From NCBI RefSeq assembly GCF_018860505.1, contig NZ_JAHKPU010000019.1:62001-126000 (forward strand): DNA of 64,000 nucleotides, read 5' to 3'. The stretch comes from Pacificibacter marinus. GTDB lineage: Bacteria; Pseudomonadota; Alphaproteobacteria; Rhodobacterales; Rhodobacteraceae. The notes under the pieces were generated by a model. The model had not been told where the DNA came from. It did not search any database and worked only from the letters and a program-made list of their open reading frames with translations. The translations under genes were made by a program, and so were the position numbers. Positions 1 to 64,000 of the stretch are shown piece after piece. Each line of letters starts with the position of its first letter. Position 1 is the stretch's first letter.

Positions 1-587
1 CAGCAGTTGCCGACCTTGCCCCTGTGTTGATCACCCTTACTGCCGCTTTGGTTCTGGGCGAGCGTATTGGTTTGCGCCGCATGATCGGTATTTTTGTTGC
101 TCTTTTGGGGGCAATGATCATCATACGTCCTGGGTCTGATGTCTTTTCCCTCACGTCTCTTTGGCCTTTGGGCACCGCTGTCAGCTTGGCTATTTTTTCC
201 ATCATCACGCGTCATATCGGCCCCGCGGAATCGCCTCTGACGGGGTTGCTGTATTCAGGTATCGTCTGTGCTACGATTATGTGCGTCATAGCGCCGTTTT
301 ACTGGACCACTCCGACCCCCATGACGACAGTGATGATGATCAGTGTCGGCGCCATCGGCACCGTTGGGCAATTGATGATGATCAAGGCCTATGCCGTGGC
401 CCCCGCCTCAATTGTGGCCCCCTTCACCTATGCGGGTTTGCTATGCGCCACCATATGGGGCATTTTATTTTTCGACCAATGGCCGGATCTTTGGACCTGT
501 GTTGGCGCACTTGTGATCGTAACTGCGGGACTTTATGTATGGCACCGAGAAACACGCGCATCGCACGGACTTCAGAGGCAAACTTAG
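1..587 (+). CDS. DMT-family (EamA) membrane transporter, 5' end cut by window
   Basis: The reading frame is open from base 3, so the gene begins before the window and about 195 C-terminal residues are seen. It shows the end of the first EamA repeat (LGERIGLRRMIG, then a hydrophobic helix ending IIIRPG) and a complete second repeat with five hydrophobic segments, including YAVAPASIVAPFTYAGLL, which is typical of drug/metabolite transporters of the inner membrane. Full members have about 300 residues and ten helices. The family exports amino acids, nucleotides or small drugs, and the substrate here cannot be read from sequence. The next gene starts 51 bases downstream on the same strand. Confidence 0.85.
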   Translation, partial: AVADLAPVLITLTAALVLGERIGLRRMIGIFVALLGAMIIIRPGSDVFSLTSLWPLGTAVSLAIFSIITRHIGPAESPLTGLLYSGIVCATIMCVIAPFYWTTPTPMTTVMMISVGAIGTVGQLMMIKAYAVAPASIVAPFTYAGLLCATIWGILFFDQWPDLWTCVGALVIVTAGLYVWHRETRASHGLQRQT

Positions 588-638
588 GATGATTGCACAG
601 TTCCTGTCGTCCCCTTGGTGCGCCATAAGAGGTACTCG

Positions 639-1559
639 ATGATTATCAAACGCGGCGATACAGAGGGGAGTCTGACCGACTACCTTGCCTACCTCGCATT
701 GCGTGGATTGCTTGAAACCGCAAAGCTCTTGCCTTTTTCCTTGCGGCTCAAAGTGATTGGAAGCACCACTGCACACCTCATTGCGCCTTTGGCGGGATAT
801 TCCAAACGCGTTCGTGAAAATTTGGCTTTGGTGATGCCAGATTTACCAAAAAGCGAAGTCAAACGCCTTATGCACAGTGTTCCAGCCAATGCAGGCCGAA
901 CCTTGGCAGAAGTCTATTCTGGCGCGGATTTCAAATCACGTGCCAAAACCGCCAAGGTTTCCGGCGGCGGATTAGACGCCTTAGAGCAGGCTATGGCCCA
1001 AGGCCAAGGGGTTATTTTTGCCTCTGGCCACTTTGGCAACTATGACGTGCCTCGTGCGGTATTGTCAGAACGCGGGTTTAAAGTCGGGGCGCTTTACAAA
1101 CCTTTCACCAACCCGTTTTTCGATGTCTACTACCGACGGACCATCGGAGAGATTTCACAACCGATCATTCCCTCGAAAGACCGTTCGGGTCTGGTAAAAA
1201 TGATTCGATTTTTGAAATCAGGCGGTATGATCGGCATGTTGGTCGACGTGCATACAGCGCGCGCGCCAGCGTTGCAATTTTTTGGAAAACGCGCAGCAAC
1301 TGCAACGTCGGCTGCCGATCTGGCACTCAAGCACAATTTGGCGCTTGTGCCGATTTATGGCATCCGACTGGACGATCACGGGCACTATGAATTGGTGATT
1401 GAGCCGCCCATTGCGCACACAACGGCCCCTGAAATGATGCAAGCGGTGAACGATTCTATTGAACGCCAAGCACGAGCGCATATGGACCAATATTTTTGGA
1501 TCCACCGGCGTTGGAAGGCTGAAACCAGACAGGCGCGCATCGATGAGACGCGCCCTTAA
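639..1559 (+). CDS. lysophospholipid / lipid A-type acyltransferase (LpxL/HtrB family)
   Basis: A protein of 306 residues with the acyltransferase catalytic motif H-x4-D as HFGNYD (His131, Asp136) inside GVIFASGHFGNYD, as in LpxL/LpxM enzymes that add secondary acyl chains to lipid A on the cytoplasmic face of the inner membrane. The N-terminal 50 residues hold a hydrophobic stretch expected to be the membrane anchor. The ATG at 639 is preferred over an in-frame TTG at 615 because AAGAGG lies six bases before it. The end QYFWIHRRWK is also typical of the family (WxHRRWK). Lipid A or another lipid acceptor cannot be told apart from the sequence. Confidence 0.85.
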   Translation: MIIKRGDTEGSLTDYLAYLALRGLLETAKLLPFSLRLKVIGSTTAHLIAPLAGYSKRVRENLALVMPDLPKSEVKRLMHSVPANAGRTLAEVYSGADFKSRAKTAKVSGGGLDALEQAMAQGQGVIFASGHFGNYDVPRAVLSERGFKVGALYKPFTNPFFDVYYRRTIGEISQPIIPSKDRSGLVKMIRFLKSGGMIGMLVDVHTARAPALQFFGKRAATATSAADLALKHNLALVPIYGIRLDDHGHYELVIEPPIAHTTAPEMMQAVNDSIERQARAHMDQYFWIHRRWKAETRQARIDETRP

Positions 1560-1565
1560 AGCAGT

Positions 1566-2147
1566 TTACAAAATCACATCTGCAATGAGGCCCACGGTGA
1601 TCGCACCAATGGGTTCGTTGGTGATCGGATCTGTAATCGTATAGGACACTTGGACTTGGTAGACCCCGATGGATTCATCGATTTCCAATTCAGAAATGTG
1701 CATCGCCCCATCCCCTTTTCCATAAGTATCAGAGTGCTTGGCCTCATCGCCTTGCCAATAATCAGAGGTTGCAGAGGAAGCAGCAACATTCAATCCATGG
1801 GCATCCATAATAAACACTTCAGTGATTGAGCCGCCAGCATCGGCCACACGGTGGCGCAAAAAATCTGCTGCATCATTGTTCACAACGGCATCAACAAGAG
1901 GATGCGTGTCGGTTTTCACCTCTGCACGCCACTGTTTGTCTTTGGCGATGATATCGTCAGGCGTCAGGGCCTCATCGACCACATTGCGCACGCGAATGGC
2001 GCTGAGCAGCGCCTCATCCGAAACCCAATGCACGACCTCGTTTTCAAAGAAGGTCTTGATGATCATTGTCTGCTCTGCCTCTAGCGCCTGCGCCGTGTTC
2101 ACGGGCATCAACAAGGTGAGAACGATCAGTAAATGTTTGAGAGTCAT
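1566..2147 (-). CDS. exported PDC/Cache-like sensor-domain protein
   Basis: 193 residues with a Sec signal peptide ending at AQA (about residue 21), so the mature protein is periplasmic. The body resembles a single PDC/Cache ligand-binding domain: an N-terminal helix, TEVFIMDAHGLNVAASSATSDYWQGDE in the middle and a strand-rich end with GAITVGLIADVIL. Such domains usually sit on chemoreceptors or kinases; here none is attached and no second membrane helix is seen. The start is supported by AAGGAAAG upstream. It converges with the acyltransferase gene, only six bases apart. The function is unknown; a free periplasmic sensor or binding protein is the best guess. Confidence 0.65.
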   Translation of the reverse strand: MTLKHLLIVLTLLMPVNTAQALEAEQTMIIKTFFENEVVHWVSDEALLSAIRVRNVVDEALTPDDIIAKDKQWRAEVKTDTHPLVDAVVNNDAADFLRHRVADAGGSITEVFIMDAHGLNVAASSATSDYWQGDEAKHSDTYGKGDGAMHISELEIDESIGVYQVQVSYTITDPITNEPIGAITVGLIADVIL

Positions 2148-2317
2148 GAGCGCTTTCCTTTTAAATCTGCCATTGAAAATGACAGAAATATATAAACGAA
2201 AGATTTCACATTTTCATTTTAACTGTGCTGATGTACGGGCGCTGAATTTTACAAATGGACACGTTTGCCAAAGCATATTCACTTTAGCCAAAGCAATGTG
2301 GTCCGCAGGCGCAGGCG

Positions 2318-3103
2318 TCATTTAACCTGCAAGGCCGCCATGATTTCACCGGGTAGACCGTTTACATTTTGTTGCACGATAACAACGACGGGGTCAGCTG
2401 TGGAAATATCTGCATTTAAGTGCAAAGGAGATGCGCCATCCCAATCGCCAACATGCATCCAAGAGGTCACGATATTGGCGTAATCTATTGACTTACCAGC
2501 ATTTTCACCCACGCGAATGGTCACGTTTTCATGAGGCCGATAGCCGACCACTTGTACCTTGAGATCGTGTAGATCGCTTGGGTGCGCATTTGTGTTGTTA
2601 AGGGCAATGGACAAGGTGTCGCCAGACCGCACAGCCGATACATCAAGGCGAGAGTCCGCGAGTTTGCGTTTGTGATCCGTGACCAAATCAGCCAGTTTCA
2701 TTGGCTTAAATCCGACGATATGGTCTTGGCCTCCAACAATCATTTGCGGCGTGTAAATTGTGCGATGCCCTGCAGAGCGAGCATAAGCGCGCTGGCGTTC
2801 GGTGAAACGCGGATCGGCAAAGATGTCTTTCCAGCCGATATAATCCCAGTAATCGACATGCAGTGCCAAGGGCAAAATATCGTCACGCTTGGACAGTTCC
2901 ATCAACAGCGCATCGGCAGGTGGGCAAGACGAACAGCCTTGCGAGGTGAAAAGCTCGACCACAACAGGATAAGGCATGGGCTGATCTTGCGCCGCAGTTT
3001 GTTGCGCAGGAACCGAAAGCGCAAAGCACGACAGAAGGAGCGCAGAAATGCGGGACTTAACCGAAAGACGGATGGGTTTGGGATATTCTGTCGCGTATGT
3101 CAT
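2318..3103 (-). CDS. DUF1223 thioredoxin-like exported protein
   Basis: 261 residues. After a basic N-terminus and a hydrophobic signal segment (residues about 20-38) comes VVELFTSQGCSSCPPAD, the hallmark of DUF1223. These are thioredoxin-fold periplasmic proteins with a CxxC pair (CSSC). Further family features are HVDYWDYIGWKD and the GRRTIYTPQMIVGG-like segment (here HRTIYTPQMIVGG). The role is not established; a redox or metal-related function is inferred from the fold. DUF1223 genes are often found beside acnA in Rhodobacterales, and here acnA lies divergently just upstream. The start at 3103 has GGAGCC before it. Confidence 0.85.
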   Translation of the reverse strand: MTYATEYPKPIRLSVKSRISALLLSCFALSVPAQQTAAQDQPMPYPVVVELFTSQGCSSCPPADALLMELSKRDDILPLALHVDYWDYIGWKDIFADPRFTERQRAYARSAGHRTIYTPQMIVGGQDHIVGFKPMKLADLVTDHKRKLADSRLDVSAVRSGDTLSIALNNTNAHPSDLHDLKVQVVGYRPHENVTIRVGENAGKSIDYANIVTSWMHVGDWDGASPLHLNADISTADPVVVIVQQNVNGLPGEIMAALQVK

Positions 3104-3407
3104 GCTGGCTCCGAATGCTGTATGATACTCTTAACGCTTTGCAGGCTCTCAAGCCAATCAAGCAATTGCGAGAAAGCGTTACAGAATCTTAAATAGACTG
3201 TGATTTAAGCGCGATCACGGGGTCAGATCTGGTTCGAATGGCCTTTAAACGGGATCATTAAGGCGCAATAAAGCCTGACAAAAATACTTATTTTGCCGAT
3301 TGTGTACAATGGCATACTAAAAACGACAGATGCCTCTTGATTGGACTCAACGGATGGGTCAAAAGCAAGCAAGCCAATTCTTTTTCATGCACCAAGGGAG
3401 CTCGCCC
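3104..3407. promoter_or_regulatory. divergent promoter region, DUF1223 gene / acnA, with a 7-bp inverted repeat
   Basis: About 300 bases without a gene separate two divergent genes, so both promoters should lie here. A perfect inverted repeat CTTAAAT (3188-3194) / ATTTAAG (3203-3209) with an 8-base spacer could be an operator or a small hairpin. No tRNA or convincing small reading frame is seen. I do not assign a -35/-10 pair with confidence. Confidence 0.35.
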
Positions 3408-6098
3408 ATGACAGTTGTTGTCGGACATGACACAGCCAAAACACGTCGCACACTCGACGTAAACGGCAAAAAAATCTCATACTACTCAATTCAAGCCGCC
3501 ACAGACGCAGGCCTTGGTGATTTCACCAAATTGCCAGCCGCTTTGAAAGTTGTTCTTGAAAACATCTTGCGCTTTGAAGACGGTGGATTTTCTGTTTCCA
3601 CAGATGACATCAAAGCCTTTTCTGAATGGGCTGATAAGGGTGGCAAAAATCCCCGCGAGATCGCGTACCGCCCTGCCCGCGTATTAATGCAAGATTTCAC
3701 CGGCGTTCCAGCCGTTGTGGATTTGGCGGCGATGCGCGACGGGATCAAATCTTTGGGCGGCAGCGCTGCCAAGATCAACCCACTTGTGCCAGTTGATCTT
3801 GTGATCGACCACTCTGTGATGATCGACGAATTTGGTAACCCACGTGCGTTCCAAATGAATGTTGACCGCGAATACGAGCGCAACATGGAGCGTTACCAGT
3901 TCCTTAAATGGGGTCAGACTGCGTTTGAAAACTTCCGCGTCGTACCTCCGGGAACAGGTATCTGTCACCAAGTGAACGTGGAATACCTCGCGCAAACCGT
4001 TTGGACAGACAAAGACCAAAACGGCGAAGAAGTGGCCTACCCTGACACGCTCGTTGGTACAGATTCCCACACAACAATGGTCAACGGTTTGGCTGTTTTG
4101 GGTTGGGGCGTTGGCGGTATCGAAGCTGAAGCTGCGATGCTTGGTCAGCCGATCTCAATGCTCATCCCTGAGGTTGTTGGGTTCAAACTGACTGGCGCGA
4201 TGCTGGAAGGCACAACAGCGACCGACCTTGTGTTGAAAGTTGTTGAAATGCTGCGCGCCCACGGCGTTGTTGGTAAATTTGTTGAATTCTACGGTGACGG
4301 CCTTGATCGCCTGCCACTGGCGGATCGCTCAACAATCGCCAACATGGCACCTGAATACGGCGCGACATGTGGCTTCTTCCCAATCGATAACGAGACCATT
4401 CGTTACCTGAAACAAACAGGCCGCGACGAAGATCGTTGTGACTTGGTTGAAGCCTACGCCAAAGAAAATGGTTTCTGGCGTGGTGCTGATTACGCGCCGA
4501 TCTATTCGTCTACACTTGAGCTGGACATGGGCGAAATCGTCCCTGCGATCTCTGGCCCCAAACGCCCACAAGACTACGTGGCGTTGACTGCATCCAAAGC
4601 TGCATTTGCAAGTGAAATGGCGGATACGTTCAAACGCGAGCAAGGTAAAGAAGTGGCTGTTGCTGGCGAAGATTACACCATGTCTTCGGGTAAGGTTGTC
4701 ATCGCCTCCATCACATCTTGTACAAACACATCAAATCCTTACGTGATGATCGGCGCTGGCCTTGTGGCCCGCAAAGCGCGCGCTTTGGGTCTGAACCGTA
4801 AGCCTTGGGTGAAAACATCATTGGCACCGGGGTCACAAGTTGTGACCGAATACTTGGAGGCCGCTGGCCTGCAAGAAGATTTGGACGCCATCGGGTTCAA
4901 CCTCGTAGGCTACGGCTGTACGACCTGTATCGGCAACTCCGGCCCGATCCAACCTGAGCTGTCAGATGCGATTGCCGAAGGCGATCTCGTGGCGACAGCT
5001 GTTTTGTCTGGCAACCGCAACTTTGAGGGTCGTATCAGCCCTGATGTGCGTGCCAACTACCTTGCATCTCCGCCCCTTGTGGTGGCCTACGCTTTGGCAG
5101 GCGACATGAATATCGATCTGACAACTGAGCCTTTGGGCACAGATAAAGACGGCAACGATGTCTACCTCAAAGACATTTGGCCAACGAACGAAGAAATCTC
5201 TGCGCTTGTTGAACAGACTGTCACACGCGAAGCCTTCCTTAAGAAATACGCTGACGTGTTCAAAGGCGATGAGAAATGGCAAGCTGTCGAAGTTTCGGGC
5301 TCCGAAACATACGATTGGCCTGTCAGCTCGACCTACATCCAAAACCCACCTTACTTCCAAGGTATGGCTGCGGAAAAAGGCACAATCAAAAACGTTGAAG
5401 GCGCGAAAGTCTTGGCGATTTTGGGCGATATGGTCACCACAGACCACATTTCTCCTGCGGGCGGTTTCGCGCAAACCACACCAGCGGGTCAGTTCTTGAT
5501 GGAACGCCAAGTGGCCCCGCGTGAGTTCAACTCATACGGCTCTCGTCGTGGTAACCACCAGATCATGATGCGCGGCACCTTTGCCAACATCCGCATCAAG
5601 AACGAGATGCTTGACGGCGTTGAAGGCGGCTACACCAAAGGTCCAGATGGCGCGCAGGCGGCTATCTATGACGCGGCTATGGCCTACCAAGAGGCTGGCA
5701 CAGATCTGGTGATCTTCGCGGGCGAACAGTACGGTGCGGGATCTTCTCGTGACTGGGCGGCCAAAGGCACAGCGCTTTTGGGTGTCAAAGCGGTCATCGC
5801 GCAAAGCTTTGAGCGTATTCACCGCTCTAACCTTGTGGGCATGGGCGTGGTTCCGTTCGAATTCACCGGCGGCGACACCCGCACCTCTTTGGGTCTCACT
5901 GGCGATGAAACCGTGTCCATCACGGGCCTCGATTCAGTGTCACCTTTGCAAGAGCTGCCATGTGAGATCACCTACGCTGACGGCACTGTGAAAACCATCA
6001 CTCTCAAATGCCGTATCGATACAGCGCCAGAGATCGAATACATCGAAAACGGCGGCGTGCTGCACTACGTGCTGCGCAACCTCGCCAAAGAAGCGTAA
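3408..6098 (+). CDS. acnA: aconitate hydratase A
   Basis: Converts citrate to isocitrate in the TCA cycle using a [4Fe-4S] cluster. Counted from the ATG at 3408 the protein has 896 residues, the usual AcnA length. The three cluster cysteines are visible as SCTNTSNP (Cys438) and GYGCTTCIGNSG (Cys504, Cys507). The large domain carries GTDSHTTMVNGL and the swivel domain carries GAGSSRDWAAKG and QSFERIHRSNLVGMGV. A longer in-frame start exists at 3330, but AAGGGAG placed before the 3408 ATG and the usual family N-terminus favour 3408. It is a single-gene unit with its own terminator. Confidence 0.97.
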   Translation: MTVVVGHDTAKTRRTLDVNGKKISYYSIQAATDAGLGDFTKLPAALKVVLENILRFEDGGFSVSTDDIKAFSEWADKGGKNPREIAYRPARVLMQDFTGVPAVVDLAAMRDGIKSLGGSAAKINPLVPVDLVIDHSVMIDEFGNPRAFQMNVDREYERNMERYQFLKWGQTAFENFRVVPPGTGICHQVNVEYLAQTVWTDKDQNGEEVAYPDTLVGTDSHTTMVNGLAVLGWGVGGIEAEAAMLGQPISMLIPEVVGFKLTGAMLEGTTATDLVLKVVEMLRAHGVVGKFVEFYGDGLDRLPLADRSTIANMAPEYGATCGFFPIDNETIRYLKQTGRDEDRCDLVEAYAKENGFWRGADYAPIYSSTLELDMGEIVPAISGPKRPQDYVALTASKAAFASEMADTFKREQGKEVAVAGEDYTMSSGKVVIASITSCTNTSNPYVMIGAGLVARKARALGLNRKPWVKTSLAPGSQVVTEYLEAAGLQEDLDAIGFNLVGYGCTTCIGNSGPIQPELSDAIAEGDLVATAVLSGNRNFEGRISPDVRANYLASPPLVVAYALAGDMNIDLTTEPLGTDKDGNDVYLKDIWPTNEEISALVEQTVTREAFLKKYADVFKGDEKWQAVEVSGSETYDWPVSSTYIQNPPYFQGMAAEKGTIKNVEGAKVLAILGDMVTTDHISPAGGFAQTTPAGQFLMERQVAPREFNSYGSRRGNHQIMMRGTFANIRIKNEMLDGVEGGYTKGPDGAQAAIYDAAMAYQEAGTDLVIFAGEQYGAGSSRDWAAKGTALLGVKAVIAQSFERIHRSNLVGMGVVPFEFTGGDTRTSLGLTGDETVSITGLDSVSPLQELPCEITYADGTVKTITLKCRIDTAPEIEYIENGGVLHYVLRNLAKEA

Positions 6099-6120
6099 GT
6101 TTTTACGCCTTAAAAACTCA

Positions 6121-6149
6121 AAAAGCCCCGCCAATCTGGTGGGGCTTTT
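6121..6149 (+). terminator. intrinsic terminator of acnA
   Basis: A 12-bp stem, AAAAGCCCCGCC (6121-6132) and GGTGGGGCTTTT (6138-6149) with one G-T pair and loop AATCT, ends in a T-run 22 bases after the acnA stop. The A-run on the left arm means it could also work for transcripts from the minus strand. Confidence 0.9.
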
Positions 6150-6208
6150 CAGTCTTCGACTGTTTTAATCGGCACGACATCGCCCAGAGACACCTAAACA
6201 TCTTGGCC

Positions 6209-6464
6209 TCATGTCTCCTTCGCCCCAAAGGCTTCAAATATGGCCTGCTGCATCGTGTCAGACACAGGGCCATCCATCGGAATAAATTCCCCTTTTGCCT
6301 GCTTTTGCCTGCTTTTGACTGCGATATGCTGCAAATTCGTCGTCCCCAACAGTGCCATCGCCATTGGTGTCCAACTCAGAAATATCCAACGTCAAATCAG
6401 CGACATCTCCTAAATCACCCGGCGCAGCGTAAGCGGTCGTCGATTGTACGGGTCCCAAGTTCAT
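6209..6464 (-). pseudogene. small EF-hand protein, frameshifted by a 10-bp tandem duplication
   Basis: From the ATG at 6464 (AAGGA six bases upstream) the frame encodes an acidic peptide with a perfect EF-hand loop, DTNGDGTVGDDE, where ligands fall at positions 1, 3, 5 and 12 and Gly at 6. As it stands the frame stops at 6258 after a poor tail. Just after the EF-hand the DNA holds CTTTTGCCTG twice plus a near-copy. Taking out one 10-bp unit restores a sensible C-terminus (GEFIPMDGPVSDTMQQAIFE and a few more residues) that ends at a TGA at 6209, about 81 residues in all. I infer a recent slippage mutation or a sequencing error in a calcium-binding protein gene. No signal peptide is seen. Confidence 0.65.
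6292..6321. repeat. three tandem 10-bp units in the EF-hand gene
   Basis: CTTTTGCCTG at 6292-6301 and 6302-6311, then CTTTTGACTG at 6312-6321. The unit length is not a multiple of three, so gain or loss of one copy shifts the EF-hand gene frame. Confidence 0.85.
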
Positions 6465-6710
6465 CACAAGTCCTTTCTACACATGTCTTAATTAACATGC
6501 CTCGAAGTTTTGCAAAAATTCATTACAGTTTTCCTAAGACGGACGCAGATCACGCCTCGCGCTTACATTGCTCGTTAAGTCGCCGCATGAAAGTGCATCT
6601 TCGCAACAAGTCTGGCCCTCGACATTGACTCCCCCTCCCCCCACACAGTACCAAACGGCAAACCAAGGCAGGGCATCCGATGCCCCCCACCGATCTAAGG
6701 ACCATTTCAC

Positions 6711-7154
6711 ATGACCGAAAACAAACGCATTGTACTGTCGAGCGACCATTCTGGTTTGGAAATGCGCGCGGCGATTGTGGCGCATATTACAGCCGCAGGA
6801 TGGGAAGCCGTCGACATCGGCCCGACCACCACTGAAAGCACCCATTACCCGATCCACGGCAAAGCGGCGGCAGAGATGGTTGCCTCGGGTGATTGCCGGT
6901 TCGGCATCATCTTATGCGGTACGGGCCAAGGCATCATGATGGCGGCCAATAAGGTCAAAGGCATCCGCTGCGGTGTCTGCCCCGAGACATTTTCGGCTCG
7001 CATGATCCGCCAACACAACGATGCCAATATGTTGGCCATCGGCGTGCGCACCATAGGCGAAGGCTTGGCCTTAGACATTGTTGACGCGTTTTTGAACGCA
7101 GACTTCGAAGGCGGCCGCCACGCCACACGCACCGACATGATCGAACCAGCTTAA
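6711..7154 (+). CDS. rpiB: ribose-5-phosphate isomerase B
   Basis: Interconverts ribose 5-phosphate and ribulose 5-phosphate in the pentose phosphate pathway. The 147 residues match the RpiB/LacAB family length. Visible are SSDHSG near the N-terminus (Asp12, His13), the active-site loop LCGTGQGIMMAANK with Cys69, and CPETFSARMIRQHNDANMLAIG. Some RpiB homologues isomerise other sugar phosphates such as allose or erythrulose phosphates, so the exact substrate is not certain. It stands alone on the plus strand and converges with the LysR gene that follows. Confidence 0.92.
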   Translation: MTENKRIVLSSDHSGLEMRAAIVAHITAAGWEAVDIGPTTTESTHYPIHGKAAAEMVASGDCRFGIILCGTGQGIMMAANKVKGIRCGVCPETFSARMIRQHNDANMLAIGVRTIGEGLALDIVDAFLNADFEGGRHATRTDMIEPA

Positions 7155-7160
7155 AAGCAC

Positions 7161-7186
7161 CCCAGTTGCGGTCATCCCAGTTGCGG
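7161..7186. repeat. 15-bp period direct repeat after rpiB
   Basis: CCCAGTTGCGG occurs at 7161-7171 and 7176-7186 between the convergent rpiB and LysR genes. It probably reflects a short duplication; no role is evident. Confidence 0.7.
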
Positions 7187-7229
7187 CTTTGCCAATTGCA
7201 GCCGTCCAAAAACAAAAAAGGGTGGCTGC

Positions 7230-8114
7230 TTATGCTTCGTTCACTGCGATCCCAAACAAATCTGCCGCAATCACCCATTTGACAAAAGCGTCGACACGCT
7301 CGACGCCACGCAGTGCTGTATTGCGTAACAGCCATGCATCGCGGTTCATATCTGGCGTATTTGGAGGCAACTCAAGCTCGATCAAACGCGGGTCTTGGCG
7401 CGCGATCCTTTGAGGTAATACAGCACGTGTCGCGGTCGCTGCCACGATTTCGAAAACCGTTTCAAGGTCATACATTAAAAGGTTTGCGTGCTGACCATTG
7501 CTGCGTTGAGCAAGGTCCTTGGTCCACTTTGCCTGCGGCAAATGCGCCACGACAGGATCATACACCAACCATGGTCGTTCGTTCAAAGGCACCTGCGTCG
7601 CCTCACTGGCCGTAAAAACAGAAAACCCAACCTGCCCAATTTTATGTGCCAGAACAGCATCGCCGCCCTCTCGCGGTTCCCCAAACCGTATGGCAACATC
7701 CACTTCGCGGCGTGTCAGACTTAGGTTCAAGCGATCCGGAATAAGGCTGATGTTCAAATTGGGGTGCTGTTTGGCAAATTCCGGCAAACGTGGAGCCAAC
7801 AACCGGTTCAGCACAAAGGGAACAGCCGTCACGCGCACCGTTCCGCTTAATCCTGTATCGCGGCCAATCAGCGTGTCTGCCGCAGAAACGTGCAGCTCCA
7901 TCTTTTCGGCATGATCTGCCAAAGTTTGGCCAAGCTGCGTAAGCCGACTGCTGCCCAACCGTTCGCGCACCACCAAAGCCGCTCCGGCACGATCCTCTAC
8001 CGCTTTGATCCGGCGCGAAACAGTTGTGGCATCCAGCCGCAAGAGCCGCGCTGCGCCGCCAAGACTTTCTGCCCGCGCGAGCGCAAGCAAGAGGCGAAAA
8101 TCGTCCCAATTCAT
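7230..8114 (-). CDS. LysR-family transcriptional regulator
   Basis: A regulator of about 294 residues. The N-terminal winged helix-turn-helix is clear: FRLLLALARAESLGGAARLL and DATTVSRRIKAVE (residues 5-40), followed by the LysR substrate-binding domain (VRVTAVPFVLNRLLAPRLPEF). The frame is open further upstream, but the first 65 or so extra residues do not look like protein and the family start MNWDDFRLL fits the ATG at 8114 (8123 is an alternative); neither has a strong ribosome site. It is divergent from the TauE/SafE permease gene, which is its likely target. Confidence 0.85.
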   Translation of the reverse strand: MNWDDFRLLLALARAESLGGAARLLRLDATTVSRRIKAVEDRAGAALVVRERLGSSRLTQLGQTLADHAEKMELHVSAADTLIGRDTGLSGTVRVTAVPFVLNRLLAPRLPEFAKQHPNLNISLIPDRLNLSLTRREVDVAIRFGEPREGGDAVLAHKIGQVGFSVFTASEATQVPLNERPWLVYDPVVAHLPQAKWTKDLAQRSNGQHANLLMYDLETVFEIVAATATRAVLPQRIARQDPRLIELELPPNTPDMNRDAWLLRNTALRGVERVDAFVKWVIAADLFGIAVNEA

Positions 8115-8300
8115 ATGCTGCATAAATGCAGTTAATACCTGTATAAATACAAATTGCAAATGCAATAACGCCGCCACATTTTGAGCCTGACAGACAGTAA
8201 GACCCATGGGAGGCTCAAGTGCTTTACACATTCCAGTGTCACGTATTGGCCAAAGCACAATCCGATAGGCTTGCGCAGTTTTTGGCAGATGTTCACACAT

Positions 8301-9074
8301 ATGCCTGAACATTTTTTGCACACGAGTTTCGCAGGTTTATCGTATTGGGATTGGGCAATCGCCATCAGTGCCGTCTTTCTGGCTGGATGCGTGCGAGGGT
8401 TTGCTGGCTTTGGCCTATCCGCTGTTGCCATGGCCTGCTTGGTTTTAATCTTGCCCCCTATCGAATTGATCCCGACACTTTATGTTTTAGAGGGCGCGGC
8501 CAGTTTTTTTATGGTCAAAGGCGGGATACGGGATGCCGATATGAAGCACGTTTGGCCCCTTGTTATCGGGTCCTTTCTTGGCTTGCCGTTCGGACTTTGG
8601 GTGACAACCAGCGTGCCATCAGATGTCTCGAAAATTATCGCTGTGCTGTTGATCCTCACTTTAACACTTTTTCAATTCTCTCGATCTATGCCCCCCGCTT
8701 TGGCAACGACAGCGGGACGATATGCGACAGGACTTTTCGCGGGGGTCGTCTCAGGTCTGGCGGGCGTCGGCGGCATGGTTGTGGCGCTTTACGTTTTGGC
8801 AAGCCGCAAGCCCGCGCCGCAAATGCGCGCCGCTTTAACCATGTTTTTGACCATCGGGATGTTTACCTCTTTGGCCTATATGGTGATGTATCATATGATG
8901 ACGCAAGAAACCTTGCTGCGCGGTGTGATTTTATCGCCCGTCGCAGTGGCAGGGGTGCTTTTGGGAACTTGGGCGTTTAACCCAAGATTACAGGTCTACT
9001 ATCGCAGATTCTGCTTGATATTGCTCACCACGATATGCGCCCTCAGTCTGACGCGCCTGATGTTGGGGGCATAA
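8301..9074 (+). CDS. TauE/SafE-family membrane permease
   Basis: From the ATG at 8301 the product has 257 residues with about eight hydrophobic helices. The two half-repeats carry the family signatures AGCVRGFAGFGLSAV and FAGVVSGLAGVGGMVVALY, characteristic of the TauE/SafE (DUF81) exporters for sulfite, sulfoacetate or related organic anions. An ATG at 8289 is also possible; neither has a convincing Shine-Dalgarno. The divergent LysR gene makes a ligand-induced exporter likely. The substrate is not identifiable, and no sulfonate genes are adjacent. Confidence 0.85.
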   Translation: MPEHFLHTSFAGLSYWDWAIAISAVFLAGCVRGFAGFGLSAVAMACLVLILPPIELIPTLYVLEGAASFFMVKGGIRDADMKHVWPLVIGSFLGLPFGLWVTTSVPSDVSKIIAVLLILTLTLFQFSRSMPPALATTAGRYATGLFAGVVSGLAGVGGMVVALYVLASRKPAPQMRAALTMFLTIGMFTSLAYMVMYHMMTQETLLRGVILSPVAVAGVLLGTWAFNPRLQVYYRRFCLILLTTICALSLTRLMLGA

Positions 9075-9153
9075 CAAAGCAATCATTCAGGACGCATACG
9101 ACATCCATACTACGGGTGACAAACCTGCCAGTTGCTCTGCAAAGAGTCTCATT

Positions 9154-9230
9154 CTGCGGCCCATCCAAACGCTCATCGTTGATGACTGAACGTCGTTTCC
9201 TTGTGAAACCAATGGGCCGCAGTTTTCTTT
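9154..9230 (+). terminator. long structured hairpin with T-run (terminator or small RNA)
   Basis: An 11-bp perfect inverted repeat, CTGCGGCCCAT (9154-9164) and ATGGGCCGCAG (9212-9222), is followed by TTTTCTTT. The 47-base interior can form nested stems: AAACG 9167-9171 with CGTTT 9194-9198, and CATC 9174-9177 with GATG 9181-9184. It lies 80 bases after the permease stop and just before the convergent lactonase gene. A terminator is the simplest reading; the elaborate interior leaves room for a small RNA. Confidence 0.55.
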
Positions 9231-9252
9231 AAGTGGATAGATTTGGAGGAGC

Positions 9253-10218
9253 CTAAGTGCAGCCTCCGACAGGGTCACCATGTAGCACCCGCGGTCCACA
9301 GCGGGTCCAAGGTTCCGCGCCGATGGCATCAACAAAGACACAATACACAGAGGTCGTCGCCGTGATGAACAAACGTTGGCCATCCGTACCGCCAAAGCAC
9401 AGGTTGGACACGTTTTCGGGCAATAAAATCTTGCCCAAAAGTGTGCCGTCTGGCGCAAAGCAATGCACTTGGTCGCCAGCAGATGTCCATAGGTTTCCGG
9501 CGGTATCGAACCTAAACCCATCTGGGAAACCATGATCCAGCGTGCAAAACACGCCTGCATCCACAACTTTTTTGCCCGTCACATCAAACTGACGGATCAC
9601 AGCAGGAACAGACGGATCGTGGCTGAGCCCGCTTTCGGCAACATACAACCGTTTTTCATCAGGCGAAAACGCCAAACCATTCGGTTGGTTAAAGTCGGAT
9701 ATGACCGCCTCTAAATCCCCTGTCTCAGGATCAAGCCGGAACACATTGCGCGCGGATTGTTCTGGCTCTGCGCGGTATCCTTCAAAGCTGGACATAATGC
9801 CATAGGTCGGATCGGTGAACCAGACGGCCCCATCTGAGGAGACCACAACATCATTGGGGGAATTCAACCGACGCCCCTCATAGGCATTGGCCAGAACAGT
9901 CAATGAACCGTCGTATTCTGTGCGCACCACGTCGCGGGCACCATGACGACATCCTATCAGCCGCCCTTGATGATCACGGGTGTTGCCATTGTTGAAATGG
10001 CTCGGCGCACGATAGACAGACACGCCATCACGTTCAGACCAACGCATCAACCTTTGGCTTGGAATATCAGAGAAAACAAGACAGTCATGATCGCCAAACC
10101 AAAGAGGTCCTTCGGTCCAAGTGAACCCTGTCGCGACCTGTTCCAACTTTGATGTTCCGTGAACCAAAGAGCCGAACCGAGGGTCTATCATTTGTAAATG
10201 TGGTGAAATCATAGTCAT
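9253..10218 (-). CDS. SMP-30/gluconolactonase-family lactonase
   Basis: 321 residues of the SMP-30/gluconolactonase six-bladed propeller family, which hydrolyses sugar lactones in the cytoplasm or periplasm with a divalent metal. Visible features are TWTEGPLWFGD (metal Glu), HFNNGNTRDHQGRLIGC, LNSPNDVVVSSDG, VWFTDPTYGI and FNQPNGLAFSPDE. The ATG at 10218 has GGAGGGG five bases before it and overlaps the stop of the upstream permease by ATGA; an open frame extending further upstream is only a shadow of that permease. As last gene of the ABC importer operon it probably opens a lactone made from the imported sugar. Confidence 0.9.
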   Translation of the reverse strand: MTMISPHLQMIDPRFGSLVHGTSKLEQVATGFTWTEGPLWFGDHDCLVFSDIPSQRLMRWSERDGVSVYRAPSHFNNGNTRDHQGRLIGCRHGARDVVRTEYDGSLTVLANAYEGRRLNSPNDVVVSSDGAVWFTDPTYGIMSSFEGYRAEPEQSARNVFRLDPETGDLEAVISDFNQPNGLAFSPDEKRLYVAESGLSHDPSVPAVIRQFDVTGKKVVDAGVFCTLDHGFPDGFRFDTAGNLWTSAGDQVHCFAPDGTLLGKILLPENVSNLCFGGTDGQRLFITATTSVYCVFVDAIGAEPWTRCGPRVLHGDPVGGCT

Positions 10219-11162
10219 AAGCGTCCCCTCCGACTGCTTGCTGCAATCACAATGAAAATAATTATTGTTCCTGTCAGAACCATACGCAATCCGGCACCTG
10301 CGCCGTATGAGTTGAGCATGGAGACCACAAGGAACATGAACAATGACGCGCCCCATATGCCGGGCACATTGGAAAACCCGCCAGCAACCGACGTGCCGCC
10401 GATGACGACCACGGCGATGGACATCAGTAGGTATTCTGACCCCATATTCAGGGCCGCGCCGCCTGAAAAACTGGCCAAGAGATACCCAGCGACAGAGGCA
10501 AGAAGCGCCACGGCAATATAGGTCACAGCACGGACGGCTTGGACTGGAACGCCCGCCAATCGCGCGGCACGCATATTTTGCCCTGAGGCCAAAAGCCAAC
10601 GTCCCCAAAGGCTGCGCTCAAGTACAATCCAGATGATGATCGAGAGAACCAGCGCCACCCAAGCAACGTTCGGAACGCCGATCAACCGCCCTGTAGCGAA
10701 ATCCGCGAGCGCCTCTGGCGGTTTGATCCTAAGGCCACGGTTCGACCAAATCGCAACGGATTGATAGACCAATGACGCGGCCAATGTTGCAATAATCGGT
10801 GGTAAACGCAGCAAGAAGATCAAAAGCACATTCATGCCGCCTGTCAGAAGCCCCGCCAACAATGCCACCCCTAGCCCAAGCATCGCATTGCCTGGTTCAC
10901 TGTTCATAACCTTTAGTCCCAGCGTTGCTGCCAAGGTCATCGTCGCAGGAATGGACAGGTCAACATTTCCAGGCCCGAGGGTCATCACCAGCATTTGGCC
11001 CAACCCAACGATCGCGGCAAAACTGCCAAAGCTGAGCGCCGCATAGGCTAGGCCTGTTGCTCCGTCTGCTCCGGTCAATGCCAGCGTCATTGCGAAGACC
11101 ACAGCGGCAGCCAGCCAAGACCAAATCCAAGGACGGGTAAAAATTTGCATCGAACGTTTCAT
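10215..11162 (-). CDS. monosaccharide ABC importer permease (RbsC-like) 2
   Basis: 315 residues, all hydrophobic helices, of the RbsC/XylH/AraH permease family. Typical segments are GLGQMLVMTLGPGNVDLSIP (periplasm-proximal loop), GLLTGGMNVLLIFLLRLPPIIATLA and VVIGGTSVAGG (the family SGGxxSxxGG-like loop). The start at 11162 overlaps the stop of the preceding permease by ATGA. It forms, with the next permease, the membrane channel of one importer; two different permeases rather than one repeated subunit are common in this subfamily. The imported sugar is unknown. Confidence 0.9.
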   Translation of the reverse strand: MKRSMQIFTRPWIWSWLAAAVVFAMTLALTGADGATGLAYAALSFGSFAAIVGLGQMLVMTLGPGNVDLSIPATMTLAATLGLKVMNSEPGNAMLGLGVALLAGLLTGGMNVLLIFLLRLPPIIATLAASLVYQSVAIWSNRGLRIKPPEALADFATGRLIGVPNVAWVALVLSIIIWIVLERSLWGRWLLASGQNMRAARLAGVPVQAVRAVTYIAVALLASVAGYLLASFSGGAALNMGSEYLLMSIAVVVIGGTSVAGGFSNVPGIWGASLFMFLVVSMLNSYGAGAGLRMVLTGTIIIFIVIAASSRRGRL

Positions 11163-12082
11163 GTCCGCACCTCGCGTTTTGCAAACAACAGGCGCGCGGT
11201 CAAAACGAGAATCAAAATCGCCCCCTGTGCGCCAATTTGCCAATCAGGATTCAAACGCATGAAGTTCAGGAAGGACGAGGCCAAGGTCAATGTCAGAGCA
11301 CCGATTACGGCCCCAGTGGGAGAGACCTTGCCGCCAATGAATTCACCGCCGCCCAAAATCACGCCAGCGATGCTGAGTAACGTATAACGCAATGCGATGT
11401 TGGCATCCGCCGATGTGGTGAGGCCGACCAAGGCCATGCCTGCCAAGACTGCAAACAGTCCCGCCAAACCATAGGCCAATGCTTTGAGCCAAATCACCGA
11501 CCATCCCGCACGCTGCACCGCACGCGTGTTGCCACCAACCCCGCGCAAAACAGTTCCAATGCCTGAGCGCATGATCAACAGGTGGGTCACGATTGAGATC
11601 AAAATCGCCGCCACGACAGCCATCGGCATCAGTGGTGGTTTTGATGTCATCAATGCACGCAACCAACCTGGCGATGCGCCTCCAGGGGACGGCAGAATGA
11701 ACAAAGCCAAGCCTCCCCAAACGAATGACATGCCCAGAGTGACAACAATGGCTGGCAGTTCGAGACGATGAATTAGCGCGCCCATGGCAGCGTAACTTAG
11801 GATCAAGCCGATCAACATAAACGTCCCTAAAACAGGTGTGTCATGCAAAAACGTCGCAACGACACAGGCCACAAGGCTTACAAAAGCCCCCATGCCCAAA
11901 TCGATGTCATTCACCATGATAATCATCATCTGTGCGATGGTCGCCAGTGCGATCGGCACGGCGAGATTGAACAAAAGATTGACCCCGAAATAGCTCATCG
12001 TGCGCGGCTGCATCCAAAACGTTGCAGCCAGCAAAACAGCCAGTGAGATCACCGGCAGCAGTATTCTATATTTCGTCTGCAC
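11159..12082 (-). CDS. monosaccharide ABC importer permease (RbsC-like) 1
   Basis: 307 residues with about nine hydrophobic helices. The motif MMIIMVNDIDLGMGAFVSL is the RbsC-type GGIDLSVG signature in degenerate form, and ILGGGEFIGGKVSPTGAVIG is the C-terminal family loop. It pairs with the second permease, whose start overlaps its stop. It starts five bases after the end of the ATPase gene, so translation of the two is probably coupled. Confidence 0.9.
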   Translation of the reverse strand: MQTKYRILLPVISLAVLLAATFWMQPRTMSYFGVNLLFNLAVPIALATIAQMMIIMVNDIDLGMGAFVSLVACVVATFLHDTPVLGTFMLIGLILSYAAMGALIHRLELPAIVVTLGMSFVWGGLALFILPSPGGASPGWLRALMTSKPPLMPMAVVAAILISIVTHLLIMRSGIGTVLRGVGGNTRAVQRAGWSVIWLKALAYGLAGLFAVLAGMALVGLTTSADANIALRYTLLSIAGVILGGGEFIGGKVSPTGAVIGALTLTLASSFLNFMRLNPDWQIGAQGAILILVLTARLLFAKREVRT

Positions 12083-12087
12083 GTTGG

Positions 12088-13530
12088 TTATGCCTCCTGC
12101 ATTTCAAATGATGCGGCAAGAATTTGATCTTCGGTGATGTCGTCACCGGTCAATTCGGCTGAAATTTCGTGGTTGCGATAGACAAACACACGGTCGCATT
12201 CACAGACTTCTGCTGTCTCGGTGGAATACCAAAGGAAAGTACGACCGCGCGCGGCCTCTTCGCGGATCATGCGGTAGACATCACGTTTGGTGCCCACATC
12301 AACGCCCCGCATCGGATCATCCATGATCACCACAGGGGCGTCTGAGGCCAGTGCGCGGGCAAACAAAACCTTTTGTTGGTTGCCCCCAGACAGCGATAAG
12401 ATCGGGTTGTCTATATTTTCGGTCCGTATCCCGACACGCTCTTTCCACGTCTTGCCAAATTCGACTTCAGCTTTGTGATCGAGCAGCCATTTGCCCTGCC
12501 CTAGCACCGTGATCGATGCGTTGCGTAAGATTGACCACAAGGGTAATACGCCATCACGTCCACGGTCACCGGCGACAAAGACCATTTGGGATTTAGAGCC
12601 CAAGCTGCGCCATGAGGATGTGGACTCAAAATACAAACGGGCAAGCGCTTCGGCTTGTCCGTGGCCCGCAAGCCCTGACAGGCCAACAATTTCGCCGCGA
12701 TGTGCGCTCAGGCCTTGTGGCGTGCGGAGTATTTCTTCGGTCAGAACGCGTTTTTCCGATTGGGTTTCGGGATCGCTGTTCGCGGCCACATGCCCCATAG
12801 CGTCAACCAAACCCTGTCGAGTAAAGTCTGTCGTCGGCCTATCGGCCACAACTTTACCGTCGCTCATGACCACAATGCGCGAGGCTGTGGCGAAAATTTC
12901 GCCCATCATATGTGTGATGAAAATCACCGCACCGCCTGCTGCGCAAAATGTGCGAATATGATCAAGAAGTTGTTCCGCGATCCCTGCGTCAAGTGACGAT
13001 GTGGGTTCATCAAGAATAACCAACCGTGCGGTCGAACCACGCGGGGAAAAACCGATAGCGATTTCAACCATTTGTCGTTGTGCGATGCTCAGTTGATCGA
13101 CTTCAATGCCTGCATCAATCCCGTGACCAGGGAACACTTGATCCAATGCTGCGCTGATTTCTTCGCGTGCGCGTCGTCTCCACCCTGATCCCTTTAGATC
13201 GGAATGCGAGATACGCAAGTTCTCTGCGACGGTCAGATTGGGGCAGAGCGATAATTCTTGAAAGACCGATCGAACGCCTGCTGACATCGGGTTCAACGTG
13301 TCTTTTCCTAAGGCGTCTGTATAGGTGATCTGTCCCGCAGAAGGCGCCAAGCCCCCGTTGATCAAATTCACGAGTGTCGATTTACCCGCACCATTATGAC
13401 CAACGAGACCCAGACATTCGCCCGGTGAGATAGAGAGGCTGACCCCGTCAAGAGCCCTGACCGGGCCGAAATGTTTTTCGGCGTCGGTCAGGGTGACGAT
13501 GGGGGCGTTGCCAGAGGCGACGTTTTCCAT
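12088..13530 (-). CDS. monosaccharide ABC importer double ATPase (RbsA/MglA-like)
   Basis: 480 residues with two ABC domains in tandem. The first has Walker [10 protein letters not shown], signature [12 protein letters not shown] and Walker [14 protein letters not shown]. The second has no canonical Walker A, as is normal for the RbsA family, but keeps [15 protein letters not shown] and [15 protein letters not shown]. Family members have about 500 residues, so this is slightly short, mainly in the linker. It powers the importer made with the binding protein upstream and the two permeases downstream. Confidence 0.93.
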
Positions 13531-13535
13531 GAAGT

Positions 13536-14546
13536 TTACTTCGCTCCAGCGATGACAGCTTTTGCATCTTCCAGAGTGTAAGCCACGTTTGCGACAGAAC
13601 CGACTGGCGTTGATGCAAGCTGCTCATCCAGCGTATCTTGCGTGATTTTCAGGAATGGCACGGTCAAGTCTTTTGGAACTTCTTCACCGTCAAGGATTTG
13701 CTGGGCCACCCAGAATGCCAATGAGGCAACGCCCGGCGCGATAGAAAGCGAAAGCGTTTCATACCCATTGGCATCGCGCTGTTCAGCCCACCAAGCCATC
13801 TCGTCTTGACGGTTGCCAAGAACAATCAAAGGCGTCTCGCGTCCAGCTGCGGCAAAAGCCTGAGCTGCACCGTAACCATCACCACCTTGCGTGACGACAC
13901 CAACAACTTCGGGCAGAGACGGTAAAATGCCTGAAACTGCTTTTTGTGCGACGTCTTGTGCCCAATTGCCATGGACAGCCCCAGCAACTTCAAACTGTGG
14001 GAATTGCTCTACGCCGTTGTGAATCCCTTGGCTGATCGCATCATCTGTAGACACACCGGCAAGTCCGCGAATTTCCAAAAGCTTACCGCCTTCAGGGAGG
14101 CGCTCACTCAAGTATTCGACTTCTTGGCGTCCCATTTCAACGAAATCAACGGCAATGCGGTAGGCGCAAGGCTCTGTCACAATGCTATCAAAGCTCACAA
14201 CCAAAACGCCTGCGTCACAGGCTTCCTTAACCGCACCGTTCAGGGCTGTTGGGGAAGCGGCATTTAGCAAAATAGCATCATACCCTTGCAAAATCATATT
14301 CTGGATTTGCGCGGCTTGTTCAGTGGTTTGGCTTTCGGATGTTGTATAGGCGTCTGCTGCGGCAACCACACCATCAGCCACGGCTTTGTCGGCCGTTTCT
14401 TCGAATGTTTTCAACATCGCTTGACGCCAAGAGTTCCCAGCGTAGTTGTTGCTCAACGCGATGCGTTTGCCTGAGGTATCAGCCATAGCTGCGCCCGCGG
14501 ATAGTGCCAAAGTTGCTGTTGTCAGCAACATTACTGCAGTCTTCAT
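13536..14546 (-). CDS. monosaccharide ABC importer periplasmic binding protein
   Basis: 336 residues with a Sec signal peptide ([18 protein letters not shown], cleavage after AMA) and a type I periplasmic binding protein fold of the RbsB family: [21 protein letters not shown] at the start, [19 protein letters not shown], and [20 protein letters not shown] near the C-terminal lobe. A perfect AGGAGG sits before the ATG. It is the first gene of the minus-strand operon binding protein - ATPase - permease - permease - lactonase. The ligand cannot be read from sequence; a pentose or sugar acid would fit the lactonase. Confidence 0.92.
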
Positions 14547-14651
14547 GTTTCCTCCTTTGGGCGCCTAATTGGCCACCCCTCCCTATCGTGCGCCATTATT
14601 TTGGGCACTGTGTTAACAGTATGTCAGATTGCGAGCCTGTATAGTGAGCCT

Positions 14652-14678
14652 CCCGCATATTTTTTGCGGGAACCCGCA
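14652..14678. promoter_or_regulatory. three alternating CCCGCA/TGCGGG boxes between the ABC operon and the kinase gene
   Basis: The hexamer occurs as CCCGCA 14652-14657, TGCGGG 14665-14670 and CCCGCA 14673-14678. The last two form TTGCGGG-AA-CCCGCAA. The cluster is about 105 bases from the binding protein start and 75 from the kinase start, a good place for a shared response-regulator site. Confidence 0.5.
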
Positions 14679-14753
14679 ATCGCGCGGTGGGCTCCCCCAT
14701 TCACAAGGATGAAGATTAGCGTTACGGTCAATTGAAATCGTCTGGGAGACCCC

Positions 14754-15980
14754 ATGAGCAGCCGTCAGACCCAGCCAGAAAATCAAACCCGAGGTGTATA
14801 CCTGCGGATTTGTGGGCATCTTGCAGAAGAAACCGAAATTCGTTCGGCCCTAGGGGCTGTTGCGGGTGAAATAGCGGAACTTATTCCCTTTACCCATGCA
14901 GATATTTGTTTGCTTGAGAACAACCACTGGACGACCAGCTACGAGGTCGGGATTAAGACTCGCTGGTCGCGAAGGCGCACCCAGATTATATTCTCCCCTG
15001 TGCGAGAAATCTTAAACAATCAAACAGATGTGATGCTCACCACGAATGCGATGGAAGACCCGCGCTATATTTTCACGGGGGCGTCTTGTGAACCGATATT
15101 CGAACACCAATTGCGTTCACGCGTGAGTGTCAAGATGAAGGCGATGGGAAAACTGATCGGCGCAATTAACATCTCTCACAACAAAGAAGGCCTTTACGAT
15201 GCCGACAGCATCCAGATTGTCAGCCAACTGGCTGATGTTCTGGCGCCGTATTTTAATGCTTTGCACAATGCAGATCAGATGCGCCAAGCCACCTATCAAG
15301 GCGCTGAGGCGCGCGCCCGCGAAGAGGGTTTGCGCCAAGGTGCGCTGGGTCTCACCCAAACATTGGAACAAGAACGTCAACGCATTGGCATGGACCTGCA
15401 TGATCAAACGCTTGCCGATTTAACGCGGATTTTGCGCGATCTTTCAGGGGATGGTCCTGTGCCGTCAGTCCCCATGTTAACCGCGCGGGTCAGTGATTGC
15501 ATTTGCGACCTGCGACGCATCATCGATATGGCTGTTCCAACCCTGTTAGAATTGTTCGGTTTTGCGCATGCTGTGCGGGTTCATCTTGAACGTGCGTCGA
15601 ACACGGACTTAATACAGATCGAGGTCATCGATCACACAGACAATATGCCTGACAGATTGAACACTATGACCCGCACGGCCCTTTACCGTATCGTCCAAGA
15701 GGCCATCAACAATGCAGCCCGCCACGCCGAACCCAGCCGCATATCTGTCGTCATTGAAATAGATTCCAACAATCACCTATTGCTGAAAATCCACGACAAC
15801 GGCTGTGGCTTTAGCATGGATCACGACAACGTTCCGTCTGGATTGGCCCATATGCGCACCCGCGCACGGCTGATTGCGGCACAATTCGAGATTATTGAAG
15901 ACGCGGGCACCTGTGTCGTGGTCACATTACCCCTGTCCGTAAACGACACCTTGGCCGAACCTTTGGAGTATCAACGATGA
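14754..15980 (+). CDS. soluble GAF-domain histidine kinase (NarL-type, HisKA_3)
   Basis: 408 residues and no membrane helix, so a cytoplasmic sensor. Residues about 25-170 look like a GAF domain. The dimerisation box EQERQRIGMDLHDQTLADL puts the phosphorylated His at 216 (HisKA_3 type). The ATPase domain shows RIVQEAINNAARHAEPSRI, DNGCGF and GLAHMRTRARLIAA. The partner response regulator overlaps the stop by four bases. It is divergent from the sugar ABC operon, so it probably senses the sugar or its metabolic state and switches that operon on. The GAF ligand is unknown. Confidence 0.9.
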   Translation: MSSRQTQPENQTRGVYLRICGHLAEETEIRSALGAVAGEIAELIPFTHADICLLENNHWTTSYEVGIKTRWSRRRTQIIFSPVREILNNQTDVMLTTNAMEDPRYIFTGASCEPIFEHQLRSRVSVKMKAMGKLIGAINISHNKEGLYDADSIQIVSQLADVLAPYFNALHNADQMRQATYQGAEARAREEGLRQGALGLTQTLEQERQRIGMDLHDQTLADLTRILRDLSGDGPVPSVPMLTARVSDCICDLRRIIDMAVPTLLELFGFAHAVRVHLERASNTDLIQIEVIDHTDNMPDRLNTMTRTALYRIVQEAINNAARHAEPSRISVVIEIDSNNHLLLKIHDNGCGFSMDHDNVPSGLAHMRTRARLIAAQFEIIEDAGTCVVVTLPLSVNDTLAEPLEYQR

Positions 15981-16681
15981 AAATTCTCGTTGTCGAAGAC
16001 GATCAGTTTCACGCCCGCTATGTTTTGGATGCGATATCCGAAGAGCTGCCCGAAGTGACCGAAATCGCCCATGCCATCAACCGTGACGAGGCCGAAGACG
16101 AAGCGCGCGCGGGTGAATTTGAAGCCATCGTGATGGATTTGCAAATGGAGCACGGAAACGGGATCGACGCCGCCCGTGCGATCTGGGCACATAACCCGCA
16201 GACCAGAATATTATTTTGGTCGAATTACGCGGATGAAGCCTATTTGCGCGGTATCTCGCAGATCGTCCCTGAGGCAAGCGCTTACGGTTACGTGCTGAAA
16301 ACGGCCACACGCGACAGATTAAAACTTGCGCTGCGCGCGGTGCTTTTCGAAGGCCAAATCATGATCAGTCGCGAACTGTATCAATATCAACGCCAAGGCC
16401 AGCCAAGCAGTGCGTTAGACAAAAGCGAATATGCCGTTTTGCTGGACCTAGCTTTAGGGCTGCAAGACAAAATGATCGCAGAACGTCAAAACCTGTCGCT
16501 GCGCACGGTCCAAAACCGCCTGCAATCCCTTTATGACAAATTGGGTATCGACGAGGAAGATGGCCCAGCTTTGAACAAACGCGTGCGCGCATTGAACTGC
16601 GCGATCCGCAAAAAGGCGTTGAACTTGCAAACCCTCGAAAGCGCTGAGGCAGAATACCAACGCTGGTGTGAATCCCAATAG
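15977..16681 (+). CDS. response regulator with atypical HTH output
   Basis: 234 residues. The receiver domain has acidic residues EDD at 7-9, the phospho-acceptor Asp54 in IVMDLQMEHGNG, and Lys in YVLKTATRD. The output domain (residues about 145-215) has DKSEYAVLLDLALGLQDKMIAERQNLS and LRTVQNRLQSLYDKLGI, a LuxR/NarL-like helix-turn-helix without the standard LTxRExEVL start. The gene overlaps the kinase by ATGA, so the two are cotranslated. Its probable target is the divergent sugar ABC operon, through the boxes at 14652-14678. Confidence 0.88.
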   Translation: MKILVVEDDQFHARYVLDAISEELPEVTEIAHAINRDEAEDEARAGEFEAIVMDLQMEHGNGIDAARAIWAHNPQTRILFWSNYADEAYLRGISQIVPEASAYGYVLKTATRDRLKLALRAVLFEGQIMISRELYQYQRQGQPSSALDKSEYAVLLDLALGLQDKMIAERQNLSLRTVQNRLQSLYDKLGIDEEDGPALNKRVRALNCAIRKKALNLQTLESAEAEYQRWCESQ

Positions 16682-16783
16682 CCCCCAATACCCCGTCCCC
16701 GTGATTGCACGACAAAACGCAGCAGACGCGCAACTGGTCTTGTTGTGATGGCTGGCTGTGTTTTGACTGCGTTGCCTTATCAG

Positions 16784-17368
16784 TCACGCCTCAAGAAGCT
16801 GCATATTCATGGCTTTAGCGACGGCTTCGGGTGTTGTTCGTGCCGCCAGTTTTCGGCGTAGATTGCGGCTGTGCATATCGACTGTGGGCAAGGAAATGTT
16901 CAATTCATGTGCGATTCTATCCCGTCGCAAGCCTGCGGCAAACAAATTTAGAACAGCACGTTCCCGAACCGAAAGTTCTGGGGGCGACGTATCAAGTGTT
17001 TCGACAGTCGCGCACATCCAGAACAAAACGATACGCGCCAAGCCGGGGAGAAACGGCAGCACATTGATTTGAAGAACCGAAGGCTTAGCCTCGTCGTAAG
17101 GTATAAATACTGTAGAAACGGGGGCCAAACTGTCACAAGCAGCACGCAAAGCACCGGTAAAAGAGTGAAGCGGATTGGCGTGGAAAAACTCTGCGCTGTC
17201 AGACGTGACATATTGCGGGTTCATGTTCAAAAATTGTGTTGCCGCACCATTACGTGAAATGATCTGCCCCTTACGATCGAGATCAAAATAAGCGAGTTCA
17301 TCCACGCCCGTCGTGGCGCGCTCGCGTGTGGGCAGAAAAGAGAATTCATTGTTGGTCTGTTGCGTCAT
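16784..17368 (-). CDS. LuxR-family regulator with PAS-like N-terminus
   Basis: 194 residues. The C-terminal 60 residues are a standard LuxR helix-turn-helix: LSVRERAVLNLFAAGLRRDR, IAHELNISLPTVDMHSRNLRRKL. The N-terminal 120 residues resemble a PAS domain (ELAYFDLDRKGQIISRNGAA). No receiver domain and no homoserine-lactone domain is seen. The ATG at 17368 reads MTQQTN. It is divergent from the HTH-hydrolase gene, and a perfect GC palindrome at 17441-17458 lies between them. It converges with the response regulator gene on the other side. Confidence 0.82.
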   Translation of the reverse strand: MTQQTNNEFSFLPTRERATTGVDELAYFDLDRKGQIISRNGAATQFLNMNPQYVTSDSAEFFHANPLHSFTGALRAACDSLAPVSTVFIPYDEAKPSVLQINVLPFLPGLARIVLFWMCATVETLDTSPPELSVRERAVLNLFAAGLRRDRIAHELNISLPTVDMHSRNLRRKLAARTTPEAVAKAMNMQLLEA

Positions 17369-17670
17369 TGCTTTGCCAATACATCCGCTGAATTTTATGC
17401 GTCGATGTGAAAGCTATATGAGACATCAATCCGACCATTCGCCCCCCTAAAGGGGGGCCTGAAAAGATTGCGCAGGATTGCCCTAGCGTTTTGCCGCGCA
17501 GTCTGTCGGGTTTGTTTTGGCTTGTTTTTTGGAAAACTCTGCGCGAAGCTGAGTTAAATCCTTTTGCGAAACGCTTGCCCCACAGTGTCAAATTTCAAAA
17601 CTTTGTACCAAGTTTCATTCGTATTCAGGCCAAGCTGACAGACGATTAAAATGACGGGAATAAGAGTTCG
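17369..17670. promoter_or_regulatory. divergent intergenic region with GCCCCCC-TAAA-GGGGGGC palindrome
   Basis: The 302 bases between two divergent LuxR-type genes contain a perfect inverted repeat at 17441-17458 (arms of seven, loop TAAA). It is 73 bases before the left gene and about 210 before the right one, not followed by a T-run, so an operator for one of the two regulators is more likely than a terminator. Nothing else was recognised in this stretch. Confidence 0.5.
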
Positions 17671-19236
17671 GTGCCCACTCCAACACAGTTCATTCAGGTC
17701 TTAACAACCGTTCTCAAAAAAGATCCGTTGGCGTTACCATCGGAAGATGCACTCTTGCTCCAACCTCAGGATGTGGCCAACAGCGAGCGCTTTTTTTATC
17801 GAAAGTTCTCCAATTGCAGATTGCCTGCCAACCTATATGATCGGCTGGGAAAGCGGCAAATCGACAATCTTGTCACCCATGTTGGCGATGATTTCCCCGC
17901 TTTCATGCGAATGCCCAAGCGCTCGGCGAGTGGATGCGCGTTTGTCGTGAGCAATGATATGCTCTACTTTTTGTATGACCGCATGGAACGTTGGAGCGAC
18001 GTTCCTGATCATGTCGCGCTTATTGCCGTGCGCATTGACCCCGAACGGATTGCCGCCTTGGCGACCTACGGCGGAGAAACACGGCTTACCCCGTCTGAAT
18101 ATCTGATGTTGGCCCATCTGCTTACGGGTCTGGATTTGAAAGCAACGGCGGCGCTGTTGGGAACGTCTTATGATACCAAGCGCAAGCAAAGTCAGGTCAT
18201 CTTGGACAAGCTCGGCGCGAAAACGCAAACGGACTTGCTGAGCAAACTCTCTCTTGAAATTACAGCGGCGGTTCTCGACGAAATTTTACCGCTTCAAGAT
18301 CGGAATCCTGAGGCGGCTCTGGTCAAACGCCAGTTCGGCAAAGATGTGACCGTGACGACGATCTCAGTCGGTGACGGGCCTGATATTCCCGTATGGGAAT
18401 TCGGCGCACGACGCGGGCGACCTGTACTGTATTTTCATAGCATGCTGGCCCCAATCGTGTTCCACGACGAAATGATCAGCGTACTTAAGGCTCAGAACCT
18501 GCGTTGGTTGATCGTGCCCAGACATTTTCTAGGACTGGATGATCGTTTCGACATTCAAACACGTCTCAGCAGGTTCACGCAGGCCTTGGCAGAAACTGTA
18601 GAGCACCTGTCTGATGAACCTGTGATCTGTATTGCAGAAAGCGCTGGCGTCCCATGGGCGGCACATTTTGCACGGCATCATCCGCATTTGGTGTCGCAGC
18701 TTGTCGTTGCAGCCACCCCGCAGCTGTTTCAAATGGTTGAGCAGCCGAAAAAGAGCACGCTTTTCATCGAAATGTCGCAACGCCTGCGAAGAGATGAACG
18801 GGTAATCGCCGGGTTGACGCAAGTTTATAACGCGATCAGCCGCGTCCCTATTTTGGCCCAAAAAGGGTTGCTGCATATGTACCGAAAATCTGTGTCCGAT
18901 ACGGCCTGTCTGGATACTCTTTTTCAAAAACCACATTTGTCTGAGTGGCTACGCCTGATCGCGAACCATGCCACCCTTGCCTCTGTTGATGAGCTCACCA
19001 ATCTGCAACGCAACTGGCTTGGTGATCTTAAAAAGATAACCTGCCAGTTGACGTTCATTCACGGCACAGAAGACCCGATCAGTCCCATTCGCGATATTCA
19101 GGCCATTGCGCAAACCCTACCGGATGCCAGTTTCCATACCATTGAAAACGCTGGGCATCTGGTTTTAACACAGCACTTCAAGCCCCTGATCAAACAGATC
19201 ACCAGCAACGACGGCCTGCGTCACATAGCACCGTAA
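17671..19236 (+). CDS. LuxR-type HTH protein fused to an alpha/beta hydrolase
   Basis: 521 residues from a GTG start. Residues 139-195 form a LuxR-like helix-turn-helix (LTPSEYLMLAHLLTGLDLKA, ALLGTSYDTKRKQSQVILDKL). Residues about 235-515 are an alpha/beta hydrolase with nucleophile Ser324 in the variant elbow AESAG (first Gly replaced by Ala), acid Asp468 in HGTEDPISP and His496 in NAGHLVL. The N-terminal 130 residues are of unknown type. I infer a regulator whose ligand is bound or cleaved by the hydrolase part. The divergent LuxR gene and the palindrome between them suggest a small circuit. Confidence 0.8.
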   Translation: MPTPTQFIQVLTTVLKKDPLALPSEDALLLQPQDVANSERFFYRKFSNCRLPANLYDRLGKRQIDNLVTHVGDDFPAFMRMPKRSASGCAFVVSNDMLYFLYDRMERWSDVPDHVALIAVRIDPERIAALATYGGETRLTPSEYLMLAHLLTGLDLKATAALLGTSYDTKRKQSQVILDKLGAKTQTDLLSKLSLEITAAVLDEILPLQDRNPEAALVKRQFGKDVTVTTISVGDGPDIPVWEFGARRGRPVLYFHSMLAPIVFHDEMISVLKAQNLRWLIVPRHFLGLDDRFDIQTRLSRFTQALAETVEHLSDEPVICIAESAGVPWAAHFARHHPHLVSQLVVAATPQLFQMVEQPKKSTLFIEMSQRLRRDERVIAGLTQVYNAISRVPILAQKGLLHMYRKSVSDTACLDTLFQKPHLSEWLRLIANHATLASVDELTNLQRNWLGDLKKITCQLTFIHGTEDPISPIRDIQAIAQTLPDASFHTIENAGHLVLTQHFKPLIKQITSNDGLRHIAP

Positions 19237-19258
19237 CCATTCGCCTGTGCGCGGTTTG

Positions 19259-20494
19259 TTAGAATTGATAAGACCATCCGATCCTGCAATCGGTCGACGT
19301 CGACTGGTAGAGCGAAATGTTTGAGTTCTGGATTTTATAGCCACAGGACAGTTTCGGTGTCCCTCCCATGATTTTGATCCGACTGTCGGACACGGAAAAT
19401 CCAAGCCGAAAGATTTCGTCGCGACGCGGATAATCTACTGCGGCGAAGTCACTGTCATATCGCCTCACTGCGGCACTTAGGCTTAAACCAGCGCGCAACG
19501 TGTCGGTGATATTTGTTTCATACCCCCCGCGCAAAGTGCCCCCCCAATACCGGTGATAACCCAAAGAGGGTTTCGAGCGTTCAACAGCACCACCGAAAAC
19601 AATGGCAGCGCCCGTTTCTAAGGTCTTAACCCAAGTTGAACTCAATGAGGCATAAGGCCCAGATAGAGTGTCTTTGTCCAGATAATCGCGATACTCAACG
19701 ATCCCGTTGAATCTAAGCCGAGTTTGTGGAGACAGCGATCTAGACCACTGCCCATGCAGGCCCGTTGCAATACGATCAGAGCTATCGCCCTCAACATCAG
19801 CATAATAGGTGCGATCAAAATGCAGGCCGCCAAGGATACTCCCACGAGCGCCGATTTGTTTGATATCTGTTGTCACACGCCCACGCCAGTATCTTAGGTC
19901 GGGATCGTCATACCATATCCGATTAAGCGCTGCCCCGATTTCAAAACTCAAGCCATCGGCAAGCGGATAACGATACCTGCCTTGCAGACCTACGTCGAAC
20001 CCTATACCAGATGTTTCTTCTCCTCCGTCGTCGATTTCAAAACGTCCAATAAGCGTATCAAACACAGTCGCAGATGACGTGTTCTTGATGTTCGTGCTTG
20101 GCAAGGCGGCGAAAGAGGCCGAGGCGACAAACGGGTATCGGGTCTGAAGCTTTGCCAGTGCCGCCAGATACTGCGTTTCATATTTGCCATATTCAGGTTG
20201 ATTGAGCAGATAGCGCACAAAGGCTTCGGCTCTGCGGACCTCATCGTTGCGCGCAAAGGCTTCGGCCAACGAGAGCTGCGCAGGCAGATCAGAGGGAGCG
20301 ATCCTGCGGGCCTTGGAAAAATAAACAATCGCTTTTTTGGGGGCCTCCTTGGTCAAGGCCGCCCGCCCAAGCTGCATAAATGTGACATAGGCTTCACGGG
20401 GAGAGAGGCCGTTTTCTGCCTGAGCGCCGCTCGCCATGCTCATGAAAAGCAATATCGCGACACATACTTGCCGCAAGGGAAAAGGAGGCTTCAT
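19259..20494 (-). CDS. Slam-type surface lipoprotein assembly modifier (DUF560)
   Basis: 411 residues. Signal peptide to about residue 26 (ASGAQA), then a TPR-like periplasmic domain (residues 27-130, AIVYFSKARRIAPSDLPAQLSLAEAFARNDE), then a predicted 14-strand-like barrel with alternating aromatic strands ending in WSYQF, a terminal Phe as in outer-membrane barrels. Family landmarks include SFAALPSTNIKNTS, SKPSLGYHRYWGG and ISLYQSTSTDCRIG. Slam proteins (type XI secretion) move lipoproteins across the outer membrane. The gene directly upstream is a lipoprotein with a TbpB-like end, a probable substrate. They are 87 bases apart on one strand. Confidence 0.87.
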   Translation of the reverse strand: MKPPFPLRQVCVAILLFMSMASGAQAENGLSPREAYVTFMQLGRAALTKEAPKKAIVYFSKARRIAPSDLPAQLSLAEAFARNDEVRRAEAFVRYLLNQPEYGKYETQYLAALAKLQTRYPFVASASFAALPSTNIKNTSSATVFDTLIGRFEIDDGGEETSGIGFDVGLQGRYRYPLADGLSFEIGAALNRIWYDDPDLRYWRGRVTTDIKQIGARGSILGGLHFDRTYYADVEGDSSDRIATGLHGQWSRSLSPQTRLRFNGIVEYRDYLDKDTLSGPYASLSSTWVKTLETGAAIVFGGAVERSKPSLGYHRYWGGTLRGGYETNITDTLRAGLSLSAAVRRYDSDFAAVDYPRRDEIFRLGFSVSDSRIKIMGGTPKLSCGYKIQNSNISLYQSTSTDCRIGWSYQF

Positions 20495-20581
20495 AGGTCA
20501 CATTGCTCTCATGTTATGCAAGACTGTGCTGCGAGTTTCCCCGCAGCACTTTGAACATAGTCACTCGTTACACAAAGCTAA

Positions 20582-21130
20582 CTATTCTATCGCAGCAAAG
20601 CCACCCTCGACAGAATCGTCGTCAATCATACCCTCAATGTCGCCAACAACAGCAAGCGCGCCATCAGAATCATAAAAGGTGCCATCCATGGTCAAGGCAA
20701 CATCATGATCCTCATCATCCGTCAAAGTCCCCTCAAGGTCGGCGGTCATCGAAGTGCCAGAAATGTCACCCTCGATATCCAATGATCCCGTCAAAGACGC
20801 CTCAACCTCAGATGTGTCATACTCATAAAGCGCAAAACTATCCGCTGTCCCTGTCACTTTATCGGTTGTGAAATTTGCGGTCAGGGTCAACGCGCCAATC
20901 GCTTCCAGATCTTCATCCTCTCCAAGATCAGCAATAGCGATTGCGCCGGACAGAGTTGCAGTCCCGCTCATCAATTCTTCGGACGCTACTTCAAGCTCTT
21001 CGTTCTGTACTGCCTCATACAGCGAGCTCACTTCTTCATAGTTATCCGGAAGTTCATTGTCTTCGCTTCCGAGACAGGCTGCCAGTGGAAGTGTGGCTAC
21101 AGCCAAAGCTGCCATTGTGTAAAGTTTCAT
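20582..21130 (-). CDS. lipoprotein with TbpB-like barrel, probable Slam substrate
   Basis: 182 residues from the ATG at 21130 (GTG at 21133 also possible; GAGGAG precedes both). The lipobox LPLAAC puts the lipid Cys at 19 with Leu at +2, which allows export to the outer membrane. The mature part is very acidic with repeated strand-like units, and ends in GTFYDSDGALAVVGDIEG and GGFAAIE, resembling the FYG/G-rich end of the TbpB/HpuA beta-barrel of Slam-dependent lipoproteins. Gene order lipoprotein then Slam is typical of type XI clusters. The bound ligand is unknown; haem, metal or host factors are known for relatives. Confidence 0.75.
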   Translation of the reverse strand: MKLYTMAALAVATLPLAACLGSEDNELPDNYEEVSSLYEAVQNEELEVASEELMSGTATLSGAIAIADLGEDEDLEAIGALTLTANFTTDKVTGTADSFALYEYDTSEVEASLTGSLDIEGDISGTSMTADLEGTLTDDEDHDVALTMDGTFYDSDGALAVVGDIEGMIDDDSVEGGFAAIE

Positions 21131-21431
21131 CACTATGTCTCCTCAATCATATAGGTCGAATCCAAAACGTGGTCGTTCAAGATTGGCAAAACTCTCTACG
21201 ATCTCGAAGTTTGGGCAACCTATAGGAACTTATAGGTTTACAGGCATCTCAGAACACTGGGTGGGTCACTGCCTTCAGACAAATGTGCCAAATTAAAAGG
21301 AAATCGGGACGTTTTGTTGTGTGGCTTATATTAGCTTTGTGGGTTTGGCTGTTGATGTGCAGAGGTGAGGCACCTCAGAGTTTCAGATTGGGGTTTCAGC
21401 CAAAGGTCTTACACCAGTTCTGCCAAGGGCC
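21131..21431. promoter_or_regulatory. intergenic region with 8-bp inverted repeat upstream of the lipoprotein gene
   Basis: About 300 bases lie between the lipoprotein start and the DeoR gene stop. They contain AACCTATA (21217-21224) and TATAGGTT (21231-21238), a perfect inverted repeat with spacer GGAACT, about 87 bases before the lipoprotein ATG. This is a candidate operator for the lipoprotein-Slam operon. No Fur-like 19-mer and no small gene was recognised. Confidence 0.4.
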
Positions 21432-22196
21432 TTATACCAGAATGATCTGACAGTTCTTCTGCGCACAGTGCTGCAAGGTCTTTTGTGCAAGCTTTGCTGT
21501 CGTCACAACGATGTCATAACTCCACAAATGACCATGTTGGCAGGCCAAATCCAAGTCGGCTTTTCCAGAATCGGCCACCAAAATCGTTGTTTTGGCGCAG
21601 TTGGAAATAGCCTTACGGGCAGAAATTTCATCGGAATTGTAATCCATAACGGCACCAGAAGACGACAGGCCACCGCAACTGAAAACAGCATAATCCATGC
21701 GATATTTTGCATAGAATTCCAACGCGGCAACGCCGATCAGGTCCAAATCCCGCATACGCACAGCACCACCGGCCAGTTCAACTGTCACACCCGATGCGTT
21801 TTGCAGCGCACAAACGGCATGGATGTTATTGGATGCGACAAACAGGTTCTGGTGGGAAGCTAAAAATCTGGCACAGAATTCAACTGTCGTGCCCGTACCC
21901 AGTGCCACGCGAGCGCCGTCAGGGATCAGGTTTTTGACGGCCAATGCGATTCGTTGTTTTTCCTGTCGAGACAGTCGAGCGCGGGGCAGATAGCCAATAT
22001 TTTCGCTTTTCTGGCGCAACCGTACTGTGCCATTGCGCCGCAGCACCAATGCGGCATCATCCAAGCTGCGCAGATCCGCTCGTATGGTTTGAACCGATAC
22101 CGCAAGGCGTTCAGACAGATCCATAGCGGACAGAGGCCCATCTTCGGATAAAAGCGCAAGAATACGATCACTTCGCTCACTCAGGTCCATCCGCAT
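21432..22196 (-). CDS. DeoR-family transcriptional regulator
   Basis: 254 residues. The N-terminal helix-turn-helix is clear (RSDRILALLSEDGPLSAMDL, AVSVQTIRADLRSLD), and the rest is a DeoR C-terminal sensor domain (SGVTVELAGGAVRMRDLDLIG, FSCGGLSSSGAVMDYNSDE). Members usually bind a sugar phosphate or nucleoside phosphate. It is divergent from the importer-phosphatase operon that starts at 22366, and two CTTTCG/CGAAAG palindromes lie in the gap. Repression of both directions, relieved by a phosphorylated ligand, is the expected mode. Confidence 0.9.
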   Translation of the reverse strand: MRMDLSERSDRILALLSEDGPLSAMDLSERLAVSVQTIRADLRSLDDAALVLRRNGTVRLRQKSENIGYLPRARLSRQEKQRIALAVKNLIPDGARVALGTGTTVEFCARFLASHQNLFVASNNIHAVCALQNASGVTVELAGGAVRMRDLDLIGVAALEFYAKYRMDYAVFSCGGLSSSGAVMDYNSDEISARKAISNCAKTTILVADSGKADLDLACQHGHLWSYDIVVTTAKLAQKTLQHCAQKNCQIILV

Positions 22197-22204
22197 CGTG
22201 GTTT

Positions 22205-22214
22205 CTTTCGAAAG
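22205..22214. promoter_or_regulatory. DeoR operator candidate 1
   Basis: Perfect palindrome CTTTCGAAAG nine bases before the DeoR start. It shares its half-site CTTTCG with the second site at 22331, and TTTCG-type half-sites are known for DeoR-family operators. Confidence 0.6.
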
Positions 22215-22330
22215 TAAAACAGGGTCGATAGAACGTTAATCCCTGAACAAAATTTTCGCAATAGGCTGAAAAACGTCAAATATTGTCATAAAATGGTTGC
22301 AGAAAATGGGAATAAGCTCAGCACAGGCAG

Positions 22331-22344
22331 CTTTCGTACGAAAG
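22331..22344. promoter_or_regulatory. DeoR operator candidate 2
   Basis: Perfect 14-bp palindrome CTTTCGTACGAAAG, 21 bases before the binding protein ATG, where it would block transcription start or early elongation of the importer operon. Confidence 0.65.
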
Positions 22345-22365
22345 CATCATTTTCAGGAGAGCCCA

Positions 22366-23334
22366 ATGAAAACCTTCCTCACCACGACCGCATTCGCGCT
22401 CGTCGCCAGCACGTCTTTTGCAGACACAATCACACTTTACACCTCGCAGCCCAACGCAGATGCGCAGCAAACCGTGGATGCCTTTATGGCGGCCAATCCA
22501 GACACCGACGTTGAGTGGGTCCGCGATGGCACGACCCAATTGATGGCCCGTTTGCGCGCAGAAATAGAGGCCGGCAACCCGCAACCCGATGTTTTGTTGA
22601 TTGCCGACACAGTGACACTCGAAGGTATGGCGCAAGAGGACCTTTTGACGGCCTATAAATCGCCTGAAGCCAGCAACTATGACAGCGCGCTTTATTCTGG
22701 CGATGGGTTCTATCATTCCACAAAACTGATCACCACGGGTATCGTTTACAACACAGGTGTTGAAGGCGTGCCGACCTCTTGGACAGATTTGAGTGATGCG
22801 GCTCTCAAAGGTCAAATCGCCATGCCATCCCCGCTTTATTCTGGCGCTGCGTTGATCCATCTGGCCACGCTGACCGGGGACGAAACCCTCGGCTGGGATT
22901 ACTACGAAGCACTGGCGGCAAATGAGACCCGCGCTCAAGGCGGCAATGGTGGCACATTCAAGGCCGTCGCATCCGGTGAAAAGCCTTACGGCATGGTTGT
23001 CGATTTCCTCGCCATTCGCAACAAAGCTGATGGATCACCGATTGAATTCGTTTTCCCGACCGAGGGCGTGTCTTATGTGACTGAACCCGTCGCGATCATG
23101 TCATCTGCGAAAAATATCGATGGCGCACAGAAATTCGTTGATTTCTTGCTCAGTGCAGAAGGTCAGGACTTGGTGTTGGATATGGGTTATATCCCTGCGC
23201 GTGATGGCATGGGCGTGCCTGCTGGTTTCCCCGCACGCGCAGACATCAAACTGATGGATTTTGACCCCGCTGTTGCGCTTGAAAATGCCGAAGCAAACAA
23301 AGCTAGATTTGCAGAGCTTTTCGGCGCTGAATGA
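22366..23334 (+). CDS. FbpA/AfuA-like ABC substrate-binding protein
   Basis: 322 residues from the ATG at 22366 (AGGAGA upstream); an in-frame start at 22297 lacks a signal peptide. Signal peptide MKTFLTTTAFALVASTSFA. The mature protein has the type II fold of the iron(III)/spermidine cluster: TITLYTSQPNADAQQTVDAF, GTTQLMARLRAEIEAGNPQPDVL, GIVYNT, and MSSAKNIDGAQKFVDFLLSAEGQ. Known members of this group bind ferric iron but also 2-aminoethylphosphonate or hexose phosphates (AfuA). The paired Tyr residues of true ferric binders are not evident near the C-terminus. The three hydrolases downstream point to a phosphorylated organic ligand. Confidence 0.85.
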   Translation: MKTFLTTTAFALVASTSFADTITLYTSQPNADAQQTVDAFMAANPDTDVEWVRDGTTQLMARLRAEIEAGNPQPDVLLIADTVTLEGMAQEDLLTAYKSPEASNYDSALYSGDGFYHSTKLITTGIVYNTGVEGVPTSWTDLSDAALKGQIAMPSPLYSGAALIHLATLTGDETLGWDYYEALAANETRAQGGNGGTFKAVASGEKPYGMVVDFLAIRNKADGSPIEFVFPTEGVSYVTEPVAIMSSAKNIDGAQKFVDFLLSAEGQDLVLDMGYIPARDGMGVPAGFPARADIKLMDFDPAVALENAEANKARFAELFGAE

Positions 23335-25037
23335 TGAGCCAGACCATGCAAAAAGAAGGCAGCCGATCTGAGGGTCGGCTGCTCTGTGCCATTTTAATCG
23401 TCGCGATTTGTCTGACGCTGGCCCCCGTTGCGCGTTTGTTTGTCGAAGGGCTGACCGATCAAGGCACCTTCGGGTTTACATTGGCGGGCAAAGTGCTGGC
23501 GCAGCCCTCAACGATGAGCGCGCTCAAACATTCGCTGATCACGGCAAGTTTGGGCACTTTAGTTTCCTTGGTGTTGGGCGCCGCTTTTGCATTCCTTGTC
23601 GCACTGACCGACTTGCGGGCAAAAGCCGCCTTAGTGTTTTGTTTGATGATCCCGATGATGATCCCCCCACAAATCACCGCGCTGTCATGGACCCAGATCA
23701 TGGGGCCATCGTCGGTCTTGCTGAAAACGCTTGGACTTGCCCCGCCCCTTGGATCATCGCAGCCGTTGTATTCAGCCGAAGGGATCATCCTGCTTTTGGG
23801 TATTCAGCATATGTCGATCATTTTCCTCACCTTGCGTGCAGGGTTACGCGCCATCCCGCAAGAAACGGTTGAAGCGGCTCGTATCAGTGGTGCGCGCGGT
23901 ATGCGGACTTGGTGGCAGGTGATTTTGCCCCTGACCCTGCCAAGCCTTGCGGCAGGCACCGCAATCACCTTTGTCACCGCTCTTGGCAACTTTGGCATCC
24001 CCGCGATGCTGGGCATTCCCGCAGGGTATGTGACACTGCCGACGCTGGTCTATCAAAAGCTGGCAGGACTTGGCACCAGCGTGCTGGCTGAGGTGTCTGT
24101 TCTGGCGATGCTGATCGGCGCTGTCGCCGTTATTGGTATTCTGGCACAGCGTTTTTTTCAAACACAGCAAAGGGTCTATCTTGTTGGTTCTACGTCGCGC
24201 CCGCTGGCCATCCCATTGGGGGCCGCACGCCTGCCTGTGGAAATTCTGCTATGGGCTATTGTCTGCACCATCCTTGTTTTGCCAATGTTTGGCTTGCTGG
24301 CGACATCTTTGGTGCCCGCTTATGGTGTGCCACTGCGGTTTGACACAGTCACATTGACCTCATGGGTCGAAGTTCTGTTGCGCCAGCCCGTCACAGCGCG
24401 GGCTTTTGTAAACTCATTCGGTTTGGCCTTTGGTGCGGCACTTGTGCTGATGATCTTATGCCTGCCACTGGCATGGCTGATGGAACGCTCGCCCACACGG
24501 TTATCGCGCCTGTTCGACAGTCTGCTTGACCTACCCTATGCGCTGCCAGGAGTTGTTCTGTCGATTGCGATGATCCTTTTGCTGATCAATTTACCCTTCA
24601 CCGACGCCACATTATACGGAACGATCTGGATCATTTTCTTCGCCTATCTTGCCCGCTTCTTTGCCGTCATGTTTCGCCCGCTACAGGCCAGTTTGAAACA
24701 ACTTGACCCCGCAATGGGGGAAGCTGCGCAATCGGTTGGGGCCACGCTATTTCAACGCCTGCGCGATGTGATCATACCGCTTTCTGCCCCAGCAGCAGCC
24801 GCGGGGGCGATCCTTGTTTTTCTGACAGCGTTCAATGAATTGACCGTATCTGCGTTGCTCTGGTCATCGGGCACCGAAACATTAGGCGTGGTGATTTTCA
24901 ATCTTGATGACAGCGGCGAAACCGCAATGGCCAGCGCTTTGGCGATGACCATCGTGATGGTCGTCATGCTGTTGATGGTTTTGGTTCAACTTTTATCACG
25001 CCGTTTTCCAAAAGGAGTCGTTCCATGGCAGACATAA
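23331..25037 (+). CDS. FbpB-like fused ABC permease
   Basis: 568 residues with about twelve helices in two homologous halves. Each half has an EAA loop, ETVEAARISGARGMRTWWQV (residues about 185-205) and PAMGEAAQSVGATLFQRLRD (about 465-485), which contact the ATPase. This is a double permease of the FbpB type, rather than two genes. The start overlaps the stop of the binding protein gene (ATGATGA) and the end overlaps the ATPase gene by 13 bases. Confidence 0.92.
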   Translation: MMSQTMQKEGSRSEGRLLCAILIVAICLTLAPVARLFVEGLTDQGTFGFTLAGKVLAQPSTMSALKHSLITASLGTLVSLVLGAAFAFLVALTDLRAKAALVFCLMIPMMIPPQITALSWTQIMGPSSVLLKTLGLAPPLGSSQPLYSAEGIILLLGIQHMSIIFLTLRAGLRAIPQETVEAARISGARGMRTWWQVILPLTLPSLAAGTAITFVTALGNFGIPAMLGIPAGYVTLPTLVYQKLAGLGTSVLAEVSVLAMLIGAVAVIGILAQRFFQTQQRVYLVGSTSRPLAIPLGAARLPVEILLWAIVCTILVLPMFGLLATSLVPAYGVPLRFDTVTLTSWVEVLLRQPVTARAFVNSFGLAFGAALVLMILCLPLAWLMERSPTRLSRLFDSLLDLPYALPGVVLSIAMILLLINLPFTDATLYGTIWIIFFAYLARFFAVMFRPLQASLKQLDPAMGEAAQSVGATLFQRLRDVIIPLSAPAAAAGAILVFLTAFNELTVSALLWSSGTETLGVVIFNLDDSGETAMASALAMTIVMVVMLLMVLVQLLSRRFPKGVVPWQT

Positions 25038-26068
25038 CCCTGACCTCAGTCGGTAAAACATTTTCGGGCAGCCCCGCCGTGCAAGACATTAGCACCCGTT
25101 TCAATGACGGTGAATTTATTGCCCTGTTAGGCCCATCGGGGTGCGGCAAGACCACACTTTTACGGTTGCTGGCGGGGTTCGAGATGCCAAGCCAAGGCAC
25201 AATCCGCATCGGCGATCGTGACATTGCAGACGGCCATACCGGCAAGATGGTGCCGCCCGAGAACCGCAACATGGGCTTTGTATTTCAATCCTATGCGCTA
25301 TGGCCCCATATGTCCGTGCGCCGCAATGTATCCTACCCCTTGGAAATTCGCGGATTTTCTAAAGGTGACATCGCCACTCAAACAGATGCCGCTCTCACCG
25401 CAACCGGTCTTGGTGAATATGCCGCGCGGATGCCATCAGAGCTGTCAGGTGGGCAAAGACAACGGGTCGCGCTGGCGCGTTGTCTCGTGTCCGATCCTGA
25501 TGCCGTGCTACTAGATGAACCTTTGGCAAATCTAGATGTTGCCCTGCGCGCCTCTATGCAAACGGTGTTTACCGATTTTCACAAACGCACGGGCGCGACG
25601 ATGGTTTATGTCACTCATGATCAAGCCGAAGCCATGGCCATGGCCGACCGCATCGCCGTCATGGACAATGGGCGTATCCAACAATTTGACACGCCGCAAA
25701 ATCTATATGAGCGCCCGAAAAACCGTTTTGTGGCCGAGTTTGTCGGGTTGGGCACCGTTGTGCCGATGCGCGGGGTCGAGAAAAACGAGACAAGTTCCCA
25801 CGGTCATGTTTTGGGACAGCGCATTGCGGTGAAAAGCACGCATGATTGCCCAAGTCATGTTTGCCTACGCCCCGAAAACCTGACGATTTCTGAAACGGGC
25901 GATCTGCGGGCCAAGGTGGCGCGTGTGACCTATCTGGGCGGGAAATATCTGCTGGAAACCGTGTCAGAATGCGGCACGCGGCTGTTGGCTGAAACGCGGG
26001 CCAAATTTGATGTGGGCGTACAACTGGGCCTGACCATCACCACCCCTTGGGCGTTTTACGAGGATTAA
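25025..26068 (+). CDS. FbpC/PotA-like ABC ATPase
   Basis: 347 residues. Walker A GPSGCGKTT, Q-loop FQSYALWPHMSV, signature LSGGQRQRVALARCL, Walker B AVLLDEPLANLD and switch His in VTHDQAEAMAMADRIAVM. The C-terminal 110 residues form a TOBE-type regulatory domain. AAAAGGAG lies before the ATG. Stop codon is directly followed by the ATG of the next gene (TAAATG), so the importer and the hydrolases are one transcript. Confidence 0.93.
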   Translation: MADITLTSVGKTFSGSPAVQDISTRFNDGEFIALLGPSGCGKTTLLRLLAGFEMPSQGTIRIGDRDIADGHTGKMVPPENRNMGFVFQSYALWPHMSVRRNVSYPLEIRGFSKGDIATQTDAALTATGLGEYAARMPSELSGGQRQRVALARCLVSDPDAVLLDEPLANLDVALRASMQTVFTDFHKRTGATMVYVTHDQAEAMAMADRIAVMDNGRIQQFDTPQNLYERPKNRFVAEFVGLGTVVPMRGVEKNETSSHGHVLGQRIAVKSTHDCPSHVCLRPENLTISETGDLRAKVARVTYLGGKYLLETVSECGTRLLAETRAKFDVGVQLGLTITTPWAFYED

Positions 26069-27136
26069 ATGCAAAGTGTAAGAATTCTCTCCGGTATCGG
26101 CGATAAAGGCCCTGCTTGCATGCAGCTCAATACAGGCCATCAGCGTTGGTTGCTTGATTGCGGGTTTGGTCCCGAGGCCCATGCGCAATTTAACCCTGCA
26201 TGGCTTGAGGGGGTGGATGCAGTGTTCATCACGCATGATCACATCGACCACATTGGTGGGGCGTCTCATGTGGTTGAGGCAGGCCTACCAATCTATGCCA
26301 CGGCCCAGACGGCCAAGGCTTTGCCGCCTGCCGCTGTGGTGCGTGTATTGCCAGAACAAGGCACAACCGTGATTGACGGCATATCCCTAACCACAGGGCG
26401 CAACGGCCATGCGATGGGCGGTGTCTGGATGCATTTTGCCATGGGCGACGGGCTGTTTTACTCAGGCGATTGGTCAGAGGAATCCGATTGGTTTGCTTTT
26501 GATCGCCCCCCGCCGGCCGCGACCGCTATTTTGGATTGTTCTTACCATCTTGATGATGTGCCCCAAACCGACCGTTTTGCCGCACTTGATACATTGCTGG
26601 ATGGGCTAGACGGCCAAGTGCTTTTGCCGGTGCCCCCCTCTGGGCGGGCAGGTGAAATGGCGCTCCACTTGATCCAACGGTACGGGGTGCAAAGCGTGAT
26701 GTTAGACCCTGAATGTATGACAACCTTGCGCGCAGCCTTGTCTGGTGGAACATTCACCCAACATGTCCAAGACATTGTCCCATTGCTGGACCGCAGCCCA
26801 ATGGAGCAAGCGCGTTTTTTGATCTGTGACACTCCCAATGCCGACGGTGGTGCCGCTTGGGGTTATGTACGGGCTTGGCATGAAAGCGGACGTTTGGGGC
26901 AAGATGCGCATGTTGTATTTACGGGCCATATGACAGCCCATGCCCGTGGCATTTGCAGCGTCCCTGGCGGGTATTTTCAACGTTGGAACGTGCATCCCCC
27001 GTTGCGTGATCAAATCAAAATGCTGGAACGATTACGCGCAAAACGCTTTGCCCCCGCTTTTTGCACCCAACCAGAAGACTACCTCATTGAAGATTTAGGA
27101 GTAGAGGTTTTTATGCATGATCTCATCCGCTTATGA
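26069..27136 (+). CDS. metallo-beta-lactamase-fold hydrolase, probable phosphodiesterase
   Basis: 355 residues. The two-metal motif is complete: THDHIDHIGG (His56, His58, Asp60, His61), a later GRNGHAMGGVWMH, YSGDWSEESDW, and TGHMTAHARG near the end. This is the RNase Z / PhnP-like branch of the fold, whose members cut phosphodiesters including cyclic ones. Residue order and length fit, but the exact subfamily cannot be set without a search. It sits directly after the importer ATPase and before two phosphatases, which suggests it opens a diester brought in by the importer. Confidence 0.82.
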   Translation: MQSVRILSGIGDKGPACMQLNTGHQRWLLDCGFGPEAHAQFNPAWLEGVDAVFITHDHIDHIGGASHVVEAGLPIYATAQTAKALPPAAVVRVLPEQGTTVIDGISLTTGRNGHAMGGVWMHFAMGDGLFYSGDWSEESDWFAFDRPPPAATAILDCSYHLDDVPQTDRFAALDTLLDGLDGQVLLPVPPSGRAGEMALHLIQRYGVQSVMLDPECMTTLRAALSGGTFTQHVQDIVPLLDRSPMEQARFLICDTPNADGGAAWGYVRAWHESGRLGQDAHVVFTGHMTAHARGICSVPGGYFQRWNVHPPLRDQIKMLERLRAKRFAPAFCTQPEDYLIEDLGVEVFMHDLIRL

Positions 27137-27678
27137 CCCTTTGGCCCCTGCCCGCCAAAAGCTTTTGCCTGATCCGGCATGGCGAAACGACAGCCAATGC
27201 TGACGATATCATCGCAGGCATTACCGATGTGCAGTTAAGCCCCCTTGGACGCGATCAAGCGCGCGCCTTGTCCCACCGAAAGTGGCCCGATCCAATTGCA
27301 TTGTTTTCTAGCCCGTTGTCACGCGCCCAAGACACTTGCAAATTGGCATTTCAGGGGCAGGATTTCGTGCTGCACCACGACCTGCGGGAACGCGATTGGG
27401 GTATATTCGAGGGTCGCCCCTTAGCTGAGCTTCCCAATCGTGATGACACCCCTGATGGCGGCGAAAGCTGGCCTGCGATGTTGGCGCGGGTCCATAGCGC
27501 CATATCCGAGATCTGCGCCACATCTGGCACAGCCCTGCCCGTGCTTATCTGTCATTCTGGCATAATCCGCGCCGCGCGTGTGCTGTGGACCACAGGCAGC
27601 GTAGGTCAGCGTCCGCCAAATGCCGTGCCACTTTTGTTTGATAAGTTGCCCCATAAAATTCAGGAGAAAACACTATGA
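27133..27678 (+). CDS. histidine phosphatase (phosphoglycerate mutase-like)
   Basis: 181 residues with the family signature LIRHGETTANADDI (catalytic His16), Arg in SSPLSRAQDT, the Glu of LRERDWGIFEGRPL and the second His in LICHSGIIRAARVLW. Members remove phosphate from small molecules or protein. The start overlaps the previous stop by ATGA, and the stop overlaps the next start by ATGA. It is likely to act on a product of the preceding diesterase. Confidence 0.9.
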   Translation: MTLWPLPAKSFCLIRHGETTANADDIIAGITDVQLSPLGRDQARALSHRKWPDPIALFSSPLSRAQDTCKLAFQGQDFVLHHDLRERDWGIFEGRPLAELPNRDDTPDGGESWPAMLARVHSAISEICATSGTALPVLICHSGIIRAARVLWTTGSVGQRPPNAVPLLFDKLPHKIQEKTL

Positions 27679-28139
27679 CGCAAACGGACTTAACCCCCTG
27701 CGTTGTCTTTGATGTCGATGGAACCCTCGCAGAATTTGACGCCGAAACACTGGGGCATCTTGTGCATGGGGTGGAAAAGCACTGGGATGAATTTCATATA
27801 GCTATGGCCGACGCGCCCTTGATTGCCCCTGTCGCCAAATTGATGCAACGCCTCAAAGACAGTGGCGAAACCATCGTCATTTGTTCTGGGCGCCCGCAAG
27901 GTTGGGCCGATTATACGATTGCATGGTTGCGGAAACACAACCTTCCTTTTGACGGGATTTACCTCAGAGACGCGGATCAGGACGATGCCAGCGATCCCGA
28001 AGTGAAACGCCATGCCTTGGCGCAGATGCAGGCAGACGGACTGAGACCTTGGATCGTCATTGATGATCGCAGCTCAGTCGTCGCGGCTTGGCGCGCCGAA
28101 GGGATCATCTGTCTGCAATGTGCGCCAGGTGACTTTTGA
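27675..28139 (+). CDS. HAD phosphatase like the 3'-phosphatase domain of T4 Pnkp
   Basis: 154 residues. HAD motif I is VFDVDGTLAEF (Asp13, Asp15), motif II ICSGRPQGW, and the C-terminus has IDDRSSVVAAWRAEGI and ends QCAPGDF. The last part closely matches what I recall of phage T4 polynucleotide kinase's phosphatase domain (IDDRTQVVEMWR and ASGDF), which removes 3'-phosphates from nucleic acid ends and 3'-nucleotides. There is no kinase domain. Its position suggests a substrate bearing a 3'- or cyclic phosphate. Last gene of the operon; a hairpin follows at 28150. Confidence 0.82.
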   Translation: MTQTDLTPCVVFDVDGTLAEFDAETLGHLVHGVEKHWDEFHIAMADAPLIAPVAKLMQRLKDSGETIVICSGRPQGWADYTIAWLRKHNLPFDGIYLRDADQDDASDPEVKRHALAQMQADGLRPWIVIDDRSSVVAAWRAEGIICLQCAPGDF

Positions 28140-28149
28140 AGAAAATGAA

Positions 28150-28177
28150 GGGCGCGGCTATTTAAACAGCCGCGCCC
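28150..28177. terminator. shared convergent terminator hairpin
   Basis: Perfect 10-bp stem GGGCGCGGCT / AGCCGCGCCC with an 8-base loop, between the convergent HAD phosphatase and glutamate kinase genes. The T-rich flank lies on the minus-strand side, so it is a better terminator for the kinase gene, possibly two-way. Confidence 0.8.
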
Positions 28178-28202
28178 GATCAACCTGCCCGATCAAAGCG
28201 CC

Positions 28203-29363
28203 CTATACAGGAATAACAACTTTCGCGTCTTCCTCAGGGGCATCCAGTTGTAGGTGATATTCCTCTAGCACCAGAATGTTTTCCGCACCGACGATGTCGC
28301 TTTTCGTCTTATATCCGATAACCTCTTCAACCGGCATATCCAGATGGCGCGCCATAAGCATGGTTTCTTCGGATGAGAAATTTGTCAGCCCGCGCGCCAC
28401 TTCTTCACCATCTTCGTTGTAAATGTGCAGGACATCCCCTTTGGTAAAGTCGCCTTGGATTGAAATGACATCCACACGGCTCACACCTTGTTTACGCTCA
28501 ACGATACCTAAGGCGACTTCATTTGACACAACAAGCGTTCCGGACACCTGCAAACGGTTGCTGAGCCAGACTTTCAACGGCGACGCCGTCTTGCCCCGCA
28601 CAAGACAACGGGTGAAACGGCGCTCATTTTCAAGTACGGATGAAACAGGGCGCTCAATGATACCATCTGCAATAATCGTCTCAACTCCGGCGTTCTGCGC
28701 CATGTTGGCCGCATGCATTTTCGTAAGCATCCCCCCACTTCCAAGCGTACTGATACCTGTCGTGGATTCCAGATGCTCGCTCACGTCTTCGATTTCGTGA
28801 ATGAACTTCGCATCCTTGTCAGACGGATCACGATCGTATAGCCCCTCGACACTGGTCAAGATGATTAATGTATCGGCCTCAATCATTTGCGCGACCTTAG
28901 CGGACAATCGGTCATTATCGCCAACACGTAAATCGCGTGTCGCAACAGAATCGTTTTCGTTAATGATGGGCAAAATGTCGTTTTCGAACAATCTCATCAT
29001 CGTATTTTTGATGTTCAAAAAGCGACGGCTTTCTTCCATATCTTCGACCGTCACCAACATCTGTGCGACGCTCAAATCATATTCTGACGCGACCTGACGG
29101 TAGGCATTCATTAACAGGGGTTGGCCGCATGCAGCGGCGGCTTGTTTGTCAAGAACGCCTGCGTCTTCAGGGCGTTTTCCGACCATGTTCAACCCCAGCG
29201 CAACAGACCCAGAAGAGGTCAGAATAATATTATAACCTTCCTTTTGAAGCTGCGCGAGATCACTTAACAGACCGTTCATAAAAGCATAGCGAAGGGTTAA
29301 ATTGTCACTGTTCGCCAAAAGGCTGGATCCGATTTTGACAACAATTTTCTTCTTCTTTAACAT
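28203..29363 (-). CDS. glutamate 5-kinase (ProB-like, with PUA domain)
   Basis: 386 residues. The amino acid kinase domain is complete: VVKIGSSLLA, TSSGSVALGL, INENDSVATRDLRVGDNDRLSA and LGSGGMLTKMHAA. The C-terminal 110 residues form the PUA domain. It phosphorylates glutamate in proline synthesis, yet no proA lies beside it and putA (proline breakdown) is upstream. Roseobacters normally have another proB next to obg, so this may be a paralogue. The ribosome site GAGG lies in a small GAGG-CGAA-CCTC hairpin just before the ATG, which may limit translation. The gene symbol is left open because of the paralogue question. Confidence 0.85.
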   Translation of the reverse strand: MLKKKKIVVKIGSSLLANSDNLTLRYAFMNGLLSDLAQLQKEGYNIILTSSGSVALGLNMVGKRPEDAGVLDKQAAAACGQPLLMNAYRQVASEYDLSVAQMLVTVEDMEESRRFLNIKNTMMRLFENDILPIINENDSVATRDLRVGDNDRLSAKVAQMIEADTLIILTSVEGLYDRDPSDKDAKFIHEIEDVSEHLESTTGISTLGSGGMLTKMHAANMAQNAGVETIIADGIIERPVSSVLENERRFTRCLVRGKTASPLKVWLSNRLQVSGTLVVSNEVALGIVERKQGVSRVDVISIQGDFTKGDVLHIYNEDGEEVARGLTNFSSEETMLMARHLDMPVEEVIGYKTKSDIVGAENILVLEEYHLQLDAPEEDAKVVIPV

Positions 29364-29671
29364 GAGGTTCGCCTCGTAAGTTGTTGTTTTATGGTATTTA
29401 CTACAACCACACTAACCCCGAGATGCAGTATTTTGACACTGCCTCAATCAGGTACTCGCACCACGTATAACACTTACCCCCCATACGAATGCAAACAGGT
29501 TGCTGCGCCGCCGCACAAATATGCGAAAAACGGACCAACCTTAAAAATCGCTGATTCAGCTTTGTTCCCTCATTATTGGAACAACCAAACCACGATAATC
29601 GTCGTCAAGAATCGCAAGGCCAATAACAACTTAAAGACACATATTTTGAGCCCCTAAACGCGACATTGTGA
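29364..29671. other. 308-base spacer between putA and the glutamate kinase gene
   Basis: AT-rich stretch between two minus-strand genes. I see no coding signal, RNA gene or strong terminator after putA. The length suggests the kinase gene has its own promoter here. Confidence 0.4.
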
Positions 29672-32600
29672 TCAATCCGTCTCGATGTCCGCAAGCAATG
29701 ATGCATTCCCCCCAGCAGCCGTTGTATCGATGCAAGTGGTGCGTTCGTGGCAATACTGCTCTGGCGCAAGAGGTTCAGTGACCACTTTGATGATCGCCCC
29801 TCCTCTTTCAGAAAGCTTTATTTTAAGCGCACGGATATCATCACGACCCGCTTGGATTGCGATAAGGTCGACCTTCAACGCCTCCAAAGCCTCAAGGCCG
29901 AGCGAGCCGTCCAATATAGCCAAAGGGGCCTTAAGGCCAGCGAGAGGACGCAGCGCTGATGAGGCCTTCGGCGCGATGGCCAAGACGGTATTGCCGCCAG
30001 CTAGAGCTTGCAATGTTTGCGACACAAGGCTTTCTGTATCCGGCCCCAAACACAAAACAGTCCCCCGTGGCACCAGTTGGAGGCGGTTTGCCTCCCCCGT
30101 TGGGCCCGGCAGATCGATGGGCCCGTATTCAAGTGCGGCAACCGCAGACATGACCTTGGCCGATTTACCACGAAGGGCCGCCCGTAAATCAGTGATCCGG
30201 TTGGTAGATCTTGCCCAATCTTGGGCACGCAGTGTTTTCAAAGCATCCGTGGCCTGAGCCTCAGAAACGGACGCATGGAATACAGGCGCTGAATGATCTG
30301 TGATAGGTGAAGTTTGAAACCGCGGCAAATAGTAAGGCCCGCCAGCTTTGGGGCCTGTTCCAGATAGACCGTGCCCGCCAAAGGGTTGCGAGCCAACAAC
30401 TGCGCCGATTTGGTCGCGATTGACATAGGCATTCCCAGCATGAACACGATCCAAAACATATTGAACGCGGCGGTCAATACGGGTGTGGATGCCAAAGGTC
30501 AGCCCATATCCCGTCGCGTTTATCGCCTCGATCGCATCTTCTGCACGCGCGACATCAAAGCTGGCGATATGCAGTACGGGGCCGAAAATTTCACGCTCCA
30601 CATCCGCGATACTGTCGACCTTTACAATGGTTGGCGGCACGAAAAGCCCGCCTTGCGGCACTGGGATTTGCGTCACGATCTGCTGGCTTTTAGACATGTC
30701 TCGCAGGTAACCTTGGATGCCATCATAAGCCTCTTGGTCAATCACAGGCCCGACATCTGTTGCAAGATCGCGTGGATCCCCAACTGTGAGGGCATCCATC
30801 GCGCCCGTTAACATCTCGATAAGCTCTTCACGCACATCGTTTTGCACATAAAGGACACGCAAAGCCGAGCATCGCTGCCCTGCCGACTGGAACGCCCCGC
30901 GTATAATGTCTCGTGTGGCCTGCTCCATAAGCGCTGTCGAATCCACGATCATCGCATTGATACCGCCGGTTTCGGCGATGAACATGGCGTCGGGCGATGT
31001 TTTGGCCAATTGGCGCTCGATAAGTTTTGCGACCTCTGTTGAACCGGTGAAACACACGCCATTGATACGCGGATCAGCCGTCAAGGACGCCCCCACAGCC
31101 ACGCCATCGCCTGGTAAAAGCTGCACCACATCCGATGGAATACCGGCTTGCAGCATCCACGCGACCGCACGCGCAGCAATCAGCGGTGTTTGCTCAGCAG
31201 GCTTTGCAATCACGGCATTGCCCGCGGCCAATGCAGCCGCAATTTGTCCTGTAAAAATGGCCAGTGGGAAATTCCAAGGACTAATACAGACGATGACTCC
31301 ATGCGCAGACTTGCCGGTGTTCAAATCCTGTATTTCATCCGCATAGTACCGCAAAAAGTCTACGGCTTCACGTAATTCAGCGATCCCATCCAACAACGTT
31401 TTGCCAGCTTCACGCGCCAACAGTTCGAAAATTTCGGCAGCATTTTCCTCATACAGGTCGGCCACCTTACGCAACACAGTCGCGCGAACACTCGGCTCGG
31501 TTTGCGCCCACCCCGCTTGTGCGGCAACAGCCAGTCCAACAGCACTTTGCGCCAACGCCTCATCTGCCTCCCCCACTGTGCCCACCTGTTCTCGAGGTGC
31601 ACAGGGATTGAACAGATCTCGCGTAGTCCCACATGTGTACGATGCCGAGGTTATCGGGGATGCAGACCATTGATACGGCGCCGCAAACGGAGCACGGCCA
31701 GAAGCGATCTTGGCAATTTCAAGCGGGTCCGTGATGTCATATCCTCGACTGTTGAGGCGTGGTGCGAAAATATCGCTTGGGCATACGATCGCTGTGCCTG
31801 GCTGAAAACCACCAGCTTCAGCCAAGGCTATTGGATCACGCACGATATCTTTGGCGGATACGGTTTCATCGACAATCTGGTTCACGAAAGAGGAGTTCGC
31901 CCCATTTTCAAGCAAACGCCGCACCAAGTAGGCCAGCAGATCCCTATGTGCGCCCACAGGGGCGTAGATACGGCACCGGGACCCATGTCGTGACAGCACC
32001 GCGTCATGCAGCACCTCGCCCATACCGTGGAGGCGTTGGAATTCAAAGCTGTTTGGATCGTCAGCCATTTCAAGAACGGCAGCTACCGAATGCGCATTAT
32101 GCGTGGCAAATTGAGGATATACTCGGTCGGTCATACCCAACAATTTTCGCGAGCAAGCGAGATATGAAACATCCGTATGGGATTTGCGTGTCAAAACAGG
32201 ATAACCGGCAAGGCCCATAACCTGTGCGCGCTTGATCTCTTGATCCCAATACGCCCCTTTCACCAAACGCACCATGATCTTGCGATCCAACCGAACGGCA
32301 AGTTCATAGAGCCAGTCCAATGTGGGCATGGCGCGCCGCCCGAAAGCTTGCACCACCACACCAAACCCGTCCCATCCTGCAAGGCTTTCGTCTGACAGCA
32401 CACGCTCGATCACTTCGAGCGAAATATCAAGACGATCCGCCTCTTCTGCATCAATGTTGAACCCTATCTTCGCCTTGGCCGCAGCCTGCGCAAGCTCCAG
32501 AAGGCGCGCGCACAATACGGGCAACATCTCACTGCGTTGCCCATATTCGTAGCGCGGATGAAGCGCCGAAAGTTTGACCGAAATACCCGGATTTTCGCGC

Positions 32601-33277
32601 ACATCTTGGTGTTTTGCCCGCACTGCGATGGCTTTAATCGCTTTAGCGTAAGCCTCGTGATACTCTAGGGCGTCCGCATCTGTACGGGCAGCTTCTCCAA
32701 GCATATCATAGGAATATGTATAGCCTTTGGCGACCATTGCATCACCGCGCTTTGTCGCCTCGTCGATGGAGCGGCCAAGCACGAATTGCGATCCCATTTG
32801 CGCCATGGCTTTGCCAACAGCCGTGCGGACCACGGGCTCTCCAAGCCGACGCACCAAAGCACGCAATGTCCCTGCAACACGCGTGCCATCTTGATCTAAC
32901 ACTTTGCCAGTAAGCAACAGGCCCCACGTTGATGCATTGACCAAAATTGAGCCAGAGTCGCCGATATGTTTTGCCCAATCATGCGGCGTGATTTTATCGC
33001 GGATCAACTCGTCGACCGTAAACGAGTCTGGCACGCGCAACATGGCTTCCGCCAAGCACATCAATGCCACGCCCTCATTCGTCGACAGGCCATACTCGGA
33101 TAGAAAACTCTCCATGACGCCGATTTTGCCCGTATCACGCACATCTTGAACCAGCTTTTGCGCCTGCGCACAAATTGCGAATCTTTGGGCGTCACTCAGT
33201 TGAGTTTCATTCACGAGTCTGCGAACCAAAGACGTTTCATCCGTGAGGTATGCAGAGCGAATTGCAGCGTTGGTCAT
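29672..33277 (-). CDS. putA: bifunctional proline dehydrogenase / P5C dehydrogenase
   Basis: 1201 residues. Breaks proline down to glutamate in two steps. The FAD-dependent proline dehydrogenase part lies at about residues 150-480 (KIMVRLVKGAYWDQEIKRAQ, FATHNAHS, LHGMGEVLHD). The NAD-dependent aldehyde dehydrogenase part follows at 560-1010, with ISPWNFPLAIFTGQIAAAL and catalytic Cys in SAGQRCSALRV. The last 170 residues resemble the ALDH-superfamily tail of long PutA proteins. There is no ribbon-helix-helix DNA-binding domain at the N-terminus, so unlike enterobacterial PutA it should not repress its own gene. No ProU or PutP transporter is adjacent. Confidence 0.95.
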   Translation of the reverse strand: MTNAAIRSAYLTDETSLVRRLVNETQLSDAQRFAICAQAQKLVQDVRDTGKIGVMESFLSEYGLSTNEGVALMCLAEAMLRVPDSFTVDELIRDKITPHDWAKHIGDSGSILVNASTWGLLLTGKVLDQDGTRVAGTLRALVRRLGEPVVRTAVGKAMAQMGSQFVLGRSIDEATKRGDAMVAKGYTYSYDMLGEAARTDADALEYHEAYAKAIKAIAVRAKHQDVRENPGISVKLSALHPRYEYGQRSEMLPVLCARLLELAQAAAKAKIGFNIDAEEADRLDISLEVIERVLSDESLAGWDGFGVVVQAFGRRAMPTLDWLYELAVRLDRKIMVRLVKGAYWDQEIKRAQVMGLAGYPVLTRKSHTDVSYLACSRKLLGMTDRVYPQFATHNAHSVAAVLEMADDPNSFEFQRLHGMGEVLHDAVLSRHGSRCRIYAPVGAHRDLLAYLVRRLLENGANSSFVNQIVDETVSAKDIVRDPIALAEAGGFQPGTAIVCPSDIFAPRLNSRGYDITDPLEIAKIASGRAPFAAPYQWSASPITSASYTCGTTRDLFNPCAPREQVGTVGEADEALAQSAVGLAVAAQAGWAQTEPSVRATVLRKVADLYEENAAEIFELLAREAGKTLLDGIAELREAVDFLRYYADEIQDLNTGKSAHGVIVCISPWNFPLAIFTGQIAAALAAGNAVIAKPAEQTPLIAARAVAWMLQAGIPSDVVQLLPGDGVAVGASLTADPRINGVCFTGSTEVAKLIERQLAKTSPDAMFIAETGGINAMIVDSTALMEQATRDIIRGAFQSAGQRCSALRVLYVQNDVREELIEMLTGAMDALTVGDPRDLATDVGPVIDQEAYDGIQGYLRDMSKSQQIVTQIPVPQGGLFVPPTIVKVDSIADVEREIFGPVLHIASFDVARAEDAIEAINATGYGLTFGIHTRIDRRVQYVLDRVHAGNAYVNRDQIGAVVGSQPFGGHGLSGTGPKAGGPYYLPRFQTSPITDHSAPVFHASVSEAQATDALKTLRAQDWARSTNRITDLRAALRGKSAKVMSAVAALEYGPIDLPGPTGEANRLQLVPRGTVLCLGPDTESLVSQTLQALAGGNTVLAIAPKASSALRPLAGLKAPLAILDGSLGLEALEALKVDLIAIQAGRDDIRALKIKLSERGGAIIKVVTEPLAPEQYCHERTTCIDTTAAGGNASLLADIETD

Positions 33278-33991
33278 GGTTGTCGTATCCCAAAAATGAG
33301 GCCGTATGCACGGTGGTATAAAAAAGAAGTGGAGGTTTTTGGTATCGCAGAGTGGTTGTCTTTAGGCTTGGCTGAGATCAATGCTGAGTTTGTGCGCTGA
33401 CTTTACAGTACCAAGATTCGTGACATAACAATCATCGCATCTCATCACGGCCCGAAGGGCGCGTCTATCTTAATCCAACGCAAAAAGCACCTTACTCTAC
33501 GTCTTGCCCAAATAGGCAACCGATCCTTAAGCGCTGGAAGGCACTTGAGATTCAGATCAATCGCTGTTGATTTAGATTACAGTTAATTTTTTAGAGAGGG
33601 TTCCATGCTGATGAGGGGCGCACAGGGAACTGCAATGAAAGTTTCCAAGTAAGAACACGACTGCAAATGTAACGAGGCTGCACGCGGCTTGAAAAGCTAG
33701 CATACTATCTAGCATACTATATTGGGTGACCTCTTGGATGGTTAGTCTGGATAAGGGCCAACTTTATACAATAAAAACAAAGAAACGTTGCGGACAGACA
33801 GTCAGCCAACATATCACCAGATATTACCTATAATCACTTAGTAACAATAGATTAACCATAAATTCTAAATATACAGGTGTAGCAAAATGTGTAGCACATG
33901 ATTCAAACGGATTTTGGGATGCAATTGCATCTATGGCTCAAGTATTCCTGTGCCCAATGAGATAGAGGATCTCTCAGGCACAGGATTTCAT
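33278..33991. other. 714-base non-coding, AT-rich gap upstream of putA
   Basis: No convincing gene. The putA promoter must lie near 33278-33400. A 12-bp unit CTAGCATACTAT is repeated exactly twice at 33697-33720. A 15-codon frame at 33605-33652 has a purine-rich site before it but no other support. The AT-rich part at 33750-33900 contrasts with the neighbouring genes, suggesting a decayed or inserted segment; no transposase remnant could be read. Confidence 0.5.
33697..33720. repeat. 12-bp tandem repeat, two copies
   Basis: CTAGCATACTAT at 33697-33708 and 33709-33720, back to back in the gap upstream of putA. It may be a binding-site duplication or slippage product. Confidence 0.8.
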
Positions 33992-34423
33992 TTATCGAAC
34001 CACATACACAGAACAGTTCGCGTGTCTGACGATGCGTGCGGCATTCGGGCCAAGCATGTAGTGCGACTTTTCAGCTTTATGACTGCCGACAACGATTAAA
34101 GACGGTGTCGTCTTGTCAGCCAGCTTGAGGACTTCCTCATAGGCTTTTCCTGTCGCCACAATGTGACGGATCTTATCGTTATTGTCCGTCCCAAGAGCGT
34201 CTATCATCAACCTGTTCAGCATGGCCTTGGCTTCAACCAGCATTTTGTCATGATGATCTTTGCTAAAAAAACCACCAACAGGGCTCATGCCAAAGTCTGG
34301 TACAACAGCAATGACATCAAGTTGCGCCCCTTCCAAGTCCGCCATTTTTTGAGCGACTTGGATCGTTGCAAAATCGTCTTTGCCATTGCTGACATCAACT
34401 GCGCAGAGAATTGAGCTGCTCAT
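33992..34423 (-). CDS. UspA-family universal stress protein, TRAP-associated
   Basis: 143 residues of the UspA fold: CAVDVSNGKDDFATIQVAQK at the start, VVGSHKAEKSHYMLGPNAARI near the end with the ATP-binding pattern G-x9-G-(S/N) as GSHKAEKSHYMLGPNA, and the last strand CSVYVV. Its start overlaps the TRAP permease stop (ATGA). In halophilic and marine bacteria such a protein (TeaD) regulates the TRAP transporter encoded next to it, so a regulatory subunit is the likely role here. Confidence 0.85.
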   Translation of the reverse strand: MSSSILCAVDVSNGKDDFATIQVAQKMADLEGAQLDVIAVVPDFGMSPVGGFFSKDHHDKMLVEAKAMLNRLMIDALGTDNNDKIRHIVATGKAYEEVLKLADKTTPSLIVVGSHKAEKSHYMLGPNAARIVRHANCSVYVVR

Positions 34424-37029
34424 GATGGAACTCCTTCACGTGATATACGAGCGCGTTGCATAAATGCGATCAAAGCCAAGAAAAGCAATGCTGGCAAGAA
34501 GACCAGTTCCTTTGGCAGCTGATCAGACGGTGCTTGTACGGATGCGATGGTCACAGGATCATCCCCGTAAAAATCAAAGCCGCCAAGGGCACTGCTAAAT
34601 GGCGACCCAAAGGATGGCTCATCCATGTTTACAGCGCCGTCATCTTCCATCAACAGCATGCCAAAGGCCATCAGACGCTCATCGCTGGACCCTTCACTGT
34701 CGATAGGCATGACCAATGTGGTCTCTTTGATCTCGCCTGTGTCATAGTCAGGGCCAGACACAACAAGGCGCAACTCGTCCCCCACAGATGCATCGCCGAG
34801 GGCTTGTGTAAAGCCAGATGGAGCAACCGTTTCAAACGCTGGATCAAGGCGGTTCATCACAAAGTCAGGACGGAACAAGGCAAAGGCGACCAGCACCAAA
34901 GCGATGCTTTCATAGACGCGGCTTTTTGTAAGGAACCACCCCATGGTGCCAGCCGTGAAGACCAAGATCGCGATGGATGCCGTGATAAAGACCAAGATGC
35001 CCTGCGCCCATGTGACATCGATGAGCAGCAAATCTGTGTTGAAGATAAACACAAACGGCAAGGCGACAGTGCGCAAGCTGTAGAAGAATGCGATAAAGCC
35101 GGTCTTGATTGCATCCCCACCAGAAACCGCAGCGGCGGCAAAACTGGCAAGCCCCACAGGCGGTGTCACATCGGCCATGATGCCAAAGTAGAACACAAAC
35201 AAGTGTACGGCGATAAGTGGCACGATCAAGCCTGACTGCGCGCCAAGTTCAACCACAACGCCCGCCATCAAAGAAGACACAACGATATAATTCGCCGTTG
35301 TTGGCAACCCCATGCCGAGGATGAGAGACAAAAGCCCCACCATCACCAACATCAAAATCAAGTTGCCGCCAGATAAGAACTCAACCAGATTGGCCATAAC
35401 CTGACCAACACCCGTCAGCGTCACTGTGCCAACGATCACACCAGCTGTTGCAGTCGCAAGGCCGATACCGATCATATTGCGCGCACCGTCGATAAGACCT
35501 TGGGTCAAATCAACAACACCATCTTTGAACGCATTCACAGTATTGTTTTCGCCGCGGAAAATCGCTTTGAGCGGATGCTGTGTGAGCAAAATTGCAAACA
35601 GCAGCATCGTTGCCCAGAACGCAGATAGACCTGGGGATTTCTGTTCGATCATTAAGAAGTAAACCAACACAATGATTGGCAGCAGGTAGTAAAGACCAGA
35701 TTTGTAGATGTCTTTGATCACCGGCAACTCAACTTCTGCGGCATTCGGATCATCAGCTTCTAGGTCTGGAACCGTGGCTGCAAGCCAAAGCAAGCCAACA
35801 TAGATAGCAAAGACGATGAGAGACATGATCAGGCCAGCAGAACTTGGGGCCCATGAGGATACCGCGTTGACAGGAAACTGTGACCCATAACACAAACCAG
35901 CGAAAATCGCGAAGAACGAGAACATTCCAACGATCGTGCGCGCCATTTTGACTTCGCGGTTGCCAATGGTTGGCATGTTGTTTTTCACGGCTTCCAAGTG
36001 GACGATATAAACCAGCGCGATGTAAGAAATCGTCGCAGGCAAGAACGCCGCGGTGATCACTTCAACGTAGGAAATACCGACGTATTCCACCATCAAGAAT
36101 GCAGCAGCACCCATCACTGGTGGCATGATTTGCCCATTCACAGAGGATGCCACTTCAACAGCTCCGGCTTTTTCCGAAGAAAAGCCAACGCGTTTCATGA
36201 GGGGTATGGTGAACGTGCCGGTGGTGACAACGTTGGCAATGGACGACCCAGAAATAAGACCTGTCGCAGCAGAGCCAACAACGGCAGCTTTGGCAGGACC
36301 GCCACGCAGGTGGCCAAGTGCGCCAAACGCCATTTTGATAAAGTAGTTCCCTGCGCCTGCTTTATCGAGCAAAGCACCGAACAGGACAAACAGAAACACA
36401 AACTTTGTCGAAACACCAAGCGCAATGCCGAACACGCCTTCTGACGTAATCCACATGTGGCTCATGGCTTTCTTGAGTGATGCGCCTTTCCAGCGGATTA
36501 CATCGGGGACCAATTCGGATGATCCAAAGAACACATAGGCAAGGAAAATTGTTGCGATGATCGCCATCGCAGGTCCAAGCGCGCGGCGCGCGCCCTCAAA
36601 CAAAATCAACATGCCCGCCAGCGCAAACCATTTGTCTACATTGTCAGCAAGACCACCTGCACTGACGATTTTTTCGTAAAAGAAAAAACCGTAGAGCGCG
36701 ATAAATGCACCAAACATGCCCAGCACCCAATCGGCGACGGGGATATAGTTGCGTGGGCTGGATTTGAACGCGGGATACGCCATAAAGGCTAGGAAAATTG
36801 CAAAGGCCAAATGGACCTGACGCGAGTTGTTAATCACATCACCAGGCAAAATATAGTTGGCCAATGGCGATGCCAAAAGCACCTGAAACAGCGACCACAC
36901 GACGGCGATTATAGCAAGAAGCGTACCGACACCTCCGGCAGGATCACGGGCACCAGCGTCAGAGGAGGCAACAAGATCTTGCAGCTCCTGTTCGCTTAGC
37001 GGCCTATTTTCTGTCGTTTTGTCGACCAT
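34420..37029 (-). CDS. TAXI-type TRAP transporter fused permease (4TM/12TM)
   Basis: 869 residues from the ATG at 37029 (GGGGG nearby; an in-frame start at 37047 is less likely). It is the fused small and large TRAP membrane subunits: a four-helix part up to residue about 190, then a large DctM-like part with GSAATGLISGSSIANVVTTG, PPVMGAAAFLMVEY, GLGLPTTANYIV-like (GMGLPTTANYIVVSS) and DVTPPVGLASFAAAAVSGGD. A soluble, acidic segment near the C-terminus (residues about 745-845) precedes a last helix. Import is driven by the sodium gradient. It partners the TAXI binding protein upstream and UspA downstream. Confidence 0.95.
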   Translation of the reverse strand: MVDKTTENRPLSEQELQDLVASSDAGARDPAGGVGTLLAIIAVVWSLFQVLLASPLANYILPGDVINNSRQVHLAFAIFLAFMAYPAFKSSPRNYIPVADWVLGMFGAFIALYGFFFYEKIVSAGGLADNVDKWFALAGMLILFEGARRALGPAMAIIATIFLAYVFFGSSELVPDVIRWKGASLKKAMSHMWITSEGVFGIALGVSTKFVFLFVLFGALLDKAGAGNYFIKMAFGALGHLRGGPAKAAVVGSAATGLISGSSIANVVTTGTFTIPLMKRVGFSSEKAGAVEVASSVNGQIMPPVMGAAAFLMVEYVGISYVEVITAAFLPATISYIALVYIVHLEAVKNNMPTIGNREVKMARTIVGMFSFFAIFAGLCYGSQFPVNAVSSWAPSSAGLIMSLIVFAIYVGLLWLAATVPDLEADDPNAAEVELPVIKDIYKSGLYYLLPIIVLVYFLMIEQKSPGLSAFWATMLLFAILLTQHPLKAIFRGENNTVNAFKDGVVDLTQGLIDGARNMIGIGLATATAGVIVGTVTLTGVGQVMANLVEFLSGGNLILMLVMVGLLSLILGMGLPTTANYIVVSSLMAGVVVELGAQSGLIVPLIAVHLFVFYFGIMADVTPPVGLASFAAAAVSGGDAIKTGFIAFFYSLRTVALPFVFIFNTDLLLIDVTWAQGILVFITASIAILVFTAGTMGWFLTKSRVYESIALVLVAFALFRPDFVMNRLDPAFETVAPSGFTQALGDASVGDELRLVVSGPDYDTGEIKETTLVMPIDSEGSSDERLMAFGMLLMEDDGAVNMDEPSFGSPFSSALGGFDFYGDDPVTIASVQAPSDQLPKELVFLPALLFLALIAFMQRARISREGVPS

Positions 37030-37079
37030 GTCAGTCCCCCTGAACACGCGGATTTTTCCGCTTTAATTTTTAAATAAAA

Positions 37080-37106
37080 ATGGAGGGACACTGAGTGCCC
37101 CTCCAT
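37080..37106 (-). terminator. hairpin with T-run between TAXI binding protein and permease genes
   Basis: ATGGAGGG (37080-37087) pairs with CCCTCCAT (37099-37106), extended inside by CAC/GTG. On the minus strand it is followed by TTTTTATTT. It lies inside an operon, so it is probably a partial terminator or 3'-end stabiliser giving more binding protein than permease. Confidence 0.7.
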
Positions 37107-37120
37107 AAACAGTACTGATA

Positions 37121-38089
37121 TTAATCGATCAGGCCAGCTTCTTTGTAGTATTTCGCAGCGCCAGCGTGCAGCGGAGCGGAAAGACCAGCAGTTGCCATCT
37201 CTTTAGGGTCGAGATGCGCAAATGCGGGGTGCAACTTGCGGAAATCTTCGATGTTTTCCATCACGGATTTCACAACAGTGTATACAGCTTCTTCTGACAC
37301 GTCAGATGATGTCACGAACGTCGCGCCAACGCCAAATGTAAGCGTGTCTTCATCGCTGCCACGGTACATGCCGCCTGGGATTGTTGCGGAGCGGTAGAAT
37401 GCGTTGTCAGCAATCAAGCCGTCAACAACGTCACCGTCAACAGTCACAAGTACGGAATCACATGCTGTTGTTGCTTCTTGGATGGACCCAGATGGGTGAC
37501 CAACAGTGTAAACCATTGCGTCGATTTGGTTGTCACAAAGTGCTGCGGATTGCTCTGCTGCTTTAAGCTCTGTTGCCAAGGCGAAGTCGTCAGTCGTCAT
37601 ACCTTTTGCTGTCAAAAGAACTTCCATTGTGCCGCGTTGACCGGACCCTGGGTTGCCAATGTTGACGCGTTTGCCTTTGAGATCGTCAAACGTTGTGATG
37701 CCTGCGTCAGCGCGCGCAACAACTGTGAATGGCTCAGGGTGTACTGAGAACACTGCGCGAAGGCCCTCGAACGCACCCGCGTCTTCGAACTTGGATGTGC
37801 CGTGGTATGCGTGATGTTGCCAATCAGATTGCGCCACACCAAACTCAAGCTCGCCTTCGCGGATTGTGTTGATGTTGTACACAGAACCACCTGTGGATTC
37901 GACAGAACACCGGATGCCGTGATCTTTGCGGCCTTTGTTGACGAGACGACAGATTGCGCCGCCAGTTGGGTAGTAAACGCCAGTCACGCCGCCGGTACCG
38001 ATTGTGATAAATTCTTCAGAAAAAGCTGCTGGTGCCATCATGGCTGCAACAGCAAATGAGGCTGCGGAGAGTTTGAAGTTCTTAGACAT
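37121..38089 (-). CDS. TAXI-family TRAP solute-binding protein
   Basis: 322 residues with a Sec signal peptide to about residue 24 (ending AAFS). The TAXI signature ITIGTGGVTGVYYPTGGAIC is complete, followed by STGGSVYNINTIREGELEFGVAQSDW and GKRVNIGNPGSGQRGTMEVLL. It delivers a carboxylate or amino acid to the fused permease. It is the first gene of binding protein - permease - UspA on the minus strand. The ligand is unknown, but the nearby aminotransferase and BKACE enzyme suggest an amino acid or an oxo acid. Confidence 0.93.
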   Translation of the reverse strand: MSKNFKLSAASFAVAAMMAPAAFSEEFITIGTGGVTGVYYPTGGAICRLVNKGRKDHGIRCSVESTGGSVYNINTIREGELEFGVAQSDWQHHAYHGTSKFEDAGAFEGLRAVFSVHPEPFTVVARADAGITTFDDLKGKRVNIGNPGSGQRGTMEVLLTAKGMTTDDFALATELKAAEQSAALCDNQIDAMVYTVGHPSGSIQEATTACDSVLVTVDGDVVDGLIADNAFYRSATIPGGMYRGSDEDTLTFGVGATFVTSSDVSEEAVYTVVKSVMENIEDFRKLHPAFAHLDPKEMATAGLSAPLHAGAAKYYKEAGLID

Positions 38090-38121
38090 TTAATGTCCCC
38101 TTTAGTTGGATAGTTAAAGTT

Positions 38122-38979
38122 TCACCCGTCCCAAACTTCATTGAGACGACGATTACGGTTTTCGACTTCTGCTATGCGCGCGCGGGCCGAAGCCCCAGAG
38201 CGGGCTGCAAGTGAGCCGATCATAATTTCACAAAGCACCAATGTGGATGCATAGGATGAGAAGAAGTGCTGGCTCTTTGTTGGCACGATAAAACTGGTGG
38301 ATGCATGTACCAGAGCAGGACATGCATGGTTGTCGGTCATCACGATCACAAACGCACCTGCTTTTTGTGCTTCCAAAGCTGCGCGCACGGTCATTTGTGC
38401 ATATGGGGCCTTTGTAATCAAGATAAGAATATCTTGATCTGATAAGCCAACCAAACCGCTGGCCATAGAGGCCCCCATTCGGCTGGCCATAGACCAATTA
38501 TCAGCAATGAAACTTGCCATATACGTCAAGTATTCAGCAATACCTGTCGACCCAAGAGCGCCAGACACAAGCACTTTTCGCGCCTGATGCAGGCGTTCCA
38601 CACAGTCCTCTAACGCTTTTGTATCGATAGAAACAGCCAAGGCTTGTACGTTTGCTGCGCTATCGAAAATGTGTTGCGAGGCGAATCCTTGGTCCCCTTC
38701 GCCATGTTTTTTCTGTAAAGCTTCAACACGATGTGAGAATGTATTTTCCCGATTTTCTATGCTCGTTCTTAATACATCCCGCAGATCTTCGTAACTGTCA
38801 TAGCCCAATGCAGTAGACATACGTGAAAATGTTGCCGGAGATAGCTTTGCGTCTTTTGAAACTTTACGCAGACTACGAGACGCCACTTCGACAGGGTGAG
38901 CCACAACAAAGTCTGCCGCTGCTTTGAGCTTAGGGCTCAACAACGCATATTTTCCAGACAACTGCTGTTCGAATGACAT
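38122..38979 (-). CDS. MurR/RpiR-family transcriptional regulator
   Basis: 285 residues. N-terminal HTH_6 domain (LSPKLKAAADFVVAHPVEVA, VSKDAKLSPATFSRMSTALG) and a SIS domain (KVLVSGALGSTGIAEYLTYM, DQDILILITKAPYAQMTVRA) that normally binds a phosphosugar or amino sugar. It ends 32 bases before the TAXI gene on the same strand and is divergent from the aminotransferase gene, so it probably controls both directions. TGTTTCA repeats at 39016-39022 and 39025-39031 in the divergent gap are candidate sites. Confidence 0.88.
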   Translation of the reverse strand: MSFEQQLSGKYALLSPKLKAAADFVVAHPVEVASRSLRKVSKDAKLSPATFSRMSTALGYDSYEDLRDVLRTSIENRENTFSHRVEALQKKHGEGDQGFASQHIFDSAANVQALAVSIDTKALEDCVERLHQARKVLVSGALGSTGIAEYLTYMASFIADNWSMASRMGASMASGLVGLSDQDILILITKAPYAQMTVRAALEAQKAGAFVIVMTDNHACPALVHASTSFIVPTKSQHFFSSYASTLVLCEIMIGSLAARSGASARARIAEVENRNRRLNEVWDG

Positions 38980-39015
38980 GCTTAGATCACACCCAGTAAA
39001 TTCATATCACAAAGG

Positions 39016-39031
39016 TGTTTCATTTGTTTCA
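39016..39031. promoter_or_regulatory. direct TGTTTCA repeat in the RpiR / aminotransferase gap
   Basis: Two TGTTTCA boxes nine bases apart, on one face of the helix, in the 116-base divergent gap. Candidate RpiR-type operator; no test possible from one site. Confidence 0.35.
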
Positions 39032-39095
39032 CATCTTGTCAACATCAGGCCCGTATGTTTCAGTGCCTCAAACTCCCTGACCTTAAGGCAACAAG

Positions 39096-40415
39096 ATGTC
39101 CAGCGTATTTCCTCGCCACACCAAGTCTCATCTGCCCACGATTTCACACGGAAAGGGCGTGTACTTATACGATCAAGCCGGAAAACAGTACTTTGATGGT
39201 TCAGGGGGGGCTGCCGTTTCATGCCTCGGCCATGGCGATCCAGATGTGATCGACGCGATCAAAACGCAGCTCGATTCTATTGCCTATGCCCACACCAGTT
39301 TCTTCACGTCAGATCCTGCAGAACAACTCGCAGATAAACTGATCGAGCATGCCCCCGAAGGCATTGAACGTGTTTATCTGGTGTCTGGTGGCTCTGAGGC
39401 AATGGAGGCAGCACTTAAACTTGCGCGGCAGTATTTCTTTGAAATTGGCCAACCTCAACGCAAGCACGTCATCGCGCGACGCCAAAGCTACCATGGCAAC
39501 ACCCTAGGCGCCTTGGCAACTGGCGGGAACGAATGGCGGCGTGCGCCCTTTGCGCCTTTGCTGGTCGAGACAACCCATATTTCTGCCTGCTTTGAATATC
39601 GCGGCAAAGGTGAGAATGAGACGGCATTTGAGTACGGTCAACGTGTCGCCAACGAATTAGAAACCGAGATCTTGCGCTTGGGTGAAGACAGCGTCATCGC
39701 GTTTGTGGCCGAGCCTGTCGTCGGCGCAACGGCAGGTGCCGTGCCGCCAGTAGAAGGCTACTTCAAACGCGTTCGCGAGATTTGCGATCAATACGGCGTG
39801 CTGCTGATTTTGGATGAAGTCATGTGCGGCATGGGACGCACCGGCACGCTTTTCGCCAGCGAACAAGATGATGTGCGCCCAGATATCGTTGCCGTGGCGA
39901 AGGGTCTCGGCGCAGGATACCAACCGATCGGCGCGATGCTTTGCTCTGGCGAAATCTACGCAGCCATTGAGAATGGCAGTGGCTTTTTCCAACATGGCCA
40001 CACCTATATTGGCCACCCAACCGCCTGCGCTGCGGCACTTGCGGTCCTGACCAAACTGACGGATGGCGGCATCGCGGCACGTGTGTCCCAGATGGGCGAC
40101 AAGCTTCAAAAAGCCTTGGAACGCGAATTCGGCGATCACCCAAACATTGGTGACATTCGTGGTCGCGGCCTGTTTCGAGGGCTTGAAATCGTTGAAGATC
40201 GCATTTCTAAAACGCCGTTCGATCCCGCACGCGGCATTCATAAATTACTGAAGAAAAAGACCTTTGAAGCGGGGCTTGCCTGTTATCCAATGGGGGGGAC
40301 CATCGATGGACAACGCGGCGATCACATATTGCTGGCACCTCCTTTCATCATCGAAGACGCACATGTCGATGAGATCGTAAGCAAACTCCGTATCGCTATG
40401 GATCAGGTGCTATGA
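39096..40415 (+). CDS. class III PLP-dependent aminotransferase
   Basis: 439 residues of the omega-amino acid aminotransferase fold. Visible are SGGSEAMEAALKLARQYF (phosphate site), RRQSYHGNTLGALATGG, LLILDEVMCGMGRTGTLFA (cofactor Asp) and the Schiff-base Lys269 in VAVAKGLGAGYQPIGAM, then HGHTYIGHPTACAAALAV. It transfers an amino group between an omega-amino compound and an oxo acid. The stop overlaps the BKACE gene by ATGA. The pairing suggests it makes an amino or oxo acid that the BKACE enzyme cuts or forms. Confidence 0.92.
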   Translation: MSSVFPRHTKSHLPTISHGKGVYLYDQAGKQYFDGSGGAAVSCLGHGDPDVIDAIKTQLDSIAYAHTSFFTSDPAEQLADKLIEHAPEGIERVYLVSGGSEAMEAALKLARQYFFEIGQPQRKHVIARRQSYHGNTLGALATGGNEWRRAPFAPLLVETTHISACFEYRGKGENETAFEYGQRVANELETEILRLGEDSVIAFVAEPVVGATAGAVPPVEGYFKRVREICDQYGVLLILDEVMCGMGRTGTLFASEQDDVRPDIVAVAKGLGAGYQPIGAMLCSGEIYAAIENGSGFFQHGHTYIGHPTACAAALAVLTKLTDGGIAARVSQMGDKLQKALEREFGDHPNIGDIRGRGLFRGLEIVEDRISKTPFDPARGIHKLLKKKTFEAGLACYPMGGTIDGQRGDHILLAPPFIIEDAHVDEIVSKLRIAMDQVL

Positions 40416-41176
40416 AGCCCCTCCCCAATGTGATGGTTGCCCCCAATGGGGCGCGCAAAACCAAAGCAGATCACCCTGCGCTTCCGGTGACTGTGAGCGA
40501 AATGGTGACAACGGCAGTGGCGTGTTATGCGGCGGGTGCAGATGGGCTGCACTTGCATGTGCGCAATGAGACTGGTGGCCACAGCTTAGATGTTGGCTTG
40601 TACCAAGAGGCCTTAACAGCCTTGAAGATAGCTGTGCCCGATATGACGCTGCAGATCACCACTGAAGCCGTTGGCATGTATTCGCCAGCACAGCAGCGCA
40701 ACGTTGTTGAACGGATCAAGCCCGACGCCGTCTCTATCTCAATCGCAGAAATGTGCGCCGATGACGATAAAGGCGCAGTGCGCGCTTTCTACGCTTTTTG
40801 TGCAGATCAAGGCATAGCAGTTCAACATATTTTATATGGTGAAAACGACCTGAAACTGATGGGCACGTTGTTCACACAAGGCATCCTTACGCCGGAAAAT
40901 CTGCAACTTCTGTTTGTTCTGGGGCGCTATACGGCTGGCCAACAAAGCGACCCACAAGACCTTACGCCATTTGTCAGCTGGAAAGATCAGCACTGCCCCG
41001 ACGCGGATTGGGGGATATGCGCCTTTGGTCAAAACGAAACAAAATGCCTGCGAACCGCTCAAGCGCTCGGTGGCAAAATGCGTGTTGGCTTTGAGAACTC
41101 ATTCCAAAATGCAGATGGCTCTATCGCGAAAAACAACGTTGACCGCGTTGCCGAGATCGTCAACGGGCCTGTCTGA
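40412..41176 (+). CDS. BKACE-family (DUF849) beta-keto acid cleavage enzyme
   Basis: 254 residues, shorter than the usual 270-310. The family start is clear: MVAPNGARKTKADHPALPVTVSEM and GADGLHLHVRNETGGHSLDVG, where HLHVR supplies two zinc-binding His residues. BKACE enzymes split beta-keto acids with acetyl-CoA, giving acetoacetate and an acyl-CoA. The missing length appears to lie in the middle and C-terminal parts; no frameshift is seen. Coupled to the aminotransferase by overlap. The substrate would be a beta-keto acid bearing an amino group or made from one. Confidence 0.88.
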   Translation: MKPLPNVMVAPNGARKTKADHPALPVTVSEMVTTAVACYAAGADGLHLHVRNETGGHSLDVGLYQEALTALKIAVPDMTLQITTEAVGMYSPAQQRNVVERIKPDAVSISIAEMCADDDKGAVRAFYAFCADQGIAVQHILYGENDLKLMGTLFTQGILTPENLQLLFVLGRYTAGQQSDPQDLTPFVSWKDQHCPDADWGICAFGQNETKCLRTAQALGGKMRVGFENSFQNADGSIAKNNVDRVAEIVNGPV

Positions 41177-41207
41177 CGTCCCAAATGCTCGTTTCAGCCA
41201 GCCTTAT

Positions 41208-41372
41208 CTCGAAAGCGACAGGGCTTTTTCAGCCCAATGTTGAGTGCAATCGGCGCGGATTGTAAAAGCCATTGATGTATTCAAAGATCGCCATCTCGGC
41301 CGCACCGCCTGTCTCCCAAGTATGGCGCCATAATAGTTCAGCCGTAATGGTTTTGAAGAACGTTTCGATAAC
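41208..41372 (-). pseudogene. IS3-family transposase C-terminal remnant
   Basis: The minus strand reads VIETFFKTITAELLWRHTWE, then AEMAIFEYINGFYNPRRLHS and TLG-stop-KSPVAFE. This is the C-terminal part of an IS3-type OrfB integrase, with the conserved FEYINGFYNPRRLHS. A TGA at 41226-41228 replaces the Trp normally found in LGWKSPV. No inverted end was recognised. The element is dead and only this 55-codon piece is visible. Confidence 0.85.
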
Positions 41373-41609
41373 CCCGCTTGCTACCAACTGTAAGGTGCTT
41401 TTACGGCCTTTGTCACCGGAGGCATCGTTGCCCCCACAGGCGCAACTGGGGCGCGTCCACCATTCACGGCAACCGTGAAAGCGACACCGGCATCCTCAAC
41501 AACGCACTCTATATAGGTCAAATCTTATCGTCGCCTACTGCGAATGACCAACTATGCATAGAGTTGTTTTTCGTTGTCATACGCCTGTAACGAATCCCCA
41601 ATATAGAAA

Positions 41610-41623
41610 TGGAAACGTTTCCA
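41610..41623. promoter_or_regulatory. LacI-family operator
   Basis: Perfect 14-bp palindrome TGGAAACGTTTCCA with the central CG typical of LacI/GalR operators, 15 bases before the LacI start. It is well placed to autoregulate LacI and the whole operon behind it. Confidence 0.85.
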
Positions 41624-41638
41624 ATGAAGTAAGTATCC

Positions 41639-42736
41639 ATGCCCAAAACGCCCCCACCCACGATCAAAGACGTTGCGCGGACTGCGGGCTGTAGCATTGC
41701 AACCGCCAGTAGGGTCCTCAATAAATCTGGCCCCGCAAGTGCAGAAATGCGAGATCGAGTTGAACTTGCCGCGCATGATTTAGGGTTTAGTTTCAACGCG
41801 GCAGGGCGCGCCCTTCAGAGCCGAAAATCAATGACTATCGGCTGCCTGGTGCCCTCTTTGGCAAATCCTGTATTTGCCGAAGCCGTGCAAGGGGTACAAT
41901 CCGAACTTTTGGGGTCAGGCTACCAACTGTTGATTTCATGTTCGAACTACGACGATGACGCAGACAACGCAGCAATCACCACATTGCTGGAAAACAATGT
42001 GGACGGGATCATAGCCACCATGGTCGCCCCAAACCGCAGCACGGCATTGATGCAAACAAAACAGCGCGATATCCCTGTGTCGCTCATGTTTCATGATCCG
42101 ATAGACGGCATGGTGACGGCCTACGTTGATAATTTTGTCGCCGCAGCAGAGGTGGCACGCCGTTTTGCAGCCTTTGGTCACACACGCGTCGGCTTTCTGG
42201 CGCTGCGTTTTTCGACCTCGGATCGGTCGCGCAATCGATATGCAGGATTTTACAAACAATGTAGAGCGAGCGGATTGGCCCAGCCGAGCTTGATCGAAAT
42301 AAGCGAAGAGGATGCGCACCATCCCGAACGATTGGCCGCTATCCTTGCCAGTTACCCTGATGTCACAGCGTTGTTTGCCTCGAATGATTTTCTTGCCATC
42401 GCTGTCCAAAAAGCAACGCGGCATTTGGGGTGGCAGGTGCCTCAAGATCTGTCTGTTGTTGGGTTTGACGGCATCGAGGTCGGGCGGCTTCTTGAAACGC
42501 CTTTGACCACTGTCGAAACATCCCCCGAAGCGATGGGGCGGCAAGCCGCTCAGTCGCTGTTAAACGCATTGCAGGGGCTTGGATTGAAACAACGCCCACC
42601 CCTGCCCTTTTCTTTTCGGGAGGGCGAAACCCTTGCGGCTCCCAACCCGAAAAGGACTGACGACGATCGGGTCGCCGCCCAACCGTCGTCTGTTCACCCC
42701 GCTCAAGATCAAAATCAATCAAGGACGAACCAATGA
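41639..42736 (+). CDS. LacI-family transcriptional regulator
   Basis: 365 residues. The N-terminal helix-turn-helix and hinge are typical (PTIKDVARTAGCSIATASRV, LNKSG), followed by a periplasmic-binding-protein-like sensor domain (IGCLVPSLANPVFAEAVQGV, DVTALFASNDFLAIAVQKA, VVGFDGIEVGRLL). It heads the operon instead of being separate, with a perfect operator just upstream, so it should repress its own operon until its ligand binds. Its stop overlaps the binding protein start by ATGA. The last 30 residues are polar and look unstructured. Confidence 0.92.
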   Translation: MPKTPPPTIKDVARTAGCSIATASRVLNKSGPASAEMRDRVELAAHDLGFSFNAAGRALQSRKSMTIGCLVPSLANPVFAEAVQGVQSELLGSGYQLLISCSNYDDDADNAAITTLLENNVDGIIATMVAPNRSTALMQTKQRDIPVSLMFHDPIDGMVTAYVDNFVAAAEVARRFAAFGHTRVGFLALRFSTSDRSRNRYAGFYKQCRASGLAQPSLIEISEEDAHHPERLAAILASYPDVTALFASNDFLAIAVQKATRHLGWQVPQDLSVVGFDGIEVGRLLETPLTTVETSPEAMGRQAAQSLLNALQGLGLKQRPPLPFSFREGETLAAPNPKRTDDDRVAAQPSSVHPAQDQNQSRTNQ

Positions 42737-43737
42737 AACATACACTTTTTGCTGCCTTGGCTGCAACGGCCCTGACCGCAGTCGCCACGCCTCTATTTGC
42801 GGATGATGCCATCTGTTACAATTGCCCACCCCAATGGGCAGACTGGGCTTCTATGTTGGAAGCGATTGACGAAAAACTTGATATCCAGATGCCACACGAC
42901 AACAAAAACTCTGGCCAGACCATCAGCCAGTTGATCGCCGAACGTGCCAGCCCTGTGGCTGATGTTGCCTATTACGGTGTCACAACGGGCATCAAAGCGG
43001 GCGAAGACGGGCTTGTTGAGCCTTATAAACCAACCGGTTTCGACGACATCCCTGACGGATTAAAAGACGCCGACGGCAATTGGTTTGCCATTCACTACGG
43101 CACAATCGGCTTTTTCGTAAATGTCGACGCATTGGCCGGCGCGCCTGTGCCGCAGTGTTTCGCTGATCTAACCAAACCAGAATACCGCGGCATGGTTGGT
43201 TATCTTGATCCGTCATCAGCCTTTGTCGGATATGCTGGCGCCGTGGCAGCCAATCTTGCCTTTGGTGGTGATTTGAACAACTTCGACCCAGCCATCGATT
43301 ACTTCAACGATCTGGCAAAAAATGATCCTATCGTGCCAAAGCAAACGTCTTTTGCACGTGTTGTATCTGGCGAAATTCCAATCTTGTTTGATTATGATTT
43401 CAACGCCTATCGCGGTAAATATGAAGAAGATGGCAATTTTGAATTTGTGCTGCCCTGCGAGGGGTCTTTGCGCGTGCCTTATGTCATGAGCCTTGTAAAA
43501 GACGCGCCAAATTCAGACGCGGGCAAACGCGTGTTGGATTTCATCTTGTCTGATGAGGGCCAAGCGATCTGGACCAATGCTTACTTGCAACCAGCGCGCC
43601 CTGTGGAATTGCCTGCCGATGTGGCCGCCAAATTCCTGCCCGCCAGCGCATACGAACGCGCCGCATCTGTCGATTACAGCGACATGGCAGCCGTGCAAGC
43701 TGCCTTTGGCGAACGCTATTTGTCAGACATAAAGTAA
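42733..43737 (+). CDS. FbpA-like ABC substrate-binding protein
   Basis: 334 residues with a Sec signal peptide (KHTLFAALAATALTAV, cleavage after LFA). The mature part begins DDAICYNCPPQWADWASMLE, includes a possible disulfide pair in the first lobe (Cys near residues 28 and 31), and shows IGFFVNVDAL, FDYDFNAYRG and LDFILSDEGQAIWTNAY, which is the type II fold used by the ferric/putrescine/phosphonate group. The ligand is not identifiable, but the operon ends in a phosphoesterase, and a phosphonate or phosphodiester would fit. A hairpin follows its stop. Confidence 0.85.
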   Translation: MKHTLFAALAATALTAVATPLFADDAICYNCPPQWADWASMLEAIDEKLDIQMPHDNKNSGQTISQLIAERASPVADVAYYGVTTGIKAGEDGLVEPYKPTGFDDIPDGLKDADGNWFAIHYGTIGFFVNVDALAGAPVPQCFADLTKPEYRGMVGYLDPSSAFVGYAGAVAANLAFGGDLNNFDPAIDYFNDLAKNDPIVPKQTSFARVVSGEIPILFDYDFNAYRGKYEEDGNFEFVLPCEGSLRVPYVMSLVKDAPNSDAGKRVLDFILSDEGQAIWTNAYLQPARPVELPADVAAKFLPASAYERAASVDYSDMAAVQAAFGERYLSDIK

Positions 43738-43753
43738 TCCCACCATCACACAA

Positions 43754-43777
43754 GGAGGGTGCGTCATCGCGCCCTCC
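43754..43777 (+). other. mRNA hairpin after the binding protein gene
   Basis: GGAGGGTGCG (43754-43763), loop TCAT, CGCGCCCTCC (43768-43777), with one G-T pair. No T-run follows, so it is more likely a stabiliser of the binding protein end of the transcript than a terminator. Confidence 0.7.
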
Positions 43778-43805
43778 AATTGCGCCGTAAACCAAAGGCA
43801 TACAA

Positions 43806-44609
43806 ATGACCTCTCGAACCTTCGCTCAGCTGTGCTTGCTTCCGCTGGCAATTTTTACACTGACCTTTTTGGCCTTGCCATTGGCCCGCTTGATCCTTGC
43901 CTCGGGCGAAGGTGAATTTGGCTGGGGCATTTACCTGAAAATACTGCAAACCCCACGGTATTATGCGACCTTACTGCAAACAGTGATAATATCTGTAGCG
44001 GTCACAATCGCCGCGCTGGGTATTTCAACAACTGCTGGATTATTCCTTGTGCGCAACAGGTTTATGGGGCGTGGCGTGTTGCTGTCCATCCTCACCCTGC
44101 CCTTGGCGTTTCCTGGTGTGGTGGTCGGATTTATGATCATATTATTGGGCGGACGTCAGGGTTTGGTAAACCAGATTTTGCCCGGTCACTGGGTGTTTGC
44201 CTATTCCGCCTTTGGATTGTTTTTGGGCTATCTCTACTTTTCGATCCCTCGCGTTTTGCTGACCGTGATGGCCGCTGCAGAAAAGATTGATCCCGCATTG
44301 GAAGAAGCCGCGCTCACTTTAGGCGCCCCCTCGCACCGTGTGGTGCTGGATGTAATATTGCCCGCTTTAGCGCCTGCGATGATTGCCGCGGGGGCCATCG
44401 CCTTTGCCACCGCTATGGGCGCTTTTGGCACGGCGTTCACGTTGGCCACCAACATCGATGTCTTGCCGATGGTCATTTACACTGAATTCACCTTGTCGGC
44501 GAATATCGCCATGGCTGCGGCTTTGTCTGTGGTTTTGGGCGTCATCACTTGGGTGTTGCTGCTGATCGCACGCAGTTTTTCAGGCGCAACAATCGCGGCA
44601 GGAGGCTGA
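43806..44609 (+). CDS. ABC importer permease 1
   Basis: 267 residues with six hydrophobic helices. The EAA loop is EKIDPALEEAALTLGAPSHR (residues about 158-178) ahead of the last helices, as in permeases of the binding-protein-dependent type (FbpB/PotB group). Ends two bases before the next permease ATG. The four-helix gating region is ordinary. In contrast to the 23 kb operon, the two permease halves are here separate genes. Confidence 0.92.
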   Translation: MTSRTFAQLCLLPLAIFTLTFLALPLARLILASGEGEFGWGIYLKILQTPRYYATLLQTVIISVAVTIAALGISTTAGLFLVRNRFMGRGVLLSILTLPLAFPGVVVGFMIILLGGRQGLVNQILPGHWVFAYSAFGLFLGYLYFSIPRVLLTVMAAAEKIDPALEEAALTLGAPSHRVVLDVILPALAPAMIAAGAIAFATAMGAFGTAFTLATNIDVLPMVIYTEFTLSANIAMAAALSVVLGVITWVLLLIARSFSGATIAAGG

Positions 44610-44610
44610 T

Positions 44611-45402
44611 ATGTTCAAATCACCCGCAAAGCTATTCCAACTCGCCATCACCTTACTGGCTTGCGCATTTCTGTTGATCCCCACGTTACAATCCGCGCTG
44701 GCTGGCGTCACCGTGAACTACTTTAGAGGCGTGTCTTCTGGCCTGACATTCAAATGGATCATCGAGGTTTGGGCGCTTTATTCAGGCAGCATATTCTTGT
44801 CAATCGGGCTGGCGCTGGCCTGTCTTGTTTGCACCTTAATCATCGGCGTGCCTGCGGCCTATGCACTCGCACGCAATCCAGGCCGTCTGTCACGCATGCT
44901 TGAGGAATTCATCTCGCTTCCACTCGCCATTCCTGGCCTTGCACTGGCATTGGCGCTCTTGCAGCTTTACGGCGGCTGGCGTGAGTTCCGCATGAGTTGG
45001 ACGTTTATTTTGGTCGGGCACGTTCTGTATACGCTGCCATTCATGGTGCGCTCGGTCATGTCTGTACTGGCCGCGATTGACCTGAAGACCCTTGAAGAAG
45101 GCGCTGCCTCATTAGGGGCCCCATCGCATCGCAGGTTCTTGGACATCGTGGTGCCAAACGCCCTGCCCGGCATTCTGGCTGGGGCGCTGACTGTGGTGAC
45201 CCTATCCATTGGTGAATTTAATCTGACTTGGATGCTGCACACGCCGTTTTTGAAAACCCTGCCTGTCGGGCTGGCCGATAGCTATGCCTCTATGCGGCTA
45301 GAAATCGCATCCGCTTATACCCTGATCTTCTTTGCGATGATCGTTCCCCTTTTGCTGGCCATGCAATGGGCCACCGCCCGCGCCCAAAGGATCATGTCAT
45401 GA
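44611..45402 (+). CDS. ABC importer permease 2
   Basis: 263 residues with six helices. EAA-like loop DLKTLEEGAASLGAPSHRRF (residues about 152-172). The stop overlaps the ATPase ATG at 45399 by four bases. It forms a heterodimer with permease 1. Confidence 0.92.
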   Translation: MFKSPAKLFQLAITLLACAFLLIPTLQSALAGVTVNYFRGVSSGLTFKWIIEVWALYSGSIFLSIGLALACLVCTLIIGVPAAYALARNPGRLSRMLEEFISLPLAIPGLALALALLQLYGGWREFRMSWTFILVGHVLYTLPFMVRSVMSVLAAIDLKTLEEGAASLGAPSHRRFLDIVVPNALPGILAGALTVVTLSIGEFNLTWMLHTPFLKTLPVGLADSYASMRLEIASAYTLIFFAMIVPLLLAMQWATARAQRIMS

Positions 45403-46433
45403 CACTTTCGCTAACCAATACTGCCAAAACCTATGCCGACGGCACACGCGCATTAAGGTCCACCAATTTGGATGTTGCTCAAGGTGAGATCATCTCGCTG
45501 CTCGGCCCGTCGGGGTGCGGCAAATCCACCTTGCTGCGCATTATCGCGGGGCTTGAAACGCCTGATGAGGGCGCAAAGTTACTGTTTAATGGCGAAGACT
45601 TTACCCAGATTCCCGTAGAGAAACGCAAAGTCGGCATGGTGTTCCAATCCTACGCGCTGTTCCCAAATATGTCGGTGCGCGGCAACATAGGCTACGGACT
45701 TAAAATGCAAAAACTGTCCAAAACCGAAATCAACACACGCGTGGATGAGGTCATCGAGCTGTGCCGTCTTGAACCCTATGCGACACGCTCTATTACCGCC
45801 CTTTCAGGCGGCCAGCGCCAAAGGGTCGCCCTTGCCCGCGCCTTTGCCCCGCGCCCGCGGCTGTTGTTGCTCGATGAACCTCTTTCGGCTTTGGACGCAG
45901 CCCTGCGTGGACAATTGCGCGACGAACTCGCACAACTGTTGCGCAGCTTTGGGATAACGGCGATTTTTGTCACCCACGATCAAGACGAAGCTATGGCTAT
46001 CGCCGATCGCGTCGCTGTGATGTCTCACGGCGAAATCACCCAAATAGGCACGCCCGAAGCGCTTTATCGCGCGCCCAAGTCCGAATTTGTTGCGCGCTTC
46101 ATTGGGGCTGCAATGCCGCTGGGACGTCACATTCAGGCTGATACCATGTATTTTGAAACGAGCACCTTAAAGCTACCCGCTCCTGCGGCGGGCAAAACAG
46201 CCTTTGTACGCGCCGAAGATGTGCGGCTAGACGACAACAGCCCTCTGCGCGCCAAAGTCATGTCAGTGACCTTTTTGGGCACACATTACCGTATTGCCCT
46301 TGAGGGCTTGGCACCCGATCCAGTCTTTGCCTTGCACAGCGCACTCAGCGCGCCAAAGGTTGGCGACACCGTGGGCGTCGCCATCGATCCTGCCGCAATC
46401 CTCATGTTACCTGCCGAAAAGAAAGCCGCCTGA
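45399..46433 (+). CDS. ABC importer ATPase
   Basis: 344 residues from the ATG at 45399; a start at 45366 would run into the upstream permease and gives no family match. Walker A GPSGCGKST, Q-loop FQSYALFPNMSV, signature LSGGQRQRVALARAF, Walker B LLLLDEPLSALD, switch His VTHDQDEAMAIADRVAVM, then a TOBE-like C-terminal domain. Its stop shares bases with the start of the phosphoesterase gene (TGATG). Confidence 0.93.
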   Translation: MTLSLTNTAKTYADGTRALRSTNLDVAQGEIISLLGPSGCGKSTLLRIIAGLETPDEGAKLLFNGEDFTQIPVEKRKVGMVFQSYALFPNMSVRGNIGYGLKMQKLSKTEINTRVDEVIELCRLEPYATRSITALSGGQRQRVALARAFAPRPRLLLLDEPLSALDAALRGQLRDELAQLLRSFGITAIFVTHDQDEAMAIADRVAVMSHGEITQIGTPEALYRAPKSEFVARFIGAAMPLGRHIQADTMYFETSTLKLPAPAAGKTAFVRAEDVRLDDNSPLRAKVMSVTFLGTHYRIALEGLAPDPVFALHSALSAPKVGDTVGVAIDPAAILMLPAEKKAA

Positions 46434-47245
46434 TGCCTGCCTTTATTCAAATCACGGATACCCACATCGTTGAAAAAGGCCACTTAGTCTGTGGTGTATC
46501 GGATACAAATGCCGCACTACGCAAAGCTGTCAATTCTATCAACAACCGCCTGCCTGCGCTGGGACAGATAGACTGCGCGATTGTGACAGGCGATCTCACA
46601 GACAATGGCACCCCCGAAGAATACGCCCACTTCGCGGAAATCATGGCCGACCTGAAATTGCCCTGGATCGCCATCCCAGGAAACCACGACAACCGCAATG
46701 CGATGCGCAACGCCTTTGCAAGGCAACACTGGATGCCGTCTTTTGGCCCCATCCAATGGCTACAAGATTTTGGCCCCTTCGCAGTCTTGGGGCTTGATAC
46801 CTTGCTGGAGGGCGCACATCACGGAGAACTGTCGGCCCCTGCATTCACCTTCGTTGACGAACAGCTAATCAAACTTGCAGGAAAGCCCTTGGTTGTCGCC
46901 ACCCATCATCCATGGATGTACAGCGGAATACCGGAAATGGATGCCGATAATCTGCGCAATGGCGCTAGATTGATGGAACTTCTCGAGCACTATTCAGGCC
47001 CCATCCGTATGATATCAGGTCATGTGCATCGCGCGATCACAGGCCAGGTCGGTCGCGTTTTGTGCCAAATTTCCCCAAGCCCCTGTCATTCGGTGAATCG
47101 TGACCAACGCAAAGATGCCGTCCATTCACTCGCGTTAGAACCTGGAGCCGTCACATTTTTCACATGGCATGACGGGGCGCAATCCGGGCTTATTTCGGAT
47201 ATCCTCTCTCTCGAAAAAAGTGCTCCGCCTGTTCCGTTCGAATGA
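46433..47245 (+). CDS. metallophosphoesterase of the CpdA / phosphodiesterase family
   Basis: 270 residues. The calcineurin-like metal motifs are complete: ITDTHIVEKG (Asp, His), VTGDLTDNGTPEEY, IPGNHDNRNAM, THHPWMYSG and ISGHVHRAITG. The family includes cAMP phosphodiesterase CpdA and glycerophosphodiester phosphodiesterases. As the last gene of the importer operon it is more likely to cut an imported phosphodiester than a signal nucleotide, although that is inference. It has no signal peptide, so it acts in the cytoplasm after import. Confidence 0.85.
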   Translation: MPAFIQITDTHIVEKGHLVCGVSDTNAALRKAVNSINNRLPALGQIDCAIVTGDLTDNGTPEEYAHFAEIMADLKLPWIAIPGNHDNRNAMRNAFARQHWMPSFGPIQWLQDFGPFAVLGLDTLLEGAHHGELSAPAFTFVDEQLIKLAGKPLVVATHHPWMYSGIPEMDADNLRNGARLMELLEHYSGPIRMISGHVHRAITGQVGRVLCQISPSPCHSVNRDQRKDAVHSLALEPGAVTFFTWHDGAQSGLISDILSLEKSAPPVPFE

Positions 47246-47706
47246 ACGAACGGCTTCATGATGCGCCTCAACGGTAAGCTTCGAAATGAATGTCTCAATG
47301 AAACGCTGTATGGCACATTAGGTGACGCACGCGAAACGCTCGAAGACTGACTGGACGATTACAACTGGCGCAGACCACACTCAACACTGGGCAACCTGAC
47401 ACTGATGGAATTTTTGCAGAGGAATACAATGGACAAATTGGCGGCTTAACGCCAAAGATTTAACCTCAAGGACTCCGCGCTAAGCTGGAGAAGACTTGGG
47501 GCGCAGGTCAGTGCCAATCGTCATTAGATCATAGGCGGTTGAAATACGTTTCGGAACTTTAAAAATGATTGTTTGAGTTGCGCACTCCACTTTGATCCAT
47601 CGCAAGGTCCAAAATGCCAAAAATGTGTTGAATGACACGACGAACCTTACAGTGGGTATTGGAAACGACAAATGCCGCGACCTGAAAAGAGAAATGAAGC
47701 CCAACA
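47246..47706. other. gap with IS3 remnant ahead of the DevB gene
   Basis: 461 bases. The first 265 hold the transposase remnant and its right end; the last 195 hold no recognised gene and probably contain the promoter of the exporter operon. Confidence 0.6.
47249..47510 (+). pseudogene. IS3-family (IS407/IS51-like) transposase C-terminal remnant and right end
   Basis: Reads FMMRLNGKLRNECLNETLYG and then TLEDxLDDYNWRRPHSTLGN in one frame, where x is a TGA at 47348-47350 in place of the usual Trp, ending LAA-stop at 47447-47449. This is the familiar C-terminus of an IS3-family OrfB (NGKLRDECLNE, WRxxYNxxRPHSxLG, LTPxEF). The following bases to about 47510 (GACTTGGGGCGCAGGTCA) look like the element's right end, closing in CA. 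It is a different subgroup from the remnant at 41.2 kb. It starts four bases after the phosphoesterase stop. Confidence 0.85.
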
Positions 47707-48927
47707 ATGTCCAAAGATCAAAACACTGTTGCTGACCTACCTTTGGAAGACGCAGGTTTAATTAAAGCTGATCCTGCAAATGCAGAGAAAGGCGCTGGAA
47801 AGTCATGGCTACTCCTGATCCCTTTGCTGTTGGTCACTTTGTTCTCGGGTGCAGTCATCGGTATGTATTTCCAACCGCCTGGATTAAGGGTGTTTTTCAA
47901 TGCGACAGGATTGGAGCCGGGAGCGGGCACCGATACACCCATCGCGATTGCAATCTCGCAAGTCAAAACGCAAGAACAAATCGCAGTGGTCAGCGAAGGA
48001 GATGTGGTGGCCTTGGGCCGAATTGTCCCACGCGGAGATGTGATCAGCGTTGCAACACCTTCTGGCGCGGGCGACGCACGGATCGCAGAATTGCGGGTGT
48101 CTGTGGGTGATGATGTCGAACAGGGCGACATCCTTGCCGTTCTGGACAATTTGCCTCAACTTCAAAGTGCGGTGGCTTCAGCGCAGGCAGGTTTGCGTGT
48201 GCGCGACGCTAATTTGATCCAAACGCGTGCGTCCAACACCGCAAGCCGCGCCGAGGCACAAGCCTCGCTTGAACACGCGCAGGCAACGGCAGATGTAGCC
48301 CAATCGGAACTGGACCGTATCACCACTTTGTTCGAACGTGGCGTAAGCACCCGCGCGAATTTGGATCAAGCCGTTGCCGCTGCTACACAAGCCGCGCGCG
48401 ACGTAGAACGCGCACAAGCCACTTTATCGCGCTATTCGGCAGGGTCGGAAACTGTGCAGGCGGATATTGCAGTCGCTGAGGCCAATCTGGATGCCGCCCG
48501 TGCCACACTTGCGAGCGCCGAACAGGATTTGGACAGCGCCTATGTACGCGCCCCTGAGCGTGGCAAGGTTCTTGATGTAAATGTACGCGCAGGTGAGCGC
48601 GCCGGAACAACGGGGATCATTGATCTGGGCGATACATCGCAAATGACAGTCGAAGCCGAGGTTTACCAAACCATGATAGGGCGCGTCACCATCGGTGATC
48701 CTGTGACCGTTAGCGCGGATGCCCTAGAGCATGTTTTGACAGGAACCGTCACCGCCATCGGGTTGGAAATCGGGCGCCAGTCAATCACGTCTGACGATCC
48801 GGCTGCCAACACAGACGCCCGCGTGGTTGATGTGATTGTGACACTTGATGCGGCGTCTTCGCCCACTGCAGCTCCGTTCACCAATCTTGAAACTATCGTA
48901 CGGATCGACGCTGGCCGCACACCATGA
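47707..48927 (+). CDS. DevB-like membrane-fusion protein of an ABC exporter
   Basis: 406 residues. One N-terminal membrane helix (LLLIPLLLVTLFSGAVIGMY, residues about 37-57), a biotinyl-lipoyl-like segment (GDVVALGRIVPRGDVISV, ELRVSVGDDVEQGDILAVLD), a long coiled coil (residues about 155-275, rich in Ala, Gln and Glu: QASLEHAQATADVAQSELDR) and a barrel domain (YVRAPERGKVLDVNVRAGER). This is the DevB type of HlyD-family adaptor that links an ABC exporter with an outer-membrane channel such as TolC. It overlaps the permease gene by four bases. Confidence 0.88.
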   Translation: MSKDQNTVADLPLEDAGLIKADPANAEKGAGKSWLLLIPLLLVTLFSGAVIGMYFQPPGLRVFFNATGLEPGAGTDTPIAIAISQVKTQEQIAVVSEGDVVALGRIVPRGDVISVATPSGAGDARIAELRVSVGDDVEQGDILAVLDNLPQLQSAVASAQAGLRVRDANLIQTRASNTASRAEAQASLEHAQATADVAQSELDRITTLFERGVSTRANLDQAVAAATQAARDVERAQATLSRYSAGSETVQADIAVAEANLDAARATLASAEQDLDSAYVRAPERGKVLDVNVRAGERAGTTGIIDLGDTSQMTVEAEVYQTMIGRVTIGDPVTVSADALEHVLTGTVTAIGLEIGRQSITSDDPAANTDARVVDVIVTLDAASSPTAAPFTNLETIVRIDAGRTP

Positions 48928-50099
48928 GCCATCTGCTTGCAATATTATTTGGCCGCCTGCCGATTGGCTGGCTGCAACTGACGCACAGTCGCGGACGGTT
49001 TGTTGCGGCTGTCGCGGGGGTGGCATTTGCCAATCTTCTTGTGTTTATGCAGCTTGGGATTATGGGCGCATTAAACAACTCTACGGTGGCACCTTACGAC
49101 ATCCTTGACGCCGACATCATCCTATCGTCACAAGACGGCAACACACTGACGGATGGCGGGCATATCCCGCGCGCGCGTATGTTTCAGGCGCTTGGCGTTG
49201 CAGGCGTTTCTGATGCTTCTGCGCTGTTTATTGGAAATCTTCCATTCACACTTGAAGACGGGTCATCTGTGTCACTCCTTAGTTTTGGCATGGATGTGGC
49301 TAAACCACTTTTTGCCAGCCCTGCTATCGCGACGTCCCTCGAAAAACTGTCTCTAGAGAATACAGTGTTGCTGGACGAAGGCACACGCGGAATGCCAAAA
49401 GATGTTATTGCAGAATTGATGGACGGCGGGCAGTTTCGCTTTGAAACTGGAGGCAACACTCTCACCGCGATTGGCACAATGGATGTAGGCGGCGGCTTTC
49501 TGGCGGATGGGATGATGATTATGTCAGATCAAAGTTTTATGCGCGTGTTTCCAAGCCGTTCCAGTGGCGCGCCAAACCACATATTGATCCGCACCGCTGA
49601 CGGTGTTTCCAACGATGCTGTGGTCGCGCGTCTGATGAATACGTTACCAAGTGGCAATTTGCGCATTCAAACCATGTCTGGGTCCGCTGCCAATGATCTG
49701 GCCTATATGGCGACCGAAAGACCCACTGGAGTCATTTTTGGCTTCGGCGTCTTTATGGGCCTTCTTGTGGGGCTGGTCATTGTTTATCAGGTGCTATCCA
49801 CGGATGTCGCCGACCACTTGCGCGAATATGCAACCTTCAAGGCTATGGGGTACGGGCAATCCTTTTTTTTAGGTATCGTGTTTGAGGAAGCCATTATCCT
49901 CGCCTTATTCGGGTTTATTCCTGGGATCTTGGTCTCACTCGGATTATACGCAGGGCTGGTATCCTTCACCGGTTTGCCTGTTGAAATGAACGCTGGCCGC
50001 GCGCTTCTTGTGTTTCTTGGGACCCTCATGGCGTGCAGCTTATCTGGCGCCATTGCCACACGTAGGCTGGCCAATGCTGATCCGGCGGATTTGTTCTGA
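48924..50099 (+). CDS. DevC-like ABC exporter permease (FtsX fold)
   Basis: 391 residues with four membrane helices: one near the N-terminus (about 28-48) and three near the C-terminus (IFGFGVFMGLLVGLVIVYQV and two following), joined by a 210-residue periplasmic domain. VYQVLSTDVADHLREYATFK is the FtsX-type signature before the third helix. DevC in cyanobacteria exports heterocyst glycolipids; other relatives export peptides or lipids. The stop shares its last base with the ATPase start. Confidence 0.88.
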   Translation: MSHLLAILFGRLPIGWLQLTHSRGRFVAAVAGVAFANLLVFMQLGIMGALNNSTVAPYDILDADIILSSQDGNTLTDGGHIPRARMFQALGVAGVSDASALFIGNLPFTLEDGSSVSLLSFGMDVAKPLFASPAIATSLEKLSLENTVLLDEGTRGMPKDVIAELMDGGQFRFETGGNTLTAIGTMDVGGGFLADGMMIMSDQSFMRVFPSRSSGAPNHILIRTADGVSNDAVVARLMNTLPSGNLRIQTMSGSAANDLAYMATERPTGVIFGFGVFMGLLVGLVIVYQVLSTDVADHLREYATFKAMGYGQSFFLGIVFEEAIILALFGFIPGILVSLGLYAGLVSFTGLPVEMNAGRALLVFLGTLMACSLSGAIATRRLANADPADLF

Positions 50100-50788
50100 T
50101 GGGAAATGCATCTATCACAACGCGGGGGTTGAACCACTTTTTCGGAAAAGGCGACGCCCGCAAGCAAGCAATCTTTGACGTCAACCTTGAAATCGAACGG
50201 GACAGCCTGACCATCCTGATGGGGCCATCCGGATCAGGTAAAACGACACTGCTGACGCTGATCGGTTGTCTACGAGAGGTAAGTGATGGCAGCGTGAGCG
50301 TTCTTGGCCATGAATTGAACAATGCGGATGAGGCCTTGCTAGTTGGCTTGCGCCGCCGTCTTGGGTTTATCTTTCAGGCGCATAATTTGCATGAAAGCCT
50401 GACGTCCACTCAAAACGTACTGATGGGGCTTCAGGTACATGGTGGCGGCAACCAACAGAAACAACGCGCTGCCGCGCACCACATTCTTAACTTGCTCGGA
50501 CTTGCTGACCGACGCGACTATTTACCAGGTAATTTGTCCGGCGGACAAAAGCAAAGGGTGGCGGTGGCGCGTGCACTGGTATCGAATCCGGAGATTATTC
50601 TGGCCGATGAACCAACCGCTGCGCTGGACAAAGAGTCAGGTCATAAGGTTGTTCAGATGTTGAAATCACTTGGCAAGGCCCGTGGCACGACAACCGTAAT
50701 GGTCACCCATGACCCTCGTATTCTTGAGATGGCGGACAGGATCATCACATTGGAAGACGGGCATATCGTCTCTGACCAGCGACAATGA
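50099..50788 (+). CDS. DevA-like ABC exporter ATPase
   Basis: 229 residues of the LolD/MacB/DevA branch: Walker A GPSGSGKTT, Q-loop FQAHNLHESL, signature LSGGQKQRVAVARAL, Walker B IILADEPTAALD and switch His VTHDPRILEMADR. With the adaptor and permease it makes a full tripartite exporter once an outer-membrane channel is added; no channel gene is in the window. The substrate is unknown. Confidence 0.92.
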   Translation: MGNASITTRGLNHFFGKGDARKQAIFDVNLEIERDSLTILMGPSGSGKTTLLTLIGCLREVSDGSVSVLGHELNNADEALLVGLRRRLGFIFQAHNLHESLTSTQNVLMGLQVHGGGNQQKQRAAAHHILNLLGLADRRDYLPGNLSGGQKQRVAVARALVSNPEIILADEPTAALDKESGHKVVQMLKSLGKARGTTTVMVTHDPRILEMADRIITLEDGHIVSDQRQ

Positions 50789-50959
50789 CACCCCGTATTC
50801 TATGTGCTATTTGAGGCTAACGCGTTGCAATTAACCTCTTCAATCATTGTTCATGAACAGGATGTGGCGTAACAGTTGGCAACGATCCCTACGCAGCTTT
50901 CGACCTAACCAAAACGGTTACAATGGACGAGGTTAAGAGGGTCTATTGCAAGCCTTTGC

Positions 50960-52288
50960 TCACCCAAGGCTTCGCGTCCGAAGCGCATGCGCCTTAGCAC
51001 GAAAGTTCGCACGAACTTCTGCTTCATCAATGCCTATAACCACTCGGTTTTCCATAAGAACACGCCCCGCAACAATCGTATGCACCACATCATCTGCGCG
51101 ACTGGAATAGACCAGTGTCGCGACGGGGTCGTAGACGGGCATCGTGTGTGCCGTGTCCAGATTAACCACAATCACATCCGCCGCCATCCCCTGCGCCAAC
51201 TGACCCGTTTCAGGCCTATTCATCGCCTTTGCCCCTTCAGCCGTTGCCATTTCTAAAACTTGATGTGTCTGCAAGAACTCAGCGTCACCGGTTTTATCTT
51301 TGTGAATGATGCTGGCGAATTTCATTTCTTGGAACATATCGAGCGAATTGTGACTGGCCGGACCATCGGTCGCCAAGCCCACCGTTACGCCGTGATCTTG
51401 TACACATTTCAAATGCAGCGTGCCCGAAGACAGCTTGGCATTGCAGACAGGACAATGGGCGATCTTAGTGCCGGTTTCTGCCAAAATACGTGCGTCCTCA
51501 TCGTCCAGTTGGGTACAATGCGCCGCCGTCACATCGGATTTCAAAAAGCCTAAAGAATGTAACCAACGCACTGGCGACGTGCCGTAGGTCTCTTGGACAT
51601 AAGCGTTTTCTTGCGGTCCTTCGGCAAGATGCGTATGGATCGGAACCCCATGCGCATCGGCCACTTCGCGCACCAACTGATACATTTCAGCACCGCAGGA
51701 ATAGGTCGCATGAGGCGAAAGGCCAATCTGTAAAAGCCCGCCATTGCTATGATGATGTTGAGCCACAAGATCACCGTAGCCATGCAGCGTTTTCCACGAC
51801 CAATCGGTGATCGGTTTATAGATGCCACGATCCGCAAACCCATATCCCAAAGTCGCCCGCAGTGGGATCACTTTGAGCGCTTCAATCTGTGGCTCCACGG
51901 CATAGGCGTCGAAATGTTCGTTGAATGATGTGATGCCCGATTTCACCATTTCGACAAGACCATTCATGCTGGCCCAGTAAAGCGTATCTGGATCAAAATT
52001 TTGCTTCAACGTCCACATGGTGCTTAGCCACTCGAACAGGCGCACATCTTCCAACAGCCCACGCAGCAACATGTTGGACGCGATATGGGTGTGACTGTTG
52101 CAAAAGCCAGGCATGATCACACAATTGTTGGCGTCAATCACTTTGGTTGCGCCGGATATATCAATCGCATCTGCCGCGCCGACTTGGGCGATCTTGGTGC
52201 CCTTGATGGTCACCGTGCCGCGCTCGATGACGTCAGCGTCCCCCATCGGCATCACTGTGCCATTAATAATTGCAATATCGACGGTCAA
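50960..52288 (-). CDS. TrzA/AtzB-type amidohydrolase (deaminase or dechlorinase-like)
   Basis: 442 residues from a TTG start (AGGG upstream). The metal site of the subtype III amidohydrolases is complete: CNSHTHIASNM (HxH), HTHLAEGPQE, TAAHCTQLDDED and GLATDGPASHNSLDM. Relatives deaminate or dehalogenate N-heterocycles, for example S-adenosylhomocysteine, cytosine, guanine or triazines. It lies 99 bases after the aldehyde dehydrogenase gene, beyond a hairpin, as the ninth and last gene of the minus-strand catabolic run. It is one of two such enzymes in this operon (the other at 58282), which share only the family fold. Confidence 0.88.
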   Translation of the reverse strand: MTVDIAIINGTVMPMGDADVIERGTVTIKGTKIAQVGAADAIDISGATKVIDANNCVIMPGFCNSHTHIASNMLLRGLLEDVRLFEWLSTMWTLKQNFDPDTLYWASMNGLVEMVKSGITSFNEHFDAYAVEPQIEALKVIPLRATLGYGFADRGIYKPITDWSWKTLHGYGDLVAQHHHSNGGLLQIGLSPHATYSCGAEMYQLVREVADAHGVPIHTHLAEGPQENAYVQETYGTSPVRWLHSLGFLKSDVTAAHCTQLDDEDARILAETGTKIAHCPVCNAKLSSGTLHLKCVQDHGVTVGLATDGPASHNSLDMFQEMKFASIIHKDKTGDAEFLQTHQVLEMATAEGAKAMNRPETGQLAQGMAADVIVVNLDTAHTMPVYDPVATLVYSSRADDVVHTIVAGRVLMENRVVIGIDEAEVRANFRAKAHALRTRSLG

Positions 52289-52338
52289 TGTCTTAGCCCT
52301 TTCAGATTAATACGAAGCTTTTACGGTAAGAGCCCACC

Positions 52339-52386
52339 CCATTTTGGGCCCGACATTTCATAACGCATAGTCGCGCCCCAAAATGG
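52339..52386 (-). other. 10-bp inverted repeat between the aldehyde dehydrogenase and amidohydrolase genes
   Basis: CCATTTTGGG (52339-52348) and CCCAAAATGG (52377-52386) with a 28-base interior, directly after the aldehyde dehydrogenase stop. No T-run follows on the minus strand. It may be a processing or partial stop signal separating the last gene of the operon. Confidence 0.55.
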
Positions 52387-52387
52387 C

Positions 52388-53896
52388 TTAAACCATCATA
52401 CAAACAGTCTTATTTTCCAGATAGTTGTCCAACCCCAAGGCGCCGTTTTCAACACCCCAACCAGACGCCTTCATGCCACCTTTTGGCAGCTCTGGCGAAA
52501 AGTAACTGTGGCAGTTCACCCAAACCGTCCCTGCGCGCACTTGAGCACTTAAACGATGCGCCCTCGACAGGTCTTGTGTCCACACCGAGGCTGCCAAACC
52601 GTATTGTGTGTCATTTGCCATGGCGACCACCTCATCCGCCTCATCAAACGCAGTAAGCGTGGCCACAGGGCCAAAAACCTCTTCGCGCATCACGGACATC
52701 TCAGGGCGCACATGCGTCAACACAGTCGGGTGATAGAAAGCCGGATAATCCGAATTGATCGCCCCGCCCGTTAAAACTTCGGCGCCAGACGTGCGACCAG
52801 CCTCAACAATCTCAGCCACATGTTTGGCATGGCCTGCGTTGATCAAAGGCCCAAGATCACTGTCAGGATCAAGCCCGTGCCCAAGTCGCATTGACTGCGC
52901 AGATGCCGCAAATTTTTCGGCAAAGCGATCATAAACCCCTCGTTGAACATAAATGCGCGAGGCGGCCACGCAGACCTGTCCCGAATTGGCAAAAATACCG
53001 CGTGCAACCCCCGACACAGCCAGATCAAGGTCGGCATCATTCATGACAATAGCAGGCGATTTTCCACCAAGTTCAAGCGTTAGTTTTTTCAAATTGCCCT
53101 GTGCGGACCCTAACAAACGACGCCCGATGTCTGTCGATCCGGTAAAGGCGACCTTGGCCACATCGGGGTGGACAGCCAGCGCTTCTCCCACCTCATGTCC
53201 AAGCCCCGTCACAAGGTTCACCACACCAACAGGCACCCCTGCTTGTTCGATCAATTCGCACAAACGCACCGCCGTGAGAGAGGTCTCTTCGGCGGGTTTC
53301 AAAATCACAGTACATCCCGCGCAAAGTGCAGGGGCAAGCTTCATCGCAGCCATCAATAAAGGCGAATTCCACGGTACAATCGCCGCGACCACCCCCACGG
53401 GTTCGCGCCGCGTGTAGGCCATAACCTGTTTGCCTGCTGGCGCATATCCGATGGACGGCGTAATGGTCTGGCCCGATAATTTGGTCGCATAGCCTGCGTA
53501 ATAGCGAAACTGCGCGATCGCGCCATTCAGTTCGCCAAATCGAGCTGTGGCATATGTTTTGCCTTGGTCCAGACATTCAAGTTCTGCCAATTCATCTGCA
53601 TGGGCTTCGATCAGGTCAGCGATTTTCCACAAAAGCGCCTGACGCGTGGCCGGTAACATCCCCGCCCAATCTGCACCAATCAGCGCATTATTGGCCGCCT
53701 CAACGGCTTGATCAGCTTCAGCCTGACCCGCGCGTGACAAGCGCGTCAGCAGCTCCCCCGTGGCCGGATCGTGACTATCAAAGGTCTCAGACAAAACATG
53801 CCATTCGCCCCCAATCCAAATCGGTTGAACAGGCCGAGACAGCAAAGCTTTAGCTCCGACAGTTTTAGGCGCGCAGGGTTTTACAGTGAATGTCAT
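52388..53896 (-). CDS. NAD(P)-dependent aldehyde dehydrogenase
   Basis: 502 residues from the ATG at 53896, which overlaps the 2Fe-2S gene by ATGA; the open frame upstream of it is a shadow. Cofactor and active-site motifs are all present: VVAAIVPWNSPLLMAAMKLA, KVAFTGSTDIGRRLLG, TLELGGKSPAIVM (catalytic Glu) and NSGQVCVAASRI (catalytic Cys), and EVFGPVATL. It oxidises an aldehyde to an acid. In this operon the aldehyde probably comes from the GMC oxidoreductase or from the TPP decarboxylase. Confidence 0.93.
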   Translation of the reverse strand: MTFTVKPCAPKTVGAKALLSRPVQPIWIGGEWHVLSETFDSHDPATGELLTRLSRAGQAEADQAVEAANNALIGADWAGMLPATRQALLWKIADLIEAHADELAELECLDQGKTYATARFGELNGAIAQFRYYAGYATKLSGQTITPSIGYAPAGKQVMAYTRREPVGVVAAIVPWNSPLLMAAMKLAPALCAGCTVILKPAEETSLTAVRLCELIEQAGVPVGVVNLVTGLGHEVGEALAVHPDVAKVAFTGSTDIGRRLLGSAQGNLKKLTLELGGKSPAIVMNDADLDLAVSGVARGIFANSGQVCVAASRIYVQRGVYDRFAEKFAASAQSMRLGHGLDPDSDLGPLINAGHAKHVAEIVEAGRTSGAEVLTGGAINSDYPAFYHPTVLTHVRPEMSVMREEVFGPVATLTAFDEADEVVAMANDTQYGLAASVWTQDLSRAHRLSAQVRAGTVWVNCHSYFSPELPKGGMKASGWGVENGALGLDNYLENKTVCMMV

Positions 53897-54357
53897 CGTC
53901 TCGTGTCCTTCATCATATCTCGTGCCAAACGCGCCCCGCGCAAAATGGAATGGTAGCCCGTACAGCGGCAAATATTTCCCTCAAGCGCCTCTTCGATCAT
54001 CGCGTCGTCTGGAAGGCTTTCAACAGACAAAAGCCCCGTGAGGCTCATCATTACTCCGGGTGCGCAATACCCGCATTGAAACCCATTCTCGATCTCCATC
54101 GCTTTAATCAACACCCTGCCAGCAGGTTGCGTTTCAAGTCCGGTGATCGTGGTGATCTCTGCGTGCTCAATTTGCCAGCCCATCACGAGACACGCATTGA
54201 TCGGTGCGCCGTCGCGCAGTACGGTACAAGCGCCGCAGCGTCCGATGTCACAGCCGATTTTCGTAGCCGTCGCTCCAATATCTTCGCGCAGATACGTCAA
54301 GAGCATTGCATCAGCGGCAATCTGGGCCGGCACGCCGTTAAGCTTAAACTGTATCAT
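53893..54357 (-). CDS. xanthine-dehydrogenase family 2Fe-2S subunit
   Basis: 154 residues from the ATG at 54357 that overlaps the upstream stop by ATGA. It carries two clusters: the ferredoxin-type one in GCDIGRCGACTVLRDGAPIN followed by CLV, and the second, helical one in QCGYCAPGVM and NICRCTGYHS. This is the electron-transfer small subunit (CoxS/XdhA type) of the molybdenum enzyme encoded next to it. It passes electrons from the Mo centre to FAD. Confidence 0.95.
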   Translation of the reverse strand: MIQFKLNGVPAQIAADAMLLTYLREDIGATATKIGCDIGRCGACTVLRDGAPINACLVMGWQIEHAEITTITGLETQPAGRVLIKAMEIENGFQCGYCAPGVMMSLTGLLSVESLPDDAMIEEALEGNICRCTGYHSILRGARLARDMMKDTRR

Positions 54358-57300
54358 GCCCGCCCTTCCATCGTCGTAAGGCTGTCCATCATTGTAAGAA
54401 TTGTCTCGGGCGCAATCGGCGTTATCGCGGGCCAAAACCCAATCGCGTCAGCAACGGCATTGGCAATCGCGGGCGTCACGGCACCAACCCCAAGTTCCCC
54501 CGCACCACGCGGCCCGAACGGGTCTTCAGGATCAAGACTTTCATGCGCCGTTACGCGTATATGTTCAGGAGCATCCTTGACGTTTGGCATCATGTAGCTA
54601 TCGAAATTTCGCGCAACAGGATGCCCCGCAAGATAGGGCATATCTTCCGTCAAGGTTGCACCAAGGGCTTGCACCAGACCGCCCTCCATTTGCCCTAGAT
54701 AGGATGCCATATCCATCACGGGGCCCGCCGCCGTATGCATTTCAAAGTCAACGACACGCACCATGCCTGTTATGCGGTTCACAGCAATGCGTGCCAAAGT
54801 TGCCCCAAAGGCAAAGATGAAACGCGCGTTGCCTTTGGGGTAGTTCGTCTTTGGGAAAAGGTAATGTGCTTGAACCGGCGCGACATCTCCCAAGTCGGCG
54901 AATGTCAAACAAGGTGTCTGCGTATTCAAACCAACTTTTGTGATCCCGCCAGGCACGATTGCAAGTCTGTCGCTGGCGCAGTTCAATATCTGTGCAGCCC
55001 GCCCCAAAAGAGCCGCTTGAAACGCTGGCGCCGTTTCTTCGACACCACGCCAAACCACATAACCACCGCGAGCCGCAGTTGTGGACCCGCTATCGGGGGC
55101 GCGCTCTGTATCGCCAATCACAGCGTAAATATCTGCGCGATCGCAGCCTAACTTATCTGAAACAGCGGCATGTAAGGAGGCAATAAGCCCCTGCCCCATT
55201 TCATCCAAACCGCACAAGGCTTGGATTTTTCCATCCTTAAGCGCGAGCCCAAAATCAGCTTCGTCTTCTGGAATAGTCCCCAATCCGTTGCCTTGATAAT
55301 TCAAAGCCATCCCGACACCGGCCCATTCATCTTCTTTGACGGCAAATGGCTGCCACATGCGCGAAGCTGAAGCGGCAGCAAGCATTTCAGGCAAGCGCTC
55401 TGTCGGCGCCACGGCTTGACCAAGCACACCAGGACTGCCAAGCGCGCGAAGATTACGACGGCGCATGTCAACCGGATCGAGGCCACACAGCGCTGCCAGA
55501 CGGTCCATTTGGCACTCAATGGCATAGGTCATCTGATTGGCACCAAAGCCCCGAAACGCCCCGCAAGTGCCGTTGTTGGTATAGGCCAAACGTCCACGTG
55601 CACGATAATGCGCGATCGCGTAAGGCCCAACCACATGCTCCATCGCCGTTTCCAAAACACCAGGCGACAAGGATGCATAGGCCCCACATTCGGACAGCAC
55701 ATCGACGTCTTGCGCGATAACTTTCCCCTGTGCATCGCAACCGGTTTTCATCTTTATCCACATGGGATTGCGCTTGGTTCCAGCCTGTACACTTTCGGCC
55801 CGTGACAGATGCAACCGCACAGGTTGACCAGATTTTTGCGCCAAAAGCGCAAGCGCTGGCTGGACCGTCAATTCGTCTTTGCCGCCAAAAGCCCCGCCCG
55901 TGGGCGATGTGATCACGCGCAAATTTTCTACGGGCATATCCAGAATACGCGAGAGTTGCATTTGATCACGCGCACCATGCTGTCCGCCGGCACAGATTAA
56001 CAAACCCGCACCGTCTGGTGCCGCCCAGCCGCCTTCGGTTTCCATAAAGCCATGCATTTGGTGCGGGGTTACATAGGTCTCTTCAACGATATGTGCCACG
56101 TTCGCCCATGCTTCAGTCCACTCAAGCTCCGTATCGCCACGACCATGAGACACCTCAGTTACCAAATTACCCGTCTCATGAACCAAAGGCGTGTCAGGCA
56201 TCAAAGCGGCGCGCGCCTCTGTGACGACAGGTAAATCTTCATAGGTGACTTTGATCAGCGACAAGGCTTTGGATGCAGTGGCCTCATCGACAGCAGCGAC
56301 AGCCGCGACAGGATCACCAGTGTAGCGCACTTTATCAGCGCATAAGGCTGGCTGGTCTTGAAACACGATGCCGAACCCGTTCAACCCTTTGATATCACGA
56401 TGCGTCACCACGGCCTTTACGCCAGACAAAGCCTCGGCTTTTGATGTATCAATCTCCAAGATACGCGCATGAGGTCGCCCCGCGCGAAGAATACGCCCGA
56501 CCAACATCTGCGCCTCACGTTTATCCGTGAGATAGGTCAGTTTTCCACGCACTTTCGCGGGCATATCAGGGCGCGTGTTCCAACGTTCCTGTCCTGCATT
56601 GCGCGACAATTCCGTCAACTCAGGTAGGGGCATCTTTGTGGGGCGGCGGGTTGTTTTGTGCAGCGGTACGTCTGGCGCACCAAACAGCCCCGTAACAAGC
56701 CCCGCTGCCGCCACACGTTTGCGGTAGCTTGCCGTTCGAAAGGCACAGTCAGGGGCGAAAATTTCTGCTCTCATGCGGTGTCGTAAATCAGTCCGATCAA
56801 CATCTTCTAGCGTTTGTCTCAACAACCACGCTTCAGTTTCATGCAATCTTTGCGGTGGTGTAGCACCGCCACCCACAGCCAAACGCAGGCCTGATATTTG
56901 ACCATCCAGCACCGACATCATCCCAGCCGATGCGATAATAGATGCTGTAAAAGCCTGTCTCAAACCGACTTTTCGCCATGTGCTTTTAGGTTTATTATCT
57001 TCAAGCGGCTGCAAGGTAAGCGACAAAATAATCCCAAAAGGCGCGTTCAAATATTCCAAGACGCTCATAGCGCCCTCGGTCGTTTCGACCACAGCGTCCA
57101 AAGCGATCAACGCGGGAATAAGACAGCCTTTGCCCCAAGCGAGATTGCCCCCCAAAGTGGCCAAACGCCGAACATTCGGCGCAGCCACATCAGCACAAGC
57201 CTTGGACAAAAGCGGGATATTGGCGTGCCGGATGTCTTCGAGTGGCGTGCCTGCACCGATTGTAAGCCCTTGAATACCTTTGGGGATCAAATGGCCGATG

Positions 57301-57434
57301 GGCACATATTGTTCGGGTGGTGTTTGGCCTTGAGAGAACTCCAATTGAAAACCGGAGCCCCCCGCAACGGCAACGCCCCCTGTCGCAATCAGCTTGGCAG
57401 CCTCTTTCAAACTATCAGGCCGCGTGATTTTCAT
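54354..57434 (-). CDS. xanthine-dehydrogenase-like fusion of FAD and molybdopterin domains
   Basis: 1026 residues from the ATG at 57434, overlapping the upstream stop by ATGA. Residues 1-265 are a CoxM-type FAD domain (ATLGGNLAWGKG). Residues about 285-1020 are a CoxL/XdhB-type molybdopterin domain with QMHGFMETEGGWA, GGAFGGKDEL, GTCGAFRGFGANQMTYA and the catalytic Glu in GPRGAGELGVGA. Most relatives have these as two separate subunits. The RGFG form of the cofactor loop belongs to the purine and N-heterocycle hydroxylases rather than CO dehydrogenase. The substrate is probably a purine, pteridine, pyridine or related ring. No XdhC-type maturation gene is in the window. Confidence 0.92.
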   Translation of the reverse strand: MKITRPDSLKEAAKLIATGGVAVAGGSGFQLEFSQGQTPPEQYVPIGHLIPKGIQGLTIGAGTPLEDIRHANIPLLSKACADVAAPNVRRLATLGGNLAWGKGCLIPALIALDAVVETTEGAMSVLEYLNAPFGIILSLTLQPLEDNKPKSTWRKVGLRQAFTASIIASAGMMSVLDGQISGLRLAVGGGATPPQRLHETEAWLLRQTLEDVDRTDLRHRMRAEIFAPDCAFRTASYRKRVAAAGLVTGLFGAPDVPLHKTTRRPTKMPLPELTELSRNAGQERWNTRPDMPAKVRGKLTYLTDKREAQMLVGRILRAGRPHARILEIDTSKAEALSGVKAVVTHRDIKGLNGFGIVFQDQPALCADKVRYTGDPVAAVAAVDEATASKALSLIKVTYEDLPVVTEARAALMPDTPLVHETGNLVTEVSHGRGDTELEWTEAWANVAHIVEETYVTPHQMHGFMETEGGWAAPDGAGLLICAGGQHGARDQMQLSRILDMPVENLRVITSPTGGAFGGKDELTVQPALALLAQKSGQPVRLHLSRAESVQAGTKRNPMWIKMKTGCDAQGKVIAQDVDVLSECGAYASLSPGVLETAMEHVVGPYAIAHYRARGRLAYTNNGTCGAFRGFGANQMTYAIECQMDRLAALCGLDPVDMRRRNLRALGSPGVLGQAVAPTERLPEMLAAASASRMWQPFAVKEDEWAGVGMALNYQGNGLGTIPEDEADFGLALKDGKIQALCGLDEMGQGLIASLHAAVSDKLGCDRADIYAVIGDTERAPDSGSTTAARGGYVVWRGVEETAPAFQAALLGRAAQILNCASDRLAIVPGGITKVGLNTQTPCLTFADLGDVAPVQAHYLFPKTNYPKGNARFIFAFGATLARIAVNRITGMVRVVDFEMHTAAGPVMDMASYLGQMEGGLVQALGATLTEDMPYLAGHPVARNFDSYMMPNVKDAPEHIRVTAHESLDPEDPFGPRGAGELGVGAVTPAIANAVADAIGFWPAITPIAPETILTMMDSLTTMEGRA

Positions 57435-58270
57435 GCCGCCTCCGGCGTTGTTGTTCCGAAGGTTAAGCCTTTTTGTTTCAACCATCGCCGATAAGCGACC
57501 GAGGAACTGTCGGCACGCGTCGGGATTTCAGCACGCGCTTCAAGTGGCAAAAGCCGCGGGCGCTGGTTTTCAACGATGATCCTGTCTTGCAAAAAGATCA
57601 CCTGCTCAAACCGCAACAGTTGGGTATGGCTGGCCTCTTGATCGGTCAGATACATCACAGGGATCGCGCGCACTTCATCTTCGTCTATTGGGTGAATAAA
57701 CAGCGCGATGGCATCTTCAACTCCACCACTGTCCGGCACCACACGGTAAAGCATCACAACAAAGGGCGACGGCACCCGATAGGTAAGCTGCGCGAACTCG
57801 CCATCCGGACGGGTGGTCGTCATCTGGGGTTGGAAAAACTTGCAATTGGTTGCCCAGACCTCATCCACGTCATGGCGGATTTCAGATTTATAACTCAGCA
57901 CTTCTGTATGAGGCTCAGAGCCCAAAATATCCGCATGAACAAAGGGGAAATGCGCCATGTCGAGAAAGTTTTCCACGACCCGCAATCCAGAAGCCCGCAT
58001 TTTGACCCAGCCACACGGAACGAAACGGCGACCAGTCTCTTGGCTTTCTGCAATATCAAAAATCTCTTTGTTCGGTGTGCCCAATGTGGTCCAAAGCACC
58101 CCAAACTTTTCACGCACTGGCAAATCTCGACCATCGTGAACCACCTTGTGGCCCGGACCGACGGTAATAGGGTGGCCAAGCAATTTGGTGTCTTGTGCAC
58201 GATCCAAATCTGTCGCAGTCGCAACAGCATACCAGTCATTAAGCGCCACAGGATCTTGGGTGCCAGCCAT
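57431..58270 (-). CDS. ring-hydroxylating oxygenase alpha-like protein lacking the Rieske cluster region
   Basis: 279 residues from the ATG at 58270 (AGGAG six bases before it). The catalytic part keeps the mononuclear iron motif D-x2-H-x4-H in ENFLDMAHFPFVH, and FLQDRIIVENQRP near the C-terminus, as in vanillate or toluenesulfonate oxygenases. The N-terminus begins like the family (ALNDWYAVATATDLDRAQDT) and resumes at DLPVREKFGVLWTTLG. The 55-60 residues between, which should hold the Rieske CxH and CxxH pairs, are missing; the only Cys residues are in VPCGW and TNCKFF. The frame is intact, so this is not a simple frameshift. It could use an external electron donor or do a different reaction. 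Confidence 0.8.
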   Translation of the reverse strand: MAGTQDPVALNDWYAVATATDLDRAQDTKLLGHPITVGPGHKVVHDGRDLPVREKFGVLWTTLGTPNKEIFDIAESQETGRRFVPCGWVKMRASGLRVVENFLDMAHFPFVHADILGSEPHTEVLSYKSEIRHDVDEVWATNCKFFQPQMTTTRPDGEFAQLTYRVPSPFVVMLYRVVPDSGGVEDAIALFIHPIDEDEVRAIPVMYLTDQEASHTQLLRFEQVIFLQDRIIVENQRPRLLPLEARAEIPTRADSSSVAYRRWLKQKGLTFGTTTPEAA

Positions 58271-58281
58271 CTTTTTCTCCT

Positions 58282-59652
58282 TTAGTCCGTCCATTGCGTC
58301 GTCCCGCCACCATTGGCATCCAACCACGTTTGGCGACGCTGAAAATGCCCCGGAGCCAGACGGGAAACACGATCAATAATTTCAGACATATCGCCAGACA
58401 CAAGGCGCCCGTCGTCGACACAGATCTCACCGTTGACCATCGTCATTTTGACATCGCCGCCTTTGACGGCATGGACAAGATTGTGTTGTAAATTAAACCA
58501 ACGCCCGTCTGGGAAAAATGGAGTCATGCGTGGTGATCGACCATCTACGGCAATGATGTCCGCTTTTTTACCCACTTCTAAAGACCCCGTGATTTTGTCT
58601 AAGCCCACGGCCTTGGCCCCCAAACAAGTCGCCATTTCCAACACAGACCAACTGTCCATCGCAGCCGCATCCAGTTCGCGCAGCTTGCCTTTGAGAGATG
58701 CAGTTTTCATCTCTTCAAACATGTCAAAGTTGTTATTTTCTTTTTCGCCATCGGTGCCAATGCCAACAGGAATACCGGCGGCAAGCATTTCTTTGATGGG
58801 CGCAATCCCTGAGGCCAATTTCATATTCGATATAGGGTTATGCGCCACAGAGACGCTGTAATCGGCAACCATTTCTATCTCGTCTTGCGAGAACCAAACC
58901 GCATGCGCGAACATCGCCAAGGGGGTCTCAAAGAACCCAAGATCGCGGAACACCTCCATCGGTTTTTTTCCGTAACGTGTTTGGTATTCGGCCAGTTCGA
59001 TTTCAGCTTCAGAGCAATGCGTATGAAACGGTACATTGTATTTTTTCGACATATCAATGGCGCGCTGTTGGGCGGGCTCATCGGCGTAGAAAAGATGTTC
59101 TAAACCGACCCAAACATTCACACGCCCCTGCGCCTTACCATTCCAACGTTCAATCAACCCTTCGTTCATATCAAGTGTGTCGAAATAGTTGTAATCAGGA
59201 TGTTCCCCAACATAAGGCACTGCAATCAAACGATTACCAAGAACTTCGCAAGCCCGTGCAGATCCATCCATATGACGCCACATGTCAACGATTGTTGTCG
59301 TGCCGCCCAACAGGCTTTCGGCGTAGGCAAGGTAACTTGCCGCCTCGGCTTCTTCGGGCAAAAGGACACGGTGCATAGGGTTGATATGCTGCGCCAGCCA
59401 ATCCCAGACAGGCAAATGTTCAGCTGTACCGCGCAGGAAGCCTGAATGCGCATGCGCGTTGATCAACCCTGGCATCAAAACAGCTTTGCCCAGATTTTTG
59501 ACAGGGACGTTCGGGTTGTTGGCAATCACTTCGGTTTTTGGGCCAATGGCGGTAATCTCATCGCCCTTCACGAAAATCGCCGCATCTGTCAGCGTTTCGC
59601 GCGTTGCATTCATTGTTACAATGGCATCGGCAGTCAAAATTAGGTCGCTCAT
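58282..59652 (-). CDS. TrzA/AtzA-like amidohydrolase
   Basis: 456 residues of the subtype III amidohydrolase fold. Metal and active residues are visible: INAHAHSGFLRG (HxH), FHTHCSEAEIEL, FAHAVWFSQDEIE, and GIGTDGEKENNNFDMFEEMK (metal Asp). The family covers guanine, cytosine, S-adenosylhomocysteine and triazine deaminases and dechlorinases. Its start overlaps the GMC gene's stop by ATGA and its stop is 11 bases before the Rieske-less oxygenase gene. It probably removes an amino group from the ring substrate of this operon. Confidence 0.9.
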   Translation of the reverse strand: MSDLILTADAIVTMNATRETLTDAAIFVKGDEITAIGPKTEVIANNPNVPVKNLGKAVLMPGLINAHAHSGFLRGTAEHLPVWDWLAQHINPMHRVLLPEEAEAASYLAYAESLLGGTTTIVDMWRHMDGSARACEVLGNRLIAVPYVGEHPDYNYFDTLDMNEGLIERWNGKAQGRVNVWVGLEHLFYADEPAQQRAIDMSKKYNVPFHTHCSEAEIELAEYQTRYGKKPMEVFRDLGFFETPLAMFAHAVWFSQDEIEMVADYSVSVAHNPISNMKLASGIAPIKEMLAAGIPVGIGTDGEKENNNFDMFEEMKTASLKGKLRELDAAAMDSWSVLEMATCLGAKAVGLDKITGSLEVGKKADIIAVDGRSPRMTPFFPDGRWFNLQHNLVHAVKGGDVKMTMVNGEICVDDGRLVSGDMSEIIDRVSRLAPGHFQRRQTWLDANGGGTTQWTD

Positions 59653-61172
59653 GCGTCCTCCAATATAAATGTTGCGGCACGTTCACCGATCATCGTGACA
59701 GGCGCGTGGGTGTGGCACGCAGGGATTTCGGGAATGACAGAAGCGTCCGCGACCCAGAGACCGCGAACGCCTTTGACGCCCAACCGAGGGGAAACGGGGG
59801 CATCATCACGAGAGCCCATTTGGGCTGTTCCGCAACAGTGAAAAAAGGTGGAACAAGAGCGCCGCACAAAGGTCTCAAAGTCATCAGATCGCAGTGGCGC
59901 GACATGATCTTTGAAAAAGGGGGCAAACCCCGTTGAGGCGACCATATCCATAAGAAACTCAACACCACGGACGAGGGCCGCCAAATCACGCGGATCACCA
60001 AGTAAGTTGGGTTGAATGTCTAACGGCGCAGTGGGAGACGCAGCGTTCAGGCGTATCTGGCCCTTAGAATGCGACCGCATCACACCAAGCCCAATGGCAA
60101 AAATGTCGTCCCCATCCAAGTTATACTGATCCCAAAGCGCTGGCGTCGCAGACCGCCCTTGGACAGGAAACGCCAAAAGATCGGCTTGGGCAAGCGCGTC
60201 ATCAGATTTCCAAATCGTCAACGTCCCCCCGCCGTTGCCCACCATTTCTCCAAGCGGCGCTGAGGCACGAAAGTTCAATGCGCGCAGCAAAGGGTGGTCT
60301 TGAAGGTTCTGTCCAATGGCATCGGCTTTAAGTTTGACCGGCAGGCCCAAACGCGCCAATTCTGTCTCTGGTCCAATCCCAGACAACATCAAAAGACGCG
60401 GCGTCTCCAGTGCCCCAGCAGATAAAATCACGCCACATTGCGCTGTGAGATGCGCCTCGCCGTCTGGACCACTCACCGCAACACCTGATGTGCGATCTCC
60501 ATCGAATGTCAGATAAAGCGCAAGAGTTTCGGTCAATACAGTCAAACGGTCAGAGGCAATAATCGGCAAAAGATAGCCCTCAGCCGAAGTATGCCGTCGC
60601 CCCGCGCCATCAATATTGAAATTCGCTAACCCCACACCAAAAGGTTCGGGGCCATTCGGGTCATCGACAAGCGGCAGCCCCATCGCGGCACCGCCTTTGA
60701 GCATGGCTTGCGTTAGGGGATGATCTGGATTTGGGCGGGTGATTTTAAGCGGGCCTTCGCTGCCACGTAAATCGCTTGCCCCCTCCGACCAGTTTTCAGA
60801 CGCCTTGAACGCAGGCAAACAGTCTTGCCAACTCCAGCCTGCCGCGCGCGCATTCCAACGTTCATAATCAGCAGGCACACCTCGATACCACATCATCGCA
60901 TTGGTCGCAGAAGACCCGCCCAAGGCCTTGCCCCGCGGGATCGCTATCTCGCGGTCAAGGATGCGATTGGTCGGGGCATAATGATGCCCCCAATCCCATG
61001 CTCCACTTTGCAGCCCGAACCATTTAGACGGATCTTCGATATCGGAAATACCAAAGCTAGACCGCCCAGATTCAACCACAGCAACATCCGCGCCCGCATC
61101 ATGAAGGCGCCGCGCAACCGCAGAGCCCCCTGATCCAGACCCAATGATGATATAGTCAAAGCTGGTTTTCAT
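59649..61172 (-). CDS. GMC-family FAD oxidoreductase (choline dehydrogenase-like)
   Basis: 507 residues. FAD-binding N-terminus DYIIIGSGSGGSAVARRL followed by VVESG, then PRGKALGGSSATNAMMWYRG and VILSAGALETPRLLMLSGIG (GMC signature 2), and the C-terminal active site FFHCCGTAQMG, GLWVADASVIPEIPACH. It oxidises an alcohol to an aldehyde. The nearby aldehyde dehydrogenase could finish the oxidation to an acid. AGGAT lies before the ATG. Confidence 0.92.
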   Translation of the reverse strand: MKTSFDYIIIGSGSGGSAVARRLHDAGADVAVVESGRSSFGISDIEDPSKWFGLQSGAWDWGHHYAPTNRILDREIAIPRGKALGGSSATNAMMWYRGVPADYERWNARAAGWSWQDCLPAFKASENWSEGASDLRGSEGPLKITRPNPDHPLTQAMLKGGAAMGLPLVDDPNGPEPFGVGLANFNIDGAGRRHTSAEGYLLPIIASDRLTVLTETLALYLTFDGDRTSGVAVSGPDGEAHLTAQCGVILSAGALETPRLLMLSGIGPETELARLGLPVKLKADAIGQNLQDHPLLRALNFRASAPLGEMVGNGGGTLTIWKSDDALAQADLLAFPVQGRSATPALWDQYNLDGDDIFAIGLGVMRSHSKGQIRLNAASPTAPLDIQPNLLGDPRDLAALVRGVEFLMDMVASTGFAPFFKDHVAPLRSDDFETFVRRSCSTFFHCCGTAQMGSRDDAPVSPRLGVKGVRGLWVADASVIPEIPACHTHAPVTMIGERAATFILEDA

Positions 61173-61179
61173 ATCCTGC

Positions 61180-61788
61180 TCAATTGTGCTCGGAAGGGCC
61201 CATTATCGTGATCCCTTCGGTTTTCTCGACATGGCGTACAAAGATGTATTTGTCTTCACGCCCATCAGAATGTTTGCGCTTGATTTCAGGCTGCACAGTG
61301 CCCGAAACCTTGGCGACAACGACATAAGGAACCTCAGCCTTCAGGCCCGCTTCACAATGTGCGTCGAATTCTTCCACCGTTGTTGCGGTGAACGCCTGAT
61401 CGATACCTGAAGCACGCGCGATCCCCGCAAGATCGACACGCCCCGACGCGGTATGCGTCTTGGGTCCACCAATCGATTGATATTGCTCGTTATCCCAAAC
61501 AACGACAAACAGGTTTTTCGGCTGCTCGTTGCCTAAAGTCGCAAGAATACCCAAATTAAACAAAAGCCCACCATCAGTGTCGAGCGATACAATTTGGCGG
61601 TCAGGTAGACCTGCGGCCAGTCCGAAAGCTTCAGGGGTCACACAGCCAAGCTGCTGCTGGAACAGGGACGCTTCGCGCATATGCGGCGCTGCATTGTACC
61701 ATTCATCAACGGAGGCACCGAGTGATAAAATCACCAATTCATCAGACAGGCGCGCTGCCAATTTGGTCATACAATCAAATCGTTTCAT
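61180..61788 (-). CDS. TPP-dependent decarboxylase, C-terminal (TPP-binding) subunit
   Basis: 202 residues that match the cofactor-binding half of sulfopyruvate/phosphonopyruvate decarboxylases (ComE type). The TPP-metal motif runs from SLDTDGGLLFNLGILATLG to VVVWDNEQYQSIG. Together with the N-terminal subunit encoded just upstream it should form one active site at their interface. It decarboxylates a 2-oxo acid to an aldehyde, which fits the aldehyde dehydrogenase in this operon. The substrate need not carry a sulfo or phospho group. Confidence 0.87.
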   Translation of the reverse strand: MKRFDCMTKLAARLSDELVILSLGASVDEWYNAAPHMREASLFQQQLGCVTPEAFGLAAGLPDRQIVSLDTDGGLLFNLGILATLGNEQPKNLFVVVWDNEQYQSIGGPKTHTASGRVDLAGIARASGIDQAFTATTVEEFDAHCEAGLKAEVPYVVVAKVSGTVQPEIKRKHSDGREDKYIFVRHVEKTEGITIMGPSEHN

Positions 61789-62288
61789 CGTACGATACTC
61801 CCAGATAGGGCCACAGCTGTGTGATAGTAGGAGGCATAAGCCAGTTCATAGGCATCGACGATGGCCTGTTCGATGCGTTCCTCTTCGCGCTCAACCGCAT
61901 AGGGAATGCGCAGCGCTTTAAGAACCGGCTCCATTGTGGTGGCGTGCGGTACAGCCCACCAATTGTTTTCGCCCATATCCCCACGGTAGCTCATAAGCAT
62001 CACAACCGGAATGCCAGCCCCAAGGCCCATTCGCGCCAAAGGCTCAACTGACGCCCGCAGGCCGGAATTTTCCATGACCAATGCTGCACGCTGTCCGGAC
62101 AAAAATATACCGCCGCAAATCGCAGCGCCTTCGCCCTCATTCGTCACCTGAATCGTGCGGATATCTGGATCAGCATCGAGTGCGGGGTAAAGTTCTTTGA
62201 ACAAACTATCGGGGAGATAACACACCAGCGTCACCCCTGCCCGTTTCAGCCCGCGGATCACTGCATCGACGGCACTTTGTTTCATCAT
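61785..62288 (-). CDS. TPP-dependent decarboxylase, N-terminal (PYR) subunit
   Basis: 167 residues. It resembles ComD-type subunits of sulfopyruvate decarboxylase: GLKRAGVTLVCYLPDSLFKE, catalytic Glu in QVTNEGEGAAICGGIFLSG, MENSGLRASVEPLA and RGDMGENNWW. The stop overlaps the start of the partner by ATGA. GGAGGGA lies directly before two possible ATGs (62288 and 62285). It is the first gene of the operon and an inverted repeat sits just upstream. Confidence 0.87.
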   Translation of the reverse strand: MMKQSAVDAVIRGLKRAGVTLVCYLPDSLFKELYPALDADPDIRTIQVTNEGEGAAICGGIFLSGQRAALVMENSGLRASVEPLARMGLGAGIPVVMLMSYRGDMGENNWWAVPHATTMEPVLKALRIPYAVEREEERIEQAIVDAYELAYASYYHTAVALSGSIVR

Positions 62289-62295
62289 TCCCTCC

Positions 62296-62321
62296 GGTTG
62301 ATAGCTCGATTTCTATCAACC
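62296..62321. promoter_or_regulatory. inverted repeat before the catabolic operon
   Basis: Perfect 9-bp inverted repeat GGTTGATAG / CTATCAACC with spacer CTCGATTT, 8 bases before the first ATG and touching the ribosome site. It contains ATAG-N8-CTAT, close to a LysR-type T-N11-A site, and could also form a hairpin in the leader. It is the likely control point of the operon. Confidence 0.6.
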
Positions 62322-62386
62322 TGTCAGGAAAAAAATGTTCCCAAAAGACGGTAATTGTAGAACGAGTTGTTTCACTCAGCGCAACA

Positions 62387-63322
62387 CTAGTCGCGTGCAG
62401 TTTCGCGCATCGCTTCAAGAGTAGACGTCAAAACATCCGCCAGCGCCTGAGCCGCTTCAGACACTTCACCTTTCGGGCGCGACACAAGCGTCAGCCGCCT
62501 TAAACTTAAACCAGGATCAGACAAAGGAATAAAAGTCAGTTGTCCGCGCGCAATCTCGGCCTGCACTCCCATTTTGGTCTGCAAAATAGTGCCTAAACCA
62601 CGGGTCGCGAGATCAATCATCAAGCCGATAGAGTTGGTTTTTGTCCGACGTGAAAATTCAACAAAAGCCCCAGAAAACATTTGCTCGACTGAACTTCCAA
62701 GCGTCAAAGACCCGTCAGACAGGATGACCCGTTCGCCTGAAAGATCGTAACTTTTCAACTTGCCACGCAACTTCGTAAGCGGGCTGCCGGGGGAGACCAA
62801 GACTCCAAGCGGCAGCGAAATTGATGTCAATCTACGCGCATTACGCGGCACGCGCACATCAAATGCTAGCGCGAGATCCGCCTCACCTTGATGCACCAAA
62901 TCAACCGCATTTTGTGACCCCACAACCTGTATATCGACACTGATTTCTGGATGGCGCACCCAAAAACCGGCAAGCACATCTGTCAGAATCCCTCGCGACG
63001 CACTTTCAATGACAGCTAAAGTGACCGTGCCACGGCGCAGCCCTTGCAGGTCACCGATTTCCGTCACAGCGCGGTTCATTTCCCCCGTTGATTGCTTGAT
63101 GTGATGCTCAAGCAATTCCCCTGCAGAGGTCAGCCGCAATCGTTGTTTGGTGCGGTCGAACAGAGGTGTGCCAAGGTCTTCTTCAAGTTGCTTGATCGAA
63201 CGAGAAATTGAAGACGGCGCAACATTCAACGTCAATGCCGTCTGACGGATGGACCCCAAGCGGGCCACCAAAGAAAAGTGGTAGACGCGAGACGAAACAA
63301 GACCGAGGCGATGTAAATCCAA
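62387..63322 (-). CDS. LysR-family transcriptional regulator
   Basis: 311 residues from a TTG start with AGGAAAG just before it. N-terminal winged helix-turn-helix: VYHFSLVARLGSIRQTALTL, NVAPSSISRSIKQLEEDLG (residues about 14-48), then a LysR effector domain (GTVTLAVIESASRGILTDVL). It lies 98 bases before the catabolic operon on the same strand, the gap carrying the inverted repeat, so it probably regulates that operon though it is not divergent from it. Confidence 0.9.
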   Translation of the reverse strand: MDLHRLGLVSSRVYHFSLVARLGSIRQTALTLNVAPSSISRSIKQLEEDLGTPLFDRTKQRLRLTSAGELLEHHIKQSTGEMNRAVTEIGDLQGLRRGTVTLAVIESASRGILTDVLAGFWVRHPEISVDIQVVGSQNAVDLVHQGEADLALAFDVRVPRNARRLTSISLPLGVLVSPGSPLTKLRGKLKSYDLSGERVILSDGSLTLGSSVEQMFSGAFVEFSRRTKTNSIGLMIDLATRGLGTILQTKMGVQAEIARGQLTFIPLSDPGLSLRRLTLVSRPKGEVSEAAQALADVLTSTLEAMRETARD

Positions 63323-63346
63323 TAGCTTTCCTAAAAGTAGTCTGGC

Positions 63347-63967
63347 CTAATGATAGTCTGGAATGCCCGGCATCGTGATGAAACCTGGCAGCAGGCGTAT
63401 TCTGCGCGCCCAAAGACGTAGTGCAGGAAACTCATCATGATCAAGATTAAAATCTCGACTGAGTGCGAAAGCTGGGAACAGCGCGAGGTCAGCCAAACTG
63501 GGTGCATCCCCCGCAACGAAGTTTGCGCCACGCAAAGACTGCCGAGTCAAATGATCGTCCAGAATACGAAACAGCGTTCGCGCCTGCGCACGTAATTCAA
63601 CGACATCCCCCGTCGCATCCAGCAAGGCGACAGCGCGTGCCTGCACCGCAACAGCAAGATCGTCACAAGCGAATCCCAACCAATCCATCATCTGAGCGCG
63701 GTCCTTTGCCTCATCAGGTATGAATCGTTTATCGATATCGTGTTCCGCTACGTAAATTAGGATTGCTGAAAGATTACGCAAAACGAGTGCATTGTCCTCT
63801 AAAATAGGCAGGCGACCCATCGGGTTTAGTTTTAAATACTCAGGGGATTTTTCTTCTGCGCCGGGAAAGGCGTCCACATTGATCAGCTCCAGCGCCACTT
63901 CAGCACAAGACGCGACCAAACGAACCCGATAGCAATTCTCAAAAAGATCATAATTATGTAAAATCAT
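63347..63967 (-). CDS. glutathione S-transferase family protein
   Basis: 206 residues. N-terminal thioredoxin-like half with NYDLFENCYRVRLVASCAEV (no classic Ser/Tyr at the start of helix 1; a Cys sits at residue 12) and LKLNPMGRLPILEDNALVL, where the cis-Pro LP and the ED pair bind glutathione. The C-terminal helical half has FVAGDAPSLADLALFPAFAL. It ends 24 bases before the LysR start on the same strand. Its role in the operon is unclear; glutathione conjugation, isomerisation or dehalogenation are possible. Confidence 0.87.
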   Translation of the reverse strand: MILHNYDLFENCYRVRLVASCAEVALELINVDAFPGAEEKSPEYLKLNPMGRLPILEDNALVLRNLSAILIYVAEHDIDKRFIPDEAKDRAQMMDWLGFACDDLAVAVQARAVALLDATGDVVELRAQARTLFRILDDHLTRQSLRGANFVAGDAPSLADLALFPAFALSRDFNLDHDEFPALRLWARRIRLLPGFITMPGIPDYH

Positions 63968-64000
63968 GTCACGACCTCCAGCTCTTCGATGCTACGTCGT

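Follow-up and report, generated by a model that had tools for sequence, protein, structure and literature searches.

The window analysed here, a stretch of 64,000 nucleotides of Pacificibacter marinus DNA, contains a gene whose sequence is that of the catalytic subunit of a Rieske oxygenase; the Rieske domain is missing, and the presumed iron site is intact (Table 1). This is a real, conserved design and not a broken gene, because many bacteria have the same arrangement and because it is similar to the enzyme that ends bacterial caffeine breakdown. The missing Rieske centre most likely resides in a separate Rieske protein of 222 amino acids. With high confidence, we propose an NdmC-type split oxygenase that would consist of this catalytic half, the separate Rieske protein and a GST-like scaffold and would carry out N-dealkylation. 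The architecture, the clade, the co-occurrence of the genes and the complementary loss of motifs, on which the proposal builds, are read from the sequences.

Table 1. Features in the window and across its end (positions count from the first letter of the window)
Feature	Position	Strand	Remark
Second amidohydrolase	50960..52288	(-)	
Aldehyde dehydrogenase	52388..53896	(-)	
Plant-type XDH 2Fe-2S subunit of molybdenum hydroxylase	53893..54357	(-)	pucE-like, 145 bits, under the cut-off of 254
Molybdenum hydroxylase with FAD and Mo domains fused	54354..57434	(-)	pucD-like, 634 bits, below the 784 cut-off
Rieske-less catalytic subunit 1	57431..58270	(-)	279 aa, VanA_C only
D229, presumed third iron ligand	57584..57586	(-)	invariant, 27/27 and 40/40 rows
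D104-x2-H107-x4-H112 motif	57935..57961	(-)	invariant in aligned relatives
Junction of residues 46/47	58130..58135	(-)	site of the missing Rieske cluster-binding stretch of about 50 residues
Amidohydrolase, nucleobase-deaminase-like	58282..59652	(-)	directly 5' of the Rieske-less gene; below curated cut-offs
GMC-family oxidoreductase	59649..61172	(-)	
Two-gene thiamine-diphosphate enzyme, sulfopyruvate/phosphonopyruvate-decarboxylase-like	61180..62288	(-)	below curated cut-offs
LysR-type regulator	62387..63322	(-)	separates the Rieske/GST pair from the catalytic-subunit operon
GST-like protein, NdmE equivalent	63347..63967	(-)	37% identical to NdmE over 205 aa
Stand-alone Rieske protein	63964-64632 (L010:7965-8633)	(-)	222 aa, CPHRG...CLYHGW; Rieske only by Pfam

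In the product of the Rieske-less gene, Pfam recognised VanA_C (71.6 bits) and KshA_C (24.7 bits), whereas a Rieske domain was not found at E ≤ 0.001; at the same threshold, neither this protein nor its Rieske-less paralogue (see below) matched NCBIfam. Profile-profile comparison with seven full-length Rieske oxygenases aligned 273 columns (E = 4e-49) and left a gap of about 50 template residues at the junction, into which the CxH...CxxH region falls. The earlier note, made from the letters of the window, had rightly described a clean in-frame loss, put there at about 55 residues, and had rightly concluded that electrons must come from outside the chain. Residues 100-112 (ENFLDMAHFPFVH) include the D104-x2-H107-x4-H112 motif, in which we take H107 and H112 to be the iron-ligand histidine pair and D104 to be the aspartate that in full-length enzymes bridges to the Rieske centre of the neighbouring subunit; D229 would presumably be the third ligand. 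SxtT/GxtA were the top structural match to the catalytic subunit and, by sequence, the nearest solved-structure relatives of both this subunit and the Rieske protein. The gene starts 11 nt past the amidohydrolase stop, has a good ribosome site, as had been noted (AAAGGAG, 6 nt 5' of the ATG), and overlaps with its TGA the ATG of the next gene as ATGA (frame checked), the likely start of the molybdenum hydroxylase being ATG 57434.

The DxxHx4H residues, already reported as a sign of an intact iron-binding domain, were invariant in all 27 aligned rows (the target among them), and CxH...CxxH was missing from every one. Likewise, 106 of 106 extracted rows (102 distinct sequences) had DxxHx4H and none had the Rieske motif; L062_5601, however, is a full-length oxygenase that had lost its Rieske part in trimming, which makes 105 of 105 the fair count. 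The gene is under conservation. More distant relatives, such as NdmA, NdmB, HpxD and others, do have a Rieske domain. The sharp bounds of the missing segment would also be expected if the gene of an ordinary full-length Rieske oxygenase had recently suffered a deletion or become a pseudogene, and the earlier note had tied a deletion mutant to a full Rieske region in sister strains. However, the 99%-identical copy of Pacificibacter marinus F2R14 lacks the motif as well, the gap is common to the paralogue and to all 105 close relatives extracted, which form a single clade, and similar operons occur in Rhodobacterales, Rhizobiales, Acetobacteraceae and one Rhodococcus. The shared gap and the conserved iron site rule out such a mutant, to which we assign practically no probability.

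A clade with the same gap, which had been suggested as a check, was recovered in both trees of the catalytic domain. The quick 50-row tree, in which long branches were flagged, had 43 Rieske-less rows (chosen loci, 22 random ones, two NdmC and a Variovorax fusion), and the Rieske-less rows including NdmC lay on one side of a branch with 100 SH-aLRT support. The same division received 100/100 in a careful 25-row tree with 20 hand-picked Rieske-less rows, from which the Variovorax fusion and the full-length HpxD and RO_L062 were left out; here, NdmC and fusion-type relatives grouped weakly (86/74) beside the split type (90/84). When Rieske domains were compared, the stand-alone and NdmD domains separated from six full-length enzymes (98/94) and the NdmD domains grouped by themselves (99/96), the stand-alone rows alone being an unsupported clade (60/2). 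Alignment A3 differs from A1 by the omission of four plasmid-record rows, L053 and L061 and by the addition of 19 others, and alignment A4 from A2 by the omission of three plasmid-record rows. The sampled tree is compatible with a single origin of the Rieske-less design; no root was inferred, and the order of fission and fusion is therefore not readable from the trees.

The stand-alone Rieske protein was found by a genome-wide Rieske search, which gave nine matches in open frames of 129-489 aa, none of them NdmD-sized; on the contig of the window (C5), it is the sole PF00355 match. The earlier reader missed it because only the last 37 bases of its gene (63964..64000) fall within the window, the rest lying beyond the window end. 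Its stop and the GST start share 4 bases (ATGA). By sequence profile, only its Rieske part aligns with full-length enzymes, and modelling predicts a degenerate catalytic domain in addition. This suggests that the Rieske protein and the catalytic subunit may be reciprocally degenerate full-length oxygenases, one half having kept the mononuclear iron site and the other the cluster site.

Matches at E ≤ 1e-10 were detected in 22 of 295 genomes of the family. Neighbourhoods were taken from 20 of these 22 (G033 and G124 were left out) and gave 21 loci, the window's own and 20 stretches from 19 other genomes, two of which, both from G046, overlap. A stand-alone Rieske gene adjoins a GST gene in 19 of the 21, and the other two encode an NdmD-like fusion (569 and 586 aa) together with a GST gene. 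A scan of named genomes yielded 571 relatives, of which the best 80 were kept; every one of these is Rieske-less, while weaker relatives beyond them may include full-length enzymes. Rieske and GST genes are both present within the stretch taken in 76 of these 80 loci (in 75 of the 76 within 1.6 kb of each other, mid to mid). At the other four (L076, L083, L091, and L095), a Rieske homologue is encoded elsewhere in the genome (36-46% identity), each time adjoining a GST gene. Five contig pairs among the best 80 of 571 combine a single Rieske protein with two paralogues. The listed copies are commonly annotated as ring-hydroxylating dioxygenase alpha subunit.

R. tumorigenes has a double locus as in the window. 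On plasmid records of Rhizobium ruizarguesonis and Shinella, the three genes adjoin one another and are followed downstream by genes of the amidohydrolase-like and transporter kinds; an acylphosphatase gene lies directly 5' of the Rieske/Rieske-less/GST cassette on a Rhizobium and a Shinella plasmid (L065:8804-9193 and L068:8919-9188). A contig from Xanthobacteraceae (L127) encodes two Rieske-less proteins, 60% and 39% identical to the second paralogue, together with one Rieske and one GST protein, all within 4.7 kb. On a plasmid of Roseicitreum antarcticum, the Rieske-less gene (L067:10001-10867) is annotated as a (2Fe-2S)-binding protein, the cluster motif being missing, and no Rieske partner was found on that plasmid record at E ≤ 1e-12.

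The second Rieske-less gene of the window's genome (L010:15366-16247) lies 13 kb from the first, is 54% identical to it and has the same gap. On one side it has the gene of an 8-oxoguanine-deaminase-like amidohydrolase, which at 575.7 bits exceeds the 532 cut-off, and on the other a guanine-deaminase-like gene, which at 365.7 bits falls slightly short of the 375.4 cut-off, with a BMP-type ABC transporter upstream of this gene trio, and an adenosine deaminase gene (271 bits, above the 216.6 cut-off) follows the group on the opposite strand. One Rieske/GST pair probably serves both paralogues. The paralogue's group also bears on the donor that the earlier note had favoured, the neighbouring plant-type 2Fe-2S protein, which is encoded in the same operon as the Rieske-less gene. 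This protein resembles a molybdenum-hydroxylase subunit, travels with the molybdenum hydroxylase and is encoded neither in the paralogue's group nor in the majority of the smaller cassettes, where the Rieske and GST genes stay; we reject it as the electron donor, a role that appears highly improbable.

Queries with one VanB-type and two NdmD reductases detected no FNR-type reductase at E < 1e-8 in the loci of the best 80 of the 571 named-genome relatives, the one match being of 40 residues at 9e-6. Somewhere in the genome, an NdmD-like reductase was present at E ≤ 1e-10 in 16 of 20 family genomes, two of the 16 being of the fusion type; among split-type genomes, 14 of 18 have one and 4 of 18 do not. 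PF00175 matched in five of six genomes checked and four times in the window's genome; G209, 98% complete and one of the four split-type genomes without an NdmD-like reductase, gave no PF00175 match at E ≤ 0.001. Eight neighbours of its split cassette (L059:9049-11318) include no FNR-type reductase. As no such reductase is linked and the genome-wide distribution is patchy, the donor is probably a trans-acting, perhaps non-dedicated, carrier.

A third architecture is encoded on a plasmid of Variovorax paradoxus (L152:7307-10454), where the Rieske-less subunit is fused to an FNR/2Fe-2S reductase (604 aa) and adjoins stand-alone Rieske and GST genes, which ties the split type to an FNR-type reductase. 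The split oxygenase could also work without any FNR-type reductase, for example with glutathione via the GST-like protein or with a general ferredoxin, and this would agree with the close linkage of Rieske and GST genes among the best 80 of 571 relatives, with the split-type genomes that have no NdmD-like reductase (one of them without a PF00175 match) and with what we presume to be the catalytic position of the GST-like protein, which among 97 rows is Cys 72 times and Ser 19 times. We nevertheless consider such a drive rather unlikely, given that most split-type genomes do encode an NdmD-like reductase, that NdmD and the Variovorax fusion connect the system to FNR reductases, and that NdmE is described as noncatalytic in the available part of PMC10380055.

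Among the neighbours of the first paralogue, the LysR-type regulator occupies the corresponding place in several relatives. The matches of the GMC oxidoreductase include a pyridoxine 4-oxidase, and the thiamine-diphosphate enzyme pair is found near a GMC oxidoreductase and a Rieske-less gene in distant genera too, including Rhodococcus (L096). Canonical xanthine dehydrogenase is unlikely to be the main role of the window's molybdenum hydroxylase, as the canonical XdhB is encoded on another contig (1170 bits, against 193 for the better piece of the window hydroxylase). The closest solved structures did not narrow down the substrates of the amidohydrolases, and no paper supporting cytokinin degradation as the context was found in the literature searched. 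For the operon of thiamine enzyme, GMC oxidoreductase and aldehyde dehydrogenase, we considered side-chain catabolism of pterin and of vitamin B6 as possible contexts.

From these elements, we infer how complex formation, the electron route, the sharing of the Rieske/GST pair, the reaction and the substrate may fit together. The adjacent BMP-type ABC transporter would bring in a purine-like base, on which the co-operonic deaminases would act. The GST-like protein would probably hold the catalytic subunit and the Rieske protein together, as is thought for NdmE, and the Rieske protein, as a degenerate full-length oxygenase with its cluster site kept and its iron site lost, would stand in for the neighbouring subunit within the complex. 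Electrons would come from a reductase, or some other carrier, whose gene lies elsewhere and would cross the interface via the retained bridging Asp to the mononuclear iron of the catalytic subunit, which would activate O2. Oxidative N-dealkylation is the most likely reaction, with a purine-like base as the substrate that the neighbours suggest; we favour it because of the activity of NdmC, the transporter, the deaminases, and the location of the canonical xanthine dehydrogenase subunit elsewhere.

A chain without a Rieske centre and without a linked FNR-type reductase might instead have left oxygenase chemistry, its iron or pocket serving a lyase, hydrolase or binding reaction. This seems improbable, since neither the presumed ligands nor the bridging Asp vary, a Rieske partner is almost always nearby, and NdmC of the same clade is an N-demethylase subunit. 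For N-dealkylation, the simplest proposal is that the second paralogue acts on 7-methylguanine or 7-methylxanthine; the thiamine enzyme, GMC oxidoreductase and aldehyde dehydrogenase suggest for the first paralogue a substrate with a side chain. A more speculative reading, which we regard as doubtful though worth stating, is a widespread modular oxygenase of two reciprocally degenerate subunits, one for the iron site and one for the cluster, in which a shared Rieske/GST module would power interchangeable catalytic subunits with no dedicated reductase and which would salvage N-methylated nucleobases, for instance 7-methylguanine from RNA turnover, by the successive action of a deaminase, N7-demethylation and xanthine dehydrogenase.

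The results indicate that the design without a Rieske domain is common, being shared by each of the best 80 of 571 relatives in the scan, and that a fully split form exists with the Rieske centre as a free subunit. Since the two halves look like complementary remnants of one enzyme, they would permit a direct test of electron transfer between versus within subunits in Rieske oxygenases. The unlinked donor, together with the neighbours of purine type, hints at a route of base salvage that is uncharacterised.

Among known systems, the closest is NdmCDE, described in the available parts of PMC4408171 and PMC10380055 as a soluble 3:3:3 complex in which NdmC is without a cluster, NdmD has an extra Rieske domain and NdmE is GST-like and structural. 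The gene order of the Pseudomonas ndm cluster is tabulated in the available part of PMC10380055, and we named the ndm genes of the P. putida plasmid by matching their order to that table; formaldehyde-detoxification genes (frmA/frmB) are present in the same record. The target is 42% identical to P. putida NdmC, the GST-like protein 37% to NdmE, and the Rieske protein 34% to the start of NdmD. With this enzyme of caffeine degradation, the 7-methylxanthine N7-demethylase of Pseudomonas putida CBB5, the window system has in common a cluster-less catalytic domain of the same clade, a Rieske partner in another polypeptide, and a GST-like third component. As retold in the available part of PMC4408171, Summers et al. 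noted ndmCDE-like clusters in Sinorhizobium and Mesorhizobium. The one S. meliloti record that we opened has, like the window system, a Rieske-less subunit and a GST gene beside a BMP-type transporter, but, unlike it, an NdmD-type Rieske-reductase fusion (588 aa). No free-standing Rieske subunit for an NdmC-type enzyme was described in the partial texts of the literature searched; the original NdmCDE paper, outside that search, may say more on its 18 homologous clusters.

Other Rieske oxygenases are further removed. The two-component enzymes of the VanA/TsaM type have the Rieske and catalytic domains in one chain, which the target does not, and SxtT/GxtA likewise unite both centres in a single chain. 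The purine-acting NdmA/NdmB and HpxD share DxxHx4H with the target but have their own Rieske domain and fall outside the Rieske-less clade. NdmCDE itself has its Rieske domain fused to the reductase in NdmD and lies alongside ndmA/ndmB in P. putida, whereas full-length oxygenase genes were not found on the window's contig by PF00355 and the gene neighbourhood is different. New relative to NdmCDE are the unfused Rieske protein, the lack of a linked FNR-type reductase, and one Rieske/GST pair beside two catalytic paralogues.
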